Of a DNA stretch of 64,000 nucleotides, positions 1 to 64,000 are shown one piece after another. Position numbers and translations under genes: made by a program. Under the pieces are notes generated by a model, which was not told the DNA's origin, did not search any database, and saw nothing but the letters and a program-made list of their open reading frames with translations. Source of the DNA: Oceanobacillus sojae (GTDB taxonomy: Bacteria; Bacillota; Bacilli; Bacillales; Amphibacillaceae); contig NZ_LT727811.1 of assembly GCF_900162665.1 (NCBI RefSeq), forward strand, positions 128,063 through 192,062, in the 5' to 3' direction. Every line of letters starts with the position of its first letter. Positions within the stretch are counted from its first letter, which is position 1.

Positions 1-2
1 AT

Positions 3-1181
3 GTTATTCATCGAATCTTCGGTTTGACAAAGGTCGCTATTGAAACAGCAGGGAATGATTCCTCTACGGATGCCGTATTATCTGCTGTCAGTATGGAAGA
101 CGGGCGCATGCTCCATGATGAGTTAAAATATAAAAAAAGCATTTCAGGAACAGCATCTCCAGAGGCACTGGAAGAAGCTGATATAGAACAGAAAAAATCA
201 GATGAGTCCAGTCTTCCTAAGAGAACCATTACGCTTAAAGCACTAATTATTACCGGGTCCACTTCAGCAAGCTTTGGGATTTTAATTGGATTATTCGGTG
301 CTGCCTTCTCTCAAGTGGAAGCAGTGATCCCTGATCAGTTTTATAATGATGCCGTGCGCCTGGCTCTGTCACTCGGTATGCAAATTATGATTATTTTTGC
401 AATCATCGTTATTTTATTTTTATGGGTATTGAGCATTCTCTATACAGTGATTAAAGATTGGAAATTCACCATTACACGTTATGAAAAAGAACTGTTTATT
501 ACACGGGGCTTGTTAGAAAAGAAACAAACAACGATTCCGCTGAAACGAATACAAGCTGTCGGAATAAAAGAAACCCCTCTTCATCAGCTATTCGGTTTTG
601 CAAGAATTTATGTTGAGATTGCCAGCGCAAACACAGATAATAACCAGGAAGTGAATACGGTTATTTTTCCGTTACTTCGTAAAAAAGAGTTTGCATCTTT
701 TTTATCTGAATTTTTACCGGAGTACAGCTACAACACGGAGAATTTGATGCATCCGCCAAAAAAAGCATTGCCTTACTATTTATGGCGCTCTATCAATATT
801 CCATTACTGGCTGTTATTATCGTGGGAATCTTCTTTTCATCCTATATTTGGATACCTGTTATTATCATGCTGGTCTTTGGGATTATGGGCTTTGCGGTGT
901 TCCAATCGATCGGCTCTGCTATTGATGATCAACAGATAACCGTTCAGACACGTATCGTCAGCAAGGATACTGCTATTATTCCACATCGCAGAATCCAAGC
1001 TTTACAGCAAAAACAGCATCTGCTTCACCGAAAGCAGTCCCTGGCTACGCTTGATATGGCTATTTTAAATAAAGGCAGTGGCCGGCATTTTGTGATCAAG
1101 GAGCTTCGTACAACGGACAGCTATTACATTGCCGACTGGTATTCCTATCAGGAGAAAACTTCCTCTGACATAAACCATTAG
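3..1181 (+). CDS. ydbT: PH-domain (bPH2) membrane protein, YdbT-like, 5'-truncated by the window
   Basis: The reading frame is open through the window edge. The codons before the first possible TTG at 24 read HRIFGL, which runs smoothly into the TKVAIETAG that follows, so the true start lies upstream and 392 residues are visible. The piece shows the late part of one bacterial PH-like domain, then paired hydrophobic segments (visible residues about 85-145), a second PH-like domain with the family pattern TRGLLEKKQTTIPLKRIQAV, another membrane pair near 265-305, and a third domain (TRIVSKDTAIIPHRRIQAL). This matches Bacillus YdbT (about 490 aa), usually encoded with the small YdbS. The function is not established; it is a membrane protein with cytoplasmic PH-like domains. 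A hairpin terminator follows. Confidence 0.85.
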   Translation, partial: VIHRIFGLTKVAIETAGNDSSTDAVLSAVSMEDGRMLHDELKYKKSISGTASPEALEEADIEQKKSDESSLPKRTITLKALIITGSTSASFGILIGLFGAAFSQVEAVIPDQFYNDAVRLALSLGMQIMIIFAIIVILFLWVLSILYTVIKDWKFTITRYEKELFITRGLLEKKQTTIPLKRIQAVGIKETPLHQLFGFARIYVEIASANTDNNQEVNTVIFPLLRKKEFASFLSEFLPEYSYNTENLMHPPKKALPYYLWRSINIPLLAVIIVGIFFSSYIWIPVIIMLVFGIMGFAVFQSIGSAIDDQQITVQTRIVSKDTAIIPHRRIQALQQKQHLLHRKQSLATLDMAILNKGSGRHFVIKELRTTDSYYIADWYSYQEKTSSDINH

Positions 1182-1267
1182 AAAGCGGAATGGGAGAGAT
1201 GTGACCCATTAATGGTACTTGGTGAAAGGTGATATAAAAAAAAGAATCTTTCATCTAACTATGGCAT

Positions 1268-1321
1268 TATAAAAACTCTGATTAAATATAGCGTAAAATC
1301 ATTTAATCAGAGTTTTTATAT
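1268..1321 (+). terminator. Rho-independent terminator after ydbT
   Basis: A near-perfect hairpin with arms AAAAACTCTGATTAAAT and ATTTAATCAGAGTTTTT ends in a T-rich tail. It lies about 90 bp after the ydbT stop and is A/T symmetric, so it may work in both directions. Confidence 0.8.
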
Positions 1322-1421
1322 TCATAAGTATTCTGACTGCTTTCTTCAGCGGAAACGTTTGTTGAAAAGCTAAATAATAAAATAATTGAAAGTAATAAGA
1401 TTGAAAGGGATGAAGCTGCCT

Positions 1422-1892
1422 ATGGGAAAAAAACAAAAGCGGAATCTTATTTTTTGCACTTCGCTATTCGCTATCATTCTTTTCCTATTTATTATTTTTC
1501 AAGATTTATTTGATTCTATTATCCTCGATTATATTGGGGATTCAGTCATCCTCGGTTTTTTCTTTATCATTATATTCTTATCATTAAAACAAAACCGTGC
1601 TTTCTTTTCTGAGAAACTGACATTTGATTTTTTTCGAAGTATAAAGAATTATATTTATGTCTTTGTGGGTTATATACTCGTAGTTGTTTCGTCAGGGGCA
1701 GTTTCATATCTTCCTGTCAACAGTCAGGATTATGAGGTAGAAATCGTACAGATCACTTCTATACCGATTATCATCTTGTTTATAATAGCAACTGGTATAT
1801 TTGTCCCCGTTTGGGAAGAGTTATTCATGAAAAGAGTCATTTTGGATTTTTCACGCATTTATCTGCCGTTTTGGCTGGGAATGGGACTATGA
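1422..1892 (+). pseudogene. CPBP-family intramembrane protease fragment, C-terminally truncated
   Basis: The product starts with a basic segment followed by hydrophobic helices, then the CPBP (CAAX protease/bacteriocin-processing) signature PVWEELFMKRVILDF. Normal members read EE-xxx-R followed by a second helix ending in FxxxH. Here the glutamate pair is kept, but arginine is replaced by lysine at the usual place, and the frame stops right after LPFWLGMGL, before the second motif that completes the metal site. No other frame of the 80 bp before the next terminator continues the family. About 156 residues remain of the usual 200-300. I infer an inactive remnant. The chosen start (ATG 1422) follows an AAAGGGATG-like site; ATG 1410 and TTG 1386 are alternatives. 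Confidence 0.65.
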
Positions 1893-1971
1893 TTACTCGC
1901 TCCACTGGAAACATTTGTGCGTCAAAAACTCCCACTGAATGAAGTTTCGTTTTATACTTCCTTATCTGCCT

Positions 1972-2016
1972 AAAAAACCAGTTAAAATCGACTGTTTCGA
2001 TTTTAACTGGTTTTTT
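1972..2016. terminator. Bidirectional terminator
   Basis: A perfect 19-bp stem (AAAACCAGTTAAAATCG and its complement) has an A-run on the left and a T-run on the right. It separates the convergent CPBP remnant (+) and the thioesterase gene (-) and suits both. Confidence 0.9.
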
Positions 2017-2027
2017 CATTTTAATTC

Positions 2028-2543
2028 TTATTTTTCTGTCCGATAGACTGTTCCAAAAGTTTCAGCCAGCTGCTTAGACTGCTTTCTCCGCTCTGCACGG
2101 CGATTGGCACGAAGCGGAGCACTTTCATGAAGCATTTTTTCGTCATCTGTTTCTGGATAGACAGGTGGCACTTCTACTGGTCTGCCGTTTTCGTCAATCG
2201 CAACAAACGTCATAAATGCAGTTGTGCACGCAGTTCTCGTACCGGACCGTATATCCTCTGTAATCGCCCGGATAAAGACCTCCATGGACGTATGGCGTGT
2301 CCAGGTTACAAAGGCTTCTATCGAAATATATTGCCCGACTCTTACAGGCGCCAGAAAATCCACAGAATCCGTAGATGCTGTTACGACAGGATTATTCGCA
2401 TGCTTTACTGCTGCAATCGCAGCAATATCATCAAGGTGCGCCATTAATTTCCCGCCAAATAAAGTTCCATATTGATTCGTATCCGGGGGAAGTACATGTG
2501 TTGTTTTTAAAGCCAGTGATGCGGAACAAGGTTTTGCATTCAT
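2028..2543 (-). CDS. Acyl-CoA thioesterase, hotdog fold (YkhA-like)
   Basis: This 171-residue protein belongs to the 4HBT/BFIT-type cytosolic acyl-CoA hydrolases, which cleave long-chain acyl-CoA to free acid and CoA. The characteristic opening is present: THVLPPDTNQYGTLFGG, then LMAHLDDIAAIAA with the catalytic acidic residue, and STDSVDFLAPVRVGQ on the second strand. The C-terminal tail is rich in Arg and Lys (RANRRAERRKQSKQ), as is common in Bacillus YkhA. ATG 2543 has GGAGG at a good distance. It is monocistronic, ending in the shared terminator at 1972-2016; the cls gene lies upstream on the same strand but separated by about 45 bp. Confidence 0.9.
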   Translation of the reverse strand: MNAKPCSASLALKTTHVLPPDTNQYGTLFGGKLMAHLDDIAAIAAVKHANNPVVTASTDSVDFLAPVRVGQYISIEAFVTWTRHTSMEVFIRAITEDIRSGTRTACTTAFMTFVAIDENGRPVEVPPVYPETDDEKMLHESAPLRANRRAERRKQSKQLAETFGTVYRTEK

Positions 2544-2589
2544 TTTTATTTCCTCCTGCTATTATGCTATTTTATCTGTTTTTTCTTTT

Positions 2590-4029
2590 TTATAAAACTG
2601 GTGAAATCAAACGTGAGACGGATTCTTTAAAACGAATTCCGATAGAACGTTTATCATATAACTTTTTCGTCATTTGTGTAGAATGCCTTAAATCTTTATC
2701 GAACTCGACAATCAACCGTTTGACAACTTCAATATCGTATAAGAAGGCATTGACTTCAAAATTGAGACGGAAGCTTCTCACATCAATATTTGCCGTACCG
2801 ACAGTAGCTATCTTCCCATCAACAATCACTGTTTTGGAATGTAAAAATCCATTCTGGTAAATAAAAATCTCTGCGCCGGCACCAAGCAAATCTCCACAAT
2901 AGTACATGGTCGCCCAGTAGACAAAGGGATGATCGGGCTTATTTGGAATCATGATCTTCACATCCACTCCGGACAACACAGCGATACGAATTGCATCACG
3001 CAGACTCTCATCCGGGATAAAATAAGGCGTCTGGATATAGATATACTCTTCTGCTTCCATAATCATTTTAATATATCCATTTTTAATTTGCTCATACTCC
3101 GAATCCGGGCCGCTTGAAACAATCTGCATGCCTGTATTGCCTCCAGAGATGGTTTGGAAATGTTCTTCTTCATAGGAAATTCTTTGCTTGGAGGCCTGGT
3201 TCCAGTCTAATACAAAACGGGTTTGCATGCTTTGAACAGCATCTCCAATGATCCGCAGATGCGTATCACGCCAATACCCGAATTTCTTTTTTAAACCTAA
3301 ATATTCATCCCCGACATTAAAGCCGCCAATATATCCGACCTCCCCATCAATAATAGTTAATTTTCGGTGATTCCGATAATTAATTTTAAAATTAATTATA
3401 AATTTGGATGGGAAGAATGCTTCAACAAGAACGCCCGCTTCCTTCAATTTCTTTATGTAGCTTTTCCTGAGTGATCTGGAACCCATATCGTCATATAAGA
3501 GTCTGACACATACGCCTTCTTTTGCTTTTCTAATCAAGGCATTAGCAAGTCTGTTTCCAAGCCCGTCACTCCGCATAATATAATATTGCACATGAACATG
3601 ATGCTTGGCCCGGCTGATATCTTCTAAGAGGGCCTCAAATTTTTCATGGCCGTCTGTAAATATATCTACTCCATTGTTTTCTGTATAAACAGCGTTAGCA
3701 TTACGGAGATGAAGATAGACTAAATCCTGATGATTTTTTAAGTCTGCATGATTTAATTGGAAAGTGTCATCCTCAATGGCATTAATTTGTTTTTGTACAG
3801 CCTTCTTCACATCCATCCGGCTCCGCTGGTCCCATTTGAATATACGGCGATTGCTGATAGGCCGTCCAAAAATTAAATAAAGAATAAATCCTAAAACAGG
3901 AATAAACAATAGTACCATTACCCATGCCCAGGAAGAAGTCGGATCTTTCCGTTCCAAAAAAATAATGGAAATAGCTAATGCAATATTTATAATAAAAAGT
4001 AATCCAATAACTATTGAATAAACGCCCAT
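2590..4029 (-). CDS. cls: Cardiolipin synthase (phospholipase D superfamily)
   Basis: A 479-residue membrane enzyme that condenses two phosphatidylglycerols into cardiolipin plus glycerol. Two N-terminal transmembrane helices (residues about 3-25 and 35-55) are followed by two PLD domains. HKD motif 1 is in RNHRKLTIIDGEVGYIGG; motif 2 is in LHSKTVIVDGKIATVGTANID. The length equals the Bacillus Cls family. The frame is open further upstream to 4152, but the start at ATG 4029 is favoured because a GGAG site sits 8 nt before it and the protein then begins directly with the first membrane helix; the upstream extension looks non-coding. Confidence 0.93.
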   Translation of the reverse strand: MGVYSIVIGLLFIINIALAISIIFLERKDPTSSWAWVMVLLFIPVLGFILYLIFGRPISNRRIFKWDQRSRMDVKKAVQKQINAIEDDTFQLNHADLKNHQDLVYLHLRNANAVYTENNGVDIFTDGHEKFEALLEDISRAKHHVHVQYYIMRSDGLGNRLANALIRKAKEGVCVRLLYDDMGSRSLRKSYIKKLKEAGVLVEAFFPSKFIINFKINYRNHRKLTIIDGEVGYIGGFNVGDEYLGLKKKFGYWRDTHLRIIGDAVQSMQTRFVLDWNQASKQRISYEEEHFQTISGGNTGMQIVSSGPDSEYEQIKNGYIKMIMEAEEYIYIQTPYFIPDESLRDAIRIAVLSGVDVKIMIPNKPDHPFVYWATMYYCGDLLGAGAEIFIYQNGFLHSKTVIVDGKIATVGTANIDVRSFRLNFEVNAFLYDIEVVKRLIVEFDKDLRHSTQMTKKLYDKRSIGIRFKESVSRLISPVL

Positions 4030-4202
4030 ATATCCTGCTCCTATCACTTCTTCTCCAACAAAAGGGAGTTCTGCTCTTATAATAGCACAAAATGGAACTT
4101 CCTTCAGTGAAAGTCCCTGCATTTCTCCCGCTTCATCAGACTTCGATGACACTTCTCATTCAAAATACTGTCAGTCCGAAACAGGGATGTAATCGTCCGT
4201 GG

Positions 4203-4254
4203 TCTCCCGCCTGAATAGAAGTCTTTTCTTCTTTATTCTGAGACGGGAGATTTT
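4203..4254. terminator. Long hairpin between cls and megL, possible terminator
   Basis: Arms TCTCCCG...CGGGAGA enclose a second paired section (GAATAGAAG / CTTCTTTATTC). A short T-run follows on the plus strand only. It lies just downstream of the minus-strand megL stop, where no U-run is seen on that strand, so it may be a weak terminator or an mRNA 3'-end stabiliser. Confidence 0.4.
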
Positions 4255-4318
4255 CGGGCAGTTCCTCTTTTGTTCACTATTCCCTAAAAGAGGATATTCA
4301 AAAACAAATAAATTATTT

Positions 4319-5500
4319 TTAGCGATCCAAAGCCTGCTCCAGATCCTCCCAAATATCCTGCCAGGCTTCTATTCCAACAGATAATCGTATTAAAGAGTCT
4401 GTGATTCCCATTTCCCGGCGGCGTTTATCAGGGATTACCGCATGTGTCATGGTTGCCGGATGCTGAATCAATGTTTCTGTATCCCCCAGACTTACTGCTA
4501 TGCTGATAAATTGCAGGTTATTAAGAAAGCCCTGTGCTTCTTCCTTTTCTCCATCTATTTCAAAAGAAAGTGTTCCTCCGCCGGATTTCATTTGCTTCCT
4601 CATAACAGAATACCCTGCAGCATCCGGGTCTCCCGGATAAAATACCTGTTTCACCTTTGGATGCTGTTTCAGCTTTTCTGTAATTTGTAAGGCATTATCA
4701 GAGTGCCTATCCATTCGAAGCGGTAATGTCTTTAACCCGCGGATTACCAGCCAGGCATCGAATGGTGACAGCACACCGCCAATATCCTTCTGTGTGGTTG
4801 CTGCGATTTGTTCCATTAATTCTTTTTTTCCTGCTGCTAATCCTGCAATGACATCTCCATGTCCGCTTAAATATTTTGTAGCACTATGCACAACAACATC
4901 TGCTCCCAGCTCTATCGGGCGCTGCAAATACGGTGTGGAGAATGTATTATCGACTACGACAAAGGCATTATGTTTCCTTGCAAGATGAATTACCAGTTCC
5001 AGATCAATCACTTCCATTGTCGGGTTAATGGGTGTTTCAATATAGAAAACCTTTGTTTCCGGCTTTATTTTAGCTTCTATATTTTTTACATTGGACATAT
5101 CTACATAGTCTGTCTGGATATTATACTTTTCATCCATCATAGATAATAATCCAAACGTGCAGCCATATAAACCAGAAGAGCAGATAATATGGTCATTTGC
5201 TTTGGTCAGAGCAATTAGAACTGCCGAAATTGCAGCCATACCCGAAGCAAATGCCAGCCCTTTCTCTGCCTTTTCAAGCGCTGCCAGCTTTTTCTCCAGC
5301 ACCTGCACAGTTGGATTACCGATTCGTGAATAGACATATCCTTCCTCTTCTCCAGCAAACCGTGCAGCTCCCTGTTCTGCAGTATCAAAGGTAAATGTGG
5401 AGGTTTGAAAAATTGGCGGTGTTAAGCTGCCGAGCATTTCTTTTGAATCATACCCCTCATGAATCATTTCTGTTTCCATGTGCTTAAATTTTTTGCTCAT
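4319..5500 (-). CDS. megL: Methionine gamma-lyase-like PLP enzyme (Cys/Met metabolism family)
   Basis: A 393-residue fold-type I PLP enzyme. Lys209 in SATKYLSGHGD is the Schiff-base lysine, and Asp184 in VVVDNTF pairs with the pyridine nitrogen. Residues 111-116 read LYGCTF: the cysteine (Cys114) at this place is a hallmark of methionine gamma-lyases, which split methionine to 2-oxobutyrate, methanethiol and ammonia, whereas most cystathionine beta/gamma-lyases have glycine or threonine. The C-terminus (ATMTHAVIPDKRRREMGI) also fits this subgroup. I favour methionine gamma-lyase but cannot exclude a cystathionine or homocysteine lyase. The gene stands alone; no riboswitch is seen in the 240 bp upstream, unlike metY at 11.7 kb. 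Confidence 0.8.
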   Translation of the reverse strand: MSKKFKHMETEMIHEGYDSKEMLGSLTPPIFQTSTFTFDTAEQGAARFAGEEEGYVYSRIGNPTVQVLEKKLAALEKAEKGLAFASGMAAISAVLIALTKANDHIICSSGLYGCTFGLLSMMDEKYNIQTDYVDMSNVKNIEAKIKPETKVFYIETPINPTMEVIDLELVIHLARKHNAFVVVDNTFSTPYLQRPIELGADVVVHSATKYLSGHGDVIAGLAAGKKELMEQIAATTQKDIGGVLSPFDAWLVIRGLKTLPLRMDRHSDNALQITEKLKQHPKVKQVFYPGDPDAAGYSVMRKQMKSGGGTLSFEIDGEKEEAQGFLNNLQFISIAVSLGDTETLIQHPATMTHAVIPDKRRREMGITDSLIRLSVGIEAWQDIWEDLEQALDR

Positions 5501-5739
5501 TTATTCTCTCTCCTATCCTTTATATTAATGATAAATTCTGATGAGTCTATATATTTATAATAAAGTATTCCTGTGCTGTTGGAAATGTTTCAGATTCAGA
5601 AATTTGCCCGGCTTTATGGAACAGCGGTCTTCTTATTATAAAAAGTCGTAATAACTTATTTAAAAAAGCCATTGATTCCTTGCTGATAAAGTTTTACTAT
5701 TAGATTTAGTTTGATTTTTTCAGAAGGTAGGAATAAGAA

Positions 5740-6660
5740 ATGGATAATAAACCTTTACAACAAGGGGCGATTATTACCTTTGTTGCTTATTTATTATGGG
5801 GGATATTCCCGATATATTGGAAGTTTCTCGATAATGTCCCTGCTGGTGAAGTACTTGCCCACCGGATTGTATGGAGCCTGGTCTTTATGGTTTTCTTAGT
5901 GCTTGTTACAGGTAACTGGCGGCAGTTCATAGAAACGGTACAGCTGTTGAAAAAGGACAGAAAGAAAACAATTGCTATTATTACAGCTTCTATTGTTATA
6001 TCTATTAACTGGTTCTTGTTTATTTTTTCTGTACAGCATGGGCATGTGCTGCAGGCCAGCTTAGGATATTATATCAATCCTTTGATCAGTATTTTATTGG
6101 CAGTCTTTGTATTGAAGGAAAAAACAACCAAAGGCCAGGTTCTTTCCTTTATTCTCGCTGGTATTGGTGTGCTCTATTTAACTTTAAGCTATGGTGTGTT
6201 TCCATGGATTTCTCTGTTATTAGCGTTGACCTTTGGTTTTTATGGACTCATAAAAAAAACAATAAACCTCCATGCTATGTATGGACTTACCATTGAAACA
6301 CTGGTGGTCGCACCGGTTGCCCTGTTATATTTAATATTTATTCCATCGGAAGGATCATTTACTTTCTCTCCATTATTTGCATCGGATAACCTGTTATTAA
6401 TTGGCGGCGGTGTTATTACGGCAGTTCCTTTACTGCTGTTTGCGGCGGGAGCCAAACGGATTCCATTAGCAATGGTCGGATTTTTACAATATGTTGCACC
6501 GACGATTATGTTCTTCCTGGGTGTGTTCTTATATAATGAGACATTTACTGTGCATCATATGATTACATTTGCGCTTATATGGGTAGCTCTTATTATCTAT
6601 ATGGCAAGTATTTATCGGGATACACCACGAGCCAGGAAAAAAAAGAATATAAAAGCTTAA
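5740..6660 (+). CDS. rarD: RarD-type EamA (DMT) permease
   Basis: A polytopic membrane protein of 306 residues with about ten hydrophobic helices and two EamA repeats. RarD hallmarks are QGAIITFVAYLLWGIFPIYWK at the N-terminus, HRIVWSLVF, INWFLFIFSVQHGHVLQASLGYYINPL in the middle, and QYVAPTIMFFLGVFLYNE near the end. The DMT superfamily exports metabolites; the substrate of RarD is not settled. It starts at an ATG preceded by AGAAGGTAGG. It is transcribed alone; the next gene has its own promoter and leader. Confidence 0.9.
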   Translation: MDNKPLQQGAIITFVAYLLWGIFPIYWKFLDNVPAGEVLAHRIVWSLVFMVFLVLVTGNWRQFIETVQLLKKDRKKTIAIITASIVISINWFLFIFSVQHGHVLQASLGYYINPLISILLAVFVLKEKTTKGQVLSFILAGIGVLYLTLSYGVFPWISLLLALTFGFYGLIKKTINLHAMYGLTIETLVVAPVALLYLIFIPSEGSFTFSPLFASDNLLLIGGGVITAVPLLLFAAGAKRIPLAMVGFLQYVAPTIMFFLGVFLYNETFTVHHMITFALIWVALIIYMASIYRDTPRARKKKNIKA

Positions 6661-6751
6661 TTGAACACAGATAAAATATGAAGCGGTAGTCCTTGCAGCA
6701 CATTACACTGTGATAAAATACGACTTTTCATCTGTCCGCTGCCTCTTAAAA

Positions 6752-6796
6752 AGAAAACATTTACTTGTTGACTTCACCAAATATTAATGGTTTAAT
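6752..6796 (+). promoter_or_regulatory. Sigma-A promoter and candidate cre site for the licT-bgl operon
   Basis: TTGACT (6768-6773), a 17-bp spacer and TTTAAT (6791-6796) form a good vegetative promoter. Immediately upstream, AGAAAACATTTACT (6752-6765) matches 11 of 14 positions of the catabolite-responsive element as I know it (TGAAAACGTTTACA type), although the central CG is CA. CcpA binding here would repress the operon on glucose. The promoter is well supported; the cre is tentative. Confidence 0.65.
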
Positions 6797-6836
6797 GTAC
6801 CTATTCGAGAAAATATATCTTTTGTGAAATATAATC

Positions 6837-6914
6837 GGGATTTGTTACTTTAAGTAGGCATTACCCATGTAAAAATGAGGCCATGTTGGCTGTCATTTTT
6901 GCATGGGTTTTTTT
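6837..6914 (+). promoter_or_regulatory. RAT antiterminator sequence overlapping a terminator (LicT target)
   Basis: GGGATTTGTTACTTTAAGTAGG (first 20 bases shown as GGGATTTGTTACTTTAAGTA) closely follows the BglG/LicT RAT consensus GGATTGTTACTGC...GCAGGCAAAACC. Its 3' end overlaps a strong terminator whose arms are ACCCATGTAAAAATGA and TCATTTTTGCATGGGT followed by a T-run at 6908-6914. Bound, dephosphorylated-at-PRD1 LicT would stabilise the RAT hairpin and prevent termination. It lies about 35 bp before licT, so the regulator controls itself and the genes after it. Confidence 0.9.
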
Positions 6915-6947
6915 GCGTATACATACAGGAGGTGAACAATTACTACC

Positions 6948-7787
6948 ATGAAATTCTTAAAAGCTTACAACAATAATGTCGTGCTGGTGAAGGACAGTGC
7001 TCAGATCGAATGGATAGTCATTGGAAATGGGATAGGTTTTCAAAAACATTATGGCGACATCGTTAAAGAGGACCATATCCGCAAGAAATTTGTCTCAACA
7101 GAAATAGATAATCAGATATCTCTCGAAGAAATTTTGCATAGCATTACCTTTGAAGAACATCAAATGACGATGGATATTGCTCAACTAGCCAAGAAAGAGC
7201 TGGATATTAATTTCTCTTCCATCAATTATCTTACTCTGGCAGATCACTTACATCATGCCATTTTAAGAGCTAAAGAAGAAAATACGCTCTCTACGGATCA
7301 ATGGGAAGTCAGCAAGCTTTTCCCTAAAGAATATCTATTTTCAAAAAAAGTCATTGAATTTCTTAAATGTAACTATGACTTTCATTTACCGGACTCAGAA
7401 ACCTCTTTTTTAACATTCCATTTTATTACTGTGCGAAACAATTGGGAAGTTGTTTCTCAAACAATGGAGATGACAAAACTGATGAGCCGGATTGTGGAAA
7501 TTATCCAATATGATTTTCACGAAAAAATGGATAACACCAGTTCAACCTATAGTCGTTTTATCACGCACCTTCGTTATTTCTTTTTGCGTTACAGTACAGA
7601 AGAAAGAACGGAATACCCATTAAACAAGGATATTATCAAGCTCGTTTCTGAAAAATATCCACGGGCATTTAATACCTGTAAAAAGATTGCCAACTACCTG
7701 TATGAAGAAATGGAATGGACCTTAACCGATGATGAATTGGTTTATCTCACATTCCATATCATTCGACTCATGGATAAAGGAGATTAA
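6948..7787 (+). CDS. licT: BglG/SacY-family transcriptional antiterminator (LicT-like)
   Basis: This 279-residue RNA-binding regulator has an N-terminal CAT domain (residues 1-57: MKFLKAYNNNVVLV, GNGIGFQKHYGD) that binds the RAT hairpin, followed by two PTS regulation domains. PRD1 contains LADHLHHAILRAKEE with a His pair and a second histidine region (LTFHFITVRNN); PRD2 contains FITHLRYFFLR and LTFHIIRLM. Phosphorylation of these histidines by EIIB and HPr sets activity. The start follows AGGAGGTGA at 8-10 nt. The stop overlaps the start of the PTS gene (TAATG), suggesting translational coupling. The RAT site just upstream makes the assignment firm. Confidence 0.93.
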   Translation: MKFLKAYNNNVVLVKDSAQIEWIVIGNGIGFQKHYGDIVKEDHIRKKFVSTEIDNQISLEEILHSITFEEHQMTMDIAQLAKKELDINFSSINYLTLADHLHHAILRAKEENTLSTDQWEVSKLFPKEYLFSKKVIEFLKCNYDFHLPDSETSFLTFHFITVRNNWEVVSQTMEMTKLMSRIVEIIQYDFHEKMDNTSSTYSRFITHLRYFFLRYSTEERTEYPLNKDIIKLVSEKYPRAFNTCKKIANYLYEEMEWTLTDDELVYLTFHIIRLMDKGD

Positions 7788-9718
7788 TGATGGAAAAAGA
7801 TATAGCAAATCAGATTATTGATTTGGTTGGAGGAAAGGACAACATTACAGATGTCTGGCATTGTGCCACCCGGCTGAGAATGTTCGTCCATAAAAAAGAC
7901 CAGGTTGATGTTGAAAAAATAAGTAATATAAAAGGCGTTGTAACAGCGCAATTCTCAGGAGAACAATTACAAATCATTATCGGTAATAAAGTAGCAAAAG
8001 TTTATGCTGAAGTTACAGAAATTACAGGGCCCCTCGGAAATCAGAATGACAAATCCGACCGCTCCAATAAATCAGGCTCAGGTGTTATTTCAACAATAAT
8101 GGAAACCATTTCAGGAATTTTTACACCGATTCTGCCAGTTATCGCCGGAGCAGGTCTATTGAAAGGTTTGCTTACGCTATGTACAGGATTAGGCTGGTTG
8201 TCCGAAGAAGCAGATATTTATAAGGTTCTGTTTATTGTCGCTGACTGTGCGTTTTACTTTTTACCTTTCTTGCTGGCCTCTTCAGCTGCCAAGATATTTA
8301 AAACAAATAACTTCTTAGCTATTACAGTAGCTGGTTCGATGCTTTACCCAACGATTTTGGGCTCCTATAACGCGATATCAGCCGGACAAGAAGTAGACCC
8401 TATTACGTTATTTGGATTAGTCAATGTACCATTCTTAAATTACAGTTCATCCGTAATACCGATTATTTTAGGTGTTTGGTTATTAAGTTATGTAGAGCCT
8501 GCGATTAAAAAAATAGTACCAAGATCACTTAGTATCATGTTTACACCTATGTTCACGCTTATTATTGTTATCGTTGCCACTTTAGTTGTATTAGGACCGC
8601 TCGGTAACTATATTGGTGAAGTATTAGCGATTGCAATCAGCTGGCTGTTTAATCATGCAGGAATTATTGCCGGGCTTTTACTCGGAGCCACGATGCCATT
8701 AATTATTATGACAGGTATGCATTATGCGTTATTCCCGCTGGTATTCAATAACTTTGCTTTACTCGGCCATGATAAAATGTTAAACCCTGTAGCATTAGTT
8801 ACCAATGTTGCCCAAAGTGGAGCTGCTTTCGCCGTTGCTTTCAGATCAAAGAACAAAGAAATGAAAGAATTGGCTACTTCATCCGGTGTGTCTGCCTTAT
8901 TAGGTATCACAGAACCGGCGATGTATGGAATCAATATTAAACTAAAACGTCCTTTCTATGCTTGTTTAATTGCCGGAGGAATCAGTGGTGCAATCGTTGT
9001 AGGATTCGGCTTGAAGAGTTTCGCCTTCTTAACAGGTATTATCTCTTTGACTGCTTATGTAGAGCCAGGGAATATTTGGAACGTAGTTATTGCTATTAGT
9101 GGTTTTGCATTAAGTTTTGTGCTAGCCTTTATTCTTACACTTATTTTAGGATTCGAGGATATCCCTGAAGAAAAATTGGAAGAGGAAATGGGTACAGGCA
9201 CAGCAGACAAACAAAAATCTTCAAAGTCTGATTCAAACACAGATAATGCTCCTGTGACCTTGACAGAGAAAAAGGAAATTGTCTCCCCTGTAACCGGGAA
9301 AGCCGTTCCGATTGAAGATGTTAATGATAAAGTATTCTCCAAAGAAATTATGGGAACTTCTTATGCAGTAACGCCCAGCATGGGAGAGGTCGTTGCACCT
9401 GTTGATGCAGAAATCATGTATGTAGCAGACAGCAAACACGCAATTGGATTGAAAACAAAAGAAGGTATTGAACTATTGATCCATATCGGAATAGATACAG
9501 TGGAACTGAAAGGAAAATACTTTGAAACAACTGTCAAGGCAACAGATCAGGTAAGTAAAGGAACGGTGCTGGCAACCATGGAAGTGGAGAAAATCGCTGA
9601 GCTTTATGATCCGACGGTTATTACGATTATAACAAACACGCAAGACTTCCATCATATTGAGAAACAGCATATCAATCAAAAGGTCACACCAGCTAATACT
9701 ATTTTTGAAATTGAGTAA
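7787..9718 (+). CDS. bglP: PTS beta-glucoside transporter EIIBCA
   Basis: A 643-residue fused permease that imports and phosphorylates beta-glucosides at C6. EIIB (residues 1-85) carries the phosphocysteine in VWHCATRLRMF (Cys25 or 26). A linker with KSDRSNKSGSG leads into EIIC (about 105-465), with roughly ten membrane helices and the family pattern GITEPAMYGINIKLKRPF. A charged linker (about 470-495) precedes EIIA, whose active histidine is in LLIHIGIDTVELKGKYFE. ATG 7787 overlaps the licT stop; ATG 7790 is an equally good start by spacing from AAAGGAG. The neighbouring 6-phospho-beta-glucosidase fits an aryl-beta-glucoside, cellobiose or gentiobiose substrate. Confidence 0.94.
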   Translation: MMEKDIANQIIDLVGGKDNITDVWHCATRLRMFVHKKDQVDVEKISNIKGVVTAQFSGEQLQIIIGNKVAKVYAEVTEITGPLGNQNDKSDRSNKSGSGVISTIMETISGIFTPILPVIAGAGLLKGLLTLCTGLGWLSEEADIYKVLFIVADCAFYFLPFLLASSAAKIFKTNNFLAITVAGSMLYPTILGSYNAISAGQEVDPITLFGLVNVPFLNYSSSVIPIILGVWLLSYVEPAIKKIVPRSLSIMFTPMFTLIIVIVATLVVLGPLGNYIGEVLAIAISWLFNHAGIIAGLLLGATMPLIIMTGMHYALFPLVFNNFALLGHDKMLNPVALVTNVAQSGAAFAVAFRSKNKEMKELATSSGVSALLGITEPAMYGINIKLKRPFYACLIAGGISGAIVVGFGLKSFAFLTGIISLTAYVEPGNIWNVVIAISGFALSFVLAFILTLILGFEDIPEEKLEEEMGTGTADKQKSSKSDSNTDNAPVTLTEKKEIVSPVTGKAVPIEDVNDKVFSKEIMGTSYAVTPSMGEVVAPVDAEIMYVADSKHAIGLKTKEGIELLIHIGIDTVELKGKYFETTVKATDQVSKGTVLATMEVEKIAELYDPTVITIITNTQDFHHIEKQHINQKVTPANTIFEIE

Positions 9719-9728
9719 GGAGAGATAA

Positions 9729-11135
<1,407 letters not shown>

Positions 11136-11198
11136 TGTGTTCATAACTATTCAAATCAACAGGTAATGAAAGCTTTTCTATTAGTTGCATATCAATTT

Positions 11199-11240
11199 TA
11201 TAAAGCTGCTCCAAGTAATTATATTGGGGCAGCTTTATTA
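11199..11240 (+). terminator. Terminator of the licT-bgl operon
   Basis: Arms TAAAGCTGCTCC and GGGGCAGCTTTA pair over 12 bp with one G-T, followed by TTATTATTT. It is 65 bp after the GH1 stop. An apparent open frame crossing it (11166-11516) is not counted as a gene. Confidence 0.75.
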
Positions 11241-11505
11241 TTTACATTCTTGAGATTCATAGTATTGTTTTGGTGCTTATCTAACATTACTAATCGATGT
11301 TTTTTGTATTTAATACAGGGAAGTATCATCTATGTCTTCCTTTACTCCAGAACGCACCTTTCCGAAAGAACCCATCCATTAAATCCAAATGAAGAATATA
11401 TCTTATTTGGTAATTTAAAATTTTACTATCGTGGATTTTACTCATCAGTAATTCCCCTCTCATTCCTTTTTAAAAATGAAACCCTATTAATTCATAGTAA
11501 ACTAC

Positions 11506-11534
11506 TTGACATTTAATCTCTATAATTATATACT
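11506..11534 (+). promoter_or_regulatory. Sigma-A promoter of the S-box metY transcript
   Basis: TTGACA (11506-11511), a 17-bp spacer and TATACT (11529-11534) give a near-consensus promoter. The riboswitch aptamer begins about 30 bp downstream. Between the preceding terminator and this promoter (11241-11505) I see nothing codable. Confidence 0.85.
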
Positions 11535-11564
11535 CTCTAGTAATTTCTAAATATTTAGCATAAT

Positions 11565-11718
11565 CTCTTATCAAGAGCGGCGGAGGGAATAGGCCCTGTG
11601 AAGCCCGGCAACCTGAACAAAAACTGGTGCCAAATCCTACAGATTAATCTGAAAGATAAGAGAGAGTTCCAAGTCGACGACAAGAGCTCTCTTCTTAAAA
11701 GAAGAGAGCTCTTTTTTA
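11565..11718 (+). promoter_or_regulatory. SAM-I (S-box) riboswitch with terminator
   Basis: The S-box core is plain: P1 left arm CTCTTATCAAGAG, GGCGGAGGGAATAGGCCC, TGTGAAGCCCGGCAACC, GGTGCCAAATCC, and P1 right arm AGATAAGAG. The expression platform is a strong terminator with arms GAGCTCTCTTC / GAAGAGAGCTC and a T6 tail (11683-11718). High S-adenosylmethionine stops transcription before metY, 36 bp downstream. The order of conserved blocks matches the SAM-I family. Confidence 0.97.
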
Positions 11719-11753
11719 GTAACAGAAGGCATCTAAAAAAGGGAGGAAATAAA

Positions 11754-13415
11754 ATGTCAAATCATCCAGTCCAGCAAGATGAAACAATTTTATTACACGG
11801 AGGCCAGGTTCCTGACCCAACAACCGGATCCCGTGCCGTACCGATCTATCAAACTACTTCTTACGTATTCCGTGACACAGAGCATGCGCAAAACTTATTC
11901 GGGCTGGCAGAGCCTGGAAATATTTACACACGAATAATGAATCCAACTGTCGATACATTTGAACAGCGGATCGCCCAATTAGAAGATGGGGTCGGAGCTT
12001 TAGGTGTGGCATCAGGGATGGCAGCCATTACCATGGCCATTCTCAATATTACACGTGCCGGTGATGAAATTATTGCAGACAGCAATCTATATGGCGGCAC
12101 TTATAATTTATTTGCCAACACGCTCCCCCGCTATGGAATCGATGTGAAATTTGTAGACGGAACAGATCCAGAAGCAATTGAAGCTGCGATTACAGATAAA
12201 ACAAAAGCAATCTTCGGTGAAATCATTACAAATCCGAGCCTGTATGTTTTTGATGTGGAAACCGTTGCTGATATTGCTCATAATCATGGCATTCCTTTAA
12301 TTATTGATAATACATTTGCTACACCTTATGTTTCCAAACCATTAACATGGGGCGCAGATATCGTTGTGCATTCTGCAACGAAATGGATTGGCGGACACGG
12401 CACAACAATTGGCGGAGTTGTTGTCGACAGCGGCAGATTTGACTGGAACAATGAAAAATTTCCTGATTTTATCGAGCCGGATACAAGCTATAACGGCTTA
12501 AAATATGCTGACTTAGGCCCGGCTGCCTTTATTACAAAGCTGCGTGTCCAATTATTACGTGATATTGGACCTGCTCTAAGTCCGCAAAACGCTTTTTTAT
12601 TGCTTCAGGGATTGGAAACCTTACATTTACGCATCAAAAGACATAGTGAAAATGCAGAAAAACTGGCTGCCTATCTGAAAAAACACCCTGCTGTAGAATG
12701 GATCAACTACCCGGGGCTGCCATCACATCCATCTCACCAGCTTGCCCAGAAGTATTTAAAAGGCGGTTTTGGTTCTGTTATTACGTTTGGTATTGAAGGA
12801 GGCCGTGATGCCGGCCGTACCTTAATTGATAATGTAGAACTCTGGTCTCACGTTGCCAACGTCGGTGATGCAAAATCGCTTATTATCCATCCTGCTTCTA
12901 CAACTCATCAGCAATTAACAGATGAGGACCTGGCAAAAAGCGGTACGACAGAAGAATTAATTCGTCTGTCTGTTGGTTTAGAAGCATTTGATGATATCGT
13001 AGCTGATCTGGATCAGGCAATTGATAAAGCGACCGGAAAATCACAGGGCAATCAGAAATCTGCAGAGGAAACAGCGGTAACAAATCTGCTGCAATCTCCT
13101 TTTGACCGCAGTGAAGGTGTCCGTAAAAAACGTATTGTAGCTGTCGGCATTTCGGACGAGGATATTGCACCTCTATATAAATTAGGTTATGAGGTTATTC
13201 CTGCAACAGATATAGATGAGATAACAACAGACATACTAACCGGGGCGGATGCGATTTGGCTGCAAGAAGGAAAGCCGACACCGGAAGAAAATGCAGCTTA
13301 CCAGGGTACTATTTTGTTTACAGATGCAAGCCCTGATGTAACATCTGAAGTATTTATTCTTTCCAATATCCAGCCGGCAAAATTTGCTCTGGAATTACGC
13401 AGTTTCAGAAATTAA
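11754..13415 (+). CDS. metY: O-acetylhomoserine sulfhydrylase (MetY-type) with a C-terminal CoA-binding-like domain
   Basis: Residues 1-426 are a full-length PLP-dependent O-acetylhomoserine aminocarboxypropyltransferase, which makes homocysteine from O-acetylhomoserine and sulfide. Lys210 in [10 protein letters not shown] is the PLP lysine, with [10 protein letters not shown] before it and [14 protein letters not shown] near 375-388. Residues 427-553 are extra to the family's usual 425-435. They begin with a low-complexity linker and then read [45 protein letters not shown] and [11 protein letters not shown], which resembles a shortened CoA_binding_2-type Rossmann domain. GGGAGG precedes ATG 11754; the open frame runs further up into the riboswitch but that part is not translated sense. 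The S-box supports a role in methionine synthesis. Confidence 0.93.
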
Positions 13416-13511
13416 TTAAAATAATTATACAAGATCCGTCTTTCCTCTATAGAACATTTGATGTTTTATTGTTAAGAAAGACGGGTATTTTTATGTTATA
13501 ATGATATTTAG

Positions 13512-13546
13512 CCGCGTCTTCTACATAAAATTAGAAGGCGTTTTTC
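13512..13546 (+). terminator. Terminator after metY
   Basis: CGTCTTCTA pairs with TAGAAGGCG (one G-T), followed by T5. A second pair of arms, CCGTCTTTC and GAAAGACGG (about 13437-13491), encloses a long loop just upstream. Together they probably end the metY message. Confidence 0.65.
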
Positions 13547-13686
13547 ATTTAAACCTGTTTATTATTTATGATCCTTGATTAAAATAGGAATATAAATAAT
13601 AAACATCTACTCTATCAAATTATTTTACTTAAGTAATTTTCTTTGTTTCAACATAAACTAGAAGAAAAGAACACGTAGGTGTGATC

Positions 13687-14595
13687 ATGAAGATGACGAA
13701 AAAAAGATGGCTTATTCTTATCAGCTCCATTCTTATTATCATTATAGCTGTTTTTTCGATTTTACAGCTTCCATATTTTCAATTAAGCTCTGAACAACGG
13801 GAAAGAGAAGAAGCGCTGAAAGAACAAATTACGCCTGAACCAGCGGAAAATAAGGAAGAAGATACAGAAGACGGCAGCGAGGAAGTTATGGGGGACGTGG
13901 ATGAACAAGAAAATGAGGAATTAGCTGTCGATGAACCCTTTGAAAATACATTTGAATTTGCTTCTGAGGAAGATGTAGATATTGTCGCACTCGGTGATTC
14001 ATTGACCCAGGGCGTGGGAGATGACACAAATCAGGGAGGCTATGTCGGGATATTAGACAGGACACTTCAGGCCCTTGATACAAATGTCCATTTTGATAAC
14101 TTTGGAAAACGTGGAAACCGCTCTGATCAGCTGCTGACCCGTCTGGAAGAAGAGCCTGAATTGACCGATGCTTTAGAAGAAGCGGATATTATTATCATTA
14201 CCATCGGTGCAAATGATATTATGCAGGTGTTAAAGGAAAATATTATGGATTTGGAAATCAGCTATTTCAATGAGGAACAGTCTTTCTACGAAGAACGGCT
14301 CAGTGAGATATTCGATAAGCTTCGTTCTATTAATGCTGACGCTTCTATTTATCTATTAGGCATATTTAATCCTTTTAAAAATTATTTTGAGGACATTCCA
14401 GAATTGGACCAGATTGTTGCTGATTGGAATACTATAGGAAGAGAGACAGTCAATCAGTACGACGACAGCACCTTTGTACCAATTGACGATTTATTTGAAG
14501 ACGAGACGGCAAATTTATTCTCAGACGATAACTTCCATCCTAATTATGATGGATATTATTTAATGGCTGAGCGTATTCTGGAATATTTTAATTAA
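13687..14595 (+). CDS. ypmR: Membrane-anchored SGNH/GDSL hydrolase, YpmR-like
   Basis: A single N-terminal membrane helix (residues about 8-28) is followed by a strongly acidic linker (Glu/Asp-rich, 35-90) and an SGNH esterase domain outside the membrane. Block I is IVALGDSLTQGVGDD with the nucleophilic Ser; block III is ITIGANDIM; block V is SDDNFHPNYDGY with the Asp-His pair. Such proteins are lipases or acyl-esterases; the natural substrate is unknown. ATG 13687 follows AGGTGTG; GTG 13681 is possible. The next gene, ypmS, begins 17 bp after the stop, the same order as ypmR-ypmS in Bacillus subtilis, so the two are likely cotranscribed. Confidence 0.88.
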   Translation: MKMTKKRWLILISSILIIIIAVFSILQLPYFQLSSEQREREEALKEQITPEPAENKEEDTEDGSEEVMGDVDEQENEELAVDEPFENTFEFASEEDVDIVALGDSLTQGVGDDTNQGGYVGILDRTLQALDTNVHFDNFGKRGNRSDQLLTRLEEEPELTDALEEADIIIITIGANDIMQVLKENIMDLEISYFNEEQSFYEERLSEIFDKLRSINADASIYLLGIFNPFKNYFEDIPELDQIVADWNTIGRETVNQYDDSTFVPIDDLFEDETANLFSDDNFHPNYDGYYLMAERILEYFN

Positions 14596-14612
14596 GTTGG
14601 GATGAAAACACA

Positions 14613-15272
14613 ATGAGAGTAAAAAATAGACAAATAAAAATAAATAATAAATGGAAAGCCGGCTTTTTCACTCTCCTTATCTTTAATGCAGCTGTCTTAC
14701 TCCTTTTGCTGGCGCTTATTTTTTGGCCGGTTTCCAAAAACGAGTTTCCGCAAAATGCTGTGATAGATGATCAGGAAAGCTCTGAGTTTTACATTCAGAC
14801 AACCAAGCAAAACTTAAACAATTTAATCAATGCTTACATTGAGAAATTGCTTGAGGGCACAGATCATCATTACCGTATTTTTCTTGAGGATGATGTACAC
14901 CTGATGGGAGAATTGCCTGTTTTCTCCGCTACAGTTCCTCTCTCCGTCCGTTTTGAACCGATTGAACAGGCTAACGGAGATCTTGTTTTACAGCTGAAGT
15001 CTATCTCTGTCGGGCTTTTAGAGCTGCCAAACAAAAAAATCATGGAATATATGGATAAGTTTTTACCAACACCTGAATGGGTTACGATAGATCCGGACAG
15101 CCAGGAGATTTATGTAGCTGTAACAGATATGAATTTGCAGGGGAATTTCGATGTAGCTGTACAGCATATGGATTTAGAAGCGAATAATATTACCATGAAG
15201 CTGGTCGTTCCTTATGAAACACTCGGCATTCAGGATTTCTCAAAAGAAGCAATGCAGAGCCTGTTTGAATAA
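14613..15272 (+). CDS. ypmS: YpmS-like DUF2140 membrane-anchored protein
   Basis: This 219-residue protein has a basic N-terminus, one transmembrane helix (about 14-38, NNKWKAGFFTLLIFNAAVLL) and an extracytoplasmic domain. Conserved-looking parts are TTKQNLNNLINAYIEKL and SVGLLELPNKKIMEYMDKFLP, typical of DUF2140. No catalytic residues are evident and the function is unknown. It is the second gene of the ypmR-ypmS pair and is followed by a strong terminator. Confidence 0.87.
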   Translation: MRVKNRQIKINNKWKAGFFTLLIFNAAVLLLLLALIFWPVSKNEFPQNAVIDDQESSEFYIQTTKQNLNNLINAYIEKLLEGTDHHYRIFLEDDVHLMGELPVFSATVPLSVRFEPIEQANGDLVLQLKSISVGLLELPNKKIMEYMDKFLPTPEWVTIDPDSQEIYVAVTDMNLQGNFDVAVQHMDLEANNITMKLVVPYETLGIQDFSKEAMQSLFE

Positions 15273-15280
15273 AGTATAAC

Positions 15281-15322
15281 AAAAAGCACGGAGCCTCCAT
15301 TCAGGAAGCTCCGTGCTTTTTG
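15281..15322 (+). terminator. Terminator after ypmS
   Basis: A perfect stem AAAAAGCACGGAG / CTCCGTGCTTTTT with a 15-nt loop lies 9 bp beyond the ypmS stop. Confidence 0.93.
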
Positions 15323-15410
15323 TAATCATATTTTAGCAAAGTCTGTATTTCCTTATACTGGTAAGGAAGCACAAATGCCCGGGTTTTTAAGATTTTAATC
15401 TCAACACTAT

Positions 15411-15571
15411 AAGAGGGCGTTCAAAAAGTCTGATAAATAGGACCAAGAAGTTCAAGGCGACGAGCTTTTTACGAACGGAGCGTATGCTTTATAATACGTG
15501 AGTATCGGAAAAAGCTCGTCAACGCAGAAATTCGCCGTGTCATCTTTATTGGACTTTTTGAACACACACCT
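15411..15571. repeat. Terminal-inverted-repeat hairpin element R1 (empty form)
   Basis: A 161-bp non-coding element with ends GTTCAAAAAGTC and GACTTTTTGAAC. Inside is a second inverted pair, GACGAGCTTTTTACGA and TCGGAAAAAGCTCGTC, so the whole can fold into one long hairpin. It is almost identical to R4 at 52.7 kb (opposite orientation) and lacks the inserted modules seen in R2 and R3. Its right edge overlaps the stop codon of the minus-strand gene at 15570. No transposase is nearby. Confidence 0.85.
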
Positions 15572-16148
15572 ATAAATTAGAAATATAAGATAATGATGGC
15601 TGCTCTGTTGATGATAAAGAATCTTCATCTTGATAATGTAACAATACCCCTTCATAAACAAGCTTTAGATCCGGAGCAGTTCGAATATCCTCCGGAGTTG
15701 TAAAGCAAGGGTCTTTTGTTAAAGAAAGGCTCGTCACATCCTGTAAAATGGTTGCCACAAATTGTGAACAGAAAAAGGCTGTCTGCCGTGTAATTTTTAT
15801 TTTCATCATGACTCCAAATAAACCAATAAAATTATACCGGTATTTTTCTTTGTCAATCTCTATATTTTGAATAAAGGATTTAATATATTCATATTCTTTG
15901 TCGGTCACTTTAAGCTCATAAATTTCACACATGGAGTGATTTAAGTATGGTGAAAAAATATCCTCTTTCACAAAGCCACCGATGAATGGGTTATCAGGCT
16001 GTTTTCTCCCAAAGCTGTAAACCTCTGTCAATTCTCTATCTAAAGCAATAGAAACATGGTTTAAAGGCTCTTGGGTATACAGATGAATCAATCGTGACAG
16101 ATAGCTTCCTGTATCAGTAAACAGCAAATAAACCGTCTTGCTTTTCAT
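15570..16148 (-). CDS. Permuted papain-like (YiiX/NlpC-P60-type) hydrolase
   Basis: The 192-residue protein has no signal peptide. It shows the order of a circularly permuted NlpC/P60 domain: LYTQEPLNHVSIALDRELTEVYSFGR with the catalytic-type His near residue 32, then after about 85 residues TAFFCSQFVATIL with the catalytic-type Cys. This is the order of the YiiX/YebB-like amidase or peptidase group. The substrate is unknown. The last codons and the TAG stop lie at the edge of repeat R1, so the C-terminal end may have been altered by that insertion. The 5' region (16149 up) is AT-rich and carries no clear operon partner. Confidence 0.65.
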   Translation of the reverse strand: MKSKTVYLLFTDTGSYLSRLIHLYTQEPLNHVSIALDRELTEVYSFGRKQPDNPFIGGFVKEDIFSPYLNHSMCEIYELKVTDKEYEYIKSFIQNIEIDKEKYRYNFIGLFGVMMKIKITRQTAFFCSQFVATILQDVTSLSLTKDPCFTTPEDIRTAPDLKLVYEGVLLHYQDEDSLSSTEQPSLSYISNL

Positions 16149-16374
16149 CTACTTGTTCCCCCTCTTCGGACATACCCCTTTTTATTAATATATACAAAAA
16201 TATTTTAATATACAATAGCTGGTGCAAAAATTGATAAGTGTATTCCTTATCTGGTATATATTCCCTTTAAGTAGACTTGTTTCTATTTAAAAAAGGATAT
16301 GATTAATGGTGATTTCTCTTATTCTGTTATACATTTAATTACGTATTAAATGGCAAAAAGTTTCAATGGATTAT

Positions 16375-16461
16375 TTAATTTGTCATTAGCTCGTTCTTAT
16401 TTATCAGTATATGAAAATTATCTGAAATAGCATCCTCTTGCGGTAAAATTTCCACACCCAT
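16375..16461 (-). CDS. Candidate small protein, 28 residues
   Basis: On the minus strand ATG 16461 is preceded by AAGGAGGAG at an ideal 7 nt and opens a 28-codon frame beginning MGVEILPQEDAISDNF and ending NKNELMTN. It has an acidic-polar character and no membrane segment. I do not recognise it. The strong ribosome binding site is the only evidence of translation. It could also be a leader peptide, but no gene follows it on that strand before the permuted NlpC/P60-like gene at 16148. Confidence 0.4.
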   Translation of the reverse strand: MGVEILPQEDAISDNFHILINKNELMTN

Positions 16462-16730
16462 TTGCACTCCTCCTTTTCTCAGCTTGATGAAGATTACTAA
16501 TAACGAAGCTTTGTGTTCTTCCGCTTTATTTTTAAGTTATTTTTATCTTACCGGTTATTTTATCCATCCGGAATAACCCAGCGTCATATTTTCAACTAAG
16601 CCTTCAGGTCTATATCTCTATATAGCTGAAAATTGAGATACTTTCATAGATATAGCGGTCTTATCTTGCATTGTTTCCGTAAATAACGTAAGCTTATTTT
16701 GATAATGATTTAATGGAGGCAATTAATAAA
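16462..16730. other. Intergenic leader upstream of the ABC-F gene
   Basis: This AT-rich stretch holds two modest hairpins, GGTTATT...AATAACC (about 16552-16577) and a pair of CTATATCT / AGATATAG-like arms (about 16610-16660). Antibiotic-responsive ABC-F genes often have leader attenuators, but I see no leader peptide plus terminator that would prove one here. Confidence 0.3.
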
Positions 16731-18356
16731 ATGTTAACAGTAACTAATGTTAGTTTACGATATGGTGACAAGAAGCTTTTTGAAGATGTAAATTTAAAGT
16801 TTACACCGGGAAATTGTTACGGTGTTATTGGAGCAAATGGAGCAGGAAAATCTACTTTCCTAAAAATTCTTTCTGGTGAAATTGAGCCGCAATCCGGGAA
16901 TGTGTCTCTGACACCAGGGCAGCGTCTGACTGTTTTAAAACAGGATCACTATGCTTATGAAGAGCATCCTGTGCTGGAAACGGTATTAATGGGTCATGAG
17001 CGTTTGTACAAAGTGAAACAGGAAAAAGATGCTATTTATATGAAAGCAGATTTCAGCGAAGAGGACGGTATCCGTGCCGCTGAGCTGGAAGGTGAATTTG
17101 CAGAAATGAACGGGTGGGAGGCGGAATCTGACGCAGCCGTGCTTCTTAAAGGTCTTGGTGTAGAAGAATCTGTTCATGATTTAAAAATGGCCGAAATTCC
17201 TGAGGAACAAAAGGTAAAAGTACTACTTGCGCAAGCCTTATTCGGTAATCCCGATATTCTTCTTCTTGATGAGCCTACAAACGGATTGGACATTCAGGCA
17301 ATCCAATGGCTGGAAGAATTTCTTATTCAATTTGAAAATACGGTTATCGTTGTATCCCATGACCGTCACTTTTTAAATAAAGTATGTACACAAATTGCGG
17401 ATGTCGATTTCGGAAAAATTCAGCTCTATGTAGGGAACTATGATTTCTGGTATGAATCCAGCCAGCTTGCTTCTCGTATGGCTCAAGAGTCTAATAAGAA
17501 AAAAGAAGAAAAAATCAACGAGCTGAAAGAATTTATCGCACGTTTCAGCGCAAATGCTTCGAAGTCCAAGCAGGCGACCTCCCGTAAAAAAATGCTGGAT
17601 AATATTACATTGGATGATATTAAACCATCCTCCAGAAAATATCCATACATTGCCTTTACACCAGAGCGTGAAATTGGAAATGATTTATTACAGGTGAAGG
17701 ATCTGTCTAAAACAATTAACGGGGTAAAAGTATTAGATAAAGTGAATTTTATTTTAAATCCAAATGATAAAGTGGCATTAGTCGGAAGAGATGACATTGC
17801 CAACACAACTTTACTGCAAATTATTTCTGGTGAATTGGAGCCGGATGAAGGTTCCTATAAATGGGGTATTACAACATCCCAATCTTATTTCCCAAAAGAT
17901 AATTCTGAGTTCTTTGACGGGTCTGATTTAACGCTGGTAGATTGGCTCCGCCAGTATTCTCCTGAGGATGAAACAGAAACATTCCTGCGCGGTTTCTTAG
18001 GAAGAATGCTATTTTCCGGAGAAGAAGCGAAGAAAAAAGCAAATGTACTCTCCGGGGGAGAAAAGGTTCGCTGTATGCTGTCTAAAATGATGCTTTCCAA
18101 ATCGAATGTGCTTATTTTAGATGAGCCTACGAACCATCTTGACCTTGAATCTATTCAGGCATTAAATAATGGGCTCGTTAAATTCAAAGGATCCATTGTC
18201 TTTACATCACATGACCATGAATTTATCAACAGTATCGCCAATCGTATTATGGAAATTACGCCAGCTGGTATTGTCGATAAAGAAATGTCGTATGATGAAT
18301 ACGTTCAGGATAAAAAGCTGCAAAAGCAAGTGAAAGAAATGTATGTAACTGCATAA
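16731..18356 (+). CDS. ykpA: ABC-F family ATPase, YkpA/YbiT-type
   Basis: A 541-residue soluble protein with two ABC domains and no membrane segment, as in ABC-F translation factors that act on the ribosome. Domain 1 has Walker A GANGAGKST (about 34-42) and LLLDEPTNGLDI. The interdomain linker is lysine-rich (about 255-300). Domain 2 has an intact signature LSGGEKVRCMLSK and LILDEPTNHLDLESI, but its P-loop reads GRDDIANTTL. The domain 1 signature region reads IPEEQKVKVLL rather than LSGGE. The start is ATG 16731 (MLTVTNVSLRYGDKKLF), with GGAGG 11 nt upstream; ATG 16713 overlaps that site and is rejected. YkpA of B. subtilis has the same length and layout. Confidence 0.92.
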   Translation: MLTVTNVSLRYGDKKLFEDVNLKFTPGNCYGVIGANGAGKSTFLKILSGEIEPQSGNVSLTPGQRLTVLKQDHYAYEEHPVLETVLMGHERLYKVKQEKDAIYMKADFSEEDGIRAAELEGEFAEMNGWEAESDAAVLLKGLGVEESVHDLKMAEIPEEQKVKVLLAQALFGNPDILLLDEPTNGLDIQAIQWLEEFLIQFENTVIVVSHDRHFLNKVCTQIADVDFGKIQLYVGNYDFWYESSQLASRMAQESNKKKEEKINELKEFIARFSANASKSKQATSRKKMLDNITLDDIKPSSRKYPYIAFTPEREIGNDLLQVKDLSKTINGVKVLDKVNFILNPNDKVALVGRDDIANTTLLQIISGELEPDEGSYKWGITTSQSYFPKDNSEFFDGSDLTLVDWLRQYSPEDETETFLRGFLGRMLFSGEEAKKKANVLSGGEKVRCMLSKMMLSKSNVLILDEPTNHLDLESIQALNNGLVKFKGSIVFTSHDHEFINSIANRIMEITPAGIVDKEMSYDEYVQDKKLQKQVKEMYVTA

Positions 18357-18382
18357 TTATTGGGCTTTTTTATAGAAAGCAT

Positions 18383-18419
18383 AAAGACTTCGGTAAATGA
18401 ATTTATCGGAGTCTTTTTT
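18383..18419 (+). terminator. Terminator after ykpA
   Basis: Arms AAAGACTTCGGTAAAT and ATTTATCGGAGTCTTT pair almost fully, followed by a T-run. It lies about 27 bp after the stop. Confidence 0.88.
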
Positions 18420-18541
18420 CTTATATAAGGATAAGAAAATTTAACTTAAAAGCATTAAAAAGCGCTAATGATCAGGTACCTTTTATATGTATAAAATAAG
18501 AAACCACTACTAAATAATCCAACCGTCAGTAATGGTTGATA

Positions 18542-18802
18542 TTATTCTAAAGAATCGGCAATACGAATTAACGATTTTTTGTCGTATTTACCGTTAGCTC
18601 TTAAATATAATATATACTCAAATTTTTCTTCAAATATATTTATAATTTTACTTAAATCTTTAGAATATCCCATTCCCTTATAAACTTCTTCTTCAGTCAT
18701 TGGTTTTTTAGATGTAAAATCATCTTCTTCAGCCAAAGTATTAATCGCAAAACAACTGAAAGAAATAATTGTAACGGCAATGATTAATAATATCTTTTTC
18801 AT
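18542..18802 (-). CDS. Small secreted protein of unknown function
   Basis: An 86-residue product with a clear signal peptide (MKKILLIIAVTIISFSCFA then INTLAEE, cleavage likely near residue 25) and a short acidic mature part with MTEEEVYKGMGYSKDL. GGGAGGTG precedes ATG 18802 at a good distance. I do not recognise a family. It lies alone between the ykpA terminator and the hydantoinase operon terminator. Confidence 0.65.
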   Translation of the reverse strand: MKKILLIIAVTIISFSCFAINTLAEEDDFTSKKPMTEEEVYKGMGYSKDLSKIINIFEEKFEYILYLRANGKYDKKSLIRIADSLE

Positions 18803-18901
18803 TGCGCACCTCCCTTTTCTATATTGGACTAACTATTATATTTTATACAGGATGAATACTGTACCTATTTATTATAATTTGACCTCTATTTTAAGATTAT
18901 C

Positions 18902-18949
18902 TAAAAAGACCATAAGAAACCCATCTTCATAAATGGATTTCTTATGGTC
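18902..18949 (-). terminator. Terminator of the TetR-NCS1-DUF917-hydantoinase operon
   Basis: On the minus strand GACCATAAGAAATCCAT pairs with ATGGGTTTCTTATGGTC and is followed by TTTTTAG. It is 45 bp beyond the last stop codon of the operon. Confidence 0.85.
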
Positions 18950-18993
18950 CTGAAATCTTCTGAATCGATTAATCTCCCTGATTTGACGGTGTC

Positions 18994-20538
18994 TTATATT
19001 TTAAGCGGCCCGGCCACTTTTACCTTAACAAGCAATGCTTGTCCCGGTAAATAAGCTAACGGGAAGTCCTCTAATTGAATAATTTGAATCTGATTCGGAT
19101 CTGCGCCTGCTGCAACAGCATTTTTCACTGCTTCTGCTTTCGCATTCTCTATAATGTTTTCATAGCTGTCATTCTCCAGTAAATAAATTCGTTCCACGGT
19201 GCCGCTGATATCTCCAAGAGCCGCTCCAATTGCATTTGCAACACCGGCATGTGCAGGGCGGATCACTTTACTTGCCCCTTTGAGGGCTTCCGGCATAAGT
19301 GCCGCTCCTCCACCGACTAAAACCACCGTTGCATCTTCACTATTGGTTTTCATGCGGTCAATTGCTTCTTCTACCACATGCGTCATCGTCTCATAAATAT
19401 CATCAACAGGGAGGTCTTTGAAGGAGGCAATATCCGGTTCGCCAAAATGAACCTGTCCCTTGGCAATGGCAATATCCGTTGCAGTTAATGTCTCTCCTCC
19501 AAACGCTTTGGCTTCCTCCATCAAGCGATATCCTACGCTATCCGGACCAACCTTCCAGCCATTATCCTCGCGATGAATCCTTGTTCCTCCACCAAATCCA
19601 ACGGAATAAATATCCGGCATCCGATAATTAGTACGTACTCCCCCTACTTCAACGGCCAAGGATGTTTGACGTGGAAAACTGTTGGCCAGTACACCAATAT
19701 CTGTTGTTGTCCCGCCAATATCAACAACAATGGCATCCGGTTCATTGGTTAAATGAGCTGCGCCCCGAATGGAATTAGTAGGTCCGCAGGCAATAGTATA
19801 AATCGGATATTTCTGTGCGTATTCATTCGTCATCAGCGTCCCATCATTTTGTCCAAGGAAGATTTTTGCCTGAATTCCCTCTTGTTCCAAGGCTTGCTGG
19901 AAACCTTCCGATACCCGGCGGATAGTACTCATTAACGCAGCGTTCAAGATAGTAGCATTTTCCCGTTCAATTAAGCCGACAGAGCCAATTTCACTTGAAA
20001 TAGAAATTGGAATTTCAGGCATTGCTTTACTTAAATATTCAGCAACATATTTTTCCTGTTCATTTTGAACTGGAGAGAAAACACTTGTAATAGCAATGGA
20101 ATCTACTTCTCCTTTTAGTTTTTCCACCGCGTTTTGCAGTTCACTTTCCTCTAATGCAGCAATTGGTTCACCATTATATTCATAACCGCCATGAATTAAA
20201 AGGGTCACCGGGTCCAGTTGATCGACTAAATCCTGCGGCCAGTCTAACAAAGGTGTAACTGCTGATCCTGATGGGAGGCAAATCCGGATTATACCAACAC
20301 GATTTAATCCTTTTCTTTCCACAATGGCATTGGTACAATGTGTCGTCCCAAGTGTTGCCACATCTATTTTTTCAGCGTTTAATTTTGACTCTTCCATCAG
20401 TTTAGCCAATGTTTGTTTAATACCGGAAAATATATCTTTTGTAGTAGTTGATTTCGTACTTGCTAAAATTTCATTATCTGCACTAAGAACCACACCATCT
20501 GTATTCGTACCGCCTACATCAATTCCTAATCTGATCAT
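18994..20538 (-). CDS. Hydantoinase/oxoprolinase-family ATPase-like protein (HyuA type)
   Basis: This 514-residue protein starts MIRLGIDVGGTNTDGVVL, the phosphate-binding loop of the acetate/sugar-kinase-Hsp70 fold used by hydantoinase A. The block VATLGTTHCTNAIVERKGL and the second fold signature DAIVVDIGGTTTDIGVLA near residue 270 are intact, as is VVLVGGGAALMPEAL. It is shorter than full HyuA (about 680), which is usual for members encoded beside DUF917 proteins. It probably opens or carboxylates a ring substrate with ATP, but the substrate is unknown. It overlaps the DUF917 gene by 4 nt, so the two are translated together. Confidence 0.87.
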   Translation of the reverse strand: MIRLGIDVGGTNTDGVVLSADNEILASTKSTTTKDIFSGIKQTLAKLMEESKLNAEKIDVATLGTTHCTNAIVERKGLNRVGIIRICLPSGSAVTPLLDWPQDLVDQLDPVTLLIHGGYEYNGEPIAALEESELQNAVEKLKGEVDSIAITSVFSPVQNEQEKYVAEYLSKAMPEIPISISSEIGSVGLIERENATILNAALMSTIRRVSEGFQQALEQEGIQAKIFLGQNDGTLMTNEYAQKYPIYTIACGPTNSIRGAAHLTNEPDAIVVDIGGTTTDIGVLANSFPRQTSLAVEVGGVRTNYRMPDIYSVGFGGGTRIHREDNGWKVGPDSVGYRLMEEAKAFGGETLTATDIAIAKGQVHFGEPDIASFKDLPVDDIYETMTHVVEEAIDRMKTNSEDATVVLVGGGAALMPEALKGASKVIRPAHAGVANAIGAALGDISGTVERIYLLENDSYENIIENAKAEAVKNAVAAGADPNQIQIIQLEDFPLAYLPGQALLVKVKVAGPLKI

Positions 20539-21626
20539 TGGTCAGCCTCCTTCGCCAGTGTTTCGAGCGGGATATATTCATAGTCATACTGGAAGTATTT
20601 TGGCCCTGCTGTTTCAATGCCAATGTCTGTTCTCCATTTTTCGTGAGCTGGAAAAGCTACTACTACAACACGGGCACCATATTTCAACCCTTCTGTAGTA
20701 ATCGGCATTCCTGTTTCTTCATCCAGTACTGCGATTAAATCTGGTGTAATGGCTGCAGGCTTCCCGTTCACTTCTGCCAGTAAATGTTCATTTTGGAAAA
20801 ATAATTGACAGGTGCTTTCCTTGTCCTCATCCGACCCTTCAAAGATTGCTTTTCCACGCGTAAATCCACCTTGGATCTTCCGCTCAATTTGGATTGCCTT
20901 TCCTGTAAATAATTTATATCCATTCAGTTTTTCCAGCATTTGTACAATTGGATGGATTTTTGCTGTCCGCTCATTTGTCAATAATGCACCAATTTGCTGT
21001 GCTAAGGTTAATGTATCCGGGATGACGCTTTCTTTGGCCTGCTTGCCGCTGATTCCATAATCACTGACAATAGAAGAACCTCCCATCACAATGGTAATCT
21101 GCCTGGATATTTTTTCACTCCAGATGCCGTCTGCCGGTTTAATAGAAACGACGTTTGATTTTTCATCAGCTAATGTAACGAGCTCCGGCTTCAGTCCATC
21201 CAAGTGAAAGGTTACCATCTGTGCTTCCGGGAAAGCTCTTCCCATCGCATCCCCATCTAAAATAGGAATTCCTTTCATCGCTGCAACCGCAACGGGAATC
21301 AAGGAATTAACTCCGCCAATTTCGATTGGCATCACGACATCGACTTTCTTTCCAACCGCTTCTTCGTATGCTTCCAACGGTGCTGTCAGCTGATCGAAGG
21401 AAGGAATTTTTTCGACTAAGACACTCGGCGAACCCATTCCGGAAACAGGCAGAACAAAATGATCGTCCTCCAGTTCTTCTAATGTAACCATTTTTACTGG
21501 TCCATATTTTTTTATAGCTGATAATGCCAGCATTTTTCCGATATAGGGATCTCCGCCGCCACCTGTTCCTAACACAGCAGCGCCTATTGAAATATGCTGA
21601 ATATCTTCCTCATTTAACCATTTCAT
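20535..21626 (-). CDS. DUF917 (S-methyl thiohydantoin desulfurase-type) protein
   Basis: The 363-residue protein shows the DUF917 opening WLNEEDIQHISIGAAVLGTGGGGDPYIGK and the internal VVMPIEIGGVNSLIPVAVAA and ILDGDAMGRAFPEAQM. The family is now linked by name to S-methyl thiohydantoin desulfurase. These proteins are regularly encoded beside HyuA-like proteins and NCS1 permeases, as here. I infer a joint role in breaking down a hydantoin-like ring compound. The gene starts 5 bp after the permease stop and overlaps the HyuA-like start. Confidence 0.85.
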   Translation of the reverse strand: MKWLNEEDIQHISIGAAVLGTGGGGDPYIGKMLALSAIKKYGPVKMVTLEELEDDHFVLPVSGMGSPSVLVEKIPSFDQLTAPLEAYEEAVGKKVDVVMPIEIGGVNSLIPVAVAAMKGIPILDGDAMGRAFPEAQMVTFHLDGLKPELVTLADEKSNVVSIKPADGIWSEKISRQITIVMGGSSIVSDYGISGKQAKESVIPDTLTLAQQIGALLTNERTAKIHPIVQMLEKLNGYKLFTGKAIQIERKIQGGFTRGKAIFEGSDEDKESTCQLFFQNEHLLAEVNGKPAAITPDLIAVLDEETGMPITTEGLKYGARVVVVAFPAHEKWRTDIGIETAGPKYFQYDYEYIPLETLAKEADQ

Positions 21627-21631
21627 ATAAT

Positions 21632-22912
21632 TTATCTTCCTTTCTGTTCGTTAGCTTTCATAATTAGAATAAATATAAGCTGTGCAACAAAGGCAACAAT
21701 AAAGCTGTCCAATGCCGGTATTGTTGTAAAATTAAATAGCTCCAGTCCTGTTGGTCCAGGGGAAGTCATCCAGTTCACAGCTGCACCTAAAAACCATGCC
21801 AGCAGCGGGAGCAGTTTGAAATTTCTATCCTGCCCAACTGCTACAGTAAAATATTTCTGTTTCCCAAAATAATAGGATGCTGTATAAACCCCTGCAATTG
21901 GCGTGATAAACATCGACATAATCGTTAAGAAGTTAATAAAATTATCATAAATGCCAAGCACTGCCAATAACGTTCCTAAAATTCCTGCAATCAAAGTTAA
22001 TAATCCCTTATGCACTTTAGTGAAAATGACTGCAAAGCTCAATCCAGATGAATAAGCATTGCTCGTATTGGTTGTCCATTGGGCTAAAATCAAAACAAGA
22101 ATACCCGGAACCCCTAACCCTACCATAATCATAATGGTTGTCAGGCTGTCTTCGTCCATAATTCGTGACAGAATCATAGAAACAATAATCATAAAACTGT
22201 TACCCACAAAGAAACCGATAAAAGAAGCTAAAACAGCGTCCTTTTTTGTCTTGGCCCATCGGGAAATATCCGGAGAAATAACCGCTCCCGTAATAAATAC
22301 ACTAATTGCTAAAGAAATCGCCATCCCCATTGTAAAAATATTATCAACTGGTGCACTTAATGCTTCTGTTCCATACTTATTAACTGCCAGTCCAATTGTT
22401 AAGAAAATGAGAATTAACAACAATGGTACTGCCCATGCGCTCAGCTTTTCAATTGCTTTATAACCGTAAATAGCTGTCGAGGTCATTAATATTCCGCCAA
22501 GAGCAGCTAATAATGGTAATGGCACATTTATATGGAAGGCATGCTGAAATATCGCTGACGCATTCTCCGCAAAAAATCCTGTCTGTACACCAAACCAGCC
22601 TAATAAAGCAACCGCCATAAAAAAGGATACAAACTTTGCACCGGAAGCTCCGAAGGTAAACCTGGAAATCATCGAAGTAGAGAATCCGGTCGCTGTCCCT
22701 ACATAAGCACAAAAAGCTGCCAGAACTCCAAGTATCCCGGAGCCGATTAAAACAGAAATCAGCGCATCCCCAAATGCCATTCCACTTCCTAATTCAACAC
22801 CAAAAATAACGGCGGATAAATCAATTCCTACTGCAATCCATACTAACGAAATCGTAAACCAATGTTTTCTCTCTTCTTGTGGTACGGGCTCTCTCGCGAA
22901 ATCGTTGTTCAT
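21632..22912 (-). CDS. NCS1-family nucleobase/hydantoin permease (CodB-like)
   Basis: A 426-residue membrane protein with about twelve helices. The NCS1 pattern is seen in FTISLVWIAVGIDLSAVIFGVELG (first helix), TGFSTSMISRFTFGASGAK and SPDISRWAKTKKDAV. NCS1 carriers move cytosine, purines, allantoin or hydantoins with Na+ or H+. Its place between a TetR regulator and ring-opening type enzymes suggests it imports their substrate. The ATG directly follows the TetR stop codon (TAA ATG), so expression is coupled. Confidence 0.88.
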   Translation of the reverse strand: MNNDFAREPVPQEERKHWFTISLVWIAVGIDLSAVIFGVELGSGMAFGDALISVLIGSGILGVLAAFCAYVGTATGFSTSMISRFTFGASGAKFVSFFMAVALLGWFGVQTGFFAENASAIFQHAFHINVPLPLLAALGGILMTSTAIYGYKAIEKLSAWAVPLLLILIFLTIGLAVNKYGTEALSAPVDNIFTMGMAISLAISVFITGAVISPDISRWAKTKKDAVLASFIGFFVGNSFMIIVSMILSRIMDEDSLTTIMIMVGLGVPGILVLILAQWTTNTSNAYSSGLSFAVIFTKVHKGLLTLIAGILGTLLAVLGIYDNFINFLTIMSMFITPIAGVYTASYYFGKQKYFTVAVGQDRNFKLLPLLAWFLGAAVNWMTSPGPTGLELFNFTTIPALDSFIVAFVAQLIFILIMKANEQKGR

Positions 22913-23494
22913 TTATTTAACTTCCTCTCTCAATAAACATTCAATGATGTTTATGGCATATTCCATTTGTTTTTCTAATTCTTCTTTTTCATAAATATTT
23001 ATCTCCCAGAATATCCCATCCATAATAATAAGAAACTGTTTGGTTAACATTATTGCTTTTTCTTTAGATATATCCGGATATTCTTTTTGCATCTTTTCTG
23101 TCAATGTTTGCTCCATCCATATATCAAATTGTTGCATATGTTCATGCAAGAATGGCTTAATTCCCGCCGGAGGTGAGTTAACTAATGAAATATAAGCATT
23201 CGTTTCATTCTGTCTCTCTCTATGGTAAGCGACCGTTTTTCGAATAATTGTCTGGTAAATATTCAGAATCGGCTGTTCAATAACTTCTCCCATAATATTC
23301 TGAATATAAGTAAGGTGAGATTCCAGTATCCATTTAAACGCAGCTAAGAAAAGCTCTTCTTTATTTTTATAAAAAAAATAAATAGAAGCCGGTTTGATAT
23401 TTACTTCATCTGCAATCTTCTTCATGGTCGCACCATGATAATTGTGGAGCGAATATTGATTAATAGCAGCTTTTAAAATCTTTTCTTTAGTCAA
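22913..23494 (-). CDS. TetR/AcrR-family transcriptional regulator
   Basis: The N-terminal helix-turn-helix reads TKEKILKAAINQYSLHNYHGATMKKIADEVNIKPASIYFFYKNKEELF, the standard TetR head. The remaining 140 residues form the ligand-binding part. I prefer the TTG start at 23494: AGGTGGTGA lies 6 nt before it and it gives the usual short N-terminus. GTG 23506 and 23503 fall within that binding site. As first gene of the operon it probably senses the permease substrate and represses its own promoter through the dyad at 23505-23522. Confidence 0.87.
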   Translation of the reverse strand: MTKEKILKAAINQYSLHNYHGATMKKIADEVNIKPASIYFFYKNKEELFLAAFKWILESHLTYIQNIMGEVIEQPILNIYQTIIRKTVAYHRERQNETNAYISLVNSPPAGIKPFLHEHMQQFDIWMEQTLTEKMQKEYPDISKEKAIMLTKQFLIIMDGIFWEINIYEKEELEKQMEYAINIIECLLREEVK

Positions 23495-23504
23495 AAAATT
23501 CACC

Positions 23505-23554
23505 ACCTAATGATTGTTAGGTTAGATTATAAATGATTAAATATACATTTTCAA
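23505..23554 (-). promoter_or_regulatory. Promoter and candidate TetR operator of the NCS1-DUF917 operon
   Basis: Read on the minus strand: TTGAAA (23549-23554), a 17-bp spacer and TATAAT (23526-23531), a near-perfect sigma-A promoter. Directly downstream is the dyad ACCTAA-N6-TTAGGT (23505-23522), covering the likely transcription start and ribosome binding site, the usual place for an autorepressor. Further upstream, CGAAAGCGTTATAT (23591-23604) is a 12-of-14 cre-like site. The rest of 23555-23743 shows only AT-rich sequence. Confidence 0.7.
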
Positions 23555-23743
23555 GTATATTTTTTTGGAAGTTTTATATTAGATACTGAAATATAACGCT
23601 TTCGATATACTATTGTAATGATTTATTACTATTTATTATTTTTGATAAAATGTATAATTATGCTCAAATTATTATACTCTTCCATTTTAGATTATTAGAT
23701 AAAATTGGAAGAAAATTGAATAATTCCGTTCTGCTGTACATTA

Positions 23744-23779
23744 TAAAAAGCACCTCTCAAATAATGAGAAGTGCTTTTA
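23744..23779 (-). terminator. Terminator of the kbl-tdh operon
   Basis: On the minus strand AAAAGCACTTCTCA pairs with TGAGAGGTGCTTTT, with a T-rich tail. It lies about 50 bp past the tdh stop. Confidence 0.85.
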
Positions 23780-23830
23780 AAAAATATATAAGTGCATTTC
23801 CACCGAAACAGCTCAAATAATTTTATGCTT

Positions 23831-24781
23831 TTAGGCGCTATTCTTTTTTATTTTTTCACGAATCTTTTCCAGCATATCTATTGTCATACTATCAATATCA
23901 TAGACTGCTTCAAAGCCCCATTCTTCCTTAGCTGCATCTGCATTAATCGAATCCGGCCAGCTCTCTGCAATTCCCTGTCTGACAGGATCGACCTGATAAT
24001 CCATTTCAAAATCCGGCATCTGCTTGCGGATGGACGCTGCAAAATGCTCGGGTGCAGCAGACATTGCAGTAATATTGAATGCATTTCGATGCTTTAATCG
24101 ATCAGGGTCTGCTTCCATCAGCTGAATAATTGCATTCAAAGCATCCGGCATATACATCATATCCATATGGGTGCCTTGCGCGATATAGGAAGTATAGGTT
24201 CCTTTCCGAATTGCTTCGTAATATACTTCTACAGCATAATCTGTTGTACCGCCGCCGGGAGCTGTTACGTAAGAGATCAAACCTGGAAAACGGACTCCTC
24301 TGGTATCTACCCCAAATCTGGAATAATAATAATCACATAGAAGCTCCCCTGCTACCTTGTTCACCCCATACATTGTTGTTGGCCGCTGCAATGTATCCTG
24401 CGGTGTATTGTCTTTGGGTGTACTCGGCCCAAATGCACCAATTGAGCTTGGTGTGAAGAATTTCAAATCCAATTGTTTAGCCGCTTCTAAAGCATTGACA
24501 AGTCCTCCCATATTAATTTCCCAGGCTACTTTTGGAAAGGCTTCTGCCTTCGCTGATAAGAGTGCAGCTAAATGGATAATTGTATCTACATTATGTTTTT
24601 TAGAGATCTCGTATATTTCTTTTTCCTTCGTTACATCAATTTCTTCAAATATTCCTGACGGATTCTCAGGTCTCCGGATATCAGAAGCAATAATATTATC
24701 TTCACCGTATGTACTGCGAAGCTGCTCCGTTAATTCTGACCCAATCTGTCCTAATGCACCGGTCACTAAAATTTTTTTCAT
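23831..24781 (-). CDS. tdh: L-threonine 3-dehydrogenase, SDR (epimerase-like) type
   Basis: A 316-residue NAD-dependent enzyme that oxidises threonine to 2-amino-3-ketobutyrate. The Rossmann loop is [11 protein letters not shown] (residues 7-17), and the catalytic Tyr-Lys pair is [20 protein letters not shown] and [10 protein letters not shown] are typical of the short-chain type threonine dehydrogenase rather than UDP-sugar epimerases. It follows kbl by 36 bp with its own ribosome binding site, and the pair gives the two-step route from threonine to glycine and acetyl-CoA. Confidence 0.93.
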
Positions 24782-24817
24782 CTCGGAAAACTCCTCTTAC
24801 TTTTTTGAAGAACCTTT

Positions 24818-26008
24818 TTAGATAAGTTTCATTTCTTTACCGATTTTTTCATAAATATCAATTGCACGATCCAGCATCTCTTTCGTATGTGCTGCTGTCG
24901 GCATATTACGGACACGCCCAGTGCCTCTTGGAACCGTCGGGAACACAATTGCTTTGGCGTATACCCCTTCTTCATACAGCCTTTTACTAAATGTCTGCGC
25001 CTGCTTCTCATCACCGATAATACAAGGTGTAATCGGGGTTTCACTCGCTCCAATATCAAAGCCCAGCTCTCTTAATCCTTTTTTCAAGTAATTCCCGTTC
25101 TCCCACAGCTTCTCATTCAATTCTGTACTTTCCATTAGAATTTCAATTGCTCTGGTACTTGCGATCGCATCTGCCGGAGATACTGCTGTAGAGAATAAAA
25201 ATGGACGGGAGCGGACCTTCAGCCAATCAATCAGTGCCTGTTTTCCAGCAACATAACCGCCGACGACACCGATTGCTTTAGACAGCGTTCCCATTTGAAA
25301 ATCAACTTTATCCTGCAGTCCAAAATGCTTTACAGTACCGGCGCCAGCTCCTGTTACCCCAGAGCCGTGTGCATCATCCACATAGGTTATTAAATCAAAT
25401 TCCCCGGCAATCTCTACAATCTCCGGAAGCTTGGCAATATCTCCATCCATGGAGAAAACACCATCTGTAATCACCATCACTTTATTATATGCTCCTGACT
25501 CTGTAGCTTCTTTTGCTTTCGCACGCAGGTCATCCATATCAGAATGCTCAAACCGGATAATTTTTGCTTTAGATAAACGGCAGCCGTCAATAATAGAGGC
25601 ATGGTTTAAAGAATCTGAAAGAATCGCATCGTTTTTATCCATAACCGCTGAAATAGCTGCCATATTACAGTTAAAACCGGATTGATAAGCAATAGCTGCT
25701 TCGGTCCCTTTAAATGCAGCAATTCTTTTTTCCAGTTCAATATGCAAATCCAGTGTTCCATTAATCGTACGGACAGCACCGGCTCCAACACCGTGTGAAT
25801 CAATTGCCCGTTTCGCCACATCCTTCAATTCCGGATGTGTTGCCAGGCCCAAATAGTTATTGGAAGAAAGATTGATTAACTTTTTCCCTTTAATCATAAT
25901 TTCAGGGCCATTTGCACCTTCCACTGTATCAATTTCGTTATACAGACCATTCTCCTTTAAATCAGCAATATTTTTTTCTAGAAACTGGTCTAAATTCCGA
26001 CTTGTCAT
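24818..26008 (-). CDS. kbl: Glycine C-acetyltransferase (2-amino-3-ketobutyrate CoA ligase)
   Basis: This 396-residue PLP enzyme of the alpha-oxoamine synthase family cleaves 2-amino-3-ketobutyrate with CoA to glycine and acetyl-CoA. Landmarks are [52 protein letters not shown] and the PLP lysine in [19 protein letters not shown] lies 9 nt before ATG 26008; two ATGs further up are too close to it. The gene pairs with tdh and shares its terminator. 8-amino-7-oxononanoate synthase is the main alternative, made unlikely by the tdh partner. Confidence 0.93.
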
Positions 26009-26206
26009 ACACATCATCCTCCCTTAAATCGTCATAAATGTAATCCCTTACAAGTATAACATATAAGTAATCCAATCCAACCATTCACAGAATTCGCAAA
26101 TGTATATGAAAATTAATGTTTTTCCTGCTAGCCAAGATGTATACTTTAGCCTATACTTAGATAGTTGATTATTATTCAAGATTATGATGGAGGGTTGAAA
26201 AGAAAC

Positions 26207-26347
26207 ATGCGAAAGGTTCTACTTACTTTGTTCATTTTTGTCATTGCCGCAGTGGGGGCTTTGGGTTATTCAAATGCTCACAACGATAGTAATGAAGAAA
26301 TTGAACAAAATCCGGCTTCCACTGCTACAGAAATCCACAACTACTAA
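26207..26347 (+). CDS. Small single-helix membrane or secreted peptide, 46 residues
   Basis: MRKVLLTLFIFVIAAVGAL forms a hydrophobic helix or signal sequence, followed by a polar tail with NDSNEEIEQ. ATG 26207 is 13 nt after GGAGG; an in-frame TTG at 26195 is too close to it. The family is unknown. It is divergent from kbl and may have its own promoter in the shared 200-bp region. Confidence 0.45.
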   Translation: MRKVLLTLFIFVIAAVGALGYSNAHNDSNEEIEQNPASTATEIHNY

Positions 26348-26503
26348 GGAACAATCAGGCGATCATTGGTTTTAGATAAAAGCATATATGTTTAAGAGGA
26401 TGTTTAAAAACAATCTATATAACAAAAAGCTGAAATAATAAAATAGCACAAGGTGTCATGCTTCTTCATATAATAAAGTGTGGTACCTTTTTTTATGCAT
26501 AAA

Positions 26504-26543
26504 AAAATAGCTTAAGAGTTCTACTAAACTCTCAAGCTACTTT
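26504..26543 (-). terminator. Terminator of the LysM-3D protein gene
   Basis: TAGCTTAAGAGTT and AACTCTCAAGCTA pair. On the minus strand the right arm is followed by T7. It is 25 bp after the stop of the gene at 26568. Before it (26348-26503) is AT-rich sequence including AAGAGGATGTTTAAAAAC, a possible lone remnant of the R-element end. Confidence 0.85.
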
Positions 26544-26567
26544 TATACTGTCTATTTTAAGTGAATT

Positions 26568-27419
26568 TTATTCTACGATTGTTACGTTAACTTGCTGTCT
26601 TCCAAAGTTCAATGCTTCTTCTTGTGATGGTACGTGAAGATCGATTTTGTTTCCTTGGATTGCACCGCCGGTATCAGCAGCTGTTGCATAACCATAACCT
26701 TCTACGTATACTTTACTTCCCAGTGGAATAACACTTGGATCTACTGCAATAACTTTTGCATTTGGATCTGCATTTAAATCTACTCCTGTTGCAGTCACTC
26801 CAGAGCATCCATTACATCCTGCTGTATATGCAGTTGCTTCTACAGAAATAGTTTTTCCCTGTGGAGACTCATTAGAGGATTGTTCTTCTGATTCAGAAGC
26901 TGACTCTTCATTTGAAGTTTGTTCAACAACAACTTCCTCTTCTGCAGGTTCTTCAGCCGGTTCCTCTGCAGATTGTTCTTCTACAGCCGGCTCTTCAGCA
27001 GGCTCTTCAGCAGGCTCCTCTTCTGCAGCTTCAGCAGTTGCTCCATTTATTGATAACTCAGCACCAATAACAATGATGTCCGAAGAAAGTTTATTCCATT
27101 CTTTTATATCTTTCACGGATACACCGAATTCTTTAGAGATATCTGAAAGTGTATCACCTTTTTCAACTGTGTATAATGAAGATTCTTCCCCATCTTCATC
27201 TGGTTGACTTATATAGATAACATCTTCCGGATGAATAACCGTTGTTGTAAGACTATTTATATCAAGTAAGTTTTGTACGCTTGTATCATATTGATCGGCA
27301 ATCTTCCATAAGCTTTCTCCTGATTCGACCTTATGTTCATTTTCTTCAGCGGAAACTGTTGTTGCAGCTGCACCGGTAATAATGATTCCAGCAGATAATG
27401 CTGCTACGAGTTTTCTCAT
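26568..27419 (-). CDS. Secreted cell-wall protein with two LysM domains and a 3D domain (YocH-like)
   Basis: A signal peptide (residues 1-25, cleavage after VSA) leads into LysM 1 (HKVESGESLWKIADQYDTS), LysM 2 (YTVEKGDTLSDISKEFGVS), a long acidic EEPAEEPAEE low-complexity spacer (about 130-180) and a C-terminal 3D domain (VEATAYTAGCNGCSGVTATG, VIAVDPSVIPLGSKVYV, ATAADTGGAI). The last holds the three Asp that name the domain and resembles MltA-type lytic enzymes. Total 283 residues, like Bacillus YocH, an autolysin. It is single and terminated. No clear two-part WalR site is seen upstream. Confidence 0.9.
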   Translation of the reverse strand: MRKLVAALSAGIIITGAAATTVSAEENEHKVESGESLWKIADQYDTSVQNLLDINSLTTTVIHPEDVIYISQPDEDGEESSLYTVEKGDTLSDISKEFGVSVKDIKEWNKLSSDIIVIGAELSINGATAEAAEEEPAEEPAEEPAVEEQSAEEPAEEPAEEEVVVEQTSNEESASESEEQSSNESPQGKTISVEATAYTAGCNGCSGVTATGVDLNADPNAKVIAVDPSVIPLGSKVYVEGYGYATAADTGGAIQGNKIDLHVPSQEEALNFGRQQVNVTIVE

Positions 27420-27619
27420 CTGATAACCTCCTTTGTTTTTTCACAATCACTATCCTATCACAGGATTCAAGAGAATACAGTTACAGGACGGTTAAGTGTG
27501 AATGACAATGATTACATAATACCCGTTTACTATTACATTTGTAACAATTCTGTTATAGAAGCGATCACTACTACTTGTTTTATGACAAATCAACGTCAAA
27601 AGGAGGTGTCTGTAACAAT

Positions 27620-27648
27620 AAAAAAGAGCTCTCTTTTTATAGAGAACC
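27620..27648 (-). terminator. Terminator of the DUF1002 gene
   Basis: On the minus strand GTTCTCT pairs with AGAGAGC across ATAAAA and is followed by a T-run (TCTTTTTTATT). Confidence 0.7.
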
Positions 27649-27675
27649 CTTCCTCAAACGCTTGCCAGTATTCAA

Positions 27676-28557
27676 TTAACTGCTAAAGAAGTTTGAAATC
27701 GCACGGAAAATATCACTGAAGAAGTTCGCTACTTTCTGCCAGAATCCTTCGTCTAAACCTAAATCTTCTGCCTTTTCGACAAGGTTGTTTGTAATATCCT
27801 CCAATTGTTCTTTCATTGATCCAAAATCAATATCTAAATCTCTCATTCTATTTACTAAATCAATAAGCATCTGCCGGTCGGCGTCATTCAGCTGAATATC
27901 CAGATTGTTCAGCTGCTCATTCACGATTTGCTCCACTTCTTCTTTTGTAACTGGATTCTGTTCAGCAATCATTTTCTTAATTTCTGTTAAAAGTGTACTT
28001 ACATCTTCATCGCTGACATCATCATTGTCGGCCAAATCCGTTGCCACTTCTAACTCATCGTTTGCCAGCTCCATCCGATCTTTGTCTAACTCTACCCCTT
28101 CTACATCATAGGCTTTATAAATTCCTGTCAATGCAGAGTGGCCTGATACTCTCACAGGGGATACAACATCGACAGTTGCATTTTCTGCCCCGGCTGTCAG
28201 CAGGGCATTCATATACATTTCCTTTGTTACCTCTGTTATATTATCTGGTGTTAAAATATTCACTTCCAGTCCACTGCCATCTGACTCCAAAGTAATTCTT
28301 GCAGAAGAGTACATATTTGAATCTGGATTTCCATTTATAAAATCAGCATAATCCTGGCCTGTAACGTCATGCTCTTCATATGTGTCATCGTCTGAAACAC
28401 CCAATGTTTCCCTGACCTGTGTACGCTGGCTGTCGTTAAGCTTTTCTCCATAGATAATTGTAGTATTAGAAGTTGCTGAAACTGGCAATAAGATGCTAAA
28501 AAATAATATGAAGCTTAGCGCACCGTATTTCAACATCGATACTAACTTTTTATTCAT
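27676..28557 (-). CDS. DUF1002 secreted protein
   Basis: The 293-residue product has a signal peptide (MNKKLVSMLKYGALSFILFF, cleavage near SAT at 29) and the DUF1002 pattern: IIYGEKLNDSQRTQVRETLGV, SSARITLES, LTPDNITEVTKEMYMNALLTAGAENATVDVVSPVRVSGHSALTGIYKAY (shown in parts along residues 95-150). The C-terminal third is rich in predicted helices and ends in an amphipathic FFSDIFRAISNFFSS. The function of the family is unknown. ATG 28557 has only a modest ribosome binding site. It is transcribed alone. Confidence 0.85.
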   Translation of the reverse strand: MNKKLVSMLKYGALSFILFFSILLPVSATSNTTIIYGEKLNDSQRTQVRETLGVSDDDTYEEHDVTGQDYADFINGNPDSNMYSSARITLESDGSGLEVNILTPDNITEVTKEMYMNALLTAGAENATVDVVSPVRVSGHSALTGIYKAYDVEGVELDKDRMELANDELEVATDLADNDDVSDEDVSTLLTEIKKMIAEQNPVTKEEVEQIVNEQLNNLDIQLNDADRQMLIDLVNRMRDLDIDFGSMKEQLEDITNNLVEKAEDLGLDEGFWQKVANFFSDIFRAISNFFSS

Positions 28558-28846
28558 TTTGTTTACTCCTTTTCTTCGTAAGAGCTTCCCGCTCTTACTT
28601 TTGATATTTGTTGCAGTGCAACTATCGTCATCTATTATACCTTGTGGAAAAAATGTTTACATGTTTTTAAACAATTAATTTATTTTTTGTGAGCAGATAA
28701 CTTTTCATTTAGTTCGTGTTTGTGTATATTTGGAGTAGCGAAATAAATGAAGATACGATGACGGAATTTTCGTGTCCTCCTGTTTTATAAGAACGGGAAT
28801 TCTACAGATGGTAAACGCAACGAATTTACAAAACTTAAACGGACGG

Positions 28847-28949
28847 CTGCAGATTGTTTTAGAGAAGGTATGGGTCATTGGCACTTATGCCTTTTTCATA
28901 TGTACTCGTGCGCTTATACCATTCTGAATAAATGTATAGGAATCTGCAG
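28847..28949 (+). promoter_or_regulatory. Structured 5' leader of the MFS gene, family not recognised
   Basis: CTGCAGATT (28847-28855) pairs perfectly with AATCTGCAG (28941-28949), closing a 103-nt domain that ends 27 bp before the TTG start. Inside, GGTAT (28867) pairs with ATACC (28916), and GGCACTTATGCC makes a small hairpin. The arrangement looks like a riboswitch or protein-binding leader, but I cannot match it to a known class. Nothing else is seen between 28558 and 28846. Confidence 0.4.
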
Positions 28950-28975
28950 TTAATGCAAAAAGCTAGAAAGAAGGT

Positions 28976-30232
28976 TTGAACGTTATTAATACACATCCAG
29001 GAGTAAAACGGAACTTGGTGATTATGTGGCTGGCTAATTTCTTTGTTAGCGGAAGCATGACAATGGTTGTGCCTTTTATTTCCTTGTACATTCAGTCCAT
29101 GGGCAACTTTTCAGCTTCCTATGTACAAACATGGTCAGGGTTAACCTTTGCCGTTACTTTCATCAGTGCATTTATCTTTGCACCAATTTGGGGAAGAATC
29201 GGTGACCGCTTCGGAAGAAAACGTCTGATGGTTATGTCAGCATTAGGAATTGGAATTTCAGTATTTTTAATGGGCTTCGCAACAACAGTATGGCAATTAT
29301 TTATTTTACGTCTGCTAATGGGAATTGTAACAGGTTTTATCCCAATGTCCCAGGCATTCATTGCAACACAGACTCCTAAGGAAGTCGCAGGCAGAGTATT
29401 AGGGACCCTGCAGACAGGAACAATTACCGGCTCTTTGATGGGCCCGCTGCTCGGCGGAGCGCTTGCTGATGCATTTGGTTATTCCAGCACCTTTAAATGG
29501 GTAGCAGCGACTATCTTTATATCCGGATTGCTCGTCATCTTCGGGGTTAAAGAAATGCAGGTTAAATTTTCAAAAGAGGAAGATACGAAGAACTACTCAA
29601 GAAAAGAAGTTTTGCAGTATATTCTTAATAAACCAATCTTATTGATTGTTTTATTGATGTCTGCCCTTGTTCAGATAGCGCACTTTAGTGTGCAGCCAAT
29701 CTTATCACTATTTGTTGAAGAAATTCATGGGCCAGTCAATCTGGCATTCTTTGCAGGTATTGCTTTCTCAGCAACAGGAGTTGGAAATCTAATGATGACC
29801 AGACGCTGGGGAATGATCGGGGATAACCATGGCTATACAAAAGTATTGATCGTGATGTTGTTCGCATCCGGATTAGTTTACCTGCCGGGTATGTTCATAA
29901 CAAACATTTGGCAATTGGTCGTTTTACGATTCTTACTTGGTCTATTCCTTGGCGGGATTATTCCAATACGTGTAGCCTATATTCGCAAAGAAGCACCTCT
30001 TTCTACGCAAGGAGAAGTGCTTGGCTACGATACAAGTTTACGCTTTTTCGGTAATATTATCGGGCCGATGCTTGGCGGTACAATTGCAGCTACCTGGGGA
30101 TTTTCTTCTGTCTTTTTAACAACAGGGCTGCTGCTTATTCTTTGCGGTTTTATTATGCTTATTGCCTGGTTACGTTATGAGCATGAGCCTAATACAAAAC
30201 GATCCCATTCACATACCTTCTCCTCCAGGTAA
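28976..30232 (+). CDS. MFS drug exporter (DHA1 type)
   Basis: A 418-residue carrier with twelve helices. Motif A between helices 2 and 3 is GRIGDRFGRKRLM; motif C-like glycine-rich segments are LGTLQTGTITGSLMGPLLGGALAD and GNIIGPMLGGTIAATWG, which point to a proton-drug antiporter. The N-terminus (VKRNLVIMWLANFFVSGSMTMVVPF) matches the multidrug group. The start is TTG 28976; an in-frame stop lies 12 bp before it and no ATG is available before the first helix. The substrate is not known. The structured leader upstream may control it. Confidence 0.85.
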   Translation: MNVINTHPGVKRNLVIMWLANFFVSGSMTMVVPFISLYIQSMGNFSASYVQTWSGLTFAVTFISAFIFAPIWGRIGDRFGRKRLMVMSALGIGISVFLMGFATTVWQLFILRLLMGIVTGFIPMSQAFIATQTPKEVAGRVLGTLQTGTITGSLMGPLLGGALADAFGYSSTFKWVAATIFISGLLVIFGVKEMQVKFSKEEDTKNYSRKEVLQYILNKPILLIVLLMSALVQIAHFSVQPILSLFVEEIHGPVNLAFFAGIAFSATGVGNLMMTRRWGMIGDNHGYTKVLIVMLFASGLVYLPGMFITNIWQLVVLRFLLGLFLGGIIPIRVAYIRKEAPLSTQGEVLGYDTSLRFFGNIIGPMLGGTIAATWGFSSVFLTTGLLLILCGFIMLIAWLRYEHEPNTKRSHSHTFSSR

Positions 30233-30358
30233 AAATATTGATTTGTTTCTATAATTATGCTAAAACTAACAAAGCAAGGTTAATTATTACAATATGAGTT
30301 CAAAAAGTAATCAAATTAGAAGCAAGAAGATCAAGGCGACATGGCTTTTCCGAACGGA

Positions 30359-30424
30359 CTTTCACAGGATGTGATGACTTCTGTGTTGTCCACAGGACGT
30401 GGACGCTCTTAGCAGAAGTTCCTC
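30359..30424 (+). repeat. Structured module X, copy in R2
   Basis: TCACA-GGA-TGTGA is the first hairpin. The second is ACTTCTG / CAGAAGT enclosing GTCCAC-AGGAC-GTGGAC, with TGTT and CTCTTAG unpaired between the stems. It ends TTCCTC. R1 and R4 lack it at the same site. Confidence 0.75.
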
Positions 30425-30446
30425 TATGCTTTCAAATACGTGAGTA

Positions 30447-30479
30447 ACGCTTTTGGTGGGGCGAGTAATCGCAGCCCCA
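30447..30479 (+). repeat. Structured module Y, copy in R2
   Basis: TGGGGC-GAGTAATCGCA-GCCCCA is a 6-bp stem with an 11-nt loop, preceded by ACGCTTTTGG. R1, R3 and R4 lack it. The same loop recurs at 54266-54288 on a changed stem. Confidence 0.7.
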
Positions 30480-30565
30480 TCGGAAAAGCCACGTCAACGC
30501 AGAGATTCGCCGCTTATCGTTTGAGGACTTTTTGAACATCCTCTTGTAGAAAGAAAGTGATAGCA

Positions 30566-30811
30566 ATGGGTATCGTTGTCATCGAAATATGTGACGGAAA
30601 TGCCATCACTACTATAGATATTGAATCCATCTTAGAGAAAGAATTCCCTGAGGTTGCGGTTCTAATGAACGAATGCTTGTCATTCTGTGGCTTATGTGCT
30701 GTACGTCCATATGCCTTGGTAAATAATAAACGTGTGTTTGGAAAGACGCCGGAAGAATGTCTTGATAAAATACGTTTGCAAATTAAAGAAGAGCTTGCAG
30801 TTTATGAATAA
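30566..30811 (+). CDS. yuzB: YuzB-like DUF1450 protein
   Basis: An 81-residue small protein with NECLSFCGLCAVRPYALVNN: the three cysteines and FALVNG-like strand are the DUF1450 signature, a thioredoxin-like small fold found widely in Bacillaceae. The function is unknown. ATG 30566 is chosen; a GTG at 30557 is possible and the ribosome binding site (AAGAAAGTGAT) is weak. The upstream repeat R2 ends about 20 bp before the start, so it may supply or disturb the 5' region. Confidence 0.8.
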   Translation: MGIVVIEICDGNAITTIDIESILEKEFPEVAVLMNECLSFCGLCAVRPYALVNNKRVFGKTPEECLDKIRLQIKEELAVYE

Positions 30812-30826
30812 CTGCAAGCTCTTTTT
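30792..30826 (+). terminator. Terminator overlapping the yuzB 3' end
   Basis: AGCTTGCAGTT pairs with AACTGCAAGCT, followed by CTTTTT. The left arm lies inside the last codons of yuzB. Confidence 0.88.
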
Positions 30827-30854
30827 GCATATTTCGACAATATTTCCCGGGAAA

Positions 30855-32024
30855 TTATAGACTTGCTTCGAAAATCTCCATCGAGTCTTTTTTGGTTAAA
30901 GAGCGATAGTTACCGAATGTCGGGTTTGCAGTCACGGTTTTCTCTGCCATTTCTTCCAGAGTCGACTCATCTATATCATAGTCTGCCAGTCTGGATGGTG
31001 CGCCGAGTTCATTCCAGAATGCACGTAAACAGTCAATCCCTTCCAAGGCGACTACTTTATCTGACTTTCCTCTTGTATCGACGTTAAAGACACGGACAGC
31101 AAATTGTTTAAAACGCTGTACATTATCCTCGTCCAGTACATGCTTCATCCAATTAGGGAACAGAATAGCTAAACCGCCACCATGCGGAATATCATGGACA
31201 GCCGATACAGCATGCTCTAAATTATGCGTAGCCCAATCACCGCGATAGCCTAAATTCAACATATTATTTAAAGCAAGCGTTCCGCCAAGCATCGCTGTAG
31301 ACCTATATGCATAATTTTCAGGATCTGCCAAAAGCTTCGGACCCACATCAATTAATGTTAACAAAATACCCTCACACCATCTGTCTTGAATTGGTGTATT
31401 TTCTTCATGATGAAAATAATGCTCTAACACATGTGACATCATATCCACTAATCCATAAATTGTTTGATCTCTCGGTACAGAAAAAGTATGCACAGGATCT
31501 AAAATAGAAAATCTCGGATAAGTGTAAGGAGAGCCCCACCCATGCTTTTCATTCGTTTCCCAATTGGTAATAACAGAGCCGGAATTCATCTCCGAGCCTG
31601 TAGCAGCCAAAGTAAGAAGGGTTCCAAATGGCAGTGCGCCTGCAGGCTTTTCTTTTTTCGTCACAACATCCCACATATCTGCGTCTGTAACAGCACCGAC
31701 AGCGATTGCTTTCGTGCAATCAATCGTACTGCCTCCTCCTACAGCTAAAATAAAATCAATTTTCTGCTCACGACAGATGCTGACTCCCTCACGTACAGTA
31801 GAAACCCGTGGGTTGGGTTCCACCCCGGACAGTTCAAAAACCTCCGCGTGGATTTTTTCCAATTCTTCCAATACACGGTCATAGATGCCATTCCTTTTAA
31901 TACTTCCGCCGCCATATACCATCAGGATGCGGCTTCCATAAGGCTGAATTTCATCAGACAGCTTTTCTATCTGGCCTTTTCCAAAAATAAGTTTTGTTGG
32001 ATTGTGATAGATAAAATTCTCCAT
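30855..32024 (-). CDS. Iron-containing alcohol dehydrogenase (butanol dehydrogenase, YugJ-like)
   Basis: A 389-residue group III alcohol dehydrogenase that interconverts short-chain aldehydes and alcohols with NAD(P)H. The nucleotide loop is [15 protein letters not shown]. The metal ligands are the Asp in [13 protein letters not shown] and the His residues there and in [38 protein letters not shown] is the family centre. It resembles the Bacillus YugJ/YugK type. It begins 12 bp after ridA behind AAGGAGAG, so the two form an operon. Confidence 0.92.
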
Positions 32025-32035
32025 ATAATCTCTCC

Positions 32036-32413
32036 TTACGCTTTACGGTATGCAACAATATCCATTTCCACGAGAACATCCTTCGGCAAACGGCTTACTT
32101 CTACACAAGCACGTGCAGGATAAGGCTCTTCCAGTGCAGCTCCATAGATTTCATTTACAGTTGCGAAATCCTCCATTGAATTTAAGAAAATAGTAAATTT
32201 CACAGCATTGGAAAAGCTCAAACCAGCTTCATCTAAAATAGCCTGTAAATTTGCTAATACCTGTTTTGTTTGTGCTTCAATTCCTTCTACTACCTCGCCT
32301 GTTGCCGGATCAATCGGAATTTGTCCGGAAATATAAAGAAAATCTCCTGCCTCGATTGCTTGAGAATATGGTCCAATTGCTGCTGGTGCATTGTTTGTCT
32401 GAATAGCCTTCAT
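32036..32413 (-). CDS. ridA: RidA family 2-iminobutanoate/2-iminopropanoate deaminase
   Basis: This 125-residue protein hydrolyses reactive enamine/imine intermediates left by PLP enzymes. Signature parts are [46 protein letters not shown] and the C-terminal [25 protein letters not shown] with the substrate Arg and Glu. GGAGGATG lies before ATG 32413. It is the first gene of the operon with the alcohol dehydrogenase. The threonine and methionine enzymes in the window produce or use related 2-oxo acids, but a direct link is only a guess. Confidence 0.95.
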
Positions 32414-32587
32414 AAAAAATCATCCTCCACTCTATTTTTTTAATACATTCCTGTTGTCATAATCATCAGTTAATTACCCGAAAATGTGCTTCGGCAAACA
32501 ACCTCTTTTACACGTGAAAAAGATATGACAACTTCTTGTATGTAGAAATAACCCTTGCTAAAGAGAATTTCGTATACTGTCATCATA

Positions 32588-33244
32588 TCAGTTTTCCGAT
32601 TCCATTTCTATTGCTTCCTTATAAGACATCACCGAAGAAACATAATAAATATCTCCATAGCACGCATCTAATTCTTCTGCTTCCTCTCTGCGGCAGGAAT
32701 AAATGGAGCTATCCCTTCCTGCTTCCTCATACATATTTTGCGAAAAGGCAATTGCTGCTTCCTCCGAATAGTTTTCCTCCATCTCGCGGACATATTTAAT
32801 AAAGCCGGGTCCGAAATTATAAGCCTGTACGGCTAATTCCAAGTCACCGTCGGCCTGATCGTATATCCAGGCAAAAAAAGATACTCCCTGCTCAATAGAA
32901 TGCTCCGGGTCATCAATACAGCCTATTTTCCCGCATAAGCTTTCTGAGGATTGCATCGGATCATTACCGCGACCGCCGGATTCCTGCATCATCATTGCCA
33001 GAATTGTATCCGTCTGCTCTTCAATTCCATGCTGTTTCGCGTATTTCTCAACCAATGGTTTATATTCCCATATCTGCTGATTTAAGGCCGGTACAGAATC
33101 TGCTCTTTCAAACTCCTGCTCTGGATTATCAGTGATTTGATAAACTATCAGGGAAAGTATCATTAAGGACAGACCGAACACAAGCCCGATTATCATTAGA
33201 TATTTTATTAAATTTACCAGTTGACGCCATTTCTTTCGTTTCAT
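32588..33244 (-). CDS. Membrane-anchored lysozyme-like protein (CwlT/YddH N-terminal type)
   Basis: The 218-residue protein has one N-terminal helix (about 14-40, with KYLMIIGLVFGLSLMILSLIV) and an extracytoplasmic lysozyme-like domain: TILAMMMQESGGRGNDPMQSSES with the catalytic-type Glu, then SIEQGVSFFAWIYDQADGD and AVQAYNFGPGFIKYV. Such domains cut the glycan strand of peptidoglycan. GGAG sits 8 nt before ATG 33244. A longer open frame up to 33304 exists, but its extra codons come from repeat R3. No NlpC/P60 partner domain is attached, unlike CwlT. Confidence 0.88.
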   Translation of the reverse strand: MKRKKWRQLVNLIKYLMIIGLVFGLSLMILSLIVYQITDNPEQEFERADSVPALNQQIWEYKPLVEKYAKQHGIEEQTDTILAMMMQESGGRGNDPMQSSESLCGKIGCIDDPEHSIEQGVSFFAWIYDQADGDLELAVQAYNFGPGFIKYVREMEENYSEEAAIAFSQNMYEEAGRDSSIYSCRREEAEELDACYGDIYYVSSVMSYKEAIEMESEN

Positions 33245-33326
33245 TATCTTTTCTCCTTTTAGTACGCGTTCAAAAAGTCCGATAAATAGGACCAAGAAGT
33301 TCAAGGCGACTGATATTTTCCGAACG

Positions 33327-33393
33327 GACTTTCACAGGATGTGATGACTTCTGTGTTGTCCACAGGACGTGGACGTTCTTAACAGAAGTTCCT
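33327..33393 (+). repeat. Structured module X, first copy in R3
   Basis: Hairpin 1 is TCACA-GGA-TGTGA (33331-33343). Hairpin 2 has ACTTCTG (33346-33352) with CAGAAGT (33382-33388), enclosing GTCCAC-AGGAC-GTGGAC. It is nearly the same as the copy in R2 and stands at the equivalent site. Confidence 0.78.
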
Positions 33394-33436
33394 CTATGCT
33401 TTATAATACGTGAGTATCGGAAAATATCAGTCAACG

Positions 33437-33502
33437 CACTTCCGCAGGATGCGGTGGCTTCTACGTTGCCCACACGACGTGGGCGTTCTTAGTAGAAGAT
33501 CC
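33437..33502 (+). repeat. Structured module X, second copy in R3
   Basis: Hairpin 1 is CCGCA-GGA-TGCGG (33441-33453). Hairpin 2 has CTTCTA (33457-33462) with TAGAAG (33492-33497), enclosing GCCCAC-ACGAC-GTGGGC. Every stem has paired changes against the first copy, while GGA, CGTT, GAC and GTTCTTA stay. R1, R2 and R4 have no insert here. Confidence 0.78.
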
Positions 33503-33560
33503 TCTCATCGCCGTGTCATCTTTATTGAGCTTTTTGAACATCCTCTTTAAGAGAGGGTGT

Positions 33561-33983
33561 TTAAACACTCACTTTCAAGCTTTTCCCTAACCTAAGCATC
33601 CCCCACACCGAAAATCCATATACTATATGTCCTGACATCCAGATAACCCAGGCCCAAATATTATCTATTTCCGGTGTCCGGACAGATAATACCGTTGTCG
33701 GAAAAATAATCAGCCCGATTATGCTGCTGTAAAATAAATAAGGAATCAGCTTCTGCTCCAGTCTTTTCTTTTTTAACAGGAAATACAGAATCCATACCAC
33801 GACCGTTGAAACAAGCAGATGCAAGGAAAATTCGATCCAATCCGGCAAATACATACTGCCCAGCACAGGAAAATAATCGACATTCATCAGTAATGTGTAT
33901 ACTGAAATGTCTGTCCATTGCTGAAACACATATAAGAATCCTCCAAGCACGAACCCCGCCATTAAACCAGCCAGCAAAATCAT
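33561..33983 (-). CDS. Polytopic membrane protein of unknown function
   Basis: A 140-residue protein with four hydrophobic segments (about 1-22, 48-70, 78-100 and 112-132) and a short basic loop KKKRLEQK. I do not recognise a family. GGGAGG precedes ATG 33983, which is 16 bp after the MATE stop, so it is probably the second gene of the MATE operon. Repeat R3 begins just after its stop codon. Confidence 0.65.
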   Translation of the reverse strand: MILLAGLMAGFVLGGFLYVFQQWTDISVYTLLMNVDYFPVLGSMYLPDWIEFSLHLLVSTVVVWILYFLLKKKRLEQKLIPYLFYSSIIGLIIFPTTVLSVRTPEIDNIWAWVIWMSGHIVYGFSVWGMLRLGKSLKVSV

Positions 33984-33999
33984 CGATTATCCTCCCTGT

Positions 34000-35340
34000 T
34001 TAAGCATCTGCAAATAACTTCTTCTCTCTCCATTTCCCGAAACGGTAATACATAACAGCAGCAACACTGCTTAGGATAAAGCTTGCTCCTACACCGAATG
34101 CAATACCAATTTCACCAAATAGTCGTGAGAACAAAGCCGTGAGCGGATAGCGCAAAATCCAGAAAGAAATAATATTTAAAATCAAAACAGGATACATAGC
34201 TCCCGCCGCTCGAACGACGCCATTTAATATGAAATTAATACCTAAAAACGGATAGCATAACGCAACAATCTGGAGATATAATGTACCAAACTGGACTGAT
34301 GCTTCGTCCTGGATAAATAATTTTACACCATATTCAGCAAAAACAGCGACGATAATGCCAATCAAAAGCATAATAAGAAAATTATAGATGACGCCGTATT
34401 TAGCAATATCTCTGACTCTGCCCCAATTCTGAGCACCGATATTTTGGCCGGCCATGCTGGAAATCGCAATGCTTAAAGCATGTGCAGGCAGCATCAATAA
34501 GCTGTCCAAGCGCTGTGCTGCACTATATCCTGAGACAACAGCCTCTCCCTGCGCAGCTACAACACCAATAATTGCTGCTGCTCCGGCAGAAATAACGGCC
34601 ATTTGCAGGCTTGAAGGAATGCCGATATGCAGAATTAATTTGATTTCTTGCCATTTCGGCAGACTCGGGATAGTAAACGGCGCTAAATCCTTCTTTATTA
34701 TATAAAAGAAACCGATCAAAAAAGAAAAGCCTTGTGACACTACTGTAGCATATCCTGCACCGTTAATGCCCCATCCAAACACATGAATAAATAATGGATC
34801 CAGTACAGCATTTAGTATTACTGCTGCTGTTACAAAATAGAGTGGTGTTTTGCTGTCCCCGATGGATCGCAGAACCGTACTGATAAAGTTATAACCAAAT
34901 AATAAAAGAATTCCTGTAAAATTAATGCGTAAGTAAGCTGCTGCAGCTGTCAGCATCGTCTCAGGTGTTCCCAGTAAATTCAGCAGCACCTCTGCAAAAA
35001 TAAATCCTGACACACCAAGCAGCATTGCAATACATGTCATAAGGACAACAAAAGCATTCAAATAGCGCTTTAAGCCTTCCTCATTCTGTTTTCCTTTTTG
35101 CTGGGACAATATGGTCAAGGCGGCATTATTTAATCCAATAATAAGCGAAAGCACGACAAATATAATGCTTCCGGAAATGGCAACGGCGCCTAAAGCATTT
35201 GCACCAAGCAGATTTCCCACCCACAAACTATCTACAAATTGATACGATGTCTGCAGCAGATTGGCCAAAAGAATTGGTCCTGAAAAATAAAAAAGACTTT
35301 TACCGATACTGCCTGTTGTAAAATCATATTTCTTCGCCAT
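34000..35340 (-). CDS. MATE-family multidrug efflux protein
   Basis: This 446-residue carrier has about twelve helices in two repeats. MATE features are GPILLANLLQTSYQFVDSLWVGNLLG at the start, NFTGILLLFGYNFISTVLRSIGDSKTP in the first half and GYSAAQRLDSLLMLPAHALSIAISSMAGQNIGA in the second. It exports cationic or hydrophobic compounds with Na+ or H+; the substrate is unknown. CAGGAG precedes ATG 35340. The small membrane protein gene follows. Confidence 0.93.
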   Translation of the reverse strand: MAKKYDFTTGSIGKSLFYFSGPILLANLLQTSYQFVDSLWVGNLLGANALGAVAISGSIIFVVLSLIIGLNNAALTILSQQKGKQNEEGLKRYLNAFVVLMTCIAMLLGVSGFIFAEVLLNLLGTPETMLTAAAAYLRINFTGILLLFGYNFISTVLRSIGDSKTPLYFVTAAVILNAVLDPLFIHVFGWGINGAGYATVVSQGFSFLIGFFYIIKKDLAPFTIPSLPKWQEIKLILHIGIPSSLQMAVISAGAAAIIGVVAAQGEAVVSGYSAAQRLDSLLMLPAHALSIAISSMAGQNIGAQNWGRVRDIAKYGVIYNFLIMLLIGIIVAVFAEYGVKLFIQDEASVQFGTLYLQIVALCYPFLGINFILNGVVRAAGAMYPVLILNIISFWILRYPLTALFSRLFGEIGIAFGVGASFILSSVAAVMYYRFGKWREKKLFADA

Positions 35341-35426
35341 TTATCTGCACTCCTGATTTATTCTTATAGTTATATTATAAAGGGAAGCTGTTGGAAAAAA
35401 CTATTTTTGCTCGTCTTTTTTCCAAA

Positions 35427-35462
35427 AAAAGAAAGAAGCTCTTATTGATAAGAACTTCTTCC
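35427..35462 (-). terminator. Terminator of the TRAP operon
   Basis: On the minus strand GAAGTTCTTATC pairs with ATAAGAGCTTC, followed by TTTCTTTTTTTT, right after the permease stop. Confidence 0.85.
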
Positions 35463-35474
35463 TTTCACTTATTT

Positions 35475-37469
35475 TTAACTGGCTTGCGTTTTTCCCCGTC
35501 GCATCGTTTTATCCCGTGACATAAATTGAATAACAAGCTGGATAGCAAATAATACAAAGCCGATTATGTCAGAATAGCCTTCCGGATAAATCAGCAGCAG
35601 CCCTGTTACAATCGCCAGAATCCGTTCAAACCATTTAATTTTGCGATACCAGTATCCGATCATTCCGGCACCAATGGCAATCATCCCGAGAATCGCTGTA
35701 AATAATGCAAATATTATTTCCAGAACGGTGGAATCAATCATTAAGAGTGTTGGATTCAGAACAAACATGTACGGAATAATAAATGCCGCGATAGCCAGCC
35801 TTGCCGCATTTGCTCCCGTACGTATCGGTTCTCCTCCGGATATCCCGCTTGCCGCAAAGGCGGCCAAAGCAACAGGAGGTGTAATATCTGCCACAATTCC
35901 AAAATAAAATACAAACATATGGGCAGCCAGAAGCGGAATAGCAACTTCCAGCTCTCCATTAAGCGCGACAATCGCCGGCAGCGCAATGGTAGATGTGATA
36001 ATATAATTTGCTGTTGTCGGTGAACCCATCCCAAGTATAATGGATGTAATCATGGTAAATACCAATGTCAGCATCAATTGAACCTCTGGTGATGAAGCTA
36101 TTGTGCCTGCAATAGACACTAAACTGTTACCAAGCTTCAGCCCCAGTCCTGTTTTGGTAACTACACCGACAATAATCCCGGCACAGGCTGTCGCTGCTGC
36201 CACACCCAATGCTGTTCTCGCCCCCTGCTCTAAGGCAACGATAAATTTGGCCGGTGTAATTCTTGTATCTTTTCGGAACAGACTTACAATAATGGTAGAT
36301 AAAATACCATAGATAGCCGCCCTTTCCACACTCATGCCGATAAATAAGAAATAAACAATTGCTAAAATCGGCAGCAGTAAATGGATTTTTTTCAAAACAC
36401 TCATTTTACTTGGTATTTCTTCATCCGGCAGTCCTGTTAAACCAGTTCGTTTTGCTTCCAGATGCGTCATGATCCAAATCCCGGCAAAATATAGAATCGC
36501 AGGAATAACCGCTGCTTTTGCAATATTCCAGTAGCTTTCTCCGGCAAATTCAATCATTAAAAAGGCGGCAGCCCCCATAATCGGCGGCATAATTTGCCCT
36601 CCGGTAGAGGCAGCTGCTTCCACTGCACCTGCAAAGTTCTTTCTATATCCCAGTTTTTTCATCATTGGAATGGTATAGGAGCCCGTTGTTACGGTATTCG
36701 CAACAGAGCTACCAGAAATCGTTCCATTTAATGCACTTGAGAAAATAGCTACTTTTGCAGGTCCTCCTACTCTTTTCCCGGCGATCGATATTGCCAGATC
36801 ATTAAAATAATTTCCTACTCCTGTCTGTACTAAAAAGGCTCCAAATAAAAGGAATAAGAAGATATATGTAGACGATACCTGCAACGGCGTTCCAAGAATT
36901 CCTTCTGTCGTAAAAAACATTGATTGAATCAGCTGCTCGAGCGATAGACCCCGGTGTGCAAACATCCCCGGTATATGCGGTCCAAGCAAGGCATAGCCAA
37001 GAAAGAGAAGTGCAATAATGGTAATCGGAAGTCCTACTGCACGTCTGGCAGCTTCCAGCACAAGCAGAATTGCCAAGCCTCCCACAATCATTTGCGGTAC
37101 AGAAATCCCTCCAAACTGCTGTACCAGGGTATCATAATATACTGGCCAATAGGCACAGACAAGGATTGATAACAGCATTAAAACATAATCATACCAGGGA
37201 ATTTTAGTCTTCTTCATTCCACGGGCAGCCGGGAATAATAAGAAAATAAGTGAAAGCGCGAAGCCTAAATGTACGGTCCGTTGAATATAAGCAGTAAGCT
37301 GACCAAAAATGCCTGTATACAATTGAAATACGGAAAATGCAATTAACAAAAGAAAGATAACCTGAGCCAGTTTACCCTTTAAATTCCGCGTTTTTGATTC
37401 CGCATCATATTTTTCCAACAGTTCCTGCTGTTCTTTTTCTGAAAGTTGATCATTATTTTTTTCACTCAC
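35475..37469 (-). CDS. TRAP transporter permease, fused DctQM (TAXI type)
   Basis: A protein of about 664 residues with a soluble N-terminus, four helices in place of DctQ (about 45-145) and a long DctM part. Typical elements are GSSVANTVTTGSYTIPMMKKLGYRK, AASTGGQIMPPIMGAAAFLM, TACAGIIVGVVTKTGLG and MGSPTTANYIITST. It imports organic acids or similar solutes with Na+ or H+. GTG 37469 is chosen because AGAGGATCA stands just before it and it overlaps the DUF1850 stop (GTGAGTGA), coupling translation. The TAXI binding protein and DUF1850 gene complete the set. Confidence 0.92.
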   Translation of the reverse strand: MSEKNNDQLSEKEQQELLEKYDAESKTRNLKGKLAQVIFLLLIAFSVFQLYTGIFGQLTAYIQRTVHLGFALSLIFLLFPAARGMKKTKIPWYDYVLMLLSILVCAYWPVYYDTLVQQFGGISVPQMIVGGLAILLVLEAARRAVGLPITIIALLFLGYALLGPHIPGMFAHRGLSLEQLIQSMFFTTEGILGTPLQVSSTYIFLFLLFGAFLVQTGVGNYFNDLAISIAGKRVGGPAKVAIFSSALNGTISGSSVANTVTTGSYTIPMMKKLGYRKNFAGAVEAAASTGGQIMPPIMGAAAFLMIEFAGESYWNIAKAAVIPAILYFAGIWIMTHLEAKRTGLTGLPDEEIPSKMSVLKKIHLLLPILAIVYFLFIGMSVERAAIYGILSTIIVSLFRKDTRITPAKFIVALEQGARTALGVAAATACAGIIVGVVTKTGLGLKLGNSLVSIAGTIASSPEVQLMLTLVFTMITSIILGMGSPTTANYIITSTIALPAIVALNGELEVAIPLLAAHMFVFYFGIVADITPPVALAAFAASGISGGEPIRTGANAARLAIAAFIIPYMFVLNPTLLMIDSTVLEIIFALFTAILGMIAIGAGMIGYWYRKIKWFERILAIVTGLLLIYPEGYSDIIGFVLFAIQLVIQFMSRDKTMRRGKTQAS

Positions 37470-38004
37470 TGATCCTCTCTCCCTTCCAATAATCAAGCAA
37501 TGTTATATAATCTATTTTCACTTCATACCAATCCCCGGGTACAAAATAATCATTAAAAGGGACTTCACAACATTCCTTGACATTCTTATTATCCTTCCAT
37601 CCTAAACGATGCTTGGAAACAACCTTTCCATTACGAATATTCAGGGATTCAAATTGATGCTCCATATTTTTTATATGGTATTTCCCATCCTCATAAACAA
37701 ATTCCTCGCCCTCGCCTGCATTATTTGGCATGCCGATGCCAAATTCTTCATAAATAATCTCGTATTGCTCAATCATTAAATCCTCTGTTACTCTGTACTT
37801 CTCCACCACATCTGTTAAATGAATCGAATGAGTAAAAGTAATTGAAAAATGATCATTTTCTTTTAAAGGTAAAAAAGCCGTCAATTTTCCTGATTCGCCG
37901 TCGTTAAAAACCAACGCTGTCTGAATCGGATAATTCACGCCAATTCCAATCCCTCCTCCAATCAGGAGTAATACCAGAAGAAGCTTTATCTGCTTTCTCC
38001 GCAT
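37462..38004 (-). CDS. DUF1850 protein of the TRAP-TAXI locus
   Basis: The 180-residue protein has an N-terminal helix (about 7-28) and the DUF1850 core FSITFTHSIHLTDVVEKYRV, EFGIGMPNNAGEGEEF and the late PGDWYEVKIDY. DUF1850 genes are regular partners of fused TRAP permeases; the exact role is unknown, perhaps as an accessory on the outer membrane face. It lies between the binding protein and permease genes, after an intercistronic hairpin. Confidence 0.85.
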   Translation of the reverse strand: MRRKQIKLLLVLLLIGGGIGIGVNYPIQTALVFNDGESGKLTAFLPLKENDHFSITFTHSIHLTDVVEKYRVTEDLMIEQYEIIYEEFGIGMPNNAGEGEEFVYEDGKYHIKNMEHQFESLNIRNGKVVSKHRLGWKDNKNVKECCEVPFNDYFVPGDWYEVKIDYITLLDYWKGERISE

Positions 38005-38037
38005 TTCACATCACCTAGTTATACTTTCTTACTTAGT

Positions 38038-38089
38038 AAAAAAGCCGGCAGCCTATCCCTGCATGTTCTGGGTGGAGCCGGCTTTTTTC
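38038..38089 (-). terminator. Intercistronic terminator after the TAXI binding protein gene
   Basis: AAAAAGCCGGC and GCCGGCTTTTT pair around a 28-nt loop. It is within the operon, so partial termination would make the binding protein more abundant than the permease, a usual arrangement in binding-protein-dependent systems. Confidence 0.85.
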
Positions 38090-38095
38090 ATTTAA

Positions 38096-39079
38096 TTATT
38101 CAACACCTGCTTCATCAAAATACTTCTGTGCACCTGGATGCACTTCGATATCAATTCCGTCTAAAGCCGTTTCGGCTTTAATAAAGGATGATTTATCATG
38201 TGCCATCCCTTCTGCATTTTCATAGATCGCTTTTGTCATTTCATAAACGAGGTCTTCAGACAAGGAATCACTGACAGCAAGTGCCGCTAATACAGCAACC
38301 GTGTTCACATCTTCAGTTAGTCCGTAAGTGCCTTCTTCAATAACATCCGCAGCATAATAAGGATATGCTTCTGTAAGCTCATCAATCTTCTCCTGAGCAA
38401 TCGGGACAATTGCGACATCTACCGAAGCTGCCAAACCTTCTACTGCACCTGTAGGCGTTCCGGCTGTAATAAACGCCGCATCAATATTACCATCCTGAAT
38501 ACCACCGGTTGACTCTCCGAAGTCCAGGTTTTCAGCATCAATATCATCCATTGTCATGCCATGAACTTCCAGGATTTGTTCTGCATTGATAAATGTTCCT
38601 GATCCGGGAGCGCCAACTGAAACTGTTTTACCTGCAAGGTCTTCTACAGACTCAATTCCAGCACCATCTGTTGTTACAATTTGAATTGTTTCCGGGTATA
38701 AAGAGCCCATCGCCATTACATGCTCTACAGGCTCATCAAAAGCATTAATACCTTCCACAGCATGTGCTACGACGTCCGTTTGTACAAAGGCAATATCTAC
38801 ATCACCATTTTCAATCGACAGCACGTTTTCTGCGGAAGCATTAGAAGAAATAGCATTAGCTTCTACATCCGTATTATCCGAAATAATTTTTGCCATTTCT
38901 CCTCCAAGCGGATAGTAGGTTCCGCTTGTACCACCGGTAGCAAGCTGAAGCATGTCCGGATCAGTACTGCTGTCTCCGCCGTCTCCTTCACTGCTGCCGT
39001 TATCATCCCCGCCACAGGCCGCTAAAAATAACAATAATGCAAAAATAAGTGCGAGCGGGCTTAACCATTTCTTTTTCAT
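38096..39079 (-). CDS. TAXI-family TRAP solute-binding lipoprotein
   Basis: The 327-residue protein has a lipoprotein signal with lipobox LAAC (Cys22), a Gly/Asp/Ser-rich linker and a TAXI domain: QLATGGTSGTYYPLGGEMAKI, EANAISSNASAENVL, IAFVQTDVVAHA, GKTVSVGAPGSGTFINAEQIL and FGESTGGIQDGNIDAAFITAGTP. Related proteins bind glutamate or other small acids. Mature protein sits on the outside of the membrane and feeds the fused permease. GGGGGA precedes ATG 39079. Confidence 0.94.
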   Translation of the reverse strand: MKKKWLSPLALIFALLLFLAACGGDDNGSSEGDGGDSSTDPDMLQLATGGTSGTYYPLGGEMAKIISDNTDVEANAISSNASAENVLSIENGDVDIAFVQTDVVAHAVEGINAFDEPVEHVMAMGSLYPETIQIVTTDGAGIESVEDLAGKTVSVGAPGSGTFINAEQILEVHGMTMDDIDAENLDFGESTGGIQDGNIDAAFITAGTPTGAVEGLAASVDVAIVPIAQEKIDELTEAYPYYAADVIEEGTYGLTEDVNTVAVLAALAVSDSLSEDLVYEMTKAIYENAEGMAHDKSSFIKAETALDGIDIEVHPGAQKYFDEAGVE

Positions 39080-39426
39080 CTAAAGTCCCCCTTTTTATTA
39101 GAAAACTCGGCTGCCGCTAATCCTTAAATGACAACCTTCATTGCATTTATGCAGTTAAGAAAGCTTATACTTCCTTAACTGCCAAAAAAGTATCGTACCT
39201 GTAATAAGTTTACAATATTAGTAACATAAACGTCAAATTATTCTCAAAACAGCAATCGTTTACATTTTCAAAGTATAAAAATTTCTGTATTTTATACCCT
39301 TCTCATTGTATGTTTTCTACCTTGAAAAAATACGTTATATCTCCTGACCGTCCCAAGTAATTCTTGACTATTTTTTGAATATTCCATAGGATTATAATAA
39401 TCCACTTTAAAACGAGGTGATGAAGC
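39080..39426. promoter_or_regulatory. Divergent control region with a 5'-UTR hairpin
   Basis: The 347 bp between the TAXI gene (-) and the beta-lactamase-fold gene (+) hold GCAGTTAAG (39151-39159) paired with CTTAACTGC (39174-39182), about 75 bp before the TAXI start. This may be an operator or an mRNA hairpin. Toward the plus-strand gene there is a TATAAT at 39393-39398, but no -35 box at good spacing. Confidence 0.4.
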
Positions 39427-40215
39427 TTGTCATTAAAACTGTTAAAACATGCAATCTATTCTATCAAACCCTTACCGCCAGTAAACATTTGTTACCTTAT
39501 TAAATATGGGGAACATCGGATTGCTTTTAATGAGATGAAACAGCTCCGTGCAGCCAGTATTATTAAATTGTTTATCCTTGCCGCTGCCTATTATGAAGAA
39601 GAAAGAGGAAACGTTAATCTGTCAAAGCAGGTGAACATCCCCGGTTTAGACTTGGCAGGCGGTTCCGGAATTGTTTCTTATTTATCAGATAAACAGACTT
39701 ATACATATCAACAGCTGCTCGAACTGATGATAATTGTTTCTGATAATACAGCAACCAATGCCCTTATTGATTTCATCGGTCTGGATAGTATTCAGACCTT
39801 TATCGAAAAGATCCATTGTGAAAATACGAAATTAGAGAGAAAGCTGATGGATGAAGAGGCAATAAAGCTTGGATTGGAAAATGTAACAACCTGCTATGAT
39901 GTCATGCTTCTGCTCGACTTATTTACAGAAGATAATAACATTCTGCCAGAGCACCGCCGGCAGCAGATTTTAACTGTCTTAGAAAATCAGCAGTTTAACA
40001 GTAAGCTGACCGCTTTTTCTTCCTATGATTCCGATATCAGAACTTTTCATAAAACAGGGGAGCTGACTGGAGCAGAGCATGATGCTGCTATATTTCAAAC
40101 AGATGATAAGCTTCTCAAAGCTGTCATGCTTACAGAGGGGTGGACAAATAATGGAGAAGGACAGCAATTCCATCAGGCGGCAGGAGCACATATATACCAT
40201 TATTTGAAGGGGTGA
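39427..40215 (+). CDS. Class A beta-lactamase-fold serine hydrolase without signal peptide
   Basis: This 262-residue protein has the serine beta-lactamase/PBP motifs in order: SIIK (AASIIKLFILAAAYY, about 44-47), SDN (IIVSDNTATNALIDF) and KTG (FHKTGELTGAEHD). The omega-loop region reads LERKLMDEEAIKLGLEN. There is no export signal or membrane anchor, so it is probably cytoplasmic or exported in another way; a role as peptidase or esterase is as likely as beta-lactam resistance. TTG 39427 has GAGGTGATG before it; the overlapping ATG is in another frame. A regulator-like gene follows 57 bp later. Confidence 0.82.
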   Translation: MSLKLLKHAIYSIKPLPPVNICYLIKYGEHRIAFNEMKQLRAASIIKLFILAAAYYEEERGNVNLSKQVNIPGLDLAGGSGIVSYLSDKQTYTYQQLLELMIIVSDNTATNALIDFIGLDSIQTFIEKIHCENTKLERKLMDEEAIKLGLENVTTCYDVMLLLDLFTEDNNILPEHRRQQILTVLENQQFNSKLTAFSSYDSDIRTFHKTGELTGAEHDAAIFQTDDKLLKAVMLTEGWTNNGEGQQFHQAAGAHIYHYLKG

Positions 40216-40272
40216 ACAGAAGCGTTCTTCTTTTTCCTGTTCATAATACTGGCCTATGCAAGGGGGAAATAA

Positions 40273-41535
40273 ATGAATATAAAATTAGGAATTCTGGGAG
40301 AAAAAAACATTGTTCAAAGAGTACAGAAAATCACAAAACAGTTCCCCTCCATCGAAGCTATCCCTTTTGTATTCTCTGAATCAGGTGATGCTCTGGCTCA
40401 GGCAGAGGGAGCCGTTATGTGTGATGCCCTGCTCTTTACAGATTATTGTTCTTATCATGAAGCCGTCAAACAAAAACATAAGCAGATGATGTTTTATATT
40501 GATTATGATGAATATAGTATTCTATCGTCTATCTTATATAAAGGAAAGCTCTCTCGAAAAAAATGCTTGTCTATTGATTATCCAGAGGATATAAAGCTGA
40601 TTGATTTCACCCATGACACAGTGTTGTCAGGATATGAGCTCTTTTCCATCAATTACAATAAGCAGGATATCGAAAACATACAAAAATGGATTGATTTTCA
40701 TAAAGAATTATTTTTCCGGCAAAAAACAGATTTGATTTTAACCTCCAGAAAAGATGTCTATATCAGGCTCTTACAGGAAGGCCTGCCGGTTTATTTTATA
40801 GAAATTGCCGAGAAGTGCATTGTCCAGGCATTGGAAAAAGTAACGCAGATACTGGAAATAGAGAGTTATTCTACAAATCTTGTCATGACAGGTATTTTGT
40901 CTTTGAAAGAAAATCTTCCTATCCATCTGCATCATCAGGTGCATACGGAAATCAGAAGATACTTGAGCGATTTTTGCAAAAAAAATGATGCGATGCTTCT
41001 GCCAACGAAGGATAGCCATTACTTTATCATTGGAACCAATAAGCTGATTAAAGTTATTAAGGAAAATTATCGTGCCTTTCCGCTTATGGATGATGTAGAA
41101 AAAATCGCCGGGAGCCCGATTGCGCTGGCATTCGGACTTGGGCTGAATCCTCTCTCTTCTCAAAAGCATGCTTATCTGGCTTTAGAAGCCTGTCAGAGCG
41201 ATAAGGGCAGTCTCAGTTACCTGGTTAATGAGTGTCAAGAAAAAATGGGACCGATCGGCCAGCGTAAAAATATTGATACGAATAAATTATTTTATGCCCT
41301 TGTTCATCAGGCCCGTTTAAACAATGAATTATCCTACCTTTTCATTCAATTTATTGTAGAACGGAATAATGAACCTTTCTCATCAAATGATATTGCAGAT
41401 TTTTATCAGGTCACCAAACGCAGTGCCGAGCGGACAGTAAAAAAACTTCTTTCTGGTGAAATTATTCAAATATCCGGTAAAGAGAGCCCGTATACAAAAG
41501 GCAGACCGCGGAAGCTGTTTGTTTTAAATCAGTAA
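40273..41535 (+). CDS. Putative transcription regulator with C-terminal winged helix
   Basis: The 420-residue protein has an N-terminal part (residues 1-150) that looks like a Rossmann-type receiver or effector domain (MNIKLGILGEKNIVQRV), a middle part with ALAFGLGLNPLSSQKHAYLALEAC, reminiscent of a degenerate nucleotide-cyclase/GGDEF-like fold, and a C-terminal helix-turn-helix (FSSNDIADFYQVTKRSAERTVKKLLSGEIIQ) with a basic tail KGRPRKLF. I do not recognise a named family. It follows the beta-lactamase-fold gene with GGGGGAA before its ATG and may regulate that gene. No membrane segments. Confidence 0.6.
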   Translation: MNIKLGILGEKNIVQRVQKITKQFPSIEAIPFVFSESGDALAQAEGAVMCDALLFTDYCSYHEAVKQKHKQMMFYIDYDEYSILSSILYKGKLSRKKCLSIDYPEDIKLIDFTHDTVLSGYELFSINYNKQDIENIQKWIDFHKELFFRQKTDLILTSRKDVYIRLLQEGLPVYFIEIAEKCIVQALEKVTQILEIESYSTNLVMTGILSLKENLPIHLHHQVHTEIRRYLSDFCKKNDAMLLPTKDSHYFIIGTNKLIKVIKENYRAFPLMDDVEKIAGSPIALAFGLGLNPLSSQKHAYLALEACQSDKGSLSYLVNECQEKMGPIGQRKNIDTNKLFYALVHQARLNNELSYLFIQFIVERNNEPFSSNDIADFYQVTKRSAERTVKKLLSGEIIQISGKESPYTKGRPRKLFVLNQ

Positions 41536-41539
41536 GAAA

Positions 41540-41582
41540 CCAAAGAAAAAAGACGGTCAGTGCTCCGTCTTTTTTTCTTTGG
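41540..41582. terminator. Bidirectional terminator
   Basis: CCAAAGAAAAAAGACGG pairs with CCGTCTTTTTTTCTTTGG. It separates the convergent regulator gene (+) and SNF2 gene (-) and has A/T tracts on both sides. Confidence 0.92.
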
Positions 41583-41605
41583 CAAATACAGCTTTGCTTC
41601 AGTAT

Positions 41606-44600
41606 TTACAAGCTTAAAAGCTCTTTAATATCTTCCTCGCTTAACGAAGAAAGCATCGTCTCCCCAGGCTGGATAACCTGATCAATTAATTCTCTCTTCT
41701 TCTGCTGAAGCTCATATATTTTTTCTTCAATTGTACCCTCTGTCACCAGACGGATGACCTGCACAACATTTTTTTGTCCAAAACGGTGTGCTCTCCCGGC
41801 CGCCTGGTCTTCTACTGCCGGATTCCACCATAAATCATATAAAACGACGGTATCTGCACCAGTCAGATTCAGGCCGGTCCCTCCAGCTTTCAGAGAGATA
41901 AGGAATATTTCTTTTTCTCCCTGATTAAACCGTTCACTCATTTCGACACGATTTTTAGAAGGTGTTTCCCCATGCAGATAAAAATAATCATAACCAGCTG
42001 TCTCCAGCCGCTTGCGAATGATTTCCAGCATGCTGGTAAACTGGGAGAAAATAAGTAATCTCTTCCCGTTATTAATTGCCGTTTCGACAGTTTCCATCAG
42101 CTGTTCCAGCTTACCGGATTTCCCTTCATAATTCTCCACAAATGTCGAAGGATGACAGCAAATCTGCCGCAGTCTGGTTAAACCAGCTAAGATTTTCATT
42201 CTATTCTGCTGGAAAGCATTCTCTTTCATAGACATAGCTGCTTCCTGCTGCAGCCTCCTCAGATAGCCAACATACAGATCCTTTTGATCGTTTGTTAATT
42301 CAGAAATAGAAACAGATTCGATTTTATCCGGAAGCTCTTTTAACACATCCCGTTTCAAGCGCCGTAAAATAAATGGCTTTGTAATGGCGGCTACCTTTCC
42401 TGCATCAAGCTGTTTAAATGTTTTCTGATCTGGCATCAGTCCAGGCAGTACTACCTGGAAAATAGACCACAGCTCATCAATAGAATTTTCAATAGGAGTT
42501 CCGCTTAACGCAAATCTCCGTGTTGCATGCAGCGTACGGATTGCTTTGGATGTTTTCGTCTGATAGTTCTTGATATACTGCGCTTCATCTAATAATAATG
42601 TTTGAAATGTGATTTCCTGATAGTATTCAATGTCCTGACGCAATGTTGCATAGGAAGTAATCCAGACATCTTTCCCCGTGGAATCCTTCATGCGCTCATG
42701 TCTCTCAGCCGGCTGTCCTGTTAAAATGACAGAAGTTAAATGCGGCGCAAATTTCTCCAGCTCGCTTTTCCAGTTATACACAACAGAGGAGGGAACTACA
42801 ATCAAATGTGGTCCAACAGGGTTTCCTTCTGATTCGGAGGTGATATACGCTATGGCCTGCAAGGTTTTCCCAAGTCCCATATCATCAGCTAAAATGCCGC
42901 CAAGCTGATACTGGCTCAATGATTTAAACCATTGATAACCGACCTTTTGATATGTACGTAAGGATGCCTGCAATGTTTCAGGAAGTTCATATACCTGTTC
43001 CTCCGGTGATTTCAAGTGGCTTAATAATTCTCTGAAATTCGAGTCATACTGTTTTTTTGTATCGAGCAGCTCATCCAGCTGGGCACCTCGATATACAGGC
43101 ATCTGCACCTGCCCATCCTGGATGGCATTCTTATCCATTCCCAACCCATCAAAAAACCTTTGAATAGAAGCAAATTCCTCCGTATCCAGATCCATCATCT
43201 GCCCGGAATCGAGCCGGAAATAACGTTTCTTTTCAATTACCGCCTGGAGCACACGATTAATCTCGTTATCATCCACCCCTTCAATGGAAAAACCAATTTC
43301 TAATAAATTATTTTGTCCTTCCATATGCACACTTGTACTTGGCTGCGGATCATAATCAAAGAACAGTCTCTTAAACTCTGTGGATAAAAATAATTCCACA
43401 TCCTTATCTAAGGACGGTAAAATCTTATATAAGAAATAATATAAATCTTCTTCATCGACAGACATATAAAGTTCTCTGCCATTATATCTGAAGTTTGCTT
43501 CTTCTATGTGCTGCATAATAAGACGTTCTTTATCCACATCACGAATCAGCATCACATCAGAATCTTTTTTTCCCTGAAATGGATCAATCACATGACTTCC
43601 ATAATGATATTCCAGGCGACCGACGATCATATCCTCTTTTAATTCCAAATAGCATTTTGCTTTTAGCGGCTCCTTGATAACTTCATCCGCAATGCGTTCA
43701 TCCAGTTGAACCTCGCCGACTGTTTCCAGCGCCGGCATAATCTCAGACAGGAATGTGTCCGTCTGTTCAACAGGGACGTCAAAATAGATATTCTCTAAAC
43801 GAAACATCTCCAATTCCTTCAAAACCGGAATTTGCTCTCTTTCCGGAAAGTAAAAAACACCATCCAGAAACAGCAAATCGTAGTTCGGAAAAAACGTCAT
43901 TGCACTGCCATTCTGCAGATTGAGCGAAATATGCTGATCATTTTTCATGACGTCAAATTGAAAAGGAAGCTCTCCTTCCACAATTTGCAGTTCTTTATAT
44001 TCTTCCCGCTCTGTTTTAACGCTGGTTTCGCGCTCCATTAATTGATACAGTAATTGTTTTGCAAGTATTGGCGGAATAAGAAGATATCTTTCACTGCTTC
44101 TTCCTGAATAATTATAGGAATCATACAGCTCCGCGCTTTTGCACACTTGATACAGCAGCTCAAAAATTTCCTGATCTGCTTCATCTACAACATGCTTATC
44201 TGCTTGAAATGTAAATTTCTTGGAGAAATAATGATCTCTTTTTCTAAAATAATTTTCTAAGAACTCCGCTATATTTTTTACTACATAGCGATGCTTCTCA
44301 CCAATCTTCATTTCAATCTGCAAGTGCTTCAGGTAAGACCAGCTTATAATGTACTCTACATTCACTGGCTGTTGATAGGAAGAGTTTTCTGTTACATTTC
44401 TCGTTCCCCGGATAGCCTCCATAAAACGGTTCAGCCGGTAATGATTTACTTTCGGCTGCACATCATTTTTTTCATAGCTTTGAACCGCTAATAAGGTTGC
44501 TACAATGTGTTTGCAGTACCCATATACTTCAAATGCCGGACAATCGCAGTGCATATCAATGGAGCCCTGCTGCAAATCTTTTGTATTCACTTCTACCAAG

Positions 44601-44755
44601 TAATCCTCTGTTCCTTGTACCGTTGCCGACCAGGTTAAATTATTATAATCATACATGAGGTCATGTACTTTATTATTTTTAAAATAGGTTAGACCACGAC
44701 GATAAAAATTATCAGGAAACGCATTTTTTATATTCATATCCTTTATTTGTTTCAA
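41606..44755 (-). CDS. SWIM zinc-finger SNF2-family helicase (YwqA-like)
   Basis: A 1049-residue protein. The N-terminal SWIM finger is CDCPAFEVYGYCKHIVA (about 69-86). The middle is the bacterial SNF2-associated domain. The C-terminal ATPase has motif I LADDMGLGKTLQAIAYI, motif II LLLDEAQYIKN, motif III ALSGTPIENSIDELWSIF and motif VI DQAAGRAHRFGQKNVV. Such proteins translocate on DNA and are tied to RNA polymerase recycling or repair; Bacillus YwqA is similar. The start is TTG 44755, preceded by AAAGGTGG at 9 nt, and it lies 5 bp after the MFS stop, so the two genes are coupled. Confidence 0.92.
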   Translation of the reverse strand: MKQIKDMNIKNAFPDNFYRRGLTYFKNNKVHDLMYDYNNLTWSATVQGTEDYLVEVNTKDLQQGSIDMHCDCPAFEVYGYCKHIVATLLAVQSYEKNDVQPKVNHYRLNRFMEAIRGTRNVTENSSYQQPVNVEYIISWSYLKHLQIEMKIGEKHRYVVKNIAEFLENYFRKRDHYFSKKFTFQADKHVVDEADQEIFELLYQVCKSAELYDSYNYSGRSSERYLLIPPILAKQLLYQLMERETSVKTEREEYKELQIVEGELPFQFDVMKNDQHISLNLQNGSAMTFFPNYDLLFLDGVFYFPEREQIPVLKELEMFRLENIYFDVPVEQTDTFLSEIMPALETVGEVQLDERIADEVIKEPLKAKCYLELKEDMIVGRLEYHYGSHVIDPFQGKKDSDVMLIRDVDKERLIMQHIEEANFRYNGRELYMSVDEEDLYYFLYKILPSLDKDVELFLSTEFKRLFFDYDPQPSTSVHMEGQNNLLEIGFSIEGVDDNEINRVLQAVIEKKRYFRLDSGQMMDLDTEEFASIQRFFDGLGMDKNAIQDGQVQMPVYRGAQLDELLDTKKQYDSNFRELLSHLKSPEEQVYELPETLQASLRTYQKVGYQWFKSLSQYQLGGILADDMGLGKTLQAIAYITSESEGNPVGPHLIVVPSSVVYNWKSELEKFAPHLTSVILTGQPAERHERMKDSTGKDVWITSYATLRQDIEYYQEITFQTLLLDEAQYIKNYQTKTSKAIRTLHATRRFALSGTPIENSIDELWSIFQVVLPGLMPDQKTFKQLDAGKVAAITKPFILRRLKRDVLKELPDKIESVSISELTNDQKDLYVGYLRRLQQEAAMSMKENAFQQNRMKILAGLTRLRQICCHPSTFVENYEGKSGKLEQLMETVETAINNGKRLLIFSQFTSMLEIIRKRLETAGYDYFYLHGETPSKNRVEMSERFNQGEKEIFLISLKAGGTGLNLTGADTVVLYDLWWNPAVEDQAAGRAHRFGQKNVVQVIRLVTEGTIEEKIYELQQKKRELIDQVIQPGETMLSSLSEEDIKELLSL

Positions 44756-44760
44756 ACCTG

Positions 44761-45963
44761 TTAACCCACCTTTACGTTGTCAGATGATTTTCCAAGGACC
44801 GTAAATACATAAATCAGTATAGAAATAACGATAGAGGCTGCTGCTGTTAAGTAGATAGATGTATAGTTAAGTATTGCTGCAATTTGTCCGAATAAAATTG
44901 CCCCAATTCCCACTCCCAAATCAAAACAGGAAAAGAAGGTAGCATTTGCCATCCCTTTCCGGTCAGCTGGCGCCCGATTGACTGCCCAGGCTTGCAAAGC
45001 CGGCTGCACAGCTCCAAATCCGAGACCAAACAAAGCTGCTGCTGTTAACAAAATTGTCGTATTTGGCAGCCATGCCAGGAGGAGCATGGATATTAATATA
45101 AGCGATACTGCAGGCAGGAAAATCAATTTATGACCTTTTCTATCATATAGTCTGCCCGAAAACAGCCTGGAAATCATGATAAATACAGCAAAAATAAAGA
45201 AATAGAGCTGAATCCCCTCCACACCTCTTTCTATCGCGTGCAGAGGCAGAAATGTTGCTATTCCGCCAAAAGCAAATGTAATAAAAAATAGTAAAATCGA
45301 TGGCTGTAATGCGCTTTTTTCCAATACATCAAAACGTGCTACTCTTGTTTGATGTGCCGGATCCACTTTTTTATAACGTATGCGCATTGCAAAAAGAAAT
45401 GCAAGCACACCGCCTAATGCGCATAATAAGAAAAGCTGCTGGTAAGAAATAAGTACTGCCAGAGTTAATCCCAGACTGGGTCCAAAAGACAAAGCAATAT
45501 TTCCGGATAAACCAAAATAGCCCATTCCTTCTCCTCTTCTGTTTGGCGGAATCAAGTCTGTTGCTATCGTTCCTCCGGCAGTAGTTGAGAATCCCCAGCC
45601 GACACCTTGAATAATTCGTATAATAATTAAAAATAAAATACTCGCTGTAAATGCAAATGCCCCCACTGAGAGGACAAAAATAGCTATTCCAATTAAGTAA
45701 ACAAACCCTCTTCCCTTACTCTCTAAGGCGTGCCCTGCGTAAGGACGGATCAGCAATGCGGAAAATGTAAAAATCCCCACAATAATTCCCACCATTTGAT
45801 CGCTGCCGCCGAGATCTTTCACAAATAGTGGTATCGTAGGAATAGTCATTTGAAAACCGAGGAAAATAAAAAAGTTTGCTATCCATATATAGAGAAAATC
45901 CCGCGAAAAAATCTTATCATTCTGCGAGACTGTCTGTGATTGTGTTTGCGGTTGCCCTGACAT
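44761..45963 (-). CDS. MFS transporter (DHA1 type)
   Basis: A carrier of 400 residues with twelve helices. Motif A-like ALLIRPYAGHALESKGRGFVY, motif C-like GWGFSTTAGGTIATDLIPPNRRGEGMGYFGLSGNIAL (in parts), and a second-half repeat RLFSGRLYDRKGHKL are seen. The N-terminus is Gln/Thr-rich and cytoplasmic. ATG 45963 is 8 nt after AGAAGGATG; ATG 45972 is within that site. Substrate unknown. It is the first gene of the pair with the SNF2 helicase, with no evident functional link. Confidence 0.85.
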   Translation of the reverse strand: MSGQPQTQSQTVSQNDKIFSRDFLYIWIANFFIFLGFQMTIPTIPLFVKDLGGSDQMVGIIVGIFTFSALLIRPYAGHALESKGRGFVYLIGIAIFVLSVGAFAFTASILFLIIIRIIQGVGWGFSTTAGGTIATDLIPPNRRGEGMGYFGLSGNIALSFGPSLGLTLAVLISYQQLFLLCALGGVLAFLFAMRIRYKKVDPAHQTRVARFDVLEKSALQPSILLFFITFAFGGIATFLPLHAIERGVEGIQLYFFIFAVFIMISRLFSGRLYDRKGHKLIFLPAVSLILISMLLLAWLPNTTILLTAAALFGLGFGAVQPALQAWAVNRAPADRKGMANATFFSCFDLGVGIGAILFGQIAAILNYTSIYLTAAASIVISILIYVFTVLGKSSDNVKVG

Positions 45964-46121
45964 TGTCAACATCCTTCTTTCATCGTGTCATTACTAAGCC
46001 ATTATACAGGAGTTTCCGGACAAATAACATGAAAAAAATTCAAAACGGTGTTTAAATATAGCGCGGGGTACCGTTCTGAGACAATGCTTATTAATGGATA
46101 TTCAATAAAATGAGGTATTAA

Positions 46122-46192
46122 GTCCTTGTTCAAAAAGTAGTCTAAATTAGAAGCAAAAAGGTCAAGACGACATGACTTTTTGAACATCCTCT
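46122..46192. repeat. Hairpin element R5, internally deleted
   Basis: A 71-bp copy with both ends (GTTCAAAAAGTAG and GACTTTTTGAACATCCTC) and only the left flank TCAAGACGACATGAC inside. The inner stem and everything to its right are missing, leaving a minimal inverted-repeat form. Confidence 0.75.
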
Positions 46193-46244
46193 ATGAATGG
46201 ATTAATTTATCTGCTGAATTCTGCAAAACCTTTGAACCTTATAA

Positions 46245-46286
46245 ATAGAACAGGAGAGCGGGGGGTTCCCTGCTCTCCTGTTCTAT
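46245..46286. terminator. Strong hairpin downstream of doxX
   Basis: ATAGAACAGGAGAGC pairs perfectly with GCTCTCCTGTTCTAT. The U-runs on either strand are weak, but the position, 28 bp after the doxX stop, fits a terminator. Confidence 0.7.
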
Positions 46287-46313
46287 CATTTACATATTTT
46301 TTATCTGCCGTTA

Positions 46314-46814
46314 CTAGGCAGCTATTGTTTCTTTTGTTTTTCCATGTCTTACGCGCTGTTTCCAAGTTTCTTTAAGATAAGGCATTACCCAGCGGTCCAG
46401 ACCGTATCTTCCAGCATTCGCACCAGCGATAGCAATGAAGATTCCCAAGATAGCCATTTGCGGATTTGTAGATAATGTTCCACTTAGTAAGAAAGAGAAG
46501 TTCATCACAACACCCATAAGTGCAGCAAGGTTTGTAAAAATACCTAAGATGAGTCCTAATCCAATAAATACTTCTCCCCACATAACGGCGATAGAAAATA
46601 GTCCAGCGTTCGGAATAGCTACAGTGTCAAGAAATGTTGCCCACCAGCCTGGTACATCCGGATTTCCTAAAGCACCTTGCAGAAAACCGCCTGCATCAAA
46701 TTCTCCACTTGCAATCTTGCCCCAGCCAGATGTTAACCATGTGTATCCAAGATAAAGTCGAATAACTACCCAAAGCCCCGCAATGTATTTGTTTGTTCTT
46801 AAAAAGTTCATCAT
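46314..46814 (-). CDS. DoxX-family membrane protein
   Basis: The 166-residue protein has four helices. DoxX features are VVIRLYLGYTWLTSGWGKIA near the start, VMWGEVFIGLGLILGIFTNLAALMG in the middle and GANAGRYGLDRWVMP at the end. Members are linked to thiosulfate:quinone oxidoreductase-like or redox-stress functions. AAGGGAGAG precedes two ATGs (46814 and 46811); the second has slightly better spacing. It is transcribed alone, away from the PadR operon. Confidence 0.88.
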   Translation of the reverse strand: MMNFLRTNKYIAGLWVVIRLYLGYTWLTSGWGKIASGEFDAGGFLQGALGNPDVPGWWATFLDTVAIPNAGLFSIAVMWGEVFIGLGLILGIFTNLAALMGVVMNFSFLLSGTLSTNPQMAILGIFIAIAGANAGRYGLDRWVMPYLKETWKQRVRHGKTKETIAA

Positions 46815-46987
46815 GTCAATCTCTCCCTTTATTTAAAATAGTTTATTGTTCAATGTTTCACAATATGTTATTTAGGATATCCTTGATTACACTTTTATAA
46901 TAACATGTGAATTATAATCCGTAAATAGTTTTTGTGAATTTATTCACATAATTTGAACAAAATGTGAAGGTAATTTTTGGATATTAA

Positions 46988-47063
46988 TGTATCAAATTAT
47001 GATATATCTATAGACACCTATATCACTTTATGATATATTCCCATTATATCGTTTTGTGATATA
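46988..47063 (+). promoter_or_regulatory. Three tandem dyads, candidate PadR operators
   Basis: The pattern TATATC-N7-GATATA occurs three times: 46988-47006 (first half TGTATC), 47019-47037 and 47045-47063. The arms are constant and the spacers differ (AAATTAT, ACTTTAT, GTTTTGT). The block ends 27 bp before the padR start, so binding would cover the promoter. Confidence 0.75.
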
Positions 47064-47090
47064 TCCAAAAACGATACTGGAGGTGATTGA

Positions 47091-47408
47091 TTGAAGAAGT
47101 CGGAGCAATTAACAGATTCCATGTTTTATATTATGGCCGCTTTAACGAAACCGCGGCATGGCTACGCGATTATGAGCCTTATTGAAGAAACAACTGGCGG
47201 TGTCATTACAATAGGCCCTGCCTCCATGTACACCATTATTAAAAAACTGTTAACACAAGAATGGATTTATTTGCATGACGGATCAGATTCAAGACGTAAA
47301 ACATATCTGCTGACCGAAAAGGGCAGAAAAGCATTAGAAGAGGATTTAAAGCTGAGAAAACAAATGATTCAATTAGCAGAAACCGGACTGAAGGAGGCTG
47401 AAGAATGA
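47091..47408 (+). CDS. PadR-family transcriptional regulator
   Basis: A 105-residue winged-helix protein: DSMFYIMAALTKPRHGYAIMSLIEETTGG and GPASMYTIIKKLLTQEWIYLHDGSDSRRKTYLLTEKGRKAL are the PadR pattern. The helical tail is short, as in the PadR-s2 group. TTG 47091 has GGAGGTGA just before. It overlaps the DUF2812 start by 4 nt (ATGA). The operon order padR, DUF2812, ABC exporter is common in Firmicutes, where PadR usually represses its own operon and releases on binding a drug or peptide. Confidence 0.93.
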   Translation: MKKSEQLTDSMFYIMAALTKPRHGYAIMSLIEETTGGVITIGPASMYTIIKKLLTQEWIYLHDGSDSRRKTYLLTEKGRKALEEDLKLRKQMIQLAETGLKEAEE

Positions 47409-48061
47409 AACAAACAAAATATATGATGTCCAGCGGTACTGCCTTTTCTGAGGAGAAGGACATGAAGAAATTGCGCCGGTTATCTTTAAAGGGATGGCAT
47501 GTCAGTGGCTTTAAATTTATGGGGTATATTCTTGAAAAAGGAGAAAGCTCGGATTATATCTATAATTTAGATTACCGTTCCTTAGAAGAGGACGAGGAAG
47601 AAGAATACTTTGATCTTTTTTCATCTTCCGGATGGTCGCATGTTGCTACAGAAGCAGGTATACACCTATTTCGGGCGGAACCAGGTACAAAACCGATTTA
47701 CAGTGACCGTGATACAACAGCAGAAAAATATAAAAGCTCCGGTGTCTTACACTCCATCCTTTTTACAGCAGCTGTTATTTTTAGTGTACTTGTCGCTGTT
47801 ATAGCCTGGACTGCAATTGCACAGTACTCGAATAAATGGAAAACAGAAGGAAAATACCGTTTGGCAAAGCTGGGAAAAATGACATTCCCTCTGCTCTTAA
47901 TGATCACTATTATTATTATATTCGTTGTTGGTGAAAGAGGTTATGCCATTCGAATCTTAGCCTCTTCGATTATTGGTGCAATCGCAGTCCCAACTATTAT
48001 TTGGTGTATCATATCACTTCATCATATAATCAGCAGAAAAACAAATGAGAATAAACGATAA
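47405..48061 (+). CDS. DUF2812 membrane protein
   Basis: The 218-residue protein has a cytoplasmic N-terminal half with the DUF2812 core KKLRRLSLKGWHVSGFKFMGYILEKGES and DLFSSSGWSHVATEAGIHLFRA, then three membrane helices (about 116-140, 158-175 and 182-205). DUF2812 proteins are encoded with PadR regulators; their role is unknown. It overlaps padR, and the ABC ATPase gene follows after 65 bp. Confidence 0.87.
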   Translation: MKQTKYMMSSGTAFSEEKDMKKLRRLSLKGWHVSGFKFMGYILEKGESSDYIYNLDYRSLEEDEEEEYFDLFSSSGWSHVATEAGIHLFRAEPGTKPIYSDRDTTAEKYKSSGVLHSILFTAAVIFSVLVAVIAWTAIAQYSNKWKTEGKYRLAKLGKMTFPLLLMITIIIIFVVGERGYAIRILASSIIGAIAVPTIIWCIISLHHIISRKTNENKR

Positions 48062-48126
48062 AATCATTACTGAGGCTGGGAGTAAAAAGAAGTTTTTAAT
48101 CCAATATTCAGAAAGGAGTTATGCAT

Positions 48127-49053
48127 ATGAATACTTTATTAACAGTTGAGAACCTTAAAAAATCCTTTAAAGATAAAGAAGCCTTAAAAGGAATATCCTT
48201 TGAAGTATACCGCGGCGAAATTATGGCTATTCTCGGTCCGAATGGTGCCGGAAAATCCACTACTATCCGCAATATTATGGGAATTATGTATCCTGACAGC
48301 GGAGAAATTCATTTTCATCAGCAGACAGGAGAAGGAATCCCCAAATCTAAAATCGGTTACCTGCCTGAGGAAAGAGGACTCTATAAGGATGTAAAAATAA
48401 TGGATATCCTGCTATATCTTGCTGATTTAAAGGACTATCCATTAAATAAAGCGAAGGAACGCATCTTAATGTATCTCAAGAAGTTTGATTTAGAAGGAAA
48501 GGAAAATACTTCTGTAGAGGAGCTTTCCAAAGGAATGAGCCAAAAGGTGCAATTTATCGGTTCTATCCTTCATGAACCGGAACTGCTGATTCTTGATGAG
48601 CCTTTTTCTGGTTTAGACCCCGTCAGTCAAGAGATTTTTAAGGAGGAAATTGCATCTCTGGCAGCAAACGGCACAGCAATTCTACTTTCTTCACATCAGA
48701 TGAACCTTGTAGAGCAAATGTGTGACCGTGTCTTTATGATGCAGCATGGGGAGAAAGTGATTTATGGAACATTAGATGATGTGAAGAAGCAATATGCTAA
48801 TTTCAAGTGCATATTGCATGGGGAGAATCCGCCTGCTCTGTTAGAAAAAATTCCTGAAGTGGACCGGATGGAGCATCACAGAGGCCGCTCCGTTCTTCAC
48901 CTGTCAAAAGGTGTCATTCCGCATCAGTGGTTAAAGCAATTACCTAATGAATTAGATGTACAGGAGCTACATATAAACCGTATCTCTCTACACGAGATTT
49001 TTATTGATATCGCCACGGATAAACATCTTGTTTCCCAGGAAGGAGGTTCATAG
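48127..49053 (+). CDS. ABC exporter ATPase (NatA-like)
   Basis: A 308-residue ATPase with Walker A GPNGAGKST, Q-loop region SKIGYLPEERGLYKD, signature LSKGMSQKVQ, Walker B LLILDEPFSGLD and H-loop SSHQM. The C-terminal 80 residues are of the DUF4162 type found in Na+ or drug export ATPases. ATG 48127 lies 8 nt after AAGGAG; ATG 48121 is too close. It pairs with the permease gene that starts 1 bp after its stop. Confidence 0.93.
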   Translation: MNTLLTVENLKKSFKDKEALKGISFEVYRGEIMAILGPNGAGKSTTIRNIMGIMYPDSGEIHFHQQTGEGIPKSKIGYLPEERGLYKDVKIMDILLYLADLKDYPLNKAKERILMYLKKFDLEGKENTSVEELSKGMSQKVQFIGSILHEPELLILDEPFSGLDPVSQEIFKEEIASLAANGTAILLSSHQMNLVEQMCDRVFMMQHGEKVIYGTLDDVKKQYANFKCILHGENPPALLEKIPEVDRMEHHRGRSVLHLSKGVIPHQWLKQLPNELDVQELHINRISLHEIFIDIATDKHLVSQEGGS

Positions 49054-49054
49054 G

Positions 49055-50296
49055 ATGCAGAATTCCATGAAGGTAGCAAAATGGGAGTTGAAACGTAATT
49101 TAAAAAATAAAACATTTGTGATTGGATTATTTATTACACCGGCTATATTTATCCTGTTTTTCTTTTTAGGCACCCTATTTTCAGATTCAGATGATAATAC
49201 AGACACCGCTGAAAATATGACTGTATATGTTAATGAGGATATTGGAATTTTTGAAGACATAGAAGCAATAAACCAAGAACAGGATTTGGGATGGAATTTA
49301 CAGACTACAGATAGACCCCAATCTGAAATAACAGAGGTTGATGAACCTTATACAGCGTATTTATTTATTAATGAGCAGTCCTTGGAGGAAAACCGGATCG
49401 CCACATACACCAGCGAGGAAGCTGATCCATTATTTCCTGGGCAATTACAGGCATTAACCGTTCCTTTACAGCTGATAAAGGCAGAGGCATCGGGTCTCAG
49501 CCAGCAGGAAATAAATCAGCTGATGGAGCCTATCTCCTTTGTAGAAGGGACAAACCAGGGAGAGTCTCCTTCCAATATAGAAGAAAATTCTCTGTTTGAT
49601 TTAGAAAACCCTTGGGAAACAATAATACCCGGTGTTTTTGCTGGTATTATAATGCTTTCTATTACATTTACAGGAATGGCTATTTTCCAGAGTGCATCTC
49701 AAGAGAAAAAAGATAAGATTGCAGAAATTATTTTATCTTCTTTAACACCTTCAGAGCTGATGCAGGGAAAAATTATCGGATACTTTATGTTAGGCCTTAT
49801 TCAGGTTGCGGTCTTTATCGCCATTTTACTTCCATTTACTATTTGGCAGACAGACATTCCAATTTTAGAAAATTTATTTGTACCGAGAACGATTTTCTTT
49901 GTACTGATTGCTCTCTTAAGCTATCTGATGTTTGCGTCTATTTTTGTTGGCGTCGGTGCAACCATGTCTGATGTAGCCAGCGCAGGTAATATGCAGGGGC
50001 TTGTCATGATGCTGCCATTCTTACAGTTTGTTATCATCGGGCCAGTTATCAGTAATCCAGACGGTATTGTCGCTACTGTCGGCACCTATATCCCGTTTAC
50101 AGCTCCTCTAACATTACTTATCCGGCTGACCCTGTTAGACAGCTGGCCATGGATAGAGATTATTATTTCTGTCGCAGTTATTGTTTTAAGTATTTATGTT
50201 TTTATGAAACTGGCAGGAAAGATTTTCAAAGTCGGAATTCTGTTATACGGTAAAAATGCAACTCCGAAAGAAATTTGGAAATGGATTCGTATGTAG
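49055..50296 (+). CDS. ABC-2 type exporter permease (NatB-like)
   Basis: The 413-residue protein has one N-terminal helix (about 22-44), a large extracytoplasmic domain (about 45-195) and five or six helices in the C-terminal half, the ABC2_membrane_3 layout. KWELKRNLKNKTFVIG at the start and SASQEKKDKIAEIILSSLTPSELMQGKIIGY in the middle are typical of NatB-like Na+ or drug exporters. AAGGAGG precedes ATG 49055. It is the last gene of the PadR operon. Confidence 0.92.
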   Translation: MQNSMKVAKWELKRNLKNKTFVIGLFITPAIFILFFFLGTLFSDSDDNTDTAENMTVYVNEDIGIFEDIEAINQEQDLGWNLQTTDRPQSEITEVDEPYTAYLFINEQSLEENRIATYTSEEADPLFPGQLQALTVPLQLIKAEASGLSQQEINQLMEPISFVEGTNQGESPSNIEENSLFDLENPWETIIPGVFAGIIMLSITFTGMAIFQSASQEKKDKIAEIILSSLTPSELMQGKIIGYFMLGLIQVAVFIAILLPFTIWQTDIPILENLFVPRTIFFVLIALLSYLMFASIFVGVGATMSDVASAGNMQGLVMMLPFLQFVIIGPVISNPDGIVATVGTYIPFTAPLTLLIRLTLLDSWPWIEIIISVAVIVLSIYVFMKLAGKIFKVGILLYGKNATPKEIWKWIRM

Positions 50297-50393
50297 CATG
50301 CTGGACAAACCCTAAATTGAAAATGCTTATATATTATTAATCTTAGGGCTGAATACAACTGTTTCTGAATAAGAAGATCATGATGAAAACCCT

Positions 50394-50440
50394 AAAACAG
50401 AGATACGAGCAGTAAAGCTGCCTCCTGTCTCTGTTTTTTA
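50394..50440 (+). terminator. Terminator of the PadR-ABC operon
   Basis: AAAACAGAGA pairs with TCTCTGTTTT, with an inner hairpin (AGCAG / CTGCC-like), and T6 follows. I see nothing more in 50441-50589 except the ribosome binding site of the next gene. Confidence 0.85.
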
Positions 50441-50595
50441 TGTTCATGCATACACTTGCGGGCGCACACATATCCTGTATCATATTGCTTTTTTAATGAA
50501 GAACAGAATTTAGACAGATTAATATTGATCAGCACAAGGCTGAATATCTTTATTTCCTCTAAATGCGTTTCTTTTAATATAAAAGGAGGATGTTT

Positions 50596-51138
50596 ATGAG
50601 CATTATCGTTTTCCATGGATCGACACGCAGGAACAGTAATACAGAGCTTCTTACTTATGAGGCAGTGCCTAAAACCCAGGGTACACATGTCTATTTACGC
50701 GATTACACCATCCATCCAATTATCGACCAGAGACATGATATAAACGGGTTCACGCCTGTGAATGATCATCATACGAAGCTTATTGATCAGCTGTTAGAGC
50801 ATGATACAGTTGTTTTTGCCACACCTATTTACTGGTACAGTATGTCTGTACTTATGAAGCTGTTTATTGACCGCTGGTCACAGATTTTAAGAGATTCTGA
50901 TTACCCTGATTTCAGAGAGAAGTTGTCACAAAAAGATGTATATGTCATTATTGTAGGCGGTGATAATCCATTTATTAAAGGGCTGCCGCTTATTCAGCAG
51001 TTTCAATATATATGTGATTTCTATAAAATGCATTTTGCAGGCTATATTATTGGAAAAGCCAGTAAACCTGGTGACATATTAAATGATACAAGGGCTTTTA
51101 AAGCTGCCTCTACTTTGATTCCTTTTGCAGAGAGTTAA
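50596..51138 (+). CDS. NAD(P)H-dependent FMN reductase / flavodoxin-fold oxidoreductase
   Basis: This 180-residue protein begins with the flavodoxin-type phosphate loop IIVFHGSTRRNSNTE and has the FMN-binding FATPIYWYSMSVLMKLFIDRW at about 72-92 and VIIVGGDNPF later. It is probably a quinone or nitro reductase, as in YwqN-like proteins. AAAGGAGG ends right at ATG 50590, so ATG 50596 is the better start. It is monocistronic. Confidence 0.87.
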   Translation: MSIIVFHGSTRRNSNTELLTYEAVPKTQGTHVYLRDYTIHPIIDQRHDINGFTPVNDHHTKLIDQLLEHDTVVFATPIYWYSMSVLMKLFIDRWSQILRDSDYPDFREKLSQKDVYVIIVGGDNPFIKGLPLIQQFQYICDFYKMHFAGYIIGKASKPGDILNDTRAFKAASTLIPFAES

Positions 51139-51387
51139 CTCATTAAAAGTAATTTATGCTAATAACGCCCATATTTTATGCGTAGTTTAGAAAGCCGAAC
51201 TGCATGTGAATACCCTTTTGATAATTGGATTTATTTTCCAAAATAAATTATTTAATCCTAAAAGAATATATAAGTGCTAGTCTTATTGAATTATTTTTAG
51301 CTTTTCATGTTTAAACTCCTCTGCGTTTAGGCTATTCTATTAATATCCAACCATGAACTTAATCTTAATCATCCAGAGGAGGATTTA

Positions 51388-52524
51388 ATGGAAAAGAAAA
51401 CGAAAAAGCTTTATCTACTAACAGCAATCTTATTTATTATTAGTTTTTTCTTGCCGGCTTTGAGCTTGGCAAATAGTAATAGTTATGAAGTCAGCTCACC
51501 CGTCTTAAACATTCGGAGCGAGCCTTCTAATGATGCTTCCATTGTCGGGCAGCTTTCCAAGGGAGATCAAATTAACGTTTTTGATGAACAACATGGTTGG
51601 GTGCAAACTTATTACGGTGGTGAACCTGTGTGGATTGCCAAGCATCATCTTATTTCAACCGGCAATTCCAATCAGGAAGAAGCACCATCTGAAAAAGCAG
51701 CTCCAAGTGCGTCCGGAACAGTTACTGTTTCTGCTGAAAGTATCTATGTCCGTTCCGGTCCAAGTACATCAGACAACATCATCTCCTATGCATACAAGGG
51801 AGAATCATTTGATGTTATTTCAACATCGGGGGATTGGATTGAAATTTCCCTTGAACAGGGAGGAACAGGATGGATTGCAGCCTGGCTGACAACTGACGGC
51901 AATACCGGCACAGAAGAAGCAGATACCAGTACCGATTCTGCTCCGACCGTGAAAGCAGCCCAGACACAATCCAGCAGTTCCGGCTCATTATCCGGATATA
52001 ATATTGTCATAGACCCTGGTCACGGCGGTAAGGATCCGGGAGCTATCGGATTAAATAATGTCCATGAAAAAGATATTGTAAGTTCAACAGCTGATTATGT
52101 TATCCAGCAGCTGGAAGAAGCCGGAGCAAATGTGACTGTAACTAGAAGCGGCGATTATTTTGTTTCACTGGATGAAAGAGTACAAATCAGTAACAGCTCT
52201 AATACCGATGCTTTTGTCAGCCTGCATTATGATACTTTTTCTGCTGTTCCAGTGAGCGGCGTAACTACTTATTACAACTCAGATTCAGATGCTGCATTGG
52301 CAAGATCGCTTGACAGCACACTGGCTTCCACGGTTTCTCTGCCTTCAAGAGGCACACAACAGGCGGGATATAAAGTCCTTCGGGAAACAAATGCTCCTTC
52401 TGTACTGATTGAGCTTGGATTTATTACAAATCCGAATGATTTAACTGTCGTTCAGACAGCGGAATATCAATCTAGTGTAGCCCGGGCAGTTACCAACGGG
52501 TTGATTAATTATTTAGAAAATTAA
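51388..52524 (+). CDS. N-acetylmuramoyl-L-alanine amidase with two SH3b domains
   Basis: A secreted 378-residue autolysin. A signal peptide (1-30, cleavage after SLA) is followed by SH3b 1 (VSSPVLNIRSEPSNDASIVGQL), SH3b 2 (VSAESIYVRSGPSTSDNIISYA), a Ser/Thr-rich linker and an Amidase_3 domain. The zinc and catalytic residues are in VIDPGHGGKDPGAIG, HEKDIV, SLHYDTF and VLIELGFITNP. It cuts the bond between muramic acid and the stem peptide. GAGGAGG precedes ATG 51388, and a terminator follows. Confidence 0.95.
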   Translation: MEKKTKKLYLLTAILFIISFFLPALSLANSNSYEVSSPVLNIRSEPSNDASIVGQLSKGDQINVFDEQHGWVQTYYGGEPVWIAKHHLISTGNSNQEEAPSEKAAPSASGTVTVSAESIYVRSGPSTSDNIISYAYKGESFDVISTSGDWIEISLEQGGTGWIAAWLTTDGNTGTEEADTSTDSAPTVKAAQTQSSSSGSLSGYNIVIDPGHGGKDPGAIGLNNVHEKDIVSSTADYVIQQLEEAGANVTVTRSGDYFVSLDERVQISNSSNTDAFVSLHYDTFSAVPVSGVTTYYNSDSDAALARSLDSTLASTVSLPSRGTQQAGYKVLRETNAPSVLIELGFITNPNDLTVVQTAEYQSSVARAVTNGLINYLEN

Positions 52525-52546
52525 TATCATATTTCTCCTTTGTGAT

Positions 52547-52581
52547 AAAACGGCTCCGATAATGCTTCGGGGCCGTTTTTT
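52547..52581 (+). terminator. Terminator after the amidase gene
   Basis: AAAACGGCTCCGA pairs with CGGGGCCGTTTT, with a T-run, 22 bp after the stop. Confidence 0.9.
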
Positions 52582-52641
52582 ATTATAAAGGTTATTCATT
52601 GATGGATCCCTTTAGAAACGCTATACAGCATGTTATACTTT

Positions 52642-52804
52642 AAAAGGATGTTCAAAAAACCCAATAAAAATGACACGGCGAATTTCTGCGTTGACGAGCT
52701 TTTTCCGATACTCACGTATTATAAAGCATACGCTCCGTTCGTAAAAAGCTCGTCGCCTTGAACTTCTTGGTCCTATTTATCGGACTTTTTGAACACGCAC
52801 TTTA
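52642..52804. repeat. Hairpin element R4, inverted near-identical copy of R1
   Basis: Read on the minus strand this 163-bp element matches R1 over nearly its full length, including the inner arms GACGAGCTTTTTACGA and TCGGAAAAAGCTCGTC and the middle TATGCTTTATAATACGTG. It carries no inserted module. It stands 32 bp before the next gene. Confidence 0.87.
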
Positions 52805-52836
52805 GTCATTCTATTAATCAAAAGTGAGGTATAGCT

Positions 52837-54099
52837 ATGCATCCCGCTATCGAAGAAATCGTTGAAAAAACTCGTGAACAATTTCAGCTGAATGATTTTT
52901 ATTTAGAAAGCTACGATTTGCTGAAATATAATGATAATCAAATTGTTTTAAGCATGAATTGGCTTCCAAATGGGTCCAATAAAGAGGCAGATAAAACAAA
53001 TCCAGCAGGAACTGTGGAAATATCTGTGGATATCGATACAAAACGGATAACAGAAATTGTTTTTGTGGATGAAAAAAATGTTTTGCCTGAGGAATTATTT
53101 CCACAAGTGGATAACATGGAAGCTATTATTGAATGGATTGAAGACCAGACACAGTTAGAATACGGCAGACAATTCAAGCTGGTGAAAGAAACAAATGAAA
53201 ATATTGAATTTCACGCAGCTGTGGATAATATAAGGCTTTTTCCTGGAGGTTCCATTGATATTCACTTTAATCAAGAAGGAATATTATCAGGCTTTTTTGT
53301 ACATGGTTTGTTTGCAGATGAATCTCAAATTCATTGGGAACCTTTTAATCTAATTGATGAGGCAGTTCAGCCTTTAGTGAAGCAGCATTGCAAAGTCATC
53401 GAAGTTCCGGATGAGCCAACTGCCGCCTGGAAGCCTTATTATGTTATATCCAGTTTTCTCATTCCGAATCAGGCCCCGGACTCTATTATTTATTTTAGTG
53501 AAATAGAAAATAATCTTTCTTACAAGCCGCTCGATATTATCTTAACCTGGACAGAGCCTTCCACAGAGAGGTTTGAGGGAAAAGAAATTGATTTAAAATA
53601 TACAATTACAGAGGAAGAAGTTTTTCAAAAAAGAGAGGTTCAGGGTAACAATAAACCCATTCCCGACGATACTATCGATCAAATAGTAACAGAGATTACG
53701 AATATGCTGCGGATGGAATTCCCGGACGACAGCGGTCTATGGCGTTTAACCTCTGTAAAACGTGAGCGGGGCTATTTATTGGCAAGATTGGACCCCGCAG
53801 AAGAAACTCCCAAGGTTCTTTATCCATCCCTGATGCTGTGGATTAACCCGGCGACATTAAAGGTTGATAATTATATGGATCCGACACCTTTACTGGATGC
53901 TTTTGACTTTTTTGCAGAAGCGGAGGCTGTGAAAGTGAACAAAGAGACAGCTGCTGATCTCTTATACAGGCATATTGAATTAGAGCCTGTATATGTCCAA
54001 GACCAGCAAACGGATATGTATCGTCTATGCGGAAAGGTTACTGGCGATGTTTACGGAGTAGATGCCGTCTCAGGAGAGTTATCCACATTCGATGAATGA
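52837..54099 (+). CDS. Predicted cytoplasmic protein with YcdB/PepSY-like repeats
   Basis: The 420-residue protein has no signal peptide and is rich in beta-strand-like and acidic segments. Repeated parts with the sense of PepSY modules, an early NPAGTVEISVDIDTKRITEIV, a middle GGSIDIHFNQEGILSGF and a late LMLWINPATLKVDNYMD, suggest a YcdB/YcdC-type (DUF4901) protein. The function is unknown. GTGAGG precedes ATG 52837. Repeat R4 ends right before it, so its promoter may lie within or beyond that element. It converges with the GH1 gene across a 630-bp repeat-filled gap. Confidence 0.6.
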   Translation: MHPAIEEIVEKTREQFQLNDFYLESYDLLKYNDNQIVLSMNWLPNGSNKEADKTNPAGTVEISVDIDTKRITEIVFVDEKNVLPEELFPQVDNMEAIIEWIEDQTQLEYGRQFKLVKETNENIEFHAAVDNIRLFPGGSIDIHFNQEGILSGFFVHGLFADESQIHWEPFNLIDEAVQPLVKQHCKVIEVPDEPTAAWKPYYVISSFLIPNQAPDSIIYFSEIENNLSYKPLDIILTWTEPSTERFEGKEIDLKYTITEEEVFQKREVQGNNKPIPDDTIDQIVTEITNMLRMEFPDDSGLWRLTSVKRERGYLLARLDPAEETPKVLYPSLMLWINPATLKVDNYMDPTPLLDAFDFFAEAEAVKVNKETAADLLYRHIELEPVYVQDQQTDMYRLCGKVTGDVYGVDAVSGELSTFDE

Positions 54100-54265
54100 G
54101 TCTGTGCATAATTATTAACTTTATCCACATCCGCTATAATTTGCTAAACATAGATAAGTTTATCTGACAAGCATTTGCTTCTGCTCTAAGAAAACCTAGA
54201 AAATCATTTAGTCTTTAAAATACTGGTGTTCTTGCCAAGGAGATGTCCGCTGCGACGGTTTTCGA

Positions 54266-54288
54266 TGGGACGAGTAATCGCAGTCCCA
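54266..54288 (+). repeat. Structured module Y, copy beside palindrome A
   Basis: TGGGAC-GAGTAATCGCA-GTCCCA has the same 11-nt loop as the copy in R2 (TGGGGC / GCCCCA), with one base pair changed on both arms. The preceding GACGGTTTTCGA also resembles the R2 flank. Confidence 0.7.
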
Positions 54289-54386
54289 GGAAGTCGCTTT
54301 CCACGGGCAACGCCTCAGCCTCCTCGGAAGAAGACCACTTCCTGCGGGGTCTTCACCTGTTGCTTTTCCCGTAGGAGTCGACTTCC
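54289..54386 (-). repeat. Palindromic repeat A (minus orientation)
   Basis: On the minus strand the outer stem GGAAGTCG / CGACTTCC is followed by unpaired ACTCCT and GGAAAG, then ACGGG / CCCGT, and inside GAAGACC / GGTCTTC with GAGGAGGCTGAGG. The blocks ACTCCT, GAGGAGGCTGAG and GGAAAGCG resemble a palindromic repeat that I recall as frequent in Bacillaceae genomes. Confidence 0.7.
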
Positions 54387-54459
54387 CTCCGCTTCCATCT
54401 AAGAAGAAATAAGTTTTATTTACTTTTTTATAAAGAAATAAAGCTAATTTTAGCGGAAG

Positions 54460-54635
54460 AAATACACGGAGACTCCTGTGGGAATGCGCAAAACGGAAAA
54501 GGAAGTTCGGTTAAGTTCGCGACGTCCTGTCGCAACACCGAACTGACATACATCCTGTATGCCTCCGCAGAAAAAAAGTGCTCTTCTTTTTTTCGAGGAG
54601 GCTGAGCTCAAGCCCACGGAAAGCGTAGTGTATTT
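54460..54635 (+). repeat. Palindromic repeat B (plus orientation) with module X inside
   Basis: The outer stem AAATACAC / GTGTATTT, unpaired ACTCCT and GGAAAG, and GTGGG / CCCAC repeat the plan of palindrome A with different stem bases. Inside are a module X on the minus strand (54505-54561) and a hairpin AGAAAAAAAG / CTTCTTTTTTT. With palindrome A it forms an inverted pair about 75 bp apart between convergent genes. Confidence 0.7.
54505..54561 (-). repeat. Structured module X, copy in palindrome B
   Basis: On the minus strand: CATACA-GGA-TGTATG, then GTTCGG / CCGAAC enclosing GCGAC-AGGAC-GTCGC, with TGTT and GAACTTAA unpaired. The loops match the R2 and R3 copies, while all three stems are different in sequence. 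Confidence 0.72.
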
Positions 54636-54683
54636 CTGCAGCGGCTGACTTCAGCATTTTTATATACTTTCTTATCTTTTAAA

Positions 54684-54724
54684 AAAGGCAAAATGCAGCA
54701 CAAATAAGTACTGCCTTTTGCCTT
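54684..54724 (-). terminator. Terminator of the LacI/ABC beta-glucoside operon
   Basis: On the minus strand AAAGGCAAAAGGCAG pairs with CTGCATTTTGCCTTT, with T6 after it, 12 bp past the GH1 stop. Confidence 0.88.
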
Positions 54725-54735
54725 TAATATATTTT

Positions 54736-56181
<1,446 letters not shown>

Positions 56182-56257
56182 CTATGTCTCCTTTCACAAC
56201 AGCTTAATATCAACAGCCTGAACCTCTGTTTTTCAGTGTTCATGCCTCTTCGATTTT

Positions 56258-57154
56258 TTATTTCACCATATCTCTTTGCGTCAGGAAATGCTTTAATGCA
56301 CCTAACATGCCTGCATCATTTTTATGCTTGCATGTCTCAATTGGAACTTTTATAAACTGCCATTCTTTCTGCTGTTCCAAATGTTTCTTTATTCTTTGGG
56401 CAAATTCGGCACGGGCGCTTACGCCTCCACCTATTAAAATCTTTTCCGGATTCAGCGTCCCGGCAATGTTAAAAATACCGAAGCTGATTCGTTCCATCCA
56501 TTCTTCAACAAGCCGATTCGTTTCTGCATTAATTTCCGCTTCCCGAAAAATATCTGTCCCCTCTATGACTTCATTTTCTCCCAATCCTTTTTGCTTCTTA
56601 TAGCTATTAATTAAACTGGAAGTAGAGCCATTGTCACTCCATGTTTCACTTCCGGGCTGACTTCCCGGCGTGAGCATATAGCCGATTTCCCCAGCTTTGA
56701 ACTGATGACCATGGAATATCTTGTTATTTAAAAATATTCCCCCGCCTACCCCTGTTCCAATTGTGATACAAATGAAATCCTGACAGTTTACTGCATTGCC
56801 GTTAAATTTTTCGGCTAACGCTACACAATTTCCATCGTTCTCCATTTCTATAACATATGGAAGTCTCGCTTCTAAGAGCGTCTTTAAGTTTTTTCCGTTC
56901 AAAATAGTGATGGCACCTGCATCTTCGGTATAGCCTGTTTTTATATTTACAAAGCCGGGCATACTGATGGCCACCCCTGCTATATCAAAACGATTCTGAT
57001 ATGCTTGAACGGTCAGCATGATATCTGTTAAGAATTGGTCCAGGTTGTACTTTCTTGTAGGATACGCTCCCTTTTCTATAAAAGTCCCATCCTCAAGTAA
57101 AACAGCGTGTTTGACTTTTGTACCCCCTATATCAAAAGCAATATACTTATTCAT
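56258..57154 (-). CDS. ROK-family sugar kinase, BglK-like
   Basis: The 298-residue kinase starts YIAFDIGGTKVKHAVL (ATP phosphate loop) and has ENDGNCVALAE with the catalytic Asp, and ITIGTGVGGGIFLNN. The zinc-binding CxCGxxGC motif of glucokinases and NagC-type ROK proteins is absent; HGHQFKAGEIGYML is followed directly by PGSQPGSETWSDNGST. Length and lack of zinc site fit beta-glucoside kinase (BglK), which phosphorylates the disaccharide at the non-reducing glucose, better than glucokinase. It lies between the phosphorylase-like gene and GH1. Confidence 0.85.
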   Translation of the reverse strand: MNKYIAFDIGGTKVKHAVLLEDGTFIEKGAYPTRKYNLDQFLTDIMLTVQAYQNRFDIAGVAISMPGFVNIKTGYTEDAGAITILNGKNLKTLLEARLPYVIEMENDGNCVALAEKFNGNAVNCQDFICITIGTGVGGGIFLNNKIFHGHQFKAGEIGYMLTPGSQPGSETWSDNGSTSSLINSYKKQKGLGENEVIEGTDIFREAEINAETNRLVEEWMERISFGIFNIAGTLNPEKILIGGGVSARAEFAQRIKKHLEQQKEWQFIKVPIETCKHKNDAGMLGALKHFLTQRDMVK

Positions 57155-57211
57155 GAATATCTCTTCCTTCCTAGAAAAGTTAGTATCTACTTTATCAATT
57201 TGACTGAATCC

Positions 57212-57229
57212 GCTTTAAATATTTAAAGC
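57212..57229. promoter_or_regulatory. Perfect 18-bp palindrome upstream of the ROK kinase gene
   Basis: GCTTTAAATATTTAAAGC is an exact palindrome about 58-75 bp before the kinase start. It lacks the central CG usual for LacI-family operators, so it may be an operator for another protein or an internal promoter element. Confidence 0.4.
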
Positions 57230-57278
57230 ATTTATTGATTGCTTAAGACAGAGGAATGTTAAAATTATGGATTAACTA

Positions 57279-60200
57279 TTATTTAAGCTCTACCATTATT
57301 TTTACAACAGATTGATTTCGGATATCATATGCTAACGGACCACTAATTTCGGGTCCGGATACAATTTGTTCTCTTCCATCCTTATAAACAATGACATAAC
57401 GAACCGGCATAACACCAGCTTTTCCAAAGCTGTCCTTAAGCGTTTCATTATGATAGATTACTTCTATACAGCTGAAAAGTGTGAACGAAACAGTGCCATC
57501 CTCTTTAAAGAACCAGCTTGGCAATGCAGGCTGCAAACGAAAATGGAGTAAATCCTTCTCCCTGTCATACGTAAATGGTTGTTTCCCAATAAACATCAGG
57601 ACCCACATATTTAAAAGCTCCACCGTCGAACCGCTCAGCCGGGCCGCAAAACCCTTCCCATGAATAGAAGAATCAGGATTTGCACTGCTTGCTATAAAGG
57701 ATGAATTCTCTAAAATGCTTCTGCCATACTTTGCAGAATCCATAAACGGTACCAGAGCAGAACGGATGTCATTAAAAAACGGATCGAATAGCTCTTTGTC
57801 CAGCAGCTCCAATAAATATTTATATTCCATATGCATAAATACAGACTCATTTTCCAGCCAGCCCGGTGTGAAAAACTTAATCCTGCCAAGCTCAGCCGGT
57901 TCTCCAGTAATAGGCATGCTCGTTTTATACATTCCGAGCTCTGCATCAAAAATAGCTGACCGACGGACAATGTCATAAATTTTTTCTGCTTCCTTTATGG
58001 AATCAGTTAATTTTAGCTTTTTAACGATTCCCTCTAAAAACGGAGTCACTGCGTGCGGCTTACATTCCGTTATCTCTCCTGGATTTTCATCACCTGTTTC
58101 TGCTTCAAAATAAAAGTATGTTGGTATAAGCTCTTGCTGTTTATACCTCTCTACATTTTCTAATGCAGTATCCACCTGCTGATGATAGATTCCTAACAGC
58201 TTCATCGCAGCTTCCAATGATAATTCCAGATGTTCTCCACGTATACCCTTTTTTATGGAAGATCGATAAGATTCTCTTGACAGGCTTACTTTATTCCAGT
58301 ATATTAATTGCCCTTCCTTACTTTTTTGATCAGCTTGACAAATCTGCGTTGCCAGATCATTTACAAATCCGCGTACCTCTTCTGGAAGAATAATCTTGGC
58401 TTCAGACATACGAGGAATATTCTGCAGCTTTTGCAAAAGCCTCTTTAATTCGAACAGCTCTGATGTACTCGCACCAAGCATACCGGGTAATCCGTTTAAG
58501 GCATCATTCCATCCTGGTTTCCCTGCTTCCATCTCCATCCCCAAGCCAAACGGGGCAATCGTGGAGGTTTTAATAGCAGCAAGTAAAAATAACTTCGAGA
58601 ATAAGTTTGTTTCATAAACTTTTCCTTCTCCAAAATTACCGCGGACCCATTGTTTATTGTTTTTTTCCTGCCTGCTTTGTTTTCCCTCATCAATATGGAC
58701 AGCATTGTATTGACGAAGTTTTCCTTCTTTGTGTATATATTTTTTTGTTCTCGGATTTACATACGCTGGACTGTCATAAAATCGATAAGCGGTATCAAAA
58801 AATACACTTTTTACTTTATCCGGATATATTGCTAAGTAACTATCAAGAAGGTCTAAATTATAAGTCCAATGATCAATCCAAAATCCTTCTCCATGCACTG
58901 CTTCTAATGATTCCTCACTGACTGAAAGTATTTCCGCTAAAAATCTTTCAAAGGAGACAGCTGGCTGAATAGAATTATCCTGTACAAATTTCAAGATATC
59001 TCCTGGCGCAAATGGCTTACTTAATCGCTCATAAATTTTTTTATTCTGTGCTTTCGACAGACCGTATTCACAGAAATCGATTTTTCGATCCTTCAGCCTG
59101 TACCTTGCCTCTTTAATAGAAAGTGGATTATATCCATCAAGCTGAAGCAGATTAACAAAATGCTTCAGGTTATAATCTCTTAATTTTGGATTCAATATAA
59201 CATCAAGCCGGCGGTTTTGATTCATATCACGATAATTCCCATTGCCTTGAGAATAAAAGGTCGGACTTATGGAGAAAAAATTATAGTCCCTTTCTAAATC
59301 TCCATGCTTCCGGGAATAAAGATAAAATATATGATTCTTTTCTTCACTTTGAAAAATCATAGGGAAACCGCCGCGCAGGCCATTGTCCAATTGGCATTGC
59401 TTTACATAAGCATCAAATAATGGCTCCGCCGTTTTCGTTTCGACAACACTTGTCAGCTTATCTGTTATTGTTTTCGCAGTTTCTTTATATTCTTTTATTT
59501 TCTCATACCGAAAATTTTTATTTATAAATTCTTTTACTGTCCCTCGATTTTCTCCATAGCCAATAAGAGACACAATATGAAGCTTCTCTCCCGGCGCCAG
59601 CTTGTTAGCTAAGACTGTAAAACCTCCTGATACTTTATTTACAGGAATTTGTTTCTTTTCCATAAGCGAAGATACAGGCTCTGAATGAAAGGCATCCGGA
59701 TTTTGTAGCGTAAGATTCCTCCCAAAAATCAATTCACGATCATAGAGAGGCTTTACTATTCTTTCCTCTCCATTTAAAACTGCTAAACTGCTGTAGAAAT
59801 TTCCATCGTATATTTGCGAAACGTTCGCATTATCTGCTGTACTCCCGCGTAAATGATAAAAATTAAACTGGTTATCGATTGTTTCCACATCAAACCAGCT
59901 TTTTAACGTGTTTCCTATCTCTTTATAGGAAGCATTAGGCAGACTGCCAGGTAAAATCGTTGCCAGTCCATCAGCGATTTCAAGGTCTTTTTCTTCCTTA
60001 TCGATATTTTCTAATGATACTTCCCGCACAAGTCCCGCCAAAGGAGCTTTTGGAAGTGTAAAATACTCAACCGTTAAAACCAGTCCATACTTTTTATTAC
60101 AATATTTAAGCTGCAGAAGATTTTCATTTATTTTTAACTGTTCCTGCACCGTTTCATTATCACGAATGAAGGAAAATGGCTCAAAAACAATTTGTTCCTC

Positions 60201-60458
60201 ATTTTTCCGCAGTTTAATGAAGGTTCGAAACCCTTGGAGCGGAACCATTTGATAAGCTTTATCTGCCGGAAAAAATTCTGTTATCGCAGCATCTTTATCC
60301 CGTATACCAAAACCGGCCATTGCCTGCCCGCGATTAATATAAAATGCCCAGAGCGGGATTCCGTCCTTCCCCGCAATGCCTGGTAAAAAGCTGGAAAAAG
60401 GAGAAAGTCTTTGAAAATCTTCCATAATAAATTCATGGTTATCTGTTAATTGGTACAT
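57279..60458 (-). CDS. Large glycoside phosphorylase-like protein (GH94/GH149/GH161 type)
   Basis: A 1059-residue cytoplasmic protein without signal peptide. The N-terminal third is rich in beta-strands (YINRGQAMAGFGIRDKDAAITEFFPADKAYQ), as in the sandwich domain of inverting disaccharide and glucan phosphorylases. The C-terminal two thirds contain the helical-barrel landmarks SRKHGDLERDYNFFSISPTFYSQ, FWIDHWTYNLDLLDSYL with acidic residues, EMEAGKPGWNDALNGLPGMLG and GRSILENSSFIAS. It has about the length of GH149 and GH161 beta-1,3-glucan phosphorylases and is longer than cellobiose phosphorylase (about 800). Phosphorolysis of an imported beta-oligoglucoside to glucose 1-phosphate is my inference. 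AAAGGTGG precedes ATG 60458. Confidence 0.7.
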   Translation of the reverse strand: MYQLTDNHEFIMEDFQRLSPFSSFLPGIAGKDGIPLWAFYINRGQAMAGFGIRDKDAAITEFFPADKAYQMVPLQGFRTFIKLRKNEEQIVFEPFSFIRDNETVQEQLKINENLLQLKYCNKKYGLVLTVEYFTLPKAPLAGLVREVSLENIDKEEKDLEIADGLATILPGSLPNASYKEIGNTLKSWFDVETIDNQFNFYHLRGSTADNANVSQIYDGNFYSSLAVLNGEERIVKPLYDRELIFGRNLTLQNPDAFHSEPVSSLMEKKQIPVNKVSGGFTVLANKLAPGEKLHIVSLIGYGENRGTVKEFINKNFRYEKIKEYKETAKTITDKLTSVVETKTAEPLFDAYVKQCQLDNGLRGGFPMIFQSEEKNHIFYLYSRKHGDLERDYNFFSISPTFYSQGNGNYRDMNQNRRLDVILNPKLRDYNLKHFVNLLQLDGYNPLSIKEARYRLKDRKIDFCEYGLSKAQNKKIYERLSKPFAPGDILKFVQDNSIQPAVSFERFLAEILSVSEESLEAVHGEGFWIDHWTYNLDLLDSYLAIYPDKVKSVFFDTAYRFYDSPAYVNPRTKKYIHKEGKLRQYNAVHIDEGKQSRQEKNNKQWVRGNFGEGKVYETNLFSKLFLLAAIKTSTIAPFGLGMEMEAGKPGWNDALNGLPGMLGASTSELFELKRLLQKLQNIPRMSEAKIILPEEVRGFVNDLATQICQADQKSKEGQLIYWNKVSLSRESYRSSIKKGIRGEHLELSLEAAMKLLGIYHQQVDTALENVERYKQQELIPTYFYFEAETGDENPGEITECKPHAVTPFLEGIVKKLKLTDSIKEAEKIYDIVRRSAIFDAELGMYKTSMPITGEPAELGRIKFFTPGWLENESVFMHMEYKYLLELLDKELFDPFFNDIRSALVPFMDSAKYGRSILENSSFIASSANPDSSIHGKGFAARLSGSTVELLNMWVLMFIGKQPFTYDREKDLLHFRLQPALPSWFFKEDGTVSFTLFSCIEVIYHNETLKDSFGKAGVMPVRYVIVYKDGREQIVSGPEISGPLAYDIRNQSVVKIMVELK

Positions 60459-60510
60459 TAGAGCACCACCTTTTTAAAGCATTCATATATTAAATATCTT
60501 TTGATAATGT

Positions 60511-61512
60511 TCAAGATTCCCTTATGATTAACTCAGAATCAATTAAAATTGGTGCTATCTGTTTTTCATTTGATATCAAATCATGTAAAATATTCGCAGC
60601 CAGCTTTCCCAGCCTGCTTTTGTATTGTTTAACAGTGGACAGTTTCGGACTGCTGTAACGGCAGGCATTAATATCATCACAGCCGATTATTCTAATATCC
60701 TGCGGAACCTGCAGACCTTCTTCTTCTATCGCTTTCAAAGCACCAAACGCCATCAAATCAGAAATAGCAAAAACAGCTTTTGGATACGGTTTTTCATCCA
60801 AAATCTTTCTCATGGCCAGATAACCGCTTTCCTCATAGTAATCTCCATACCCCATCCAGTCACGGTTTATTTCCATACCTAACTGTTCCATCGCATTCTC
60901 AAAGCCTGTTTTTCTATCTCTGGCTACTGCAGAATCACGCACTCCTCCAATATATCCAATGTCTCTTATCCCATCCAAATATAATTGATGAACAACATTG
61001 GTGGAGAGCTGAATATTATCCGTCATGACATAGCTGGCGCCAGGGCCGTTTAATTCAATATCAATCCCGACACAGGGTATCCCGCTTTGAACTAATTCCT
61101 GCGTACTATCTTCGATTTCATCCCCGGCAATTATCACACAGCCCTCGACGTGATAATACCTGCATCTGGCCAAATAACTCCCGTTATCATGTCCAAAGCT
61201 TTCATCTGAAAACATGATGATATCATATCCCATCATTCCAATCGTCTTCTTGAAAGCGCTGACTACCTCACTGAAAAAAGGATGATTAAAATCAACATTA
61301 ATTTTACCTGCATATATCAAAGCGATCAGCTTAGACTTTTTCGTTGACAGCGTTCTGGCCGTATACGTAGGCTGATATTTATTCTCTTTAATCGCATCCA
61401 TTACTCTTTTTTTGGTTTCTTCACTGACACCGCTATAATTATTCATTACTTTCGAGACTGTTGATGGTGAAACACCAGCGATCTCAGCTATATTTCTGAT
61501 TGTAAGTTTCAT
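60511..61512 (-). CDS. LacI-family transcriptional regulator
   Basis: The 333-residue regulator starts with the LacI helix-turn-helix TIRNIAEIAGVSPSTVSKVMNNYSGVSEETKKRV and has the hinge YTARTLSTKKSKLIALI, then a periplasmic-binding-like sugar domain with FAISDLMAFGALKAI and IIGCDDINACRYSSPKLSTV. It lies within the operon between permease and phosphorylase genes and probably responds to the imported sugar. A cre-like TGAAAGCGCTGACT occurs inside its coding region. Confidence 0.93.
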   Translation of the reverse strand: MKLTIRNIAEIAGVSPSTVSKVMNNYSGVSEETKKRVMDAIKENKYQPTYTARTLSTKKSKLIALIYAGKINVDFNHPFFSEVVSAFKKTIGMMGYDIIMFSDESFGHDNGSYLARCRYYHVEGCVIIAGDEIEDSTQELVQSGIPCVGIDIELNGPGASYVMTDNIQLSTNVVHQLYLDGIRDIGYIGGVRDSAVARDRKTGFENAMEQLGMEINRDWMGYGDYYEESGYLAMRKILDEKPYPKAVFAISDLMAFGALKAIEEEGLQVPQDIRIIGCDDINACRYSSPKLSTVKQYKSRLGKLAANILHDLISNEKQIAPILIDSELIIRES

Positions 61513-61554
61513 GGAATCGCCTCAATATTCTATAAAAGTTTATCCCTGGTTATT

Positions 61555-62397
61555 TTAAGATTTTACTGCTCCCTCTGTGATGCTCGCTATAAATAATTTA
61601 TTAAATAAGAGGAAGATGATAACCAATGGAATTGTCGCCCAAAATACACCTGACATTAACATACCATAATCGACTTTAAATGTGTTATTGAGTGAGGCTA
61701 ATGCGACCTGTATCGTGTACATCTCCGGATCACGCAGAACGGTAAACTGCCATAGGAATTCTCCCCATACCGAGGTAAATACAATAATCCCTAAGGTTGC
61801 GAAAGCCGGGAGTATAATCGGCAGCACGATTTTCCAGTAAATCTTAAAATTAGAGGCTCCATCTAATTTTGCTGCTTCAATCAATTCATCTGAAATCGAT
61901 CCGCTGATATATTGTCTCATTAAAAATATTCCTAATGGGTTGAGAAAGGATAAAATCATAACACCTTGCAGTGTATCCAGTAATCCCGCTTTTGCAATTA
62001 AAAAATACTGTGGAATCAGCCCCAGCTGAGGCGGTATAATCATTGTCAACAGAATCGCAATGAAAAGGATATTCTTACCGGGGAATTTAAATTTTGCAAA
62101 CGCGAAACCGGCTAAAGAGCTAATCAGCAGCACCACTATCGTAACAACTACACAAAGTATCAGTGAATTCCACATTGCTCCAAAAAAATCAATTTGCTGT
62201 AATACCTTCTGGAAATTCTCAACCAGCATATTTCCAGGCGTAAGCGTGGGAGGTATAGAATTATAGGCTGCACTTGGACGTGTCGCCATTACAAACATCC
62301 AGTAGAACGGGAAAAGAGATAAAAGAGATGCCAGCGTCAGGAAGCCATACATTAAGATCTTGCTGAATGAGAATTTCTTAGAACCTACTTCTTTCAT
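61555..62397 (-). CDS. Carbohydrate ABC transporter permease (MalG-like)
   Basis: A 280-residue inner membrane permease with six helices. The EAA loop is EAAKLDGASNFKIYWKIVLP at about 186-205, and LMRQYISGSISDELIE before it is typical of CUT1 family MalG proteins. ATG overlaps the stop of the first permease gene (AATGA), so they are translated together. No ATPase gene is in the operon; a shared MsmX-type ATPase would energise it. Confidence 0.94.
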   Translation of the reverse strand: MKEVGSKKFSFSKILMYGFLTLASLLSLFPFYWMFVMATRPSAAYNSIPPTLTPGNMLVENFQKVLQQIDFFGAMWNSLILCVVVTIVVLLISSLAGFAFAKFKFPGKNILFIAILLTMIIPPQLGLIPQYFLIAKAGLLDTLQGVMILSFLNPLGIFLMRQYISGSISDELIEAAKLDGASNFKIYWKIVLPIILPAFATLGIIVFTSVWGEFLWQFTVLRDPEMYTIQVALASLNNTFKVDYGMLMSGVFWATIPLVIIFLLFNKLFIASITEGAVKS

Positions 62398-63341
62398 TTA
62401 CCCGCACCTCTTTTCTTTTTTCTCCCTATGCCTGAAGTCAGATATAAATTAATTGCTGCCAGAACTGCAATAAAGATTACTAAAATAACTGCTGTTGCAG
62501 ATGCTGTTCCAAATGATTGTAGTCTGAAAGCATCACGGTATAAGTACATAACAATGGTCATTGCTTCGCTTCTTGTAAAAGCGCTCTGTCCAAGAAATAC
62601 GGTCGGCTCGGAAAACAGCTGTAACGCACCAACAGTAGAGAAAAAGACCGTTAATAGAATAAAAGGTTTTAAGAGCGGCATCGTAATATATCTTAGTTGT
62701 TGAAATTTACTTGCTCCGTCTATCGTTGCAGCTTCATATAAATCACGGGGAATACTTTGTAATCCTGCCAGATAAATAATCGTATTGTACCCGATCCATC
62801 TCCAGAAAACCATTAAAGAAATTGCAATTTTAGTACCCCACTCTGAAGTAGCCCAATTGATTGGATCAAGTCCAAACAATCCTAGTATATAATTCGCCAT
62901 GGATGAATCCTGATTACTGAACAAAACACTAAATACCAGTGCAACAGCCACCATCGATGTAATATAAGGCATGAAAATAGTTACCCGGTAGAATTGTTTA
63001 AACCGCAAAAATACCTGATTTAATAAAAATGCTAAAATAATCCCCACAATTAATTGCGGGGCCGTCCCTAACAGTCCCATAATAATTGTATTGTAAACAG
63101 ATTTCCAAAAAAGAGAATCTGTTAAAACAATTTTAAAGTTATCCAGCCCGACAAATTCCATAGGCGAAAGCCCATTCCACTGTTGAAAGGCTAGATATAG
63201 ACTAAATAGGATTGGAAACAAACCCACACAAAAGAAAATAATAAAAAACGGTGACACATATAGATATCCTGAAATCATATCCTTTTTTTCTTCCGACAGA
63301 TACCTTTTCTTCGTTTTTTGTTTCTTTTTTAAGGAGACCAT
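62394..63341 (-). CDS. Carbohydrate ABC transporter permease (MalF-like)
   Basis: The 315-residue permease has a very basic N-terminus (KKKQKTKKRYLSEEKKD), six helices and the EAA loop EAATIDGASKFQQLRYITMP. SGYLYVSPFFIIFFCVGLFPILFSLYLAF (in part) is the family start. GGGGTGA precedes ATG 63341. It follows the binding protein gene across a hairpin and repeat R6. Confidence 0.94.
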   Translation of the reverse strand: MVSLKKKQKTKKRYLSEEKKDMISGYLYVSPFFIIFFCVGLFPILFSLYLAFQQWNGLSPMEFVGLDNFKIVLTDSLFWKSVYNTIIMGLLGTAPQLIVGIILAFLLNQVFLRFKQFYRVTIFMPYITSMVAVALVFSVLFSNQDSSMANYILGLFGLDPINWATSEWGTKIAISLMVFWRWIGYNTIIYLAGLQSIPRDLYEAATIDGASKFQQLRYITMPLLKPFILLTVFFSTVGALQLFSEPTVFLGQSAFTRSEAMTIVMYLYRDAFRLQSFGTASATAVILVIFIAVLAAINLYLTSGIGRKKKRGAGK

Positions 63342-63365
63342 GCGTTCACCCCGTTTCTAGTAAGC

Positions 63366-63399
63366 ATATGGATATGGCGGGATACCGCCATATCCATAT
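63366..63399. terminator. Intercistronic hairpin between binding protein and permease genes
   Basis: ATATGGATATGGCGG pairs perfectly with CCGCCATATCCATAT around GATA. There is no U-run on the minus strand, so it more likely protects the 3' end of the abundant binding protein mRNA than stops transcription fully. Confidence 0.7.
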
Positions 63400-63407
63400 T
63401 AAATATG

Positions 63408-63471
63408 TTTTTCTCAGCAGAAGATCCTCATATCGCCGTATCATTTTTATTGGACTTTCTGAGCGTCCTTT
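63408..63471. repeat. Hairpin element R6, right-end fragment
   Basis: TTCTCAGCAGAAGATCCTC is the tail of a module X, followed by ATCGCCGTATCATTTTTATTGGACTTTCTGAGCG, the right end of an R element, closely like R3 (shown in pieces). The left part is missing. It abuts the stop codon of the binding protein gene inside the operon. Confidence 0.72.
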
Positions 63472-64000
63472 TTAACGGCTGACTAAGTCCTCAGCCCGCT
63501 TTACTGCTGCATCCCATTCTTCCTCTGGATCAGCACCTTCTTGCACGTTTGTTAATGCTGTTAAAATTTCATTGTTTACAGAAACATATTTCTCACCTTT
63601 ATAAACAGCATCCGTAATATCATTTGCTGCTTCACCAAATACCACGGATGTTACCTGTCCGCCGAAAAATTCATCTTCATTCGTTTTAAAATCGTCCATT
63701 TCATATACTGCAGGAGCTGACGGGAACAGCCCATGACTCTTGAAGGACTCTAATTGATTTTCAGGAGATGTCAGCCACTCTATAAAATCGTAAGCCTCCT
63801 CTGCATGCTCTGTTTCTGCCGGGATGGTAAGAAATGACCCGCCCCAGTTTGCAGAAAACTCTGTAGGCAATGTTGCAACCCGGAATAAGCCGGAAGCATC
63901 CGGTGCATTTCCTTCCATCCAGCCCTTCAGCCAGCCTGGACCTAATTCTGCAGCAAAATCCCCATTATTTACGGCATTTGCCCATTCAGGAGTCCACATT
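63472..64000 (-). CDS. Sugar ABC transporter substrate-binding protein, 5' part outside window
   Basis: The frame is open to the window edge, so the N-terminus with its lipoprotein signal is missing; about 175 C-terminal residues are seen. GSFLTIPAETEHAEEAYDFIEWLTSPENQLESF is the typical late region of CUT1 family extracellular binding proteins (shown in part), and VNNEILTALTNVQEGADPEEEWDAAVKRAEDLV is the usual C-terminus. It is the first visible gene of the LacI/ABC operon and is followed by a hairpin that likely sets the ratio to the permeases. Confidence 0.9.
   Translation of the reverse strand, partial: MWTPEWANAVNNGDFAAELGPGWLKGWMEGNAPDASGLFRVATLPTEFSANWGGSFLTIPAETEHAEEAYDFIEWLTSPENQLESFKSHGLFPSAPAVYEMDDFKTNEDEFFGGQVTSVVFGEAANDITDAVYKGEKYVSVNNEILTALTNVQEGADPEEEWDAAVKRAEDLVSR

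Follow-up and report, generated by a model that had tools for sequence, protein, structure and literature searches.

Bacillaceae-1 double hairpins in Oceanobacillus sojae: probably a mobile cassette, which may act as folded DNA rather than RNA

What is the short structured unit that recurs within larger repeats in this part of the Oceanobacillus sojae genome, and does it work as RNA or as DNA? Within the window (the whole stretch of 64,000 nucleotides analysed here), the first-pass annotation had described four copies of a unit termed module X, and all four are present with the stems and loops it gave, three stems changing in pairs around fixed loops. It had also stated that it knew no named RNA or mobile element with such a pattern, which was wrong. 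The comparison with Rfam that it had proposed, naming a match to an already described family as the outcome that would speak against it, was run and assigned all four copies to RF01690, Bacillaceae-1, with 63.2 to 79.3 bits (E 3e-9 to 5e-13; the cut-off of the family is 35 bits) and with matches spanning the whole model (positions 1–67 of 67). The Rfam strand is minus for the copies in the composites R2 and R3 and plus for the copy in palindrome B. The strand read by the first-pass annotation is thus opposite to that of Rfam, yet it is the one preferred by a proposal of 2014 in which the family binds CsrA, as far as the passages of that paper show (PMC4333381).

Two copies lie in the R3 composite, at 33331–33398 (copy 1; minus strand, 67.9 bits) and 33441–33508 (copy 2; minus strand, 63.2 bits); copy 3 lies in R2 at 30361–30428 (minus strand, 64.5 bits), and copy 4 in palindrome B at 54495–54561 (plus strand, 79.3 bits), each recognised by the Rfam match together with its sequence. 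In copy 1, sequence and DNA folding together delimit hairpin A, TCACA GGA TGTGA, at 33332–33344 (arms TCACA/TGTGA, 33332–33336/33340–33344), followed by stem B, CTTCTG/CAGAAG, at 33348–33388 (arms 33348–33353/33383–33388), which encloses hairpin C, GTCCAC AGGAC GTGGAC, at 33358–33374 (arms 33358–33363/33369–33374). By the same evidence, copy 2 comprises hairpin A, CCGCA GGA TGCGG, at 33442–33454 (arms 33442–33446/33450–33454), and stem B, CTTCTA/TAGAAG, at 33458–33498 (arms 33458–33463/33493–33498), enclosing hairpin C, GCCCAC ACGAC GTGGGC, at 33468–33484 (arms 33468–33473/33479–33484); its stem C loop reads ACGAC, not AGGAC, so that GGA is kept in hairpin A only. When folded as DNA, three of the four window copies gave a double hairpin on either strand, with z values of -3.2 to -5.2. 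When folded as RNA, z values for three window copies were -2.3 to -3.7, and one of the six strands preferred another fold.

Bacillaceae-1 was described by Weinberg et al. in 2010, in a table that has a Y for it under RNA and an n under cis-regulatory, with Bacillaceae as the taxon (PMC2864571). According to passages of the 2014 paper, its discoverers were not confident of its strand, and the reverse complement was proposed there as a CsrA-binding sRNA (PMC4333381). Passages of a Bacillus subtilis atlas list eight copies that were missing from earlier annotation resources, including tiling-array predictions (PMC8208703). The family has therefore been in Rfam since 2010 and has a dedicated paper of 2022; it has no settled function, and its strand is unsure. 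That 2022 paper on the Bacillaceae-1 motif reportedly found either strand to be expressed in B. subtilis and two intergenic copies to be expressed on their own, and is said to have reported the association with rRNA clusters already. A description of Bacillaceae-1 as mobile DNA was not found among the titles, abstract openings and passages of the literature searched, although the full 2022 paper may say more, and mobility is absent from the passages seen of PMC2864571, PMC8208703, PMC9029176, PMC4333381 and PMC10440787. Module X does not differ from RF01690 in sequence; what differs is the reading, as mobile DNA here and as RNA in the 2010 table.

The module is abundant in its host and common among relatives. 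The O. sojae genome holds at least 56 matches at E <= 0.001, 55 of them above the family cut-off; this is a lower bound, as 150 of 548 first-look candidates were scored. In one entry from this genome, L039 (G000:C17:949500-952000), approximately 1.4 kb stand twice in the same orientation next to an N; this is probably a duplication made in assembly, and it would raise the count by one. What had looked like a gene flanked by two modules was set aside for the same reason. Searches with stricter filters, in which at most 32, 24 and 16 candidates were scored per genome, found the module in 109 of 147 genomes from the same GTDB family, in 102 of 199 sampled across the order and in 4 of 299 sampled across the phylum (three inside the order and one outside), the own genome being included each time. 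Five single-contig genomes carried at least 31, 33, 67, 94 and 53 copies when the best 150 candidates were scored in each. In one genome (G091, contig C1), 63 of the 70 copies listed run against the replication fork and 7 with it. A general replication-strand bias was rejected, since four other genomes had 30 copies against and 50 with the fork; these counts use the best 150 rows, with the origin placed from dnaA, the terminus assumed to lie opposite and the length of one genome (G066) rounded.

The fold itself was assessed on 58 loci from 58 other genomes, mostly the best match of each, with 17 pairs and thus 986 cells; loci L109–L117 were left out because they were gapped, truncated or duplicated or came from a genome already represented. 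Standard pairs occupied 965 of the 986 cells (97.9%, compared with 77.0 +/- 0.8% in shuffles), both-sided changes were seen at 15 of the 17 pairs, with double changes in 203 cells, and the covariation score was 0.543 against 0.148 +/- 0.011 when shuffled. None of 500 shuffles reached these pairing, double-change or covariation values, and sliding the structure along the alignment lowered pairing to 30–40%. A measure of further pair types was not above chance at these 58 loci, being reached by 54 of 500 shuffles. Many loop and linker positions were invariant across the 58 loci while the stems varied. Together, these results strongly support the conserved fold with fixed loops that the first-pass annotation had claimed. 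Its caution that correction of imperfect palindromes can keep arms complementary was apt as well: such correction may explain the perfect stems, but not the fixed loops.

The composition of the pairs bears on whether the folding molecule is RNA or DNA. On the Rfam strand, the 986 cells contained 961 Watson–Crick pairs, 4 GU, 13 AC or CA and 8 other combinations; 12 of the 13 AC cells sat in the two basal pairs of stem B, and without those pairs GU fell to 3 and AC to 1. As a control we used 30 SAM riboswitch loci from the same order, the sole RNA family so used, chosen like the module loci and with the structure predicted on their own alignment; these gave 31 GU, 7 AC and 133 double changes. 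Relative to double changes, GU was rarer in the module (Rfam strand) than in the riboswitch (Fisher p 2.5e-8), and GU against AC differed too (p 6e-5). On the reverse strand, the module had 13 GU and 4 AC, with 12 of the 13 GU in the two basal stem B pairs; GU against double changes, 13 to 203, again differed from the riboswitch (p 1.5e-4), and GU against AC showed no difference from it (p 0.72). The Fisher values serve as guides, the sequences being related and the cells not independent. In the own genome, 46 distinct rows gave 673 Watson–Crick, 5 GU, 10 AC and 20 other mismatched cells over 16 pairs, the own-genome model R1 holding 16 of the 17 pairs and missing one hairpin C pair. They come from a set of 53 rows, made up of one row each for 51 of the 56 places, a further weak match and a second row for one place (L003, the window copy at 54495), in which two rows derive from the likely assembly duplication.

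We consider that module X is best explained as a mobile DNA cassette acting as folded DNA rather than as RNA, a joint claim to which we give a probability of slightly more than one half (about 0.52). Taken alone, mobility is very probable, being well supported by the sharp edges of the module, its occurrence in both orientations at one 16S leader site, a naked insertion into a gene, the insertion of R3 and the presence of a second hairpin in its loops; action as folded DNA is favoured over RNA but not proven. The cassette would be a REP- or DHE-like unit of about 66–75 bp that is recognised as folded single-stranded DNA, exposed perhaps on the lagging-strand template or in an extruded cruciform. 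The single strand would form a pair of hairpins whose loops are near-identical (RTCCT, flanked C..G); stem sequence would be nearly free as long as it stays complementary, and, judging from conservation, recognition would fall on the loops and the linkers (AAGGA, TAAG, AAC and TGA). Copies may be pasted via template switching or a single-strand endonuclease, which we infer because no target duplication was seen and a few target bases were removed; patch repair of the folded strand, or template switching, would fit insertion with such small losses.

The site of R3 is informative in this respect. This composite, marked by the inverted repeats I2 and I6, is a 312-bp insertion at 33260–33571 that contains both modules, and it is missing at the corresponding site in six congeners, which read CTCCTTT there. 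Three of these congeners align with the window on both sides as far as the R3 junction; in the remaining three, the alignment on the right starts 14 to 23 nt beyond it. CTTT stands on each side of R3 and is single in the empty sites, which could be chance, and the inverted repeats TTCAAAAAGT/ACTTTTTGAA sit 8 and 32 nt inside the ends. Because the site is empty in six congeners, R3 arrived by insertion in this lineage with the two modules inside it, and the module reached this place in the window as its passenger.

The module can also be found inserted by itself. In one genome (G013), it disrupts a gene encoding an Rpn-family nuclease / putative transposase (TIGR01784, E 4e-50; PF12784), the one documented case of a naked insertion into a gene. 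Compared with a paralog in the same genome, 73 nt of the interrupted copy replace 15 nt, without target duplication; over 677 nt to the left the two copies differ at 4 positions, and over 200 nt to the right at 4 more, three of the latter lying within 18 nt of the junction, and the reading frame stops shortly after the insertion. Since the gene is uninterrupted in three further relatives as well (L333, L328 and L331), the module represents a gain and not a loss. The 18 loci of G013 and G076 that were compared included no exact donor. Approximately 0.7 kb from the insertion, the interrupted gene has an N and a repeated stretch in its 5′ part, possibly marking a join made in assembly.

Ribosomal RNA operons are recurrent sites. 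In genome G188, the module stands directly before the 16S gene in three of eight leaders, on the rRNA strand, and in its congener G282 it occupies the corresponding place on the opposite strand in one of the seven leaders counted, an eighth with a partial match being left out. The remaining operons of both genomes have other short spacers instead. As in the nuclease gene, other bases stand in the place of the module at these leader sites where it is missing. Further modules lie before 16S in G185 (L111), after 16S in the own genome (L001), before 5S at L073, L230 and L231, and after 5S at L063; at L058, one is fused to a partial 5S. At the last locus (L058:1286-1820), a complete 5S rRNA gene is adjoined by the partial one; a module takes the place of the 5′ part of the latter and is followed by another module.

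The borders of the module are sharp and its surroundings are diverse. In the flanks of the 58 aligned loci, information did not exceed 0.3 bit from -60 to -1 and past +6, with 6 nt downstream shared, roughly CCYGAG. No common promoter or terminator was found within 60 nt of the flanks of these loci, and on this ground a small-RNA gene with its own promoter was rejected. The module is housed in at least four unrelated carrier repeats. One type, TTCAAAAAGT...ACTTTTTGAA, comprises R3, a carrier in G028 and R2, the last a composite at 30298–30537 with one module and the repeats D1, I1 and I4; the module was present or absent at two sites of this carrier, with a few other bases when absent (by eye). 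Palindrome B, a different carrier repeat at 54295–54625 (inverted repeat I1) that holds copy 4, has related carriers in G263. A third type, GCGCAAGCGCC...GGCGCTGGAGC, occurs in G091 and G232, with a carrier in G177 similar by eye, and a fourth, CCCCACTGA...GGCCCGA, at L002 and L055. In G091, 18 of 20 fetched copies lay in the GCGCAAGCGCC-type carrier. At L165 and L166, both in G263, the left side of the module joins a tandem repeat array where the usual carrier half is replaced, and the break falls at about the left border of the module. The carrier stems of R3 (33308–33323/33417–33432) and R2 (30338–30360/30473–30495) differ, GACTGATATTTTCCGA against GACATGGCTTTTCCGA, yet within each carrier the two arms remain closely complementary, as though one had served as the template for the other.

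Gene orientation was examined with genes predicted crudely by ORF length. At 56 loci in other genomes, both neighbour genes lay on the module strand in 17 cases and both on the other strand in 20; 12 modules lay between convergent and 3 between divergent genes, and 4 were unassigned. The own genome leaned 17 to 5 among 30 loci (p 0.017), a count in which several loci are two modules of one composite, and the total over all sets examined was 43 to 35.

Among the alternatives, the one that survives best, although we hold it to be unlikely, is that the module is a structured RNA, as in Rfam, or a reverse-strand RNA whose two GGA loops sequester CsrA, as proposed in 2014, and that it was spread by mobile carriers. 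The Rfam type 'Gene; sRNA' and the covariation of stems around constant loops agree with it, as do the copies in rRNA spacers on the rRNA strand and the reverse-strand ratio of GU to AC, 13 to 4, which resembles that of the SAM riboswitch. GGA, read on the reverse strand, occurs in both hairpin loops of 38 of the 58 copies and in at least one loop of 57, but it is missing from one loop in 19 and from both in 1, and on sequence grounds these counts would neither prove nor exclude a CsrA-binding RNA. An RNA-level reading is thus possible but not favoured, because wobble pairs are scarce relative to double changes on either strand, because the module occurs in opposite orientations at one rRNA leader site and because it inserted naked into a gene; the lack of a common promoter or terminator within 60 nt and the absence of the eight B. 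subtilis copies from earlier annotations, as passages of PMC8208703 give it, also count against it. Conversely, several points weigh against the folded-DNA reading: scarce wobble can also stem from palindrome correction, whatever the molecule does; GU exceeds AC on the reverse strand as in the riboswitch; the own genome has its orientation lean of 17 to 5; GGA is retained in at least one loop of nearly all 58 copies; and the 2022 paper reportedly saw expression of either strand.

Movement through an RNA intermediate is improbable; a reverse transcriptase, whether encoded by the host or by another element, would then copy the module back into DNA, and RNA structure and DNA insertion would both matter. 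The documented insertion lacks a target duplication, the reason for which such a route has been suggested for the Allomyces elements in the passages of PMC2800124, and transcribed rRNA operons are recurrent sites; the scarcity of GU pairs speaks against it. We regard as quite doubtful the notion that structure is under no selection at all, imperfect palindromes being corrected by template switching and copies spreading only as passengers of carriers. In its favour, the stems are nearly perfect, with few mismatched intermediates, template switching has been proposed to maintain RNA hairpins (passages of PMC8794818), and the carrier stems of R2 and R3 (I4 and I6) also differ yet stay complementary. 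Template switching alone can keep stems nearly perfect, but it leaves unexplained why many loop and linker positions stay the same across 58 loci with variable stems. Against it also stand the naked insertion, which involved no carrier, and the borders, which are sharp across unrelated carriers. Finally, a REP-like element moved by a RAYT, or Y1 HUH tyrosine transposase, is scarcely credible: the hairpins are small and the copy number high, and PF01797 occurs in 90 of the 109 genomes with the module and in 21 of the 38 without it (p 0.002). However, 19 of the 109 have no PF01797 match, so that Y1 is dispensable in the present state of these genomes, and a module lay in the examined stretch of only 1 of 30 Y1 loci. 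No mobilising enzyme emerged from the Y1 linkage or from the ORFs between the two modules of L089, which, read by eye, included no transposase-like one.

As a mobile cassette, module X resembles several known systems in part. Double-hairpin elements of Allomyces mitochondria were reportedly described by Paquin, Laforest and Lang in 2000. In the passages seen of PMC2800124 and PMC7218506, these are likewise small mobile units with two hairpins (by name), without target duplication and with presence/absence variation between close relatives; the module differs in residing in bacterial chromosomes and in having loops that are constant across an order while stems vary. It shares with them two hairpins, mobility and the lack of a duplication, the last from one insertion, so the likeness is one of behaviour only. 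Like REP sequences and the GTAG and CGTC palindromes, it is a short high-copy palindromic repeat, some copies lying within genes, and like the CGTC repeats it seems to have no dedicated transposase; in the passages of the source, neither the GTAG nor the CGTC type is given for Firmicutes (PMC3733652). Unlike REP, the module has two different hairpins with common loops and no linked RAYT, and a GTAG or CGTC tag is absent from its palindrome foot: its edges are AAGGA and CCY, and CGTC occurs only at the hairpin C loop. A target site duplication, as used to define MITEs, was not found at the G013 gene. Pneumococcal BOX and RUP, in passages of PMC3049150, are composite repeats, and the number of copies of a sub-module varies among them as it does between R2 and R3; module X differs in occurring in several unrelated carriers and also alone. 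CsrA-binding sRNAs, as presented in passages of PMC4333381, have GGA in hairpin loops, as the module does on its reverse strand in both loops of 38 of 58 copies, whereas one loop of the module lacks GGA in a third of the copies (19/58), and its spread and insertion are like those of mobile DNA. Bhal-1 of B. halodurans, a structured intergenic repeat of 74 bp with 36 copies (passages of PMC2267715), is similar in size and, compared by description only, may be the same element.

We put forward more tentatively, and with the odds against it, that Bacillaceae-1 represents a class of bacterial double-hairpin DNA element without its own transposase that copies a folded single strand, in which the loops would be live joints in the DNA, and that other repeated 'structured RNA' families are perhaps misfiled DNA, which covariation with few wobble pairs would then reveal. 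Nested hairpins and modular carriers would then grow by insertion of other mini-hairpins into loops. If module X is indeed mobile DNA, the annotation of many Bacillaceae genomes should change, wobble-poor covariation would offer a practical way to tell folded DNA and folded RNA apart, and the mitochondrial double-hairpin elements would have a bacterial counterpart. The natural empty sites in rRNA operons, in one nuclease gene and at R3 allow the mechanism to be tested. Should the CsrA proposal prove true instead, the module would be a mobile element that sequesters a global regulator, which would be of interest too.

A mini-hairpin, Y, accompanies the module and has entered its loops. It is a dispersed hairpin of approximately 34 bp, GGGNN TGCGATTACTC NNCCC with a ACCGAAAACATT-like tail, and also adjoins copies of itself. 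In the window, its core (GGGGC TGCGATTACTC GCCCC) lies in the R2 carrier at 30458–30478 (minus strand; G000:C16:158520-158540) and beside palindrome B at 54267–54287 (minus strand; G000:C16:182329-182349). With up to 2 mismatches allowed, a search of the genome found the core 72 times (46 exact, 26 near) and a reversed control 0 times. Y lies inside 9 of the 53 own-genome module rows (one place twice), always at RTCC^T in the loop of hairpin C, and in the loop of hairpin A at two more places (L264 and L287). The Y-bearing modules belong to at least two module lineages and carry different Y variants; copying of whole composites may explain part of the nine rows. Elsewhere in the window, a SAM riboswitch (RF00162, 86.4 bits) at 11565–11662 overlaps the mechanical start of the ORF at 11598–13415.
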